In this document: one piece after another, positions 1-33,635 of the stretch
Position numbering within the stretch: the stretch's first letter is position 1
How the letters are laid out: every line of letters starts with the position of its first letter
NCBI GenBank assembly: GCA_017882165.1
Contig: JADGPZ010000016.1
Coordinates: forward strand, 1-33,635
Length of the DNA: 33,635 bases
Direction: 5' to 3'
Source: Candidatus Kapaibacterium sp.
GTDB taxonomy: Bacteria > Bacteroidota > Ignavibacteria > Palsa-1295
Translations under genes and position numbers: made by a program
Notes under the pieces: model-generated
What the model was told of the DNA's origin: nothing
Databases searched by the model: none
Seen by the model: only the letters and a program-made list of their open reading frames with translations

Positions 1-2
1 GG

Positions 3-2423
3 GTGTTCTGTGTCGGCGAGCGGGCCGGCGAGGTGGTGACGCTGGCCGAGACCGTGGCGGACGGGGTCGGGCAGGACGGAGAGAAGGTCGGGCCGTGGAC
101 TGGGCACGCCGCGCCCTACACGCCCATCGACTGGCATGAGCTATTCGCTGACACTCCAAGCGAGACGGAGTGGCTGTGCGAGCCGATCATCGCACGGGGC
201 GAGAACGTCGCTATCTACTCGCCGGCTAAGGCGGGAAAGTCGCTACTGGCCCTGGAGATAGTCGCCGCGCTGGCTGCCGGCCGTCCCGTCCTAGGCAATC
301 CGGCGAGAGAGCCACTGCGGGTCCTGTACGTGGACATGGAGAACTCGCGCCGGGACCTCTTCAAACGGTTACGCGCTCTGGGATACGGCCCCGATGATCT
401 GAGCAACCTGACGTACCTGTCATTTGCCGCGCTACCAACGCTGGACAGCGACGCCGGTGGCAGGGACCTGCTGGCGATCGTGGAGGCGTGCCGCGCCGAG
501 CTGGTCGTCATCGACACGGTGTCGCGGGTGATCGCGGGCAAGGAGAACGACGCCGACACCTTTCATGCGGTATATCGCTGCTCGCTGATCCCGCTGAAGC
601 AGCGAAGGATCTCGGTATTACGGCTCGATCACTCCGGCAAGGACGCGGAGAAGGGCCAGCGCGGTTCGTCGGGAAAGAACACGGATGTAGATGCCATCTG
701 GCAACTGATCAAGAAGTCGGAGACTCGTCTCTACCTGAAGCGGGATGCCAGCCGGTCGCCCGAGGGCGACACGTTGGTCGACCTAACGAGGGAAGAGAAC
801 CCCCTACGGCACACGGTGGCCACGACGGTGAAGTCGATGGCCGGCGACATTCAGGCGGTCGTCGAGGCGATGGATCGCCTAGACGTGCCGCCGGACTGGG
901 GTCGGCGGAAGGCCAAGAAGGAGATCGTCGATTTCGCAAACAAGTATTACCGCGACAACTACGCGATCGTCTACAAACGGACAGGCGAGCATCGCGGCAT
1001 TGAGAAGGTGACGAAACCCGCTATCACACCGGTCGAGACGAACCGCACTGCGCAGTCCGATTTTCTCAAGACTGTTTCGGCAATGCCGGAGCTAACGGTC
1101 AAGCCGCACTTTCTTGATTACAAGCACGACATCACCGAGACAAAGCTTGCGAGCGGCATTCCGGTCTATTATCTTCACAACAGCGAGAACGACCGGTTCA
1201 CGATGTACTATGTCGTCGATATGGGCCGCCGTCACGATAAGAAGCTGAAGTACGCGCTCGATTATCTCGATTTCCTCGGCACGGATAAGTTGGCGCCAGA
1301 GGAGATCAAGAAGAAATTCTTCGCGCTCGGATCGAGCTTTAGCGTCAACGCGGACAACGATGAAGTGTGGGTTTCACTGACGGGCTTACAGAAGAACTTC
1401 GCGCAGAGCGTCGAGCTGTTCGAGACGCTGCTGGCGAAGGCGCAGCCGAATGAGACCGCATTGAAGGACTACATCGGCCGCACGATCAAAGGGCGCGCGG
1501 ACGAGAAGAAGGACAAGAATACGATCCTTTGGTCGGCCCTCCGCAACTACGCGGTGTATGGCAGAACGAATCCGCAGACTTATGATCTTTCGAACAACGA
1601 ACTTCAACTTCTGTCCGCAAGCGAGCTGGTCGAGCGTATCCACACGCTCACATCATACAAGCATCGCGTGCTTTACTATGGTCCTGCCGCAGCGGGTAAG
1701 CTCGTGACGGACCTCGATAAGATGCATCGTTTCCCTGCCACTGGCCGCATCGCGCCAACGCCGATTGAATATGTGCATCAGGATACGAAAACGACCAAAG
1801 TCTATTTCGTCGATTACGACATGGCGCAGGCCGAGGTTCTCATGATCTCGAAGGGGATGGAGAAATACGATCCAAGAAAGTCACCGGTCATCAGCTTGTT
1901 CAACGAGTATTACGGTGGCTCGATGGCTTCCATTACATTCCAGACCATCCGCGAGTCGAAGGCGCTGGCCTACGCGGTCTGGAGCAGCTATTCCGCTGGC
2001 AAGAAGAAGGACGAGCCTTACTCGATCTTTGCGTATGTCGGCTCGCAAGCTGATAAGTCGCCGGAGACGATGAAGAGTATGTTCGAGTTGCTCACTGATA
2101 TGCCGCGCGCCGACAAGCTGTTCGAGCAATCGAAGGTGTCGCTGACGAATTCGCTCTCGACCGAGCGGACAACGCGCGAGGGGATTCTCTTCTCATACGA
2201 GAACGCGCGCAAGATGGGGCTCGACCACGACATTCGGCAGGACATTTTCGAGCAAGCGCCGAAGCTCACTTTCGAGGACATCGAGACCTTCCAAAAGCAG
2301 AACATCCGCAATCATAACTACACGATCGCAGTCCTCGGCTCCAAAAGCAAGATCGACATGAAAGACCTCGCGAAATATGGCGAGGTGCAGGAGTTGAGTT
2401 TGGATGAGATTTTTGGATACTGA
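3..2423 (+). CDS. Chimeric frame: RecA/RepA-like ATPase joined to C-terminal half of M16 peptidase
   Basis: The open frame runs 806 codons from a GTG at the window edge, so the true start may lie outside. Residues 1 to about 300 resemble AAA/RecA-like ATPases of the RepA/phage helicase type: a Walker A-like SPAKAGKS (73-80), a Walker B ending LVVID (171) and LDHSGKD (208-214). From about residue 305 the text changes to the second half of a two-domain M16 (pitrilysin/insulinase-type) peptidase, with DFANKYY, LASGIPVYYL and YKHRVLYYGP. The catalytic HxxEH half of M16, normally N-terminal in a protein of about 950 residues, is absent. The first 900 bases look GC-richer (45 of the first 60 bases are G or C) with actinobacteria-like codon choice. 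The M16 part matches the rest of the window. I infer an assembly chimera or recombination at the contig end, not a working fusion. The M16 assignment of the C-terminal part is fairly secure. Confidence 0.75.
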   Translation: MFCVGERAGEVVTLAETVADGVGQDGEKVGPWTGHAAPYTPIDWHELFADTPSETEWLCEPIIARGENVAIYSPAKAGKSLLALEIVAALAAGRPVLGNPAREPLRVLYVDMENSRRDLFKRLRALGYGPDDLSNLTYLSFAALPTLDSDAGGRDLLAIVEACRAELVVIDTVSRVIAGKENDADTFHAVYRCSLIPLKQRRISVLRLDHSGKDAEKGQRGSSGKNTDVDAIWQLIKKSETRLYLKRDASRSPEGDTLVDLTREENPLRHTVATTVKSMAGDIQAVVEAMDRLDVPPDWGRRKAKKEIVDFANKYYRDNYAIVYKRTGEHRGIEKVTKPAITPVETNRTAQSDFLKTVSAMPELTVKPHFLDYKHDITETKLASGIPVYYLHNSENDRFTMYYVVDMGRRHDKKLKYALDYLDFLGTDKLAPEEIKKKFFALGSSFSVNADNDEVWVSLTGLQKNFAQSVELFETLLAKAQPNETALKDYIGRTIKGRADEKKDKNTILWSALRNYAVYGRTNPQTYDLSNNELQLLSASELVERIHTLTSYKHRVLYYGPAAAGKLVTDLDKMHRFPATGRIAPTPIEYVHQDTKTTKVYFVDYDMAQAEVLMISKGMEKYDPRKSPVISLFNEYYGGSMASITFQTIRESKALAYAVWSSYSAGKKKDEPYSIFAYVGSQADKSPETMKSMFELLTDMPRADKLFEQSKVSLTNSLSTERTTREGILFSYENARKMGLDHDIRQDIFEQAPKLTFEDIETFQKQNIRNHNYTIAVLGSKSKIDMKDLAKYGEVQELSLDEIFGY
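897..930. other. Probable chimeric junction inside the first frame
   Basis: The ATPase-like text ends around VPPDWGRRK, typical of the linker after such ATPases. M16-type text begins at KKEIVDFANKYY. The switch falls between codons at about 900 and 925 in a purine-rich stretch. Base composition also changes here. The exact breakpoint cannot be fixed by eye. Confidence 0.6.
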
Positions 2424-2430
2424 TCGCTCG

Positions 2431-2490
2431 CCGCGCCGATCTAATATTTTCGGGATTTCGGCGCGGTGACCCTTTGGGGGTGTTATTTTT
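2431..2490 (+). terminator. Candidate intrinsic terminator after the M16 frame
   Basis: A 9-bp stem (ccgcgccga at 2431-2439 with tcggcgcgg at 2458-2466) has an 18-nt loop. It is followed by a small accc/gggt hairpin and the T-rich run ttattttt at about 2483-2490. It lies directly after the stop codon. The loop is long, so confidence is moderate. Confidence 0.4.
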
Positions 2491-2495
2491 GGGTT

Positions 2496-3137
2496 ATGAA
2501 ATACACTCCCTTGTACCGGACGAATCGTCCATTCTTATTCGCAGCATTAGTTTTCGCTGCATCTCTGAGCGCATGCAATAGCAATAGTACATCTCCGAAC
2601 GGCAGCGGGAATCCGCCACCGGTTCCGAGCCCTGGCAGCTACTCTATCTTTAGGGTGACTACCACGAGCGGAAACTCCTGGCTTGACACGTTCTACGTCC
2701 TGAATACCGGGTTGTCCTTCGCGGGCAAGTCCAACGTGATGGAGTATCGCGTCAACCAAGGCCCCGTCGGCCATTATAATTATGAAGCCAACGGCGACAT
2801 CTCGCACTATTTTGATGAGTCTAACAAGGTTGGAGGTCACTCCGGCTGGTTGCGTTTGCCGATTGCTGGCGGTGCCCGGGATTCGCTGACCACAACTGAT
2901 ACCGTTCTTTCGAGTGGCGTCCATAACGTCACCGCAGTAACAGCAAGCTATCTTGGTGCGGAAAGCGTGACCGTTCCGGCCGGAACATTCAACGCTGTGA
3001 AGATGGGATACGACAATTACTCGAATGGCGTTCACAGCCCTACGGTACTGTTTTGGGTCTCGCCGGGAATCCCCTATTATGTTCGGTACTCCAACACAAC
3101 GTCGTCGCTTGAGATGATCTCGTACGTCGTGAAATGA
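2496..3137 (+). CDS. Predicted lipoprotein of unknown function
   Basis: The 213-residue protein starts at ATG 2496; an upstream in-frame GTG at 2466 lies in the preceding hairpin region and is less likely. Residues 12-27 form a hydrophobic signal sequence ending in a lipobox, LSAC, with Cys27 as the expected lipidated residue. A low-complexity Ser/Asn/Pro stretch follows (about 28-48), common after lipobox cysteines. The mature part is rich in Ser, Thr, Gly and aromatic residues with alternating hydrophobics, suggesting a beta-rich fold. No enzyme motif was seen and the family is not recognised. It lies between the M16 frame and the convergent polA, 15 bases from polA's stop. It probably sits in the outer membrane or periplasm. 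Confidence 0.7.
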   Translation: MKYTPLYRTNRPFLFAALVFAASLSACNSNSTSPNGSGNPPPVPSPGSYSIFRVTTTSGNSWLDTFYVLNTGLSFAGKSNVMEYRVNQGPVGHYNYEANGDISHYFDESNKVGGHSGWLRLPIAGGARDSLTTTDTVLSSGVHNVTAVTASYLGAESVTVPAGTFNAVKMGYDNYSNGVHSPTVLFWVSPGIPYYVRYSNTTSSLEMISYVVK

Positions 3138-3152
3138 TGAGCAAAAGCCACG

Positions 3153-6080
3153 TCAGTGCGCCTCGAACCACGTCGGTCCGATCCCGGCTTCGACTTCAAT
3201 CGGCACGATCATCGGCATTGCGTTCGACATTAGTTCTTTGACGAGCGGCATCATCGCGTCTGCCTCTTCTGGCACGACGTCGAATACCAACTCATCATGG
3301 ACCTGCATGATCATGATGCTCTTCATCTTGCGGCTGGCCATCTCACGGTGAATGTTAATCATCGCGAGCTTCATCATCTCGGCGGCTGTGCCCTGGATCG
3401 GCGCGTTGATCGCCGCGCGTTCATCGGCTGAGCGCACCGCCTGATTCGCCGCAGCGATGTTGCGCATATACCGGCGGCGTCCGAGTAGGGTCTGGACGTA
3501 TCCGTTGGTGCGAGCGAACTGGATGGTATCATCCATATACTTCCGAATCAACGGAAACGCCGCGAAGTATTTTTGAATGATGTCGGCGGCTTCCTTCTGC
3601 GTGATGCGGACGTTGCGCGCAAGCCCGAATGCGCCGATGCCATACATAATACCATAGTTCACGCCTTTCGCTTTGCCGCGCATCTCGCGCGTTACCTCTT
3701 CCAACGGCACGCCAAAAATGCCGGCCGCTGTGCGCGTGTGGATGTCCTGACCTTGCGAGAATGCTTCGATCAGACCTGCATCGCGTGTAACGTGCGCCAT
3801 GATCCGCAGTTCGATCTGCGAATAATCCGCTGAGAGAATCTGCCCCTTCTTGAAACGCGATACAAATGCTTTGCGAATCGCACGGCCCATCTCCGACTTG
3901 ATCGGAATGTTCTGAAGATTCGGATCGGTCGATGAAATGCGTCCTGTTGCAACGACTGCTTGATTGTAACTGGTATGAATCATACCAGTCTTCGGATTGA
4001 CCATCCGCGGCAGCGCATCGACATACGTGCTGCGCAGTTTTTGATACTGTCGGTAAGCGAGCAACGCTTCGGCGATCGGATGCTCGCCCTGTAAGTCTTC
4101 AAGAACGGCGGCGTTCGTCGAAAGACCAGTCTTCGTCTTCCGACCAGACTTCAGACCGAGCTTCGTGAACAGGATTTCCTGAAGCTGCTTCGGCGAATCA
4201 ATATTGAACGGCCCACCCGCATATTCGTAAATCTTGAGGCACAGATTCTCCGCCTCGCGCTCCATCTCTTTGCTGGCAAGCGCGAGAAGCTCGGAATCGA
4301 TCTTCACGCCGTGGTACTCCATTTGCGTGAGTACTTCGACGAGCGGGAATTCAACGTCTTCGCACAGTTTCGCAAGACCGGTCTCTTCGAGCTTCGGTGC
4401 CAGCGCATGGCGAAGGCGCAGTGTTACATCCGCATCTTCCGCACCATACTCGGCGAGCTTTACGGTTGGCGCGATGGCCATGGAGCGTCGTACGGAGCCT
4501 TCTTTAAGCTGTCCGACAACATCCGCGAGCGGCACAGGACGATACTTCAGATACTCGATCGCAAGGGCATCCATCGTATGCGAGCCGTCGAAGCGGTAAA
4601 TGTACGCCGCGATCATCGTGTCGAACGTGAGCGGCCGCATGTGGACTCCGTTGTGCCTTAGGAGCAGCGCATCGTACTTGATGTTCTGGCCCACCTTCCC
4701 GATGTGCTCATCTTCCAAGATTGGACGCAGAACATTCATCACTTCCTCAAGCGGCAGGCCCATCGTCAGCGCGTTCTCGGCACTGGAGGAGGGTATGTGT
4801 TCGAAGAGGGAAGTGGCGTCGATGTCCGATCCAATGTCCGGCAATCGAACCGGAATGTAGAACGCCTCACCCGGCTTGACCGCAAAAGAGATGCCGATGA
4901 TCTCGGCCATATTCGCATCCTGTCCCGTCGATTCCAGGTCGACGCAAAACTCCTTCTGAGTATTGAGCAGCTTCGCCAGTTCGCGCACGCCCTCGATCGT
5001 CCGGATCATCACATAGGCGTGCGGCCATGAGTGAATATCCTGTTCGTCCATCGATGGTCCTACCGCGAAGTCGAACGCTTCCAGTTGCTCTTCCTCCGTG
5101 CGCTCCTCCGGCTTCTTCACCTCTGGTGCGAGTGCCTGATCGAGCGCTTCAGTGGATTCGGACTTCAGCACATCCTCCTTCAGTTTGTGCAGCCGGTTCG
5201 CGAGTGACTTGAATCCCAGATCATGTACAAGCGCATCGAGTGCATCGAAATCCGGCGTCACACCGTAGCGAATCTCTTCGAGCGTGAGTGGCAGCTTGAC
5301 GTTCGTGTCAATCGTTGCCAACTCGTATGAGAGGAATGCGTTCTCGCGCTCGTTGGTGAGCTTATCTTTAATGCCCTTCTTCTCGATCTCGCTGAGATGC
5401 TCGTAGAGGTTCGCAAGCGTGCCGTACTTCTGCAAGAGCGGCGCGGCGGTCTTCTCACCAATGCCACGGACACCGGGGATGTTGTCGCTCGAGTCACCAA
5501 CGAGCGCGAGATAATCGATGATCTGCTTCGGTTCGAGTCCGTACTTCTGGCGGACCATCTCCGTGTCGAAGATCTCCATCGCACCGCCATCGCGCGAGGG
5601 ACGGAGCAGCTTGATGTGCTCGTCTACAAGTTGGCAGAAATCTTTATCCGGCGTGACGAGAAGCGATTCCATCCCGGCTTCCTCAGCCCTATGAGCAAGC
5701 GTGCCGATGATGTCATCGGCCTCATAACCCGGCACCTCGATCATCGGAATCCGGAATGCGCGGATGATCTCCTTGATCTTGTCCAACTGCGGAGGGAGGT
5801 CGTCCGGTATCGCTTGCCGGGTGGCTTTGTATGCTTCGAATCGTTTGTGGCGGAATGTTGGATGCGGCGTGTCAAAGCAAACGGCAGCGTATGCCGGCGC
5901 GTGATGATCGAGAAACTGGAAGAGCGCAGTCATGAAACCATAGACCGCGCTGGTGTTCTCGCCGCGCGCATTCGTCAGCGGGTGTGCGACGAACGCAAAA
6001 TATGCGCGATAGGCGAGCGCCATCGCGTCGAACAATACGACGAGCGGGCGGCCATCGGTCTCGTGATTCGGTAACTTCAT
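3153..6080 (-). CDS. polA: DNA polymerase I
   Basis: The 975-residue enzyme fills gaps and removes primers in replication and repair. All three classic domains are intact. The 5'-3' exonuclease (about 1-300) has LLVTPDKDF and LVGDSSDNIPGVRGIGEKT. The 3'-5' proofreading domain (about 355-555) keeps the DEDD-type residues in FCVDLES, GQNIKYD and YGAED. The polymerase domain shows motif A (SADYSQIELR), motif B (RGKAKGVNYGIMYG) and motif C (QVHDELVF). Proofreading therefore looks active, unlike in Taq-type enzymes. The start ATG overlaps the stop of the upstream SprT-like gene as ATGA (6077-6080), so translation is probably coupled. Length is near the family norm of about 930. Confidence 0.97.
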   Translation of the reverse strand: MKLPNHETDGRPLVVLFDAMALAYRAYFAFVAHPLTNARGENTSAVYGFMTALFQFLDHHAPAYAAVCFDTPHPTFRHKRFEAYKATRQAIPDDLPPQLDKIKEIIRAFRIPMIEVPGYEADDIIGTLAHRAEEAGMESLLVTPDKDFCQLVDEHIKLLRPSRDGGAMEIFDTEMVRQKYGLEPKQIIDYLALVGDSSDNIPGVRGIGEKTAAPLLQKYGTLANLYEHLSEIEKKGIKDKLTNERENAFLSYELATIDTNVKLPLTLEEIRYGVTPDFDALDALVHDLGFKSLANRLHKLKEDVLKSESTEALDQALAPEVKKPEERTEEEQLEAFDFAVGPSMDEQDIHSWPHAYVMIRTIEGVRELAKLLNTQKEFCVDLESTGQDANMAEIIGISFAVKPGEAFYIPVRLPDIGSDIDATSLFEHIPSSSAENALTMGLPLEEVMNVLRPILEDEHIGKVGQNIKYDALLLRHNGVHMRPLTFDTMIAAYIYRFDGSHTMDALAIEYLKYRPVPLADVVGQLKEGSVRRSMAIAPTVKLAEYGAEDADVTLRLRHALAPKLEETGLAKLCEDVEFPLVEVLTQMEYHGVKIDSELLALASKEMEREAENLCLKIYEYAGGPFNIDSPKQLQEILFTKLGLKSGRKTKTGLSTNAAVLEDLQGEHPIAEALLAYRQYQKLRSTYVDALPRMVNPKTGMIHTSYNQAVVATGRISSTDPNLQNIPIKSEMGRAIRKAFVSRFKKGQILSADYSQIELRIMAHVTRDAGLIEAFSQGQDIHTRTAAGIFGVPLEEVTREMRGKAKGVNYGIMYGIGAFGLARNVRITQKEAADIIQKYFAAFPLIRKYMDDTIQFARTNGYVQTLLGRRRYMRNIAAANQAVRSADERAAINAPIQGTAAEMMKLAMINIHREMASRKMKSIMIMQVHDELVFDVVPEEADAMMPLVKELMSNAMPMIVPIEVEAGIGPTWFEAH

Positions 6081-6745
6081 TGTGCGATAAACTTGAACCT
6101 GCTATCGTACTTCCCACCTGCATACTTCACACAGCACGGGCGGCACGCATAGCGCAACGCGCGGCGCGTTTTGTAGCGGTGCTCGCGCTTGCAATTCGGG
6201 CAGTGTACGATGACCGGATAATTCCGCTCGACATATCGCACGCGCTTCGCGGCAAGCAACATCGTCATCGGCGCTTTTCTTCCGCTTCCGCCGATTTTAG
6301 CGAGCAATTCATAGAACGCCGCCGAGTGCGAATGCTGTGCGATATGCGCGATCTCGTGCAGCATTGTCTCCCGAAACTCCGCTTCCCCATGCTCGACGGT
6401 CATCGCAAGCGAAATGCCAATCTCGTGCCGCGTTTTGTTGTAAAAGCCTCCCGTCGAGCGATTGCAAAATCGGATGACCGGCCTCGAATACTTGCCGGCG
6501 AAATGCTTCTCGTTGATCCGGTCGAACTCGCCAAAGGCAATCGCGATGAATCCACTCAGCCGGAACAGCCAGTAGAAATCATTGCCGAGATCGAGACGCT
6601 CGATTTGCAGCGGGTCGATCTTCAACTCCACCAACTTCTTGCGGTAGGCGTGCAAAAGGTCGATCTCCGATCCGCCACGGCGCACGCCACGGCGGAGAGG
6701 GGATTTCTTTTTGACCTTCCGGAGCGGAGCGAGCAAGCGAATCAT
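6077..6745 (-). CDS. SprT-like zinc metalloprotein
   Basis: From ATG 6745 the protein has 222 residues. The open frame extends to another ATG at 6799, but that extension is basic, Arg-rich and overlaps the divergent PorV-type gene. A zinc-protease motif, HEIAH, lies at residues 130-134 with further histidines just after it. A C-terminal zinc ribbon has CPNC (182-185) and a second pair, Cys201 and Cys204. This order, HExxH then zinc ribbon, is that of the SprT/Spartan-like family. Eukaryotic members cleave DNA-protein crosslinks; the role of bacterial members is poorly known. The 4-base overlap with polA fits a DNA-repair link, but that is inference. Confidence 0.82.
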   Translation of the reverse strand: MIRLLAPLRKVKKKSPLRRGVRRGGSEIDLLHAYRKKLVELKIDPLQIERLDLGNDFYWLFRLSGFIAIAFGEFDRINEKHFAGKYSRPVIRFCNRSTGGFYNKTRHEIGISLAMTVEHGEAEFRETMLHEIAHIAQHSHSAAFYELLAKIGGSGRKAPMTMLLAAKRVRYVERNYPVIVHCPNCKREHRYKTRRALRYACRPCCVKYAGGKYDSRFKFIAQ

Positions 6746-6776
6746 TGCGTTACTATCTGTTGCGGCGCGGTTCCGT

Positions 6777-7862
6777 ATGACCCGATTCGTTTTGAACACT
6801 TTAAGACTCCGTAACTATCCATCGCGTAGCACAGCCCGATCGTTGGCGATCGCCTTGGCTGTGCTGATGCTTGCTTCGCAACTTCATGCGCAGTCCGTCG
6901 CCGATTACGCTGGCGAGTTCCTGCAGCTTGGCGTCGGCGCTCGCTCGCTGGCGCTCGGCGGAGCCGGCGCGGCCATCAGCGAGGACGCCACCGCTGGCTA
7001 CTGGAATCCCGCCGGACTTGGCGCGCTCCAGTTTCCCATGGTCACCGCCATGCACGAAACCCGCTTCGACGGCACCGTGCAGTACAACTACGGCGCCCTT
7101 GCCGTACCGCTCGATGCGCGCTCGACCGTCGCGCTTTCCATCCTCAACATCGGCATTAGCGGTATCCTCGATACCCGCAACGCGCTTGTCGATGCCAACT
7201 TGAACGGCCAACTCGATCCGAACGAATACCTCGATTACAACAAAGTCTCGCAGTTCAGCAACTACGACTGGGTCGCACTGCTCTCGTTTGCCAAAGTCTT
7301 CGACTCCACGCTTTCCTGGGGCGTGAACGCCAAAATCATCTATCGCCGACTCGATCCGCAGACCACCGCCACCGGACTCGGCTTCGATCTCGCCGCGCGA
7401 TATAAGCCGTGGGATGCGCTTACGCTCGGCGCCGTCGCGCAAGACATCACGACCACGCTGCTCTCCTACAGCACCGGCACCAAAGAACTCGTCTCGCCCA
7501 CGATCAAACTTGGCGCGGCGTACGTCTGGAACATCACTGGCGATGGCGCGCACCGCCTGATGCCGACCGTCGATGCCGACCTTCGCTTCGAAGACCGTGG
7601 CTCGGTCGCGCAGGTCCACGCTGGGCCTATTTCCGCCGATTTGCACGAAGGCCTTGAGTACCAGTTCAAAAATCTGTTTGCGCTGCGCGGCGGCTATAAT
7701 GATATGAACATGTGGAGCGTCGGCGCCGGTATCCGTTTTTCGAAGCTTCACATCGACTACGCCTATCTCGGATTCAATGGCCAGGACCAACTCGGCGCCA
7801 CCCACCGTGTCAGCCTCTCCTTCCTCCTCGATCAGCCCAAGTGGCACCGCAAGGGCGAGTAG
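6777..7862 (+). CDS. PorV/PorQ-family outer-membrane protein (T9SS-associated type)
   Basis: The protein has 361 residues from ATG 6777, chosen because it gives a normal signal peptide ending near HAQS (about residue 39); an upstream ATG at 6711 would put the signal inside. The N-terminal mature hallmark GVGARSLALGGAGAAISED followed by YWNPAGL identifies the PorV/PorQ (UPF0164) family. These are FadL-like beta-barrels, and PorV helps deliver cargo to the type IX secretion attachment complex. Alternating hydrophobic strands continue to the C terminus. Three T9SS-type cargo proteins lie in the same window (8507, 14444, 22260), which supports a secretion role, although paralogues with other roles are common. 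It is divergent from the SprT-like gene. Confidence 0.85.
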   Translation: MTRFVLNTLRLRNYPSRSTARSLAIALAVLMLASQLHAQSVADYAGEFLQLGVGARSLALGGAGAAISEDATAGYWNPAGLGALQFPMVTAMHETRFDGTVQYNYGALAVPLDARSTVALSILNIGISGILDTRNALVDANLNGQLDPNEYLDYNKVSQFSNYDWVALLSFAKVFDSTLSWGVNAKIIYRRLDPQTTATGLGFDLAARYKPWDALTLGAVAQDITTTLLSYSTGTKELVSPTIKLGAAYVWNITGDGAHRLMPTVDADLRFEDRGSVAQVHAGPISADLHEGLEYQFKNLFALRGGYNDMNMWSVGAGIRFSKLHIDYAYLGFNGQDQLGATHRVSLSFLLDQPKWHRKGE

Positions 7863-7874
7863 CCGCCCCGAATT

Positions 7875-7937
7875 GTCATTCCCGCGAAGTTAGCACCTAT
7901 GGTGCGCCTACCCGCGACCTAATTGGGTGGAATCCAG
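7875..7937. repeat. Dispersed GTCATTCCCGCG...GGAATCCAG repeat, copy 1
   Basis: It begins gtcattcccgcg and ends ggaatccag, the ends shared with copies at 22198-22248, 23221-23300 and 26208-26287. The centre here is degenerate. This is a widespread bacterial intergenic palindrome type. No encoded product. Confidence 0.7.
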
Positions 7938-8047
7938 ATTCTTCTTTTTCCGCCAGTCCCAAGTTGTGCATTGCCGTGAGGCGGTAGCCGATAGACAAGT
8001 GCAGCCCAGTTCACCGAATCGGAATTGAAGCGAGGGCATCCCTTCCA
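7897..8047 (-). pseudogene. Possible remnant of an outer-membrane-protein gene tail
   Basis: On the minus strand one frame reads LQFRFGELG. A shift of one frame continues as GLHLSIGYRLTAMHNLGLAE and then runs into the repeat at 7875-7937, ending at a TAG (7897-7899). The alternating hydrophobic pattern resembles the last strands of a beta-barrel. The frame break and missing upstream part suggest a decayed fragment. The match is a visual impression only. Confidence 0.22.
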
Positions 8048-8242
8048 TAATACTATAACGCGGCCCGAGCTCCCGGCTGTTCCCGCGACATCATAAATTT
8101 ATATACTCAATTGAAGATTTCCGAAATAATTCATATTTCATACTTCATCTTTCATCTTTTTAGCGAAGAGACCCCCTTCCATCTATTACAACGTTGTTCG
8201 ACCCTCCCGGCATCGCAATTTTTGGATTAATTCTGAAAAATT

Positions 8243-8333
8243 GTAGTGGCCGGGTTTCCCGGCCCGGATCGCCCGAGATCTGGCATGGCAGGAACGCCCG
8301 CTGCGGCGGGTGGAGTGCAACTCCACTGTACAC
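8243..8333. repeat. GTAGTGGC-type palindromic element, copy A
   Basis: It starts gtagtggccgggtttcccgg, a hairpin, continues through further small palindromes (cgcccgctgcggcgggtg and gtggagtgcaactccac), and ends near ccactgtaca. It is related to the perfect element at 16709-16796 and the simpler one at 29847-29870. Confidence 0.5.
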
Positions 8334-8506
8334 GACGGAAAGACCCGAACATCCGCTCCTTCCTCGGCCCCCTCCCGATCCCCCGCCAGCCCCCGCGTTT
8401 CGGAAGTGGTGTGAAGTTGTTGGAAGGTGTGAGGCGCGGGAAAAGAGATCCGGGTGAATACATTGGCCGTGCTTGTCGTTGGAGTAAGCAGTATCGAGAC
8501 TTCAAA

Positions 8507-11500
8507 ATGTCCTCCCCGAGATTCCTGATCCAATCGTTCCGAATTAGCGCGCTCGTCATCGTGTCGGTTGCGGCTCTCACCCGTGCTTCCGTTGCGCAGC
8601 CATTCACGTGGCATTACATGGGGAATGCAGGTGCCACCTGCGGATACTTTTGGAACGCGCGGACTGGAGTAACAGGCGTCAGCACACGCTTCCTCTATAC
8701 GCGGGACGGTCGAACGTGGCGCACTGGAACCGCGCTTCCTGGTAATCTGAATGTCAGTTCGATTCGATGCTTCGATGGCAAGACCCTTTACGCAGCGGCG
8801 ATGGACGACCTCAACAATTGTGAAGCCTGGAAGTCAACCGACTCTGGTGTTTCCTGGAGCTTTGTGTTAAGTCAGCCGTTGGGGATCAATCCAAATGGAT
8901 GGGAAGGGGCCGATGTCTATTGGGACTACAAGGCCAACGCTCCGGCACTCCGGGGTACGACCGTTGTGAGTTTGGATTCGAATCACTTGTTCAACACTCA
9001 AGGAGATTGGGCGGCATACCGGTCCATGGACGGCGGCATTTCGTGGAAGAGCTGTGGGAGTTCTGTTGCGGGATTTAGTGCTTATGCCGACACCATCAAC
9101 AAACTGTATTATTCAAGTCAGGAGACCAACGATATTCTAACTTCTGCCGATAGTGGAAAGACATGGAACAGCTTGCCCAAGATGCCGCCCGTAGCGTGGA
9201 TGGATGGTATAGAAGGTTGCGGCGAAAAAATCTTTGTTCGAACTGGTGTCGGACTATACGGGAGCATAGACCGCGGGACGACATGGGATAGCATCGGAGG
9301 TCCGAAAACTCGATTTCAAGAAGCTAAACGGTTTAATATCATTGGCTGCAATTGTTCCACGGTGATTGCTCCGGATGACACCGGTGCTCTTTGGATTGCG
9401 AACCCGGAGGATGCAACTCCGCCACCAAGTCTCCACTCCACATTCTCCACAAACGCTTTCGAATGCGACACCTCCAAAATCCTGGTCAAGATCGACTCTT
9501 CATTCCTGCCCGGGCGATTTCGTCTCACCATCACGAACGATTCGGATGGCAACTTTTCCATTGTCGGACCGGACACAGTTCTTGGCAACTCCGCAGGTTC
9601 AAGCATTCTCGTTAACTTCCTGAGTCACGATCTTCGAACGCATCATGCAACAATCACGATCGTCTCGCTCGATTATGGCCAGTGCATGTCCGAGAGCCAT
9701 GCCATTACTGGAATAGCGAGTCTTGCCGCGCCGGTCATTCCTGGAACGTATGTGAGGGTGGGATGCGACACAGCAAAGGGTGCGATAGCGATCCTCAATT
9801 CCAATTGCGATAGTATTCGCCTGACCAGCGCGAGCAATCCGTCGTCCGATTTTTCCCTCCTGCCTTTCGATTCCGTTGTAAGGGCCACTGGCAGCATTCC
9901 GCTCTCATTCTTGCCATTCCTAAAGACGGGCTTGCAAAAATATCCGGTACACCTTACCGGGCACTTCGAGCCTTCGGGTATTCCATTCGATACCGTTATT
10001 TCGGTCACCGCTCAATATGGACATCTCTACTCGAATATTGTTGTGCCGGCATTGACGTTCGATTTCGGAACACTGCCGAACTGCGCCTTCAGCGCCGATA
10101 CGCTGTTCACATTCTGGAATGATGGTTGTGATACGTTGCGAGTGCCCTTGTCTCAGACTCATGGCAAAGAGTGGAGCATTACACCTGCTTCGGATACACT
10201 TACCCTCTACCCCGGTCAGCTCGATACGATTCGCGTTCACTTCGCCACGCTGATACCTGGCTCCTTCACTCAGAATCTTACGTATTCCTACTCCGGCCCG
10301 CACTCTGGCACGCTCCCGATCCACTTGAGCGTGACCGTTGGTCCCGCACATCCTGCCGTTTCTCTTTCGGACACCGCGTTCGATCTCGGCAACCGCTCCT
10401 TCTGCGCGAATGATACCATCGTCAGCGTGTGGGTGCATAACGCCGGATGCGATAGTGTGCTTTGCAGCTCGCTGCGTATGACAGGAAGCAATGCGTTTAC
10501 CATTCTGAACTCTCGTGACACTGCACTCGCGCCGGGCGATTCTATTCAACGAAGAATCGCTGTGCATCCGAGGCAGAAAGGTCCCACGCACGGAGAATTC
10601 ATCATACACCTGAGCCGGACAGATGGGAGCATGTCACACGACACACTCATACCGCTCTCGGTCAACGTCGTCCGTGGCACCGCTTTGCTCGCGTGCAAAA
10701 CATCCGCCCTGGATCTCGGCACAACGCCCATCTGTCAGGAGCGCGACACATTCGTCGTGATTCAGAACACGGGTTGCGACACGGTGTGCGATTCATCGGT
10801 GGCACTTTCTGCGGCGACGTTCCAACTGGCGAAGCCGTGGAGCGCGCGCTGCCTCGCGCCGGGCGAGCGGGATACGGTGTGGCTCTCCACCGCTATGGAC
10901 ACCAATGGACATCATGGACAGAATGTTGCAACACTAACAATCGCCTCGAACGCTGACACCGCGCTGCCGCCGATCATGCTTGCGCGGGAGATTCAGTATC
11001 CGGTAGCGTGGCAACTTACCCTCAGCGCGCCGGACAGCGCCTATCCCGGCCAGCCTGTCACCTACAAGCTGTTACAGCACGGCACGCTGCCTGCCGATGA
11101 CACCGCGATCGACTTCGTGCTGCACTACGACGACGATCTTCTCCAATTCCTAAGCGCAGACGAACCCTTCGCGCGTGGCGCAGGCTTCCAGCCTGCGCTG
11201 CATGGGATGCCGATGCATATCGCGCCCGTGCCTGCGGACTCAGTCCTCGCCACATTGCATTTCACGACATTCCTCGCACCGAATCAGCACACAACGATCT
11301 CGGTCGACGGCATCAACTTCTCCTCCAGTCTGGCGCGGCCATCGGACTGCATCGCGCTGGCGCAAGTGGATACGGGCGGGTTCTCGATCCGCACCCTCTG
11401 CGGCGCAACCGAACTCTCGAAAGAGTTGAACGGTCTCCCACTCACGCTGGACGCCGTCGTGCCGAATCCATCGCATAACGAAGTGACGCTTTATTATTCG

Positions 11501-11692
11501 CTCACTGGTTCGGAGAGTATTCCAGCAAATATCGTGCTTGAGGACGCGCTGGGCCGGACGCGGCTCGTGCAGCAAGTCCAGCTTGCAGCCGGTATGCAGC
11601 AGAGTATTCCACTCGATCTGAGCGGTGTAGCGAGTGGGGTCTACAACGTGCGACTTGGCCCAGGCATCGCGAAGCGGATCGTGAAGGAATAA
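8507..11692 (+). CDS. Large secreted T9SS cargo with Asp-box and Cys-Asp repeat domains
   Basis: From ATG 8507 the protein has 1061 residues and a signal peptide ending near VAQ (about residue 30). The upstream in-frame extension to 8246 crosses a repeat and is rejected. The N-terminal third carries sialidase-like Asp-box motifs (KSTDSGVSW, SMDGGISW, SADSGKTW, SIDRGTTW), typical of beta-propellers. The middle has at least four Ig-like repeats each marked by an Asn-x-x-Cys-Asp-Ser/Thr motif (SNCDSI, DGCDTL, AGCDSV, TGCDTV), similar to choice-of-anchor D/HYDIN-type domains. A cohesin-like stretch follows. The last 80 or so residues (VVPNPSHNE ... SGVYNVRL ... RIVKE) look like a type A T9SS sorting domain. 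It is expected on the cell surface or released. Substrate unknown. An in-frame palindrome lies at 11173-11198. Confidence 0.8.
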   Translation: MSSPRFLIQSFRISALVIVSVAALTRASVAQPFTWHYMGNAGATCGYFWNARTGVTGVSTRFLYTRDGRTWRTGTALPGNLNVSSIRCFDGKTLYAAAMDDLNNCEAWKSTDSGVSWSFVLSQPLGINPNGWEGADVYWDYKANAPALRGTTVVSLDSNHLFNTQGDWAAYRSMDGGISWKSCGSSVAGFSAYADTINKLYYSSQETNDILTSADSGKTWNSLPKMPPVAWMDGIEGCGEKIFVRTGVGLYGSIDRGTTWDSIGGPKTRFQEAKRFNIIGCNCSTVIAPDDTGALWIANPEDATPPPSLHSTFSTNAFECDTSKILVKIDSSFLPGRFRLTITNDSDGNFSIVGPDTVLGNSAGSSILVNFLSHDLRTHHATITIVSLDYGQCMSESHAITGIASLAAPVIPGTYVRVGCDTAKGAIAILNSNCDSIRLTSASNPSSDFSLLPFDSVVRATGSIPLSFLPFLKTGLQKYPVHLTGHFEPSGIPFDTVISVTAQYGHLYSNIVVPALTFDFGTLPNCAFSADTLFTFWNDGCDTLRVPLSQTHGKEWSITPASDTLTLYPGQLDTIRVHFATLIPGSFTQNLTYSYSGPHSGTLPIHLSVTVGPAHPAVSLSDTAFDLGNRSFCANDTIVSVWVHNAGCDSVLCSSLRMTGSNAFTILNSRDTALAPGDSIQRRIAVHPRQKGPTHGEFIIHLSRTDGSMSHDTLIPLSVNVVRGTALLACKTSALDLGTTPICQERDTFVVIQNTGCDTVCDSSVALSAATFQLAKPWSARCLAPGERDTVWLSTAMDTNGHHGQNVATLTIASNADTALPPIMLAREIQYPVAWQLTLSAPDSAYPGQPVTYKLLQHGTLPADDTAIDFVLHYDDDLLQFLSADEPFARGAGFQPALHGMPMHIAPVPADSVLATLHFTTFLAPNQHTTISVDGINFSSSLARPSDCIALAQVDTGGFSIRTLCGATELSKELNGLPLTLDAVVPNPSHNEVTLYYSLTGSESIPANIVLEDALGRTRLVQQVQLAAGMQQSIPLDLSGVASGVYNVRLGPGIAKRIVKE
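11173..11198 (+). repeat. CGCGTGGCGCAGGC palindrome inside a CDS
   Basis: A hairpin caggcttccagcctg is preceded by gcgcgtggcg. It encodes RGAGFQPA in the T9SS cargo. A second copy at 27456-27480 (opposite strand) has a changed loop, shares cgcgtggcgcaggc, and is read in the same frame. Confidence 0.65.
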
Positions 11693-11767
11693 GAGTCGCT
11701 ACCAATTCGAGATCACGGCAATCCCTCATTTGTTGCGCTACGTAAACATTTTTCCCACGATTGGTGT

Positions 11768-12073
11768 ATGGTGAGTATGCGACCACTCCAATACGACCGG
11801 TCTCGGCTTGAAGCGTTATGCCGGGTATACCATGTTAAGCACCTTTCGCTCTATGGCTCTGTGCTTCGAGGAGATGATACCCCCGCGAGCGATCTCGATC
11901 TGCTGGTAGAGTTCGATCCGGAACATGGAGTAGGGTTTTTCGAGCTTTCGACGCTCCAGCGTTCTTTGGGGGACATCTTCAATCGCACCGTCGATCTCAA
12001 CACACCCGGATTTTTGAACAAGTCCTTCCGAGGCGAGGTCCTCAAACATGCCCAACCTCTCTACGCGGGATAG
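11768..12073 (+). CDS. MNT nucleotidyltransferase antitoxin (MntA-like)
   Basis: The small protein (101 residues from ATG 11768; ATG 11777 is an alternative) belongs to the minimal nucleotidyltransferase family. The signature GSVLRG (30-35) is followed by DLDLLVEF with Asp42 and Asp44, and a third acidic residue, Asp76, in TVDLN. These are the metal- and nucleotide-binding positions. Studied partners of HEPN toxins transfer AMP onto the toxin to silence it. The gene overlaps the HEPN gene by 26 bases, so the two are translated together. It probably acts in the cytoplasm as an antitoxin. Confidence 0.85.
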   Translation: MVSMRPLQYDRSRLEALCRVYHVKHLSLYGSVLRGDDTPASDLDLLVEFDPEHGVGFFELSTLQRSLGDIFNRTVDLNTPGFLNKSFRGEVLKHAQPLYAG

Positions 12074-12419
12074 CGATCTTTATCGGATCGACCACATGAT
12101 CTCCTTCTGCGAGAAGATCGTAAAATTCTCTCGCGATGCAGAAGGCGATGATCCGGACAGTTCCGAGATGAGAATTCTCGCTCTGTTGCGCCTCTTCGAA
12201 ACGCTTGGCGAAGCGGCTGGGAAGGTGAGTGCAGAACTCAGAAGCGCGCACCCCGAAATACCGTGGCTCGCTGCATCCGATACTCGCAACAGGCTCATCC
12301 ACGGCTACGACGATCTTGATTATAGCATTTTGTGGTATGCCGCCGAGCATAATGTGCCACCGCTTTTGGTGCAACTCGTAGCCCTGAGAATTGAATTGAC
12401 AAATCTATCCGGTGATTGA
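12048..12419 (+). CDS. HEPN-domain toxin (DUF86/HepT-like)
   Basis: The 123-residue all-helical protein carries the HEPN ribonuclease motif in RNRLIHGY: Arg80, Asn81, His85 and Tyr87, i.e. Rx4HxY. In studied HepT/MntA pairs this motif cleaves RNA, and the tyrosine is the residue AMPylated by the MNT partner. Both the active site and the target tyrosine are present, so the pair looks functional. The start ATG at 12048 lies within the end of the MNT gene. Such modules move between genomes and may act in plasmid/chromosome maintenance or phage defence; which applies here is not visible. Confidence 0.85.
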   Translation: MPNLSTRDSDLYRIDHMISFCEKIVKFSRDAEGDDPDSSEMRILALLRLFETLGEAAGKVSAELRSAHPEIPWLAASDTRNRLIHGYDDLDYSILWYAAEHNVPPLLVQLVALRIELTNLSGD

Positions 12420-12420
12420 A

Positions 12421-12451
12421 GCAACTCGCGCTTGCTCGGGTTTTTCATTTT
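12421..12451 (+). terminator. Weak candidate terminator after HEPN/MNT
   Basis: A short stem agcaa/ttgct encloses ctcgcgc and is followed by cgggtttttc. It sits between convergent genes. The stem is only 5 bp, so this is tentative. Confidence 0.3.
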
Positions 12452-12455
12452 TAGC

Positions 12456-12974
12456 CTACCAATTCGAGATCACCGCGATCATGATTTGCTCGGCGACCTG
12501 GTCTTCGGCATCGTGGAGGGCTTTCTTCTGTCCGGCCAGACTTTGGGCGAGTTGGTAATTCGCGGTCTGCGTAAAATCGCGCTCCCAAAACAGCTTTTGT
12601 TTTTTCTGATCGCGATAGATCGCGTGGACGCGGAGTGTGACGCGCTTATCCTTGACCATCTCGCCCGTGCTCACGCCAACCGGCTCATCAATGATGCCGC
12701 TGGCCGGTATGGATGTTTCGAGCAGTGCGTCGGAATTCGCGCGGTTCGCAACGCGGAGCGAGCCTTCGTTCGTGAATTTCTGAATCAGCAGATCGCTCAG
12801 GTTCTGTCGCACTTCCGACTGTCCGAAGCCTGAGTTATCCTCGACGCCCGGAATCCCGATGGTGTGAATATGTGGCGGAATGCTGGAGCCGGTGAAGCTG
12901 TAACAACTTCCAAGCAACGCCGAGAGAAGGATGAGGGATGAAGGATGAAGGATGAAATGAAAAGAGCCTCTCAT
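12456..12974 (-). CDS. lptE: LptE-like LPS-assembly lipoprotein
   Basis: The 172-residue protein starts at ATG 12974; an upstream frame to 13043 crosses a repeat and is rejected. Residues 5-24 form a signal peptide ending in lipobox LGSC (Cys24). The mature sequence begins CYSFTG and continues with PPHIHTIGIP and DNSGFG, the pattern seen in Bacteroidota LptE. LptE sits in the outer membrane with LptD and helps insert lipopolysaccharide. The gene follows a sigma-54 regulator on the same strand, an arrangement I recall as common in Bacteroidota. Residues 6-16 are encoded by one arm of a 31-bp inverted short-tandem repeat, so the repeat provides the hydrophobic core of the signal peptide. Confidence 0.82.
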   Translation of the reverse strand: MRGSFHFILHPSSLILLSALLGSCYSFTGSSIPPHIHTIGIPGVEDNSGFGQSEVRQNLSDLLIQKFTNEGSLRVANRANSDALLETSIPASGIIDEPVGVSTGEMVKDKRVTLRVHAIYRDQKKQKLFWERDFTQTANYQLAQSLAGQKKALHDAEDQVAEQIMIAVISNW

Positions 12975-13061
12975 TTTTGAGAAGCGTCGCTCTGCCTCCA
13001 CCTGCTTAGTCAGTAGCTTGTGCGTTCTGTTTTCATCCTTCATCCTTCATCCCTCATCCTT
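12927..13061. repeat. 31-bp perfect inverted pair of GGATGAA tandem repeats
   Basis: Arms at 12927-12957 and 13031-13061 are perfect reverse complements made of GGATGAA/GGATGAG heptamers, with a 73-base spacer. One arm codes for part of the lptE signal peptide; the other ends just before the stop codon (13062) of the sigma-54 regulator gene. A related pair lies at 29349-29425. Confidence 0.85.
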
Positions 13062-14393
<1,332 letters not shown>

Positions 14394-14443
14394 TTTGTCA
14401 CTTGCAAGAACTTCTTCTGTCTGCTTATCAGTTCGGCATTCCG

Positions 14444-16462
14444 ATGAGAACATCAATACGGGTCGTTTTTGGGGTGTTTTTGTTGTGCGGGCTTGGTCGG
14501 CAAGCATCTGGCCAAATTCCTGCCAAGGGCTATAAGGCTGATTCCTATCTCGCGACCGTAAAGGTTGATCGACAGACGGACTCGATCGAAGGGCATGTTT
14601 TGATGCGCGCCACCGCATCTGCCGATATTACCGACGTTCTTCAACACGCTAAGTTTCTCACAATAGACAGCGTTAGCGTTATTATGGTCCCCTTCAAAAG
14701 TGGTCCGCGTACCGTCCCAGCGATGATCGGACCTGCCGATTCGAACGGTGAATACCATCTGTCGCTCGCAGATCAGATCCCATCCGGGTCTTGGTTTTCG
14801 GTAACGACGTACTACCACGGCAAAGGCTTGCCCGAGCAGCAAGGCACGATGCACTGGGGCGGTGTGAGCGATGAGGATACGATGATGTTCGCGATGGGAG
14901 TCGGCTTCAACGCGCCTTACACCAGTTGCACCCGCCACTGGATGCCGTGCTATGATCTGCCTGATGATAAGCCGGACTCGGTCGATCTCACATTTATCTG
15001 CCGCGATAGTGATGTGACGGCCTCGAACGGCCTGCTCTTGAGCAATACCGTCTCGAACGGCTGGCGGACGATGCACTGGCACATCAGCCATCCGATTGCG
15101 ACATACTTGCTCACGTTCGCGACGGGGCCTTATACTGTGCAAAATATTCCCAACTCGCTGAACAAGCCGTTCGAAGTTTACGCCCTGCAACGTGACAGCG
15201 CAAAGGCCGCTGTGGACATGCGCGCTCGCGTGCGAGAGATACTCGCGTTTTATGATTCACTTTTCGGGCCGTATCCCTTCGAGAAGGTAGGCTACGTGAT
15301 TACGCCGATCGGTTCGATGGAACATCAGACGATGATCTCGCTCGATAAGGCCGTGCTCATCGGCGATTCAGCGAAAATGGCAAGCAGCACCGCAGGCGCG
15401 AGCACGACCGCGATCCACGAACTTGCTCACATGTGGTGGGGCGACTGGGTGACGTGCAAGACGTTCGACGATGCGTGGCTCAATGAAGGATTCGCAACAT
15501 ACTGCGAGGCGCTCGCGCTGGAACATCTCTTCGGGCGCTCGGTATATCTTGCGACGCAACACTCGAACATCGCTATTTCCAAGTACCCGGCCGTAAATGC
15601 ATTGCCACTCTTTGGCGCCGCGACCGCAGATAATCACAGCAATAACTATCCCTCTACAATTTACCAAAAGGGTGCGGCCGTCCTCGGGATGCTCCGCCAG
15701 TATCTCGGTGATTCTACCTTCTTCAAATGTGTCCGCTACTACGGTCGCGTACATGCATATTCTACTGCTACCAGTTTCGATATGCAGCAAGACTTTAAAG
15801 AGATCAGTGGTCAGGATTTGTCATGGTTCTGGAAGGAGTGGGTGTATGGCCGCGGCTATCCCAAGGATACGATCGTCTGGTACCGCAGACAGACCGGCGC
15901 GCCGATTGAATTTCATCAGGCATACATCAATTCCGGCACGCCATACTTCCGGATGCCGATACCGGTGCGTGGCTATACTAATGGTACGCCAAAAGATGTC
16001 GTTGTCTGGATGGATTCTTCACAAAGGAGTCAGGACTTCGCGAATTTTGGTTTTATGCCTGATTCTGTAAAGGTTGATCCGGATGGGCTACTGCTGATGA
16101 CCATGACGCGAACGATATTCTCGGCCTCTGTCATGATTAGCAGCGACGGATACAGGGACGAATGGGACTTTCGAGTATTCCCTAATCCTGACAACACACA
16201 GATTCTCTCGTGCTCGATTAAGTCTCCAACTGTTCCTCTGAAGCTGAATGATCAAGACCTCACTCTTCCTCTTAACGGCCGCGTGGGTTTTGAACTGCTT
16301 GATGAAGCCGGTCATGATGTGCGGCATTGGTCGCGTCTTATGACCAATGGAGACTTGGAAGATACACTTAACATTTCTGGACTCAGCGCCGGAAGCTATA
16401 CTCTCGTTGCACACTTGCCAAGTGGTGCGATGCAAGCAAAGCCGGTGTCGATCACAAGATAA
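14444..16462 (+). CDS. Secreted M1-family aminopeptidase with T9SS sorting domain
   Basis: From ATG 14444 the protein has 672 residues, with a signal peptide ending near ASG/Q (about residue 23). The gluzincin zinc site is complete: HELAH at 325-329 and the third ligand Glu348 in WLNEGFA, an HExxHx18E motif. A GSMEHQT segment upstream corresponds to the M1 exopeptidase GxMEN loop in a variant form. The C-terminal 90 residues (FPNPDNTQ ... LNISGLSAGSYTLVAH ... PVSITR) look like a type A T9SS sorting domain. It probably trims peptides at the cell surface. It is divergent from the sigma-54 regulator and is followed after 3 bases by a small ORF. Confidence 0.9.
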   Translation: MRTSIRVVFGVFLLCGLGRQASGQIPAKGYKADSYLATVKVDRQTDSIEGHVLMRATASADITDVLQHAKFLTIDSVSVIMVPFKSGPRTVPAMIGPADSNGEYHLSLADQIPSGSWFSVTTYYHGKGLPEQQGTMHWGGVSDEDTMMFAMGVGFNAPYTSCTRHWMPCYDLPDDKPDSVDLTFICRDSDVTASNGLLLSNTVSNGWRTMHWHISHPIATYLLTFATGPYTVQNIPNSLNKPFEVYALQRDSAKAAVDMRARVREILAFYDSLFGPYPFEKVGYVITPIGSMEHQTMISLDKAVLIGDSAKMASSTAGASTTAIHELAHMWWGDWVTCKTFDDAWLNEGFATYCEALALEHLFGRSVYLATQHSNIAISKYPAVNALPLFGAATADNHSNNYPSTIYQKGAAVLGMLRQYLGDSTFFKCVRYYGRVHAYSTATSFDMQQDFKEISGQDLSWFWKEWVYGRGYPKDTIVWYRRQTGAPIEFHQAYINSGTPYFRMPIPVRGYTNGTPKDVVVWMDSSQRSQDFANFGFMPDSVKVDPDGLLLMTMTRTIFSASVMISSDGYRDEWDFRVFPNPDNTQILSCSIKSPTVPLKLNDQDLTLPLNGRVGFELLDEAGHDVRHWSRLMTNGDLEDTLNISGLSAGSYTLVAHLPSGAMQAKPVSITR

Positions 16463-16465
16463 CCC

Positions 16466-16714
16466 ATGTCCCTCCACATCTCCAAAGAGCACGATACCGA
16501 ACTGGCGCGCAAGGCATACGCGGCGGTCGCCGATGTTCCGACCGTCGAAGAGAACGACCGCAATCGTTTAGGTTATCACGTGTGGCTCTATCTTCGCGGC
16601 GAACTCACCACGCTGGAGGAGGCGGTCCACATGTCGCGCTCGCGCTTCAAGCCGAGGACGCTGCCGCAGGAAGAAGTGATTCAGATTATTGAGAAGGCAC
16701 TTGCCACAGTGTAG
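16466..16714 (+). CDS. Small protein of unknown function (82 aa)
   Basis: It starts 3 bases after the aminopeptidase stop, so the two are probably cotranscribed. The sequence is charged and helical-looking with no signal peptide or membrane segment, hence cytoplasmic. The family is not recognised. The stop codon TAG lies inside the left arm of the palindromic element at 16709-16796, so the native C terminus may have been altered by that insertion. Confidence 0.6.
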   Translation: MSLHISKEHDTELARKAYAAVADVPTVEENDRNRLGYHVWLYLRGELTTLEEAVHMSRSRFKPRTLPQEEVIQIIEKALATV

Positions 16715-16796
16715 TGGCGCGGTTTCCGCGCCCGACTGTTCCTATACCTGACGAGTTCAAATTAAGCGAAGAGGCGCGGAAACCGCGCCACTACAC
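16709..16796. repeat. Perfect 24-bp inverted-repeat element, GTAGTGGC family
   Basis: Arms at 16709-16732 and 16773-16796 are exact reverse complements. Each arm is itself a hairpin (ggcgcgg ttt ccgcgcc). The 40-base spacer has no gene. Each arm carries a TAG that ends the neighbouring gene: the 82-aa ORF on the plus strand and meaB on the minus strand. Nested palindromes suggest a REP/BIME- or MITE-like mobile element. Confidence 0.85.
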
Positions 16797-17732
16797 CTTC
16801 GTCAGCTCTCTTGCCACATCGAAGCTCGTCGTCTCATGCGCTGAGATGCGGATGAGTTCTCGTTCGAGTATTGCCGATCGCTCCGCAGTCCAGAAATCGG
16901 TGTGCAGCATGATTTCGACAAGCTCGTGAACGCGCTCGCGCTCGCGCTCGATGCGCCGCAAAGCGAGTTTGCCGGTCTTCAGTAAATGCGCGCGGTGTTT
17001 CTCGATCTCCGCAAGCACTCGATCGATGCCTTCGTTCTTGCTTGCGGCGGCTTTGATAACCGGCGGAATCCACTCGTCTTCCCGGTGCGTGACGCGGAAG
17101 GTGAGAATCGTCGTGAGCGCGCGAACAGCCTGGTCGGAGCCTTCACGGTCGCTTTTGTTGACGACAAAGAAATCGGCAATCTCCATCAGGCCCGACTTCA
17201 TCGCTTGCACGGCGTCGCCGCTTTCTGGCACAAGAACAACCACGGTCGTGTCCGCCGCCTTTGCAATGTCCAGTTCGGATTGTCCGACACCAACGGTTTC
17301 GAAGAGGACGAAATCAAACCCGGCGGCATCGAGCACATCGGCAGCATCTTTGGCTTTTGCAGAAAGTCCGCCGAGTGAACCGCGTGTGGCCATCGAGCGC
17401 ACATAGACGCCCGGATCCATCGAAACCTCCTGCATTCGTATCCGATCGCCGAGAAGCGCGCCGCCCGTGAATGGCGAAGTGGGATCAACGGCAAGTATCC
17501 CGACCGTCTTGCCTTGCGTGCGAAGAAGCTTCGTGAGTTCTGATGTGATCGTGGATTTCCCGGCACCGGGCGGACCGGTGATGCCGACGCGATAGGCGTG
17601 ACCTAATTTCGGGGCCAACTCACGAAGCAGCGCGCCAGCGTCTTCGCGGTCATTTTCGACACGCGAAATGGCGCGGGCAACAGCAAGGCGGTCATGCGTC
17701 GAAAGGCGCCGGGCGAGTTCGGATGAAGTCAT
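16791..17732 (-). CDS. meaB: MeaB/ArgK-family GTPase (methylmalonyl-CoA mutase chaperone)
   Basis: The protein has 313 residues from ATG 17732; an in-frame GTG at 17747 is an alternative. The P-loop GPPGAGKST lies at about 53-61 and is followed by the family-specific AVDPTSPFTGGALLGDRIRM. LFETVGVGQSE and the NKSD guanine-specificity motif are also present. MeaB proteins use GTP to load and protect the B12 cofactor of methylmalonyl-CoA mutase, so the organism probably has that enzyme elsewhere, although no mutase gene is in this window. The stop codon TAG lies within the palindrome at 16709-16796. It is downstream of the GNAT gene on the same strand, 118 bases away. Confidence 0.92.
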   Translation of the reverse strand: MTSSELARRLSTHDRLAVARAISRVENDREDAGALLRELAPKLGHAYRVGITGPPGAGKSTITSELTKLLRTQGKTVGILAVDPTSPFTGGALLGDRIRMQEVSMDPGVYVRSMATRGSLGGLSAKAKDAADVLDAAGFDFVLFETVGVGQSELDIAKAADTTVVVLVPESGDAVQAMKSGLMEIADFFVVNKSDREGSDQAVRALTTILTFRVTHREDEWIPPVIKAAASKNEGIDRVLAEIEKHRAHLLKTGKLALRRIERERERVHELVEIMLHTDFWTAERSAILERELIRISAHETTSFDVARELTKV

Positions 17733-17799
17733 GCGGGAGGCAAACACCTGTCGCAGCCCGGAGGTGCGATATTAATCTGCTTCTCAGTCTCATGAACCG

Positions 17800-17842
17800 A
17801 ATGGACTGGATGGACGAAATGGACGTTCTCTTAAGTCCATTT
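17800..17842. repeat. ATGGAC-type short tandem repeat with hairpin
   Basis: Repeats of atggac (atggactggatggacgaaat) end in an 8-bp hairpin, aaatggac (17817-17824) with gtccattt (17835-17842). It lies just past the stop of the minus-strand GNAT gene and could slow or end transcription, but no T-run follows. Confidence 0.5.
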
Positions 17843-17850
17843 ATAATCGG

Positions 17851-18984
17851 TCAGCCTAGCATCTTCTTATACACCCGGTACGTCTTGTACTTCACTCCGT
17901 TCATCATCTGGGCGGCGCGGTTCATCGGTGCGTTGCTTTCCTGCACCCAGGAGGCTTCGCCAAACTTGTAGCCCTTGCGCTTGGCGGCTTCCATCGTTTC
18001 GCTAAAGAGCAACGCGTCGACGCCGCGATTGCGATACTCCTTCAGAACACCGAGGACGATAATGCGGACCGTATCAATCGCCTTCTTCTTTGTGAACAGA
18101 TTCCACAACGCAATTGGCAGATTGAAAAAGCCGCGCGGGATCCGTGGTCCCGCATGGAACGCTTGATTGACATCCGGCAACGACAGCGCGAATCCGACTG
18201 GCTTGCCATCCACCTCTGCGAAAAAGATCAACTCGGGATCGTAAATCGGCTTGAGGTCTTTGGCGAGGAAATCGAACTCCGCGTCCGTCATTGGGAAGAA
18301 GCCCCGGTTCTCCCAGGCGGTATTGTAGATATGTTTGACAAGCGCCAGTTCTTCGTTGAATCGCTTTGGATTCATCGGCCGGATGGTGATCTTGTTCCGC
18401 TCGCGCATCGCGCTGGCAACGCGCATGAGTTTATCGCTTCGTGCAGTTTCCTGTGATAGTAGCCACGCGTAGAGATCGTGATCTTTTGCATATCCGTTCT
18501 GCTCTAACAGCGATGCGTAATAGGGCGGATTGTAGGTCAGCAGCAGCACGGGTGGCCGGTTGAAGCCCTCGATCAGCAGACCATATTCATCATTCGACGA
18601 GGGATTCGCCGGACCATACACGACCTTCATCCCATTCTCGCGCAAGTAGTGCTCGGCGGCCTCGAACAGCGCGTGGGCAACATCGGGATCATCGACCGAT
18701 TCGAAGAATCCGAAAAAGCCAGCTTGCTCGTGTTGTGCGGCAATGTAGTTGTCGTTAATTGAGGCGGCAATACGGCCCACGATCGTGCCGTCGCGCTCGG
18801 CGACCCAGAAGCGAATCTTAGTATGTTGATAGAAGGGATTCTTCGTTGTGTCGATCAACTTCATCCGGTCCATCTCCATCGGCGGGACCCAGTTCGGATC
18901 GTCGCCATAGATATCCCACATCATGCGGACGAACTTCAGTTTGTCCGCTTTCGAGGTTACTTCCCGGACGCTGACGTTACTCAT
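17851..18984 (-). CDS. GNAT-fold N-acyltransferase, paralogue of the fusion's C-terminal domain
   Basis: The 377-residue protein aligns by eye along its length with residues from about 425 onward of the synthase fusion at 19692-22133. Shared landmarks are KNPFY, VGRIAA, NPS/SPS-x-NDE-GLL, and the C-terminal RAAQ-MNG-Y-YRVY. It has no signal peptide. I recall that the bacterial ceramide synthase of Caulobacter is a GNAT-like protein; this family may be related, so N-acylation of a long-chain base is a reasonable hypothesis but not proven. The start ATG (18984) overlaps the upstream gene's TAA by one base (TAATG), so translation is coupled. It is the last gene of the three-gene operon. Confidence 0.8.
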   Translation of the reverse strand: MSNVSVREVTSKADKLKFVRMMWDIYGDDPNWVPPMEMDRMKLIDTTKNPFYQHTKIRFWVAERDGTIVGRIAASINDNYIAAQHEQAGFFGFFESVDDPDVAHALFEAAEHYLRENGMKVVYGPANPSSNDEYGLLIEGFNRPPVLLLTYNPPYYASLLEQNGYAKDHDLYAWLLSQETARSDKLMRVASAMRERNKITIRPMNPKRFNEELALVKHIYNTAWENRGFFPMTDAEFDFLAKDLKPIYDPELIFFAEVDGKPVGFALSLPDVNQAFHAGPRIPRGFFNLPIALWNLFTKKKAIDTVRIIVLGVLKEYRNRGVDALLFSETMEAAKRKGYKFGEASWVQESNAPMNRAAQMMNGVKYKTYRVYKKMLG

Positions 18985-19688
18985 TATTTTGAAGTGTTGT
19001 GTGATGCTGCGGTATTGAATTCCTGAAGCTTCTTGTGTGCACGGTCGGAAGCCTTGCGCGACGCTGCCCCTGCGTCCTTTGCCTCCTTCTGCGAGCCGTC
19101 GAGCTTTGCAATCAGCTTGCGATACTCTGCGGCATCGCCGGTCGAGTGGAATTGCGGCACGTCTTTGACGATCTCATATTGAGTGTGCTGCAAATAGAGG
19201 AGCACATCCAGGACCTGCGAATAGATCTTACTGAGCGCCGCCACATACACGTCGAACGCCTTATTGTCCGCGATGTATGAGGTGGCAACAGACTTGATCA
19301 GCTTCTTCTCAGGCACAGGCGGATACTCTCCTTCGAGCACGAATAGCGAATCTTCGAACCGCTCGATAATCGTTTTACCAGTGGCCCGGTATTTCTTGAG
19401 GTACTCGATAAACTGGAGAGTCTTGCCAACATTCTCGGCGACATGGACTGAGTCAAGATTCTTGACTTCCAGCGGCCGCGTCTTGTTGATCGCCTCGATG
19501 TGCGTGTTGAAGTCTTCATTCCGAGCGCTGAGAGTCGTGATCATCGAGTCGAGCACACCGTTGGCGCTCATCGTGACGAGACGGGTGATGGTCTGTTCCT
19601 TGGTCTGGGCGTGCGCGACAGGAAGGATGAAGATTCCCACGCAAGCAACCAGGAGACCGGCAATCGTTTTTCGCATCATTCTCATCAT
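18984..19688 (-). CDS. Exported helical protein of unknown function
   Basis: The 234-residue protein (ATG 19688; ATGs at 19685, 19679 and 19676 also fit) has a signal peptide ending near VAHAQ. The mature part is almost entirely helical and rich in Lys, Glu and Ala, with no cysteine and no recognised motif. The C-terminal third is Lys/Ala-rich, like a coiled coil. It lies 3 bases after the stop of the synthase-GNAT fusion and overlaps the next GNAT gene by one base, so it belongs to that operon. A periplasmic helper in lipid handling is possible by context only. Confidence 0.7.
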   Translation of the reverse strand: MMRMMRKTIAGLLVACVGIFILPVAHAQTKEQTITRLVTMSANGVLDSMITTLSARNEDFNTHIEAINKTRPLEVKNLDSVHVAENVGKTLQFIEYLKKYRATGKTIIERFEDSLFVLEGEYPPVPEKKLIKSVATSYIADNKAFDVYVAALSKIYSQVLDVLLYLQHTQYEIVKDVPQFHSTGDAAEYRKLIAKLDGSQKEAKDAGAASRKASDRAHKKLQEFNTAASHNTSK

Positions 19689-19691
19689 TTA

Positions 19692-22133
19692 TTAGACTGG
19701 TCCTCGTTCTTCCCCTTGATAGAGCGGCTTCTCATACACGCGATACCGCTTGTACGGCTCGCCGTTCATCACCTGTGCGGCGCGGGACATCATCGCGTTG
19801 TCCTCGAGCACCCATGAGGCTTCGCCGAACTTGATGCCCTTCTTGCTGGATCGCTCGAGGATTTCGCGGTACATCATCGCATCGACGGCGCGGCCACGAT
19901 ACTCCGGCATGACGCCGAGCAAGATAATGCGCAGCGTGTCGATCGACTTCTTTTTCGTCATGAGATTGGAGATCGCCGTCGGCAAGTTCATCGCTCCCTT
20001 CGGGATTGGCTTACCGGCGAGGAACGCCTGATTGATGTCAGGCACGCAAAGCGAGAAGCCGATGGTCTGCGGTTTGCCGTCCACGCCGGGTACTTCGGCA
20101 AAGAGGACGAAGTCAGGATCGATGATCTGCTTGAGTTCGCCGGCGAGCATCGTGATCTCGTCTTGCGTCAGCGGCACGGCGCCCCAGTTCTCTTCCCAGC
20201 CACGGCCATAGAGATCGCGAATCAGATTCACTTCCTCATCGTACTTCTTCATGTCGAGCGCACGCAGACGCACCTTCGATCGCTCGCGCAGCATGGTTGT
20301 GACACGCTCGATCTTCGGCGAGAGTCCGATGCTCTGCGTAATGCGCCACGCCAGAAGGTCCTTCGCCTTCTTGTATCCGGCGGCATTCCAGAGCTTCTGA
20401 TAATACTCGTGATGATACGGCATCATGACGCACGGCGGAAACTCGAAGCCATCGACGAGCAAGCCAACTTCATCATTGATCGATGGACTGATCGGCCCGC
20501 GCACTTCCGTCATGCCATGCGATCGGAGGAAATCCTCTGCTGCACCGAAGAGCGCATTCGCAACGTGCTGATCGTTGATCGAGTCGTAGAATCCGACAAA
20601 TCCGATCTTGTCATCATAGATCTCGTTGTGGCTGTGGTTGATGATCGCGGCGATGCGGCCCACGGTTCGGCCAGACTCATCTTCGGCAAGGAAAAGCTGT
20701 GCTGTCGCGTGCTTGTAGAACGGATTCTTTATTTCGTCAATGAGCCGCATGCGGTCCATTTCGAGCGGCGGTACCCAGTTCTTCTCATTCTCATACAGCG
20801 CCCACGGCAGCCGGATGAAGCGGAGCTTGTCCTTGCGACCGGCCACTTTGTGGATTTTGATCGCGTGGCGAGTGCCGACCCCGGCACTCGCGCCGGTGCC
20901 GAGGGCGGCACCGGCCACGCGAGTTTGCTCCACTTCTTCCTCATCCAGAACTCCCAGCTCTTCGCCGATCTCCTTGAAGAGTTCGAGAATTCGGTCCAGA
21001 TGTTCCTTCTCATGCGTGGCCATGAAGCTCGTGCGCATCATCTGCAGACCAGGCATTACGCCCGGCGAGATAAAGGCATTCACGAACACGCCGGCATCGA
21101 ACAACTTGCGCCAGAAGACGAACGTCTTGAAATCATCGCCGATGATGACCGGCACAATCCCGGTCTTCGACTCCATGATCTTGAAGCCCAGCGCCTTGAA
21201 CCCGCTCCGCATATAGTCCGCATTATCGATGAGGCGTTGAATGCGCTCGGGCTCGGCGCGAAGAATCTTCAGCGATTCGAGTGCCGCCGCGACGGACGCC
21301 GGTGTTGGACTCGCCGAGAAAATCAGTGCTTGCGAATTGTGCTTGATATAGTTGATCACGCGCTCCTCGCCAACGACAAATCCGCCCAGACTCGCAAACG
21401 TCTTCGAGAACGTCCCCATCGTCATGTCGGTCTCTTTGACGAGATTGAAGTAGCTCGCCGTGCCGCGGCCACCCTCGCCGATGACGCCGACGGCATGCGC
21501 ATCGTCCACCATGACGCGCGCATTGTAGAGTCCTGCGATCTCGATCATGCGCGGCAGATCGACAATCTCGCCCGACGTCGAGAAGACGCCATCGCTCACG
21601 ATGAGCTTCGGTGCGTCCACCGGCAACTTCGAAATGCGCCGCTCCATGTCGGCCATGTCGTTGTGGTTGTAGCGGACGACTTCGCCGTACATCCCTTTCG
21701 ACATCAAATTTCCCGCGACGATGCAGGCGTGATTGTCCTTATCGCTAATGACATACTCGCCACGTTGGCAAAGCGTCGGGATCACACCTTGTGCCGTCTG
21801 GTAGCCGGTCGAGAACAGCAGACAGGCTTCCTTTTGGAAGTAGTCGGCCATTTCGGCCTCCAGCTCTTCGTGCAGCCGGACCGTCCCGGTCAGATACCGA
21901 GAGCCGGAGCAGCCGGTGCCGTAACGCTCGATGGCATGGATCGCCGCTTCCTTGACGCGCGGATCGGCGGTCAGCCCGAGGTAATTGTTCGAGCCGGCCA
22001 TGATGACCTTCCGGCCTTCGATCTGCACGACCGGGCCTTCGTTCTCCTCGATCGCGCGAAAGTACGGGTAATATCCGGCTTCCTTGACCTCATCGGCCCG
22101 CGTGAAGTCGTAACACTTTTGAAATAGGTCCAC
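19692..22133 (-). CDS. Fusion: alpha-oxoamine synthase (serine palmitoyltransferase-like) with GNAT N-acyltransferase
   Basis: From GTG 22133 the protein has 813 residues. The frame reaches ATG 22202, but that ATG lies inside a dispersed repeat, so the GTG giving [10 protein letters not shown] is preferred. Residues about 15-395 are a PLP-dependent alpha-oxoamine synthase: [26 protein letters not shown] (His213) and the PLP lysine in [12 protein letters not shown] (Lys244). Text such as GSNNYLGL and YGTGC-GSR resembles Bacteroides-type serine palmitoyltransferase more than KBL or BioF. Residues 404-424 are a repeat-encoded linker. Residues 425-813 are a GNAT domain paralogous to the gene at 17851. 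The product is probably cytoplasmic and could condense serine with an acyl thioester and then N-acylate the 3-keto base. BioF- or KBL-like chemistry is the alternative. Confidence 0.85.
20862..20924 (-). repeat. In-frame palindromic element forming the fusion linker
   Basis: The 63-base element (21 codons) has short terminal inverted repeats (cgcgtggc / gccacgcg) and two inner hairpins (gagtgccg/cggcactc and cggtgcc/ggcaccg). It encodes a Gly/Ala/Thr-rich stretch containing GVGTRHA between the synthase and GNAT domains. Confidence 0.75.
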
Positions 22134-22197
22134 AGGTATAGGATTGGGGGTAAGTGGCTGACTGGTGGCGAGCACGCTAACGCAAAGAAGAGAAATT

Positions 22198-22248
22198 GTC
22201 ATTCCCGCGAAAGGGCTGCCCTCGACCTGATCGGGGGCGGGAATCCAG
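22198..22248. repeat. Dispersed GTCATTCCCGCG...GGAATCCAG repeat, copy 2
   Basis: It starts gtcattcccgcgaaaggg and ends cgggaatccag. It contains the ATG (22202) of the over-extended synthase frame. The inner cctgatcggg segment recurs in the copy at 23221-23300. Confidence 0.75.
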
Positions 22249-22259
22249 GTTATTCCTGT

Positions 22260-23162
22260 TTAATGCTGTACAATGAACTTCGCCGAGGCACTTCCGGCGT
22301 CTGAGTTGAACCTTGCGAAGTAGGTGCCGTTCGGCCAGGAATGGGTGTCGAGAGAAATTATTCCATCCTCAGACTCCTGAGCAGAAAAAACTTGCTGGCC
22401 AAAAATATTCGAGATGGCAAACGCACCTCTGCGAAGGTTAACCGAGATATTCACGGCGGCCACTGTGGGGACAATTGTAAAATTGCCAATGATGCCGCCT
22501 GGATGCTTCGAAACGTCAGCTAAGATGCGAACAGTATCGCCTGCTCGATCGAGGCTAAACATTACTCGGATTGAAACTGGATTGGAAGGGATGGTCGTGT
22601 CGTGAGCAGTGTAATTGTAGAGCCACTCATGCGACATCATTTCCCGATCGGTGGCCGAATAGCTCAAGCTCGCTCGTACATCCGAACCCAGAATGAGATG
22701 GGCAGAATCATTCTCCAATACATGAAGAGCTGTCAACGTGCAGTCCTGGATATGGTCGTCACCGGAAACTTCGATATTACTCACGTCAGTCTCCAACCAA
22801 TGATGATTCAAATGAACATAGCACACACCTGCTCTCATAGCAGTGTCAATTGATCCTGAGGTTGTATTGGATTCGGATCCTGACTCCCAATATGGCGGGC
22901 TACCTTTTTGAGGAGGCGTACTATATGAACTGGTTGCACTTGCATGGTAGGTAGTCGAATCCCATAGTACCGAATCGAATGCGTTATCAATTTGAATCGG
23001 TGCGAGACGGGTGATAGGATTATTAACGTGGTCATACTGCACTTGCTCGCCAGCCACTGTAACATGCACAAAATGAAACCGCGATAGATCAATCGTTTGA
23101 GCGTGCGCGGTAGCAGCGATCCAGAGGATCGTGAAGATAACGCCAATGCAGCGAGTCACCAT
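22260..23162 (-). CDS. Secreted protein with T9SS sorting-like C terminus, function unknown
   Basis: The 300-residue protein (ATG 23162) has a signal peptide ending near AHAQ (about residue 22). The mature region is Ser/Thr/Asp-rich and beta-looking with no enzyme motif. The last 65 residues (NISVNLRRGAFAI ... GQQVFSAQ ... WPNGTYFARF ... KFIVQH) match the general pattern of a type A T9SS sorting domain, with NGTYFAR near the end. It is probably surface-exposed. It is followed on the same strand, across a repeat, by the synthase operon, but probably forms a separate unit. Family not recognised. Confidence 0.75.
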   Translation of the reverse strand: MVTRCIGVIFTILWIAATAHAQTIDLSRFHFVHVTVAGEQVQYDHVNNPITRLAPIQIDNAFDSVLWDSTTYHASATSSYSTPPQKGSPPYWESGSESNTTSGSIDTAMRAGVCYVHLNHHWLETDVSNIEVSGDDHIQDCTLTALHVLENDSAHLILGSDVRASLSYSATDREMMSHEWLYNYTAHDTTIPSNPVSIRVMFSLDRAGDTVRILADVSKHPGGIIGNFTIVPTVAAVNISVNLRRGAFAISNIFGQQVFSAQESEDGIISLDTHSWPNGTYFARFNSDAGSASAKFIVQH

Positions 23163-23220
23163 GATTAGTGAACCGAGAATTATGATAAAATCTCCCTTCA
23201 GAAGAGGTCAAAGTTTTATG

Positions 23221-23300
23221 CCTGCCCTTGATCTGATCGGGTGCGGAGTCGAAGTTCTGGCAATTCCGGGGTCTGGATTCCCGCTTTCGCGGGAATGACA
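23221..23300. repeat. Dispersed GTCATTCCCGCG repeat, copy 3 (inverted)
   Basis: On the plus strand it ends ggattcccgctttcgcggga followed by atgaca, the reverse complement of the family start. The left part carries ctgcccttgatctgatcggg, as in copy 2. Confidence 0.75.
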
Positions 23301-23315
23301 AATCAGAGCTTCAGC

Positions 23316-23381
23316 CTAATTCCCAGCTTTGAACTTCTGGTTCTCGATCAACCCGACCGCATTCCCGAACGGATCGAGGAC
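23316..23381 (-). pseudogene. C-terminal remnant of a VOC/glyoxalase-family gene
   Basis: On the minus strand 21 codons read VLDPFGNAVGLIENQKFKAG plus one residue, then TAG at 23316-23318. The DPFGN and GLIEN-x-KF pattern is the usual C-terminal end of VOC (glyoxalase/bleomycin-resistance) proteins. No start or upstream part is visible: the frame is interrupted at the BrnT-type toxin-antitoxin pair, which ends at 23389. I infer the older gene was displaced by that module. Confidence 0.5.
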
Positions 23382-23388
23382 GGCAGGG

Positions 23389-23670
23389 CTACGCGGCCCG
23401 CTTCCGTTTTGTTTTCGGCAGCGCCTCGACAATATGACGCAAGGCGTTATTGACCGACTTTGAATCGGGGAAGATTTTTCCCAAATCGTCATCGAGCGCG
23501 ACGAACCGTGCGTGTGCGCCTTCCCCGAGGAGCTCGACTGTCACGCCCTCACGGTATTTCTTATAGTGCTTTCCGCGCACGCCGCTACTAAAATCGTAGT
23601 GCGGGAGCATGTCGTCGGCTTTTCCGTTCGCCGTCGCGCCATTCGCGGAATGTTTATTTGTTTTTTTCAT
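23389..23670 (-). CDS. Antitoxin-like partner of BrnT
   Basis: The protein has 93 residues from ATG 23670; a longer frame to 23706 lies inside the toxin gene. The core YDFSSGVRGKHYKKYREG followed by FPDSKSVNNALRHIVE is the pattern of small antitoxins that accompany BrnT/RelE-like toxins. The C-terminal part looks like a short DNA-binding or dimer helix and ends in a basic tail. It overlaps the toxin gene by 17 bases in toxin-first order, as in BrnTA modules, and probably represses its own promoter; no operator was identified. Confidence 0.7.
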   Translation of the reverse strand: MKKTNKHSANGATANGKADDMLPHYDFSSGVRGKHYKKYREGVTVELLGEGAHARFVALDDDLGKIFPDSKSVNNALRHIVEALPKTKRKRAA

Positions 23671-23935
23671 AAAACCTTCTTTCTTCGCGGTTTGCACGTC
23701 TCGCATGAATGAGCCGAATACGACCTTCCCTCTCGGTATAAACCACGCTTAGCAGGGTTCCATTCTTCGCTCTGCCTAAATCGACAAATCGATCTTCCGC
23801 CTGCGAGTGGCCGAAATCAAAAATAGTAATCGCCATTTCATCGTCGAAGACGGTCATCGCTTCCTCGAACCGCACTCCGTGCTTTTCGAAGTTAATCTTC
23901 GCTTTGGCCGGATCCCACTCAAATACTAAGCCCAT
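23654..23935 (-). CDS. brnT: BrnT-family ribonuclease toxin
   Basis: The 93-residue protein starts at ATG 23935. An upstream extension to 24028 has no family similarity and is rejected. The N-terminal FEWDPAKAKINFEKHGVRFE and the middle DRFVDLGR are BrnT hallmarks. Near the end RLIHARRANREERRFYE holds the basic residues used by this RelE-like fold to cut RNA. Production is expected to be blocked by the antitoxin encoded just after it. The pair lies 131 bases from the divergent purF gene and next to a gene remnant, suggesting recent insertion. Confidence 0.88.
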   Translation of the reverse strand: MGLVFEWDPAKAKINFEKHGVRFEEAMTVFDDEMAITIFDFGHSQAEDRFVDLGRAKNGTLLSVVYTEREGRIRLIHARRANREERRFYEKNK

Positions 23936-24066
23936 ATTTTCGGTATCCCAAGATGCCTTTTGGTTGGCGGCCGAACATGCGAAGAAACTAAGAAACTCCG
24001 CTGAAATTCCGAGCAATCTGGCTGCCATGAAATTCTCACCCCGCTCCCGGTGTTAGGCACGCTCCC

Positions 24067-25644
24067 ATGCCAAACACCCCGCCCGACCCCTTTGCGATTG
24101 AGTTACCGGTGCTGAGCATTCCGGGTCAGGATAACAGCAATCGTGAGATTGATAAGCCCGAGAGCAATTGCGGCGTTGTCGGTATTTTCAACCATCCTGA
24201 GGCGAGCGTCACGGCGTATTATGCCCTTCACGCATTGCAACACCGGGGTCAGGAAGCTGCCGGAATCCTCGCGGCGAGTTGGGAGGAAAACGGAAAAGGC
24301 CCAAAACGCCGCTTCGCCATCCACAAGGATAACGGCCTTGTGCTCGATGTGTTCAAAGATGACAGAATCCTTTCGGAAGTCCTGGTTGGCGATGCCGCAC
24401 TCGCGCACAATCGCTACTCGACGACTGGCGCGAGCGGCAAGATCGAGAACATCCAGCCGTTTTACATGCACTACCGCTCCGGTAATTTCGGGCTGGCGCA
24501 TAACGGCAACCTGACGAACACTCGCGCGCTCCGCGAGCAGCTTGCCAATCAAGGGACGATTTTCCAGACTTCGACCGACAGCGAACTCATTCTGCATCTC
24601 GTCGCGCACTCGCACAAGGAGGACCAGGTCGAGCAAATCCGCGATGCGCTTTTGGAAACGCGCGGCGCCTACTCGCTCGCGCTGCTGACCGACACGGCGC
24701 TCATCGCCGTGCGCGACCCGCATGGCATTCGTCCACTGGCGATCGGCCGCCTGCGCCTGCCGGACGGCGAATACGCCTACATGGTCGCATCCGAAACCTG
24801 CGCGTTCGATATTGTCGGCTTCGAGTACATTCGCGATGTCCAGCCGAACGAGATCGTCATCATTGACGCGCATACCGTTGCAACCGGCGAAATCCGCTCG
24901 GTGCAACTCGCCGAGCACGCGCCGAAGCCGACCTATTGCATTTTCGAGTATATTTATTTCTCGCGTCCCGATTCGAAAATATTTGAAGAGAATGTCGATC
25001 GTGTTCGCCGCCGCTTAGGCAAGAGCCTTGCCATTGAGTCGCCGGTCACGCACGATCCGACCAGGAAAGTGACAGTCATCAACGTCCCCGACTCCTCGAA
25101 CACCGCGACGCTCGGCTATGCAAGCCAGAACCAGAAGCTCGGCAATCAGACGAAGTATCAGATCGGTCTCATCCGCTCGCATTATGTCGGCCGCACGTTC
25201 ATCCAGCCCGGACAGGACCGCCGCGAGATGAAGGTGAAGGTCAAGTTCAATACCGTCAAGGGCGTGCTCAAGGATAAGAAGGTCGTCGTCGTAGATGATT
25301 CCATCGTGCGCGGCACGACTTCGAAGGCGCTCATCGCCTTGATCCGCGAGGCCGCGCCGAGCGAGGTACATCTCCGCATCACGGCGCCGCCGATCACGCA
25401 TCCGTGCAAGTACGGCATGGACTTCCCGAGCAAAGGCGAACTCATCGCGAATCACCACGCGGATCAGGACGCGATCGGCGCACATCTCGGCGTCGATTCG
25501 CTGCGGTATCTCTCGGTAAAGAAGCTGCTCGAAAGCGTCCCGCGCCGGAACAAGGCTGGCGGTGAGATTGGCTACTGCACGGCCTGCTTCACCGGAAATT
25601 ATCCTGTCCCATTCGACGAAGAAGCCGCAGAAACAGACGATTGA
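24067..25644 (+). CDS. purF: Amidophosphoribosyltransferase
   Basis: The 525-residue enzyme catalyses the first committed step of purine synthesis: PRPP plus glutamine to phosphoribosylamine. The nucleophile Cys35 follows a propeptide of 34 residues (SNCGVVGIF), which is normally removed by self-cleavage. The glutaminase domain has LQHRGQEAAGI and HNGNLTN. The PRPP-binding motif is VVVVDDSIVRGTTS. Cysteines in PTYCIFEY, THPCKYGM and YCTACF correspond to the iron-sulphur ligands of the Bacillus-type enzyme, so an oxygen-sensitive cluster is expected. Start ATG 24067 is the only good choice. No other pur gene adjoins. Confidence 0.97.
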   Translation: MPNTPPDPFAIELPVLSIPGQDNSNREIDKPESNCGVVGIFNHPEASVTAYYALHALQHRGQEAAGILAASWEENGKGPKRRFAIHKDNGLVLDVFKDDRILSEVLVGDAALAHNRYSTTGASGKIENIQPFYMHYRSGNFGLAHNGNLTNTRALREQLANQGTIFQTSTDSELILHLVAHSHKEDQVEQIRDALLETRGAYSLALLTDTALIAVRDPHGIRPLAIGRLRLPDGEYAYMVASETCAFDIVGFEYIRDVQPNEIVIIDAHTVATGEIRSVQLAEHAPKPTYCIFEYIYFSRPDSKIFEENVDRVRRRLGKSLAIESPVTHDPTRKVTVINVPDSSNTATLGYASQNQKLGNQTKYQIGLIRSHYVGRTFIQPGQDRREMKVKVKFNTVKGVLKDKKVVVVDDSIVRGTTSKALIALIREAAPSEVHLRITAPPITHPCKYGMDFPSKGELIANHHADQDAIGAHLGVDSLRYLSVKKLLESVPRRNKAGGEIGYCTACFTGNYPVPFDEEAAETDD

Positions 25645-25678
25645 GGAGTCGTAGCGCATGTGACGAGACAAATAGCCT

Positions 25679-25738
25679 TGTCATCCTGAGCGCAGTTCGG
25701 CATAGCGAAGCGGAGCCGAACGGAGTCGAAGGATCTCC
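25679..25738. repeat. GTCATCCTGAGCG...GTCGAAGGATCTC intergenic repeat
   Basis: It runs from tcatcctgagcgcag to gtcgaaggatctc with inner gttcggcatagcgaagcgga palindromic parts. This is a repeat type seen widely in environmental bacterial genomes. It is a single copy here, in the gap after purF. Confidence 0.6.
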
Positions 25739-25806
25739 CGCACGAAGTCAAGAGATTCCACATAGGAAAGTCCGGGCACCGTTTTGCCATTTTTCTTGCT
25801 TCTCCC

Positions 25807-25836
25807 ATGGGACTTATATGACTTATAGGACTTATC
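25807..25836 (+). repeat. GGACTTAT short tandem repeat containing a start codon
   Basis: Three imperfect units of gacttat (gggacttat, atgacttat, aggacttat) are read through by the following lipoprotein gene, whose ATG (25818) and first six codons lie inside it. Confidence 0.6.
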
Positions 25837-26174
25837 TGCTCGTTGCGCTTGGCCTCTTCCTGGGATGCCAATCCGAACCCGAGGTTTGGGAGAAATCCCG
25901 CGGCCTTGAGATTTCGGTCTTCAAGGATTACGATGGCGGCAAACCTTATGTCACCACGCTCTACGAGAACTTCGGCAAGGACACGATCGAGAAGATCCGT
26001 TACGAACTGATACTCGAAACGAAGGGCCACTTCGACACCGTGCTGAAGGAGATCGTCCCGCCGAAGCTGCTGCGTCCCAAGGACCGCCACAGCGTCCCGC
26101 GCCACATCGGTGAGGATACCATCGCCGCCGACTACGTCCACGTCGGGCAAGTGTGGGCGGTGAAGAAGAAGTAG
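25818..26174 (+). CDS. Small lipoprotein of unknown function
   Basis: From ATG 25818 the protein has 118 residues. The longer frame back to 25641 reads through a dispersed repeat and is rejected. A short hydrophobic signal ends in FLGC, with Cys17 a possible lipidation site; the lipobox is slightly atypical. The mature part is rich in charged residues with alternating hydrophobics (LETKGHFDTVLKEIV) and has no known motif. It follows purF by 173 bases. Its first six residues (MTYRTY) come from the GGACTTAT repeat. Family not recognised. Confidence 0.6.
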   Translation: MTYRTYLLVALGLFLGCQSEPEVWEKSRGLEISVFKDYDGGKPYVTTLYENFGKDTIEKIRYELILETKGHFDTVLKEIVPPKLLRPKDRHSVPRHIGEDTIAADYVHVGQVWAVKKK

Positions 26175-26207
26175 TAAGACTTAGAGGCTCATCGACAATT
26201 CTAAAAC

Positions 26208-26287
26208 TGTCATTCCCGCGAAAGCGGGAATCTAGGTTCAGTTACTGCGCACTTGGGGTCTGGATCCCCGCTTTCGCGGGGATGACA
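26208..26287. repeat. Dispersed GTCATTCCCGCG repeat, copy 4 (nearly complete double palindrome)
   Basis: Two hairpins, cattcccgcgaaagcgggaat at the left and atccccgctttcgcggggat at the right, are arranged as an inverted pair starting gtcatt and ending atgaca. It lies between convergent genes and could act as a bidirectional terminator. Confidence 0.8.
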
Positions 26288-26296
26288 AGCATCCTC

Positions 26297-26872
26297 TCAG
26301 CTATGTGCTGCGTGCCACTGCTCGAATGACATCGTCCGGTAGGCACCCGTGCCGACATAGCGCAGCGTGTTCGCAAAGTCCTTCGGAGGCATGTAGCCAG
26401 AGAGTTGGTTGATGACCTTTCCGTCCGGAGTGAGAAAGAGGATGGTCGGATAGCCGGTTACCTGCCAATGGGATGCGAGCTCGCGTTCGGTGACCTCTTT
26501 GCCTTCAAACGTATGTGACGTGGCTGACTCGGCATTGATCTTCACCGCAGTGAAGTAATTGTGGAGTTCTTTCTGAACCTCCAGCGCGGGATAGACATCC
26601 TCATCCAGCTTCTTGCACCAACTGCACCACTCGGTATAGACATCGACGAGCACGACTTTGTTTTGCGATTTCGCGTCCGACATCGCTTGTTCCAGCGAGA
26701 CGAACGTGCCGCCTTGTCCTGCTACACTGGCGCTTGTTGCTTGCGAGCTTACGTTCGCCGGGGCGGTTTTGCAAGAGCCTCCGGGACACCAGCCCGCTAC
26801 CTTCGCAATCGCAAATATGCCGACCAATCCGGCGAGTCCCAGCATCCAGACTTTCATATTCTTATCTTTCAT
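26297..26872 (-). CDS. Membrane-anchored thioredoxin-like protein
   Basis: The 191-residue protein (ATG 26872; ATG 26857 also fits) has one N-terminal hydrophobic segment (about 8-24), then a Cys/Gly/Ser/Ala-rich linker. The thioredoxin fold has the active site WCSWC (Cys83 and Cys86) and the cis-proline motif GYPTILF. It resembles thioredoxin_7/DsbD-C-type proteins and would act in the periplasm to reduce or form disulphides. Two extra cysteines near the anchor (Cys29 and Cys34) are unusual. There is no partner such as DsbD in the window. The gap from the upstream arfB gene, 146 bases, holds no recognised feature. Confidence 0.85.
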   Translation of the reverse strand: MKDKNMKVWMLGLAGLVGIFAIAKVAGWCPGGSCKTAPANVSSQATSASVAGQGGTFVSLEQAMSDAKSQNKVVLVDVYTEWCSWCKKLDEDVYPALEVQKELHNYFTAVKINAESATSHTFEGKEVTERELASHWQVTGYPTILFLTPDGKVINQLSGYMPPKDFANTLRYVGTGAYRTMSFEQWHAAHS

Positions 26873-27018
26873 GTGTTTGATGTATCGTTGCTTATCTTAC
26901 TTATCATCCGCCTAATCGAGGTAAAGTCTTGCCTCTCCGTTTGCAATTCCTCTACGGACTCTCCCGGAATGAGTTGCATCGCGTGCCGGGTATGCATATT
27001 GGTGTTGGTATTAACCGG

Positions 27019-27522
27019 CTATTCCATCGTCCTTCGCTCCCGCTTTTTCGCGCCGTCTCGTTTCTTTGAGTCAAGCCGCCTCTCGACTGCCGATCTCGTC
27101 GGCTTCGATTTCTTCCGCTTCTTCGGCCTGAGGATGGCTTGTTGGAGCATCGCTTCCAATCGCTCGATAGCTGCTTGCCGGTTTCGGAGTTGGCTCCGGT
27201 ATTCCTGCGCGGCGATATGGATACGGCCTTCGGTGTCGAGCTTGCTGCGAAGGCGCTCCTGCAGCCACGTGCGGTCATCATCGTGAATGCTGGGTGAGTG
27301 CGCGAGATCGAACGTAATCTCGACGCGCGTGGACGTTTTGTTGACATTCTGTCCGCCGGGGCCGCTGGAGCGAGTGAAGGAGACCTCCAACTCGCTGAGG
27401 GGAATTTGGATGTGCTCCGAGACACGAATCGCGGACTGTGATGCCTCGGGCTGAACAGGCATGATGCCTGCGCCACGCGAACTACCGGTGGAAGGGCTAC
27501 TGGGGGAAGAAGACTCGGACAT
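27019..27522 (-). CDS. arfB: Alternative ribosome-rescue peptidyl-tRNA hydrolase
   Basis: From ATG 27522 the protein has 167 residues; ATG 27462 is an alternative and may be the original start. The GGQ loop is in RSSGPGGQNVNKTSTRVE (GGQ at 56-58), and a long Lys/Arg-rich C-terminal tail (KKRKKSKPTR) is the ArfB signature that enters the empty mRNA channel of stalled ribosomes. The enzyme frees the peptide when mRNA lacks a stop codon. Residues 1-30 are a Ser-rich extension not seen in typical ArfB; part of it (RGAGIMPV) is encoded by a palindromic repeat. The ATG overlaps the stop of the upstream membrane-protein gene by 26 bases. Confidence 0.9.
   Translation of the reverse strand: MSESSSPSSPSTGSSRGAGIMPVQPEASQSAIRVSEHIQIPLSELEVSFTRSSGPGGQNVNKTSTRVEITFDLAHSPSIHDDDRTWLQERLRSKLDTEGRIHIAAQEYRSQLRNRQAAIERLEAMLQQAILRPKKRKKSKPTRSAVERRLDSKKRDGAKKRERRTME
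27456..27480 (-). repeat. CGCGTGGCGCAGGC palindrome in the arfB 5' region
   Basis: On the minus strand cgcgtggcgcaggcatcatg is followed by cctg, giving RGAGIMPV. It matches the element at 11173-11198 (RGAGFQPA) with a different loop and the same reading frame. Confidence 0.6.
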
Positions 27523-27862
27523 ACGCGACGAAGATGAGGAAGAGAATAATGAGATGAAGTCCAATTCGGGTGAGCGCACCGCCGCCTTTGTCGAGTTTGG
27601 AGACGGCTTTCAGCGTTCCGCGCACGATCGGCTCGATGATGCGAAGCGCGAGCGCGAAAACGCCCAGCACGCCAACCATTAGCATCAGAGCCTTCAGATA
27701 CGACGGAATCGAATAGAGCTTGATGAAGTCCTCCATGAGTCCTTCGGCCAGCCCGACGATGAGTCCGGATTCGAGGAGCACGAGTGTCCGCCGCGTTGGC
27801 ACCGCCCGCCTTGCTAATCGGGTGGGGGCCGTGGGGCGGGGTGGTTGTCTGCTCTTACTCAT
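27497..27862 (-). CDS. Small integral membrane protein of unknown function
   Basis: The protein has 121 residues from ATG 27862. The longer frame to 28024 must be wrong, because it runs through the SRP RNA gene. The N-terminal 25 residues are Arg/Pro-rich and cytoplasmic-looking. Three hydrophobic segments follow (about 27-45, 52-72 and 97-117). No conserved motif or known family was seen. The ATG lies within a short tandem repeat (27861-27892). The stop overlaps arfB, suggesting cotranscription. Confidence 0.7.
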   Translation of the reverse strand: MSKSRQPPRPTAPTRLARRAVPTRRTLVLLESGLIVGLAEGLMEDFIKLYSIPSYLKALMLMVGVLGVFALALRIIEPIVRGTLKAVSKLDKGGGALTRIGLHLIILFLIFVAYVRVFFPQ

Positions 27863-27892
27863 CGGTCTGATCGGTCCGATCTGACCGATATG
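27861..27892. repeat. ATCGGTC/ATCGGACCG short tandem repeat
   Basis: Imperfect units (atcggtctgatcggtccgat, ctgaccgat) with palindromic character lie between ffs and the membrane-protein gene and supply that gene's ATG. Confidence 0.55.
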
Positions 27893-27911
27893 TGTCAAAG
27901 CAAAAAAGTAC

Positions 27912-28012
27912 GGGACCAAGCTTACCACGTCACACTCGTACAATCGCTGAGAGCTGCTTCCTTCCGGACCTGACTCGGTTGGGCGCGTTCGAATTGCGTG
28001 GGACTCGGTCCC
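27912..28012 (-). ncRNA. ffs: Signal recognition particle RNA (4.5S type)
   Basis: The minus strand holds the near-invariant SRP RNA core cggaaggaagcagc preceded by gtcaggtc, which forms the Ffh-binding tetraloop region. The ends pair: gggaccgag at the 5' end (28012-28004) with cttggtccc at the 3' end (27920-27912), giving a rod of about 101 nt without an Alu domain, the small bacterial form. A T-run (tttttt, 27902-27907) follows at once and makes an intrinsic terminator. The RNA binds Ffh and targets nascent membrane proteins. The exact ends are by pairing, not experiment. Confidence 0.9.
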
Positions 28013-28065
28013 GAGCAGCGACAAACCACGGACAGGTATTGAGTGGTTCGCAAAAAGATTGCTAA

Positions 28066-28629
28066 TCAGGCGCTGGCCGTCTTCACGTTAATCACCCGCT
28101 TCTCGAGTTCGTGAAGAATGCGGAGCAGATCGCTCTTGAGAAAGGGCTTCGAAAGAAATGCGCTGCATCCGGCGGCCATGCTTCGCTTCACGTCGTCATC
28201 CGTTGCAAAACCGGTCACGGCAACGATGGGCGTCCAGGAGTATTCTGAAGTCTGACGCAAAAGTTTGGTCAGTTCGAGGCCACCCATCCCAGTACCCAGA
28301 TTGAGGTCCATCAGGACGTAGTCGTAATGCTTCTCCAGCGCAGCCTTGAGGCCCTCTTCCGCCGTCATCACCGTGAGCACGTCATAGTTATTGCGCAAGT
28401 AATAATAGACGAGATCGGCGGTGTTGTCGAGGTCCTCGACATGGAGCACCTGGTAACGGCGCGCTGGCTCCGGGACCGATCCGGGCGGCGATGGCGGGAC
28501 GAGTTCGATGTCGGGGCGTAACGAAATCTGGAGGACGACGTTCGGGCCGTCCTGTATCTCAGAACATTCCGCCTCGGCCTGGCTTGCGATCGTGCGGATC
28601 AGCCGCATGGCTTCCTGACGTCTTAGCAT
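28066..28629 (-). CDS. Response regulator with single receiver domain
   Basis: The 187-residue protein has a CheY-like receiver from about residue 59. Acidic pair Glu65/Asp66, phospho-acceptor Asp108 (VLMDLN), Thr139 (VAVTG) and Lys161 (LSKPF) are all present, so it is probably phosphorylatable. The 58-residue N-terminal part is not recognised and may be a remnant of a kinase or a docking region. No DNA-binding output domain or nearby histidine kinase is present, so it likely acts by protein contact or in a phosphorelay. It ends 53 bases before ffs, and folE is 17 bases upstream. Confidence 0.88.
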   Translation of the reverse strand: MLRRQEAMRLIRTIASQAEAECSEIQDGPNVVLQISLRPDIELVPPSPPGSVPEPARRYQVLHVEDLDNTADLVYYYLRNNYDVLTVMTAEEGLKAALEKHYDYVLMDLNLGTGMGGLELTKLLRQTSEYSWTPIVAVTGFATDDDVKRSMAAGCSAFLSKPFLKSDLLRILHELEKRVINVKTASA

Positions 28630-28646
28630 GGCTTCTCAAAACATGT

Positions 28647-29336
28647 TCAAAGCGGCTTGGTGCCGATCAGAGTCATAAATTCGGAGCGGGTCTGCGATTC
28701 CTGAAACGCGCCGAGCATCGTGCTCGTCGTCGTGACAGAGTTCTGTTTTTCGACGCCGCGCATCATCATACACATGTGCCGCGCTTCGCAAACGACGGCC
28801 ACGCCAATCGGGTTTAGATACTCCTCGATCGTATCGGCAATCTGGCGCGTCATCCGCTCTTGTGTTTGCAGACGCCTGGCAAAAACATCCACAATGCGCG
28901 GCAGCTTCGACAGTCCAACGATTTTTCCGTTTGGAATATACGCCACATGCGCGCGGCCATAGAACGGCAGCAGATGATGCTCGCACATCGAGAAGAAATC
29001 AATGTCCTTCACGAGCACCATCTCGTCGTACTTCTCTTCGAAGATCGCGCCGTTCAGGATCTTTTTGATGTTGACCGTATATCCGTGCGTCAGGTATTCC
29101 CATGCGGCGGAGACGCGGTGCGGTGTGCGCCAGAGTCCGACGCGATCGGGATCTTCGCCAATCTCCGTGAGCAGCGTTCGGGTGACATCGCGGATGCGCG
29201 GGTTGGAATCCGGCTCATCTTCCGCCGCACCCATCGCACAGGGGGAAGCGATAAACTCCTCCCGCTCGCGCGCTGGAAGCTCGTCAATATCGCGGCTGCG
29301 ATTCGGAAGCGTCGTTACGGTGCCGTGGTCGTTCAT
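28647..29336 (-). CDS. folE: GTP cyclohydrolase I
   Basis: The 229-residue enzyme converts GTP to 7,8-dihydroneopterin triphosphate, the entry to folate, biopterin and queuosine. Zinc ligands are in [16 protein letters not shown] and [12 protein letters not shown]. The catalytic segment [12 protein letters not shown] is present. The N-terminal 40 residues are variable and acidic, a little longer than the short forms. queD is 5 bases upstream on the same strand, so the two are cotranscribed and catalyse successive steps. The response regulator gene follows after 17 bases. Confidence 0.96.
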
Positions 29337-29341
29337 CGTGT

Positions 29342-29836
29342 TTATGATAAGGATGAAGGATGAGGGATGAAGGATGAAAGAGGTCCATTCTTACCTTCAT
29401 CCTTCATCCTTCCGCCCTCATCCCTGTTGCCTCGGTACTCGGCGAAATTATTATCACTCTCTGCAATGCGCACTGAGTGCAAATGGCCGTTCGTGATGTG
29501 CGGCTCGAGCAACTCCCAAACCTTGAGGGCGATATTCTCCGCAGTGGGGATGACGCCGTCGAGTTCCGGCACGTCGTAGTTCAAATGCTTGTGATCGAAC
29601 TTGTCAATCACATGCTCATCCATCACATTTGCAAGGCGCTTGAGATCGATCACGTAGCCGGTGTCCGGGTCCGGCTCGCCGGCGACTGTTACTTCGACGA
29701 TGTAGTTATGCCCATGCCCGTGCGGGTTGTTGCACTTGTCGAAGACGCGCTGGTTCTCGGCATCGCTGAACTTCGGGTTGAAGAGCCGGTGCGCCGCCGA
29801 GAAATGGGCTTTGCGGGTCACATAGAGCATATTCAT
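29342..29836 (-). CDS. queD: 6-pyruvoyl-tetrahydropterin/6-carboxytetrahydropterin synthase
   Basis: The 164-residue protein is a QueD/PTPS-family enzyme acting on the product of FolE. Zinc histidines are His16 (HFSAAH) and the HGH pair (41, 43) in [11 protein letters not shown]; Cys35 is the catalytic cysteine. The motif [12 protein letters not shown] supports the family. Residues 138-164 are encoded by a GGATGAA short-tandem repeat pair and do not resemble the family; normal members end near residue 135. It could lead to queuosine or a reduced pterin; no queC or queE is nearby. The downstream neighbour folE is 5 bases away. Confidence 0.92.
29349..29425. repeat. Inverted GGATGAA tandem repeat pair in the queD tail
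   Basis: Arms at 29349-29380 and 29394-29425 are imperfect reverse complements made of GGATGAA/GGATGAG heptamers with a short spacer. They code for the C-terminal 27 residues of queD. Same family as 12927-13061. Confidence 0.75.
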
Positions 29837-29846
29837 GAAACGTGTG

Positions 29847-29870
29847 GCCCCGGGAGTATACTCCCGGGGC
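29847..29870. repeat. 24-base perfect palindrome, probable GTAG-family element
   Basis: The sequence from 29847 to 29870 is its own reverse complement (gccccgggagta and its mirror). The base at 29870 is also the G of the TAG stop codon of the DUF3501 gene. It may act as a terminator between that gene and queD. Confidence 0.75.
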
Positions 29871-30451
29871 TACTCGCTCAAATCGCGCGCAATCGACGTT
29901 CGCTGCTCGTCCGTCAGCTTCGTAGCGTGCTGATAATTCGGATGCCTCACGACGAGGCTTACTTCACTCTGACCAAGGCGAAGACGCTCGACATCCTGAT
30001 CACTGAGATGCCACCGGACATACTGCACCGCGCTGATGCGGCCTTCCTCCGACTGTTCCTCGTCGAAAATCGTTGGAATCGCTCGCTCGCCGATTACGAG
30101 GAAGATGGCGTCGTGCGTCAGCCCCACGAGCGAATCGAGCGTCGACTTAATCTTCTCCTTATCGGTGATCTCGATGAGCAGTGTGGCCGATAGCTCGCTC
30201 TTCGTCGGCAGGAGCTTGCTGTACGTCTCGATCTCGTGCTGGATGGCTTCGTCATGCACCATCCGCTCGGTGCGGACCATTTCCTGAATCTGGAAGAGCA
30301 CGGTCGCCCGGTTCTCAAAGACGAAGGTCATGAGCGGTCCGACCTGCACGCGCCGGTGCCGCTTCTCTGCAATTACCCGCGTTCGGAATTCCGGGCGGAC
30401 TTTTTCGTACTGGGCGATGTCGAGGATGTCGGTGAGGGTGATGGTTATCAT
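29870..30451 (-). CDS. DUF3501 family protein
   Basis: The 193-residue protein matches the remembered DUF3501 pattern: LTDILDIAQYEKVRPEFR, RHRRVQVGPLMTFVFENR and FQIQEMVRTERM near the start, and the SAVQYVRW segment later. The function is unknown; in other genomes the family is often next to rubrerythrin-like or iron-sulphur oxidoreductase genes. Here it lies between the penicillin-binding protein gene (56 bases upstream) and the pterin genes, so the usual partner is missing. The protein is soluble with no signal peptide. Its TAG stop touches the palindrome at 29847-29870. Confidence 0.82.
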   Translation of the reverse strand: MITITLTDILDIAQYEKVRPEFRTRVIAEKRHRRVQVGPLMTFVFENRATVLFQIQEMVRTERMVHDEAIQHEIETYSKLLPTKSELSATLLIEITDKEKIKSTLDSLVGLTHDAIFLVIGERAIPTIFDEEQSEEGRISAVQYVRWHLSDQDVERLRLGQSEVSLVVRHPNYQHATKLTDEQRTSIARDLSE

Positions 30452-30507
30452 TAAATAGCAAACAAGCCTTCCTCCTCGCTCGTTGCTGCGAGGGTTCTTA
30501 GGATGTT

Positions 30508-32781
30508 CTATCGTCCCCTCCCTGTATCCACCCCATGCTGCCCCTCAACTGAGGGGAGATACTCGATGCCTTGCCCGCTGCTGTCACCCGAGTGGTCCTC
30601 AATCGGGAAATCGGGTGAGCCGGTGTTCTCGTAGCTGGTCGTGAAGTACTCGATCTTGGGTTTCAGCGCGTCATAGACGTACTTCATAAACAGTCCCCAG
30701 ATGGGCGCGGCGGCGCGGCCACCTTGTCCATCGGCGCCGGTGAAGGAGATGCGCTTGTCATCGAATCCGACCCACACGCCGGCGGTGTAGTGCGGCGTGT
30801 AACCGATGAACCACGCATCGGCATAATTCTGCGTCGTGCCCGTTTTACCGGCGGCAGGGAAGTGGAAGCCAAGACCACGGATACGGGCAGCAGTGCCGGC
30901 GTTCACGACATCCGAGAGCGCGCTCGTCATCATGTGACAGATGCGGGGCTCGAGAACATTCTCGAATTCAGGATGCGCGCGATAAATGATCTTGCCGTTG
31001 CGATCTTCAACGCGAACAATCGCATACGGCGTTGCCCGAACGCCCTCGTTCGCGAACGTGCTGTATGCGCTCGTCAATTCCATCGGACTCACTTCGGCGC
31101 TCCCGAGCGCGATCGAGGGATAGGGCGGGATGTTCGACTTAATGCCCATCCGTTTTGCCATGCGAGTAACATCATTCAGATTCGTGATGTCGAGCAGTGC
31201 ATGGACCGCGCAAAGATTGATCGAATACTGCAACGCCGTTCGGATGGTGCGGAAGCCACCGGCAGATTCGCCTTCGAAATTACCGGGCGTCCAGATCTTG
31301 TCGCCATCGGGAATGGAGATCGGCTCGTTGGAGACAGCGGTTTCTGGTGTCGCGCCGTGCTCGAAACAGGAGGCGTAGATGATTGGCTTGAACGCGCTGC
31401 CCGGTTGACGGACGATCTGCGTCACGTGGTTCAGCCCATATCGCATCTCACGGAAGTTCGAGCTGCCGACCATCGCGAGGATTTGTCCCGTCGCTTGATC
31501 GAGACAGACAAATCCGCACTGCATGAGGATTGCGGCTTCTTTGACGCTATCGACGAAGTCCTTGTCGTCGCGCAGCCTCCGCTCGATGGCATGTTTGATA
31601 TCGGCGCTTCCCGCAGTGCGATATTGCGGTTGCATGTGTACGGCTTTCGTCAGCAACGTATCGAGCAAACCCATGTGTGCCGGCCAGTGCCATCGCTTGT
31701 CAATGATATTCTTCTGGTAGTTCGCAATGTGCTCTACCACCGCTTTGTTCGCCGCGCGCTGCATCGTTGCGTTTAGCGTCGTATAAACGACCAGGCCATC
31801 GCGATAGAGATCATAGCCCTTCATTTCTGGCTTCTTCGTCAGCTCCTGCCGGATCATCTCGACGAAGTGCGGCGCGATGCCCTCGTAGCCTTTTACGTCC
31901 TGGACTTTCAGTGGTACCATCTTGTACTCGGCGGCCTGATCGCTGGTGATGTACCGCGCATCGGCCATGTTGTCGAGCACCGTATTACGTCTCGCAACGG
32001 CGTGATCGTAATCGTCATCGGGATCGTAATTCTCGGGACCTTTCAGCAAGCCGATGAGATATGCGCCTTCCGGCGCCGAAAGCTGCCCAACATCTTTGCC
32101 GAAATAAACCTGACTCGCTGCCTCGATGCCATACGCGCCACGCCCGAAGTAGGCGACATTGAGGTACATACCGAGAATCTCGTTCTTCGTGTGCGACCGT
32201 TCGATCTGCACCGCCGAAGCCATCTCGCGAAGTTTGCGAAGGATGGATTTCTCCTGCGAGAGATAAAGATTTCGCGCGAGTTGCTGCGTGATCGTGCTGG
32301 CGCCTTGTCTCGGCGAGAGCGTAATGAGATCGGTCCACGCCGCGCGGATATTGCCCCAGAAATTGATGCCCCAGTGGTGAAAAAAGTCGCGGTCCTCGGT
32401 CGCAATGAGCGCGGCAATCACATTGCGCGGCACGCTCTTCAGCTCGATCGTCGTCCGGTTCTTGATAAAGTACTGATCGAGCCGTTCGCCATCCACGCTG
32501 ATGAGGCGTGTCGCAAGCTCGGGGTGCGGATTCTCGAGTTGATCGAGCGTCGGCATTCCCTTACTGACGGCAAACCAAAGCCACACGCTACACAGGACAA
32601 CCGCGATGAGCACGCTTCCACCGACGGCCTCCCAACGGTGCAGGCGGCGGCGATTCCGTTTTGCCGGTTCTTCCGGAATGTGCTCTGCAATATGGTGCTC
32701 TCCAACATGGTGATCGGCAAATGGAAGATGGAGGCCGGAATCGGCTTCATCATGAACTTCCAACCACCATCGTCTTGGCAT
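30508..32781 (-). CDS. Class A penicillin-binding protein (PBP1A-like)
   Basis: The 757-residue bifunctional enzyme polymerises and crosslinks peptidoglycan. One membrane anchor lies at 54-72. The GT51 transglycosylase part has ATEDRDFF (catalytic Glu129), GASTITQQLARNLYL and EILGMYLNVAYFGRGAYG. The transpeptidase has SAFK (Ser462, Lys465), the YSIN motif for SxN and KTGTTQN. All catalytic motifs are intact. The cytoplasmic N-terminal tail has a His/Glu repeat (HHVGEHHIAEH) from duplicated bases. Start ATG 32781 is preceded by AAAGTGCT repeats; lpxH is upstream. Confidence 0.95.
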   Translation of the reverse strand: MPRRWWLEVHDEADSGLHLPFADHHVGEHHIAEHIPEEPAKRNRRRLHRWEAVGGSVLIAVVLCSVWLWFAVSKGMPTLDQLENPHPELATRLISVDGERLDQYFIKNRTTIELKSVPRNVIAALIATEDRDFFHHWGINFWGNIRAAWTDLITLSPRQGASTITQQLARNLYLSQEKSILRKLREMASAVQIERSHTKNEILGMYLNVAYFGRGAYGIEAASQVYFGKDVGQLSAPEGAYLIGLLKGPENYDPDDDYDHAVARRNTVLDNMADARYITSDQAAEYKMVPLKVQDVKGYEGIAPHFVEMIRQELTKKPEMKGYDLYRDGLVVYTTLNATMQRAANKAVVEHIANYQKNIIDKRWHWPAHMGLLDTLLTKAVHMQPQYRTAGSADIKHAIERRLRDDKDFVDSVKEAAILMQCGFVCLDQATGQILAMVGSSNFREMRYGLNHVTQIVRQPGSAFKPIIYASCFEHGATPETAVSNEPISIPDGDKIWTPGNFEGESAGGFRTIRTALQYSINLCAVHALLDITNLNDVTRMAKRMGIKSNIPPYPSIALGSAEVSPMELTSAYSTFANEGVRATPYAIVRVEDRNGKIIYRAHPEFENVLEPRICHMMTSALSDVVNAGTAARIRGLGFHFPAAGKTGTTQNYADAWFIGYTPHYTAGVWVGFDDKRISFTGADGQGGRAAAPIWGLFMKYVYDALKPKIEYFTTSYENTGSPDFPIEDHSGDSSGQGIEYLPSVEGQHGVDTGRGR

Positions 32782-32787
32782 TGTATT

Positions 32788-32873
32788 GTGCTAAAGTGCT
32801 GAAGTACTAAAGTGCTTTCTGCGGCTTCGTTCTGCGGTCACAACCAAGCACTGTAGCACATCAGCACTTTCAT
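32788..32873. repeat. AAAGTGCT short tandem repeats, inverted pair
   Basis: Units of aaagtgct, gaagtact and similar at 32788-32816 face reverse-complement units (agcactgtagcacatcagca) at 32847-32873, with about 30 bases between. It fills the gap between lpxH and the PBP gene; the right arm reaches the lpxH stop codon. Confidence 0.7.
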
Positions 32874-33607
32874 AAGGCTTTCTCGATTCGGAACCCCGTC
32901 TCATCAAACACGCCGTAGGTGTAACTGCGGAGCCAATCGCCGAGATTGATGTAGGTACCCGATGGAATCTCGATGATTGCGGGATCGTGCTTGTGGCCCA
33001 TCACAACGTAATCCGCGCTGCCGCTTTGCAGGATCTTCTCCGCAAACTGGCGAAGTCCATCATACTTCTTGAGTGCATTGCGCGCGTCCGTATGCAACCG
33101 GGAGCGGCCCGAGACCCAATCAGCAAACGGAATGCCGACATCGGGGTGAATGATCTTGTAGGCGGCTTGCGCAATGGGGCTGCGAAGAATCTTGCGAAGA
33201 AAGAGATAGCCGGTATCGTTGGCGGCTTTGCCATCGCCATGCGAAATGTAGAATCGCTTGCCGAGGAGTTCACGCTGGATGTCCTCCCGATGCAGAGGAA
33301 TGGAAAGCTCTTTCTCAAAATAATCCCGATGCCCAAAATCGTGATTGCCCATCAGATACTCAACGGGTATGACCTCGGCAATGCGCGCCAGACCGGAGAT
33401 CGTCCGCACGTGGCGGCGCGGAATCACGGAAGCGAACTCAAACCATGAGTCGAAGAGATCGCCGACGATGAAGAGACCCAGCGCCTCGCCAACCACGGCT
33501 TCCGCGAGGATTCGGTCGAGCAGTGTCACCAGACGTGCTTCGCGGGCACGGTCTTCCGCGCGGGTGCCAAACCCGAGGTGGACGTCGCTAATGAAGTAAT
33601 ATCTCAA
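32870..33607 (-). CDS. lpxH: UDP-2,3-diacylglucosamine diphosphatase-like metallophosphatase
   Basis: The 245-residue calcineurin-like phosphoesterase has DVHLG (metal ligands Asp8 and His10), GDLFDSWFEF (Asp50), GNHDF (Asn88, His89), SHGDG and GHKHDP. The pair GDLFDSWFEF and GNHDF with the later HGDG fits the LpxH type that splits UDP-diacylglucosamine in lipid A synthesis at the inner membrane. The start is TTG at 33607; an in-frame stop lies seven codons upstream, so no earlier start exists. A general calcineurin-like phosphatase is the alternative. Lipid A synthesis agrees with lptE in this window. Confidence 0.8.
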   Translation of the reverse strand: MRYYFISDVHLGFGTRAEDRAREARLVTLLDRILAEAVVGEALGLFIVGDLFDSWFEFASVIPRRHVRTISGLARIAEVIPVEYLMGNHDFGHRDYFEKELSIPLHREDIQRELLGKRFYISHGDGKAANDTGYLFLRKILRSPIAQAAYKIIHPDVGIPFADWVSGRSRLHTDARNALKKYDGLRQFAEKILQSGSADYVVMGHKHDPAIIEIPSGTYINLGDWLRSYTYGVFDETGFRIEKAL

Positions 33608-33635
33608 GGAAAAAGAGCGATTTGACTAAGGATGT

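Follow-up and report, generated by a model that had tools for sequence, protein, structure and literature searches.

In-frame stop codons at the heads of a REPIN between two convergent genes of Candidatus Kapaibacterium sp.

The whole of the space between a conserved 82-aa open reading frame and meaB in Candidatus Kapaibacterium sp. is occupied by a REPIN/BIME, an inverted pair of GTAG-headed REP hairpins that belongs to a dispersed family, and each of the two convergent genes ends on the TAG of the head that it reads into. At other heads in the genus, genes that reach a GTAG near their end do so in frame much more often than expected. Overall, it is highly likely that this is a dispersed REPIN whose copies survive behind gene 3' ends, where an in-frame TAG acts as a filter, and which has likely replaced an older element at this junction. 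That GTAG termini of REPs often give a TAG stop to flanking ORFs has been known since 2013, as stated by Di Nocera et al. (2013, PMC3733652). What is new here is the measured frame bias, and a sister species that carries another REP family at the same junction.

The element and its family

The window, meaning the whole stretch of DNA analysed, is 33,635 nt long (contig JADGPZ010000016.1, positions 1 to 33,635). The left REP arm (16709-16732, plus strand) and the right, inverted arm (16773-16796, minus strand) are 24 nt each, 100% complementary and 40 nt apart (inverted repeat I8), and enclose a linker at 16733-16772, defined from the sequence and the inverted-repeat call. Both arms open with GTGTAG, which is a GT border followed by the GTAG head (16711-16714 in the left arm), and the right arm is the left arm inverted. 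What the initial annotation missed is that a single arm also forms its own hairpin, GGCGCGG-TTT-CCGCGCC, behind the GTAG head, with one T between head and stem in both arms. The hairpin of one arm has a predicted energy of -12.8 kcal/mol, while for the whole 88 nt the two strands give -53.6 and -58.7 kcal/mol, much lower than shuffled sequences (z = -9.7 and -10.5). An Rfam search returned no family for the element.

The initial annotation had stated that outward-facing TAGs stop both genes, and this can be read directly from the sequence. GTG TAG at 16709-16714 closes the 82-aa ORF (16466-16714, plus strand), with the TAG at 16712-16714, and GTG TAG on the minus strand at 16796-16791 closes meaB (16791-17747, minus strand), with the TAG at 16793-16791. 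The latter gene encodes the methylmalonyl-CoA mutase-associated GTPase (Pfam PF03308, E 1.7e-93), and its relatives put this uncultured bacterium in Bacteroidota, close to Ignavibacteria. The 82-aa ORF has no Pfam match, and is conserved: relatives at 64-86% identity were found in ten genomes of the genus and family, and it is present in every congener searched.

The palindrome had been proposed to be a mobile, dispersed element, and about 40 arms of the same family, many of them paired, bear out its dispersal; this count uses a stricter form of the arm, within the stretches sampled around copies. A pattern search allowing up to 3 mismatches matched 53 sites in this genome; the reversed pattern matched 11. 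The sampled stretches contain 13 inward-facing pairs, with lengths of 27-174 nt, mostly 50-88. The inner stem covaries across the 40 arms, with five pair types (GC/GC 23, GG/CC 8, AC/GT 4, TG/CA 2, CG/CG 1), and is broken in only two of them. One base before hairpins, GTAG is the most over-represented 4-mer (27-fold, in 599 kb of this genome picked for holding copies). The family is also present in three congeners (G001, G003 and G006), with few copies in a fourth (G002), and this genome holds several further families of GTAG or GTGG hairpins. The element thus has what characterizes a REP, namely a hairpin behind GTAG, many dispersed copies, compensatory stem changes and a position near gene 3' ends, and what characterizes a REPIN or BIME, namely inverted REPs with a short spacer in a unit that recurs.

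Several related observations were made. An orthologous REPIN (locus L142, 6304-6378, and locus L252 in G001) has stems that differ between the two species by paired changes, with the GTAG heads kept; the stem forms are GCAGCC/GGCTGC, GCAGGC/GCCTGC and GTACCC/GGGTAC. A lone arm of the window's family with a changed stem, GTAGTGGCCGGGTTTCCCGGCC, is found at window position 8243, upstream of a long gene starting near 8246-8507. Another dispersed palindrome, CTGGATTCCCGCTTTCGCGGGAATGACA, occurs at 23268-23301, 26208-26235 and 26255-26288. The window also contains clustered short repeats of the GATGAAG type, in both orientations and flanking genes (12925-12957, 13031-13063 and 29346-29423), a bacterial small SRP RNA gene (27911-28010, minus strand, Rfam RF00169), and paralogous 3' ends of neighbouring genes (17858-17976 and 19723-19841) with 77% DNA identity, one of which is fused behind an aminotransferase-like part.

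The junction in the sister species

In the sister species G001, whose meaB is 94% identical, the 82-aa ORF and meaB are also adjacent, with a different REPIN between them. Its GTGTAG heads end both genes, and its hairpins belong to a second family, GTAGCGCACGCTTTCGCTTGCGC, for which this genome has 19 matches and G001 has 16. The head on the meaB side stands at the identical codon in the two genomes. The 82-aa ORF and meaB are not neighbours in five other congeners.

The borders of the arms may indicate which family was there first. In the window's family 30 of 40 arms have CT or TT ahead of GTAG (CT in 15), while GT is found before 12 of 16 second-family arms in this genome but only 1 of the window family's other 38 arms (p = 6e-8 between families). 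Both window arms carry GT, which is atypical for their own family. Since this border is typical of the second family, it suggests replacement: on the basis of the compared sequences, the second family probably occupied the junction before the present one, which took its place between the heads in this lineage. The REPIN still present in the sister species would then represent the older state. We regard this as one suggestive case of family replacement.

The main competitor is that the two families inserted independently at one hot-spot junction, with no replacement, and we consider this a real possibility, though not the favoured one. Convergent junctions are generally favoured by REPs, according to the survey of Di Nocera et al. 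(PMC3733652), and about four of the REP junctions of this genome carry a different family in G001 (orf82/meaB, L135_6506, L162_15358 and L159_9340), against about 13 that have no REP there. The identical codon of the meaB-side head in both species argues against it, as do the GT borders, which fit the sister's family and not the window's own. The figure of about 4 in 17 different-family junctions was rejected as proof of a hot spot, because convergent junctions are favoured anyway. No clean empty insertion site was found relative to the sister species, and no empty and filled pair was caught, because the intergenic spacers have fully diverged between the two; the assembly is moreover fragmented, with 249 contigs.

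A similar case is a phosphoglucomutase-like gene: the head that ends it belongs to the window's family here and to GTAGGGACGTGC in G002, and in G002 a head of that element ends the facing gene too. It can be suggested, tentatively and as something we think unlikely, that REPIN families swap at an occupied site with the outer heads and gene stops kept, making such junctions standing slots. If so, slots would pass from family to family, and stop supply would help to keep the slot.

Stop codons at REP heads

Native stops in relatives show what the element has done at this junction. All nine relatives of meaB that lack the element end 2-9 codons further on, at TAA or TGA, and for the 82-aa ORF the gene of three congeners ends 4-10 codons further on, at TAA. 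Because relatives without the element end further on, we take it from the alignments that the element supplies both stops here and trims both proteins.

Gene ends at other heads were called by a home-made codon-usage script rather than by a standard annotator. Among 136 GTAG heads from three genomes (this one, G001 and G003), 15 genes end exactly on the TAG of the head; none ends 1-5 bases before the TAG and none within 60 bases after it. A wider count covered loci from seven genomes of the genus, 199 GTAG heads after removal of duplicates. Here 25 called genes end on the TAG, 29 end 6-30 nt before it, and only 4 run past out of frame and stop within 100 nt, while 11 heads fall within a gene, either out of frame or well away from its end. 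When counted by gene, 65 of the 105 that read towards a head stop between 60 nt upstream and its TAG, and 11 overrun it, 7 of these by more than 100 nt. Because the loci were chosen around copies and transposases, the share of heads that end a gene holds for this sample, though the choice does not affect the comparison of frames. In that comparison 25 of 29 genes are in frame, where one third would be expected (p = 6e-9). Related junctions are not fully independent; with each junction and orthologous pair counted once, the result is 20 of 24 (p = 7e-7). The bias at gene ends anticipated by the initial annotation is therefore seen, as 25 genes in frame against 4 out of frame.

The 62 GTGG heads, which contain no stop, end no gene; two genes read through them in frame and stop 12 bases on. 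At a GTGG-headed copy of the second family (L169 10320, contig C235), the reading frame continues across TGG and closes 12 bases later, at a TAG within the loop of the hairpin that serves as a sort of back-up stop.

The initial annotation had gone further, suggesting that outward-facing stops allow safe insertion at gene ends and so may explain the position of the element. The in-frame bias is in keeping with this at gene ends, but it does not extend to placement in general, as only 25 of 199 heads end genes. As a general cause of position, stop supply is not supported: 29 heads follow an intact native stop at a distance of 6-30 nt, and 11 are inside genes. Since most heads end no gene, it is concluded that stop supply probably filters the sites at which copies persist, and is not the main cause of their placement. 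In the mechanism we propose, most surviving REPINs would be those placed directly downstream of gene 3' ends, in particular those flanked by convergent genes. A copy that falls on the last codons of a gene would persist mostly when its GTAG puts the TAG in frame, since such a gene still has a clean end and loses few residues or none. At the orf82/meaB junction the TAG would have met this filter on both sides.

Alternatively, a REP may land at, or recombine into, a stop codon that already exists, for example a YTG TAG, which contains GTAG. We judge this capture of native stops rather unlikely as the explanation for the junction, where meaB and the ORF are both shorter than in every relative without the element. 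Elsewhere it fits better. In about 4 of 10 other in-frame genes tested, a relative lacking the REP has its native stop at that very codon: L142_1727 (TGA in G006), L143_441 (TAA in G001), L162_15358 (TGA in G001 and G003), and the gene at window 29873, whose G006 relative ends at the same codon with TGA. This last gene (29870-30451) is ended by the minus-strand GTAG of a second REP-like palindrome, GTGGCCCCGGGAGTATACTCCCGGGGCTAC (29844-29873, minus strand), whose other head is GTGG and carries no stop. The phosphoglucomutase-like gene of G003 also ends in TTG TAG with no REP hairpin there, at a stop that carries a REP both in this genome and in G002, from different families. However, captured sites often have TGA or TAA as the native stop rather than TAG, and four other genes (L149_4620, L162_13970, L135_6506 and L164_7864) are 1-5 codons shorter than at least one relative without a REP there. 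As far as can be told from aligned gene ends, supply and capture both occur, so the idea that the palindrome provides the stops is upheld at this locus and, by the initial annotation's own test, refuted at about 4 of the 10 other copies.

A third explanation is that the hairpins are kept by selection as a double stop and bidirectional terminator, ending translation, and perhaps transcription, of both genes. The position between convergent genes, the very stable fold and the presence of another REP family at the same place in the sister species would all suit such a role. In E. coli, REPs no more than 15 nt from a stop codon are reported to lower translation (cited in PMC12306157). We nevertheless think it improbable, given the many copies inside genes or away from gene ends and the many orthologous junctions of the sister species that have no REP. 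The reading as a terminator was rejected, as the T-run is absent: no intrinsic terminator, defined as a G+C-rich hairpin with a T-run, was found on either strand at 16600-16900, and thus the element has neither a U-run nor a terminator-like site. Finally, a chance palindrome or an artefact of the fragmented assembly is practically negligible, in view of the fold z scores, about 40 recurrences of the arm with GTAG head and hairpin intact, the dozens of copies across several congeneric genomes, and the covariation of the stems.

Transposases and known systems

REPs of this kind are generally believed to spread through the action of RAYT/TnpA_REP enzymes on single-stranded DNA. TnpA_REP cleavage requires or favours GTAG, and CT, which stands before 15 of the 40 arms here, is the usual cleavage dinucleotide (PMC8266576). 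Because the TAG lies within a motif needed for cleavage, its presence needs no selection for stopping genes. GTAG would thus be there for the transposase, and the stop codons would be a by-product, which may widen the range of sites at which a copy is tolerated.

The initial annotation had proposed a search for a RAYT-type transposase. RAYT-related genes with REP flanks do exist in the genome: IS200-like or RAYT-like genes with inverted REP flanks are found at three loci (L039, L041 and L044), and REP-flanked Y1-type transposase genes are also numerous across the genus. Two proteins of this genome best fit the NCBIfam IS200/IS605 model and not the RAYT model, and two others score just under the NCBIfam RAYT cut-off. 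The inverted REPs around the Y1 genes have GTAG or GTGG heads and belong to families other than the window's, and the Y1_Tnp genes checked, those of this genome and the majority from six congeners, included no RAYT flanked by the window's family (in a fragmented assembly). The window's family was presumably spread by a RAYT all the same.

The element resembles the REPs described by Di Nocera et al. (2013), which are small GTAG-headed palindromes, often in inverted pairs and mostly downstream of genes or between convergent genes; their conv-REPs, those between convergent genes, are no more than 20 bp from either 3' end. It differs in that the host here belongs to Bacteroidota, a phylum absent from the GTAG hosts in the available text of that paper, which likewise includes no frame test or comparison of native stops; here one pair stops both genes, and the sister species has another family at the junction. 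As in the REPINs that Bertels and Rainey (2011, PMC3116915) describe in Pseudomonas, two inverted REPs with a short spacer form a dispersed unit, although copy number is modest here and no cognate RAYT was found for the window's family. The Y1-type HUH transposase genes with inverted GTAG/GTGG flanks are like the REPtrons of RAYT/TnpA_REP (PMC2817692, PMC8266576), except that the families they carry here are other than the window's. Different REP classes at one orthologous place in related strains have also been reported (PMC3686654), but that place is a RAYT gene, whereas here it is an ordinary gene junction.

What was a one-line remark in the REP literature is now a measured bias, with about 86% of genes in frame against 33%, and this bias offers a simple view of selection on where REPs survive. 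It also warns that annotated C-termini ending at a REP head have often been shortened a little. The junction that holds two families in two sister species is a place to test the replacement of REP families at fixed sites.
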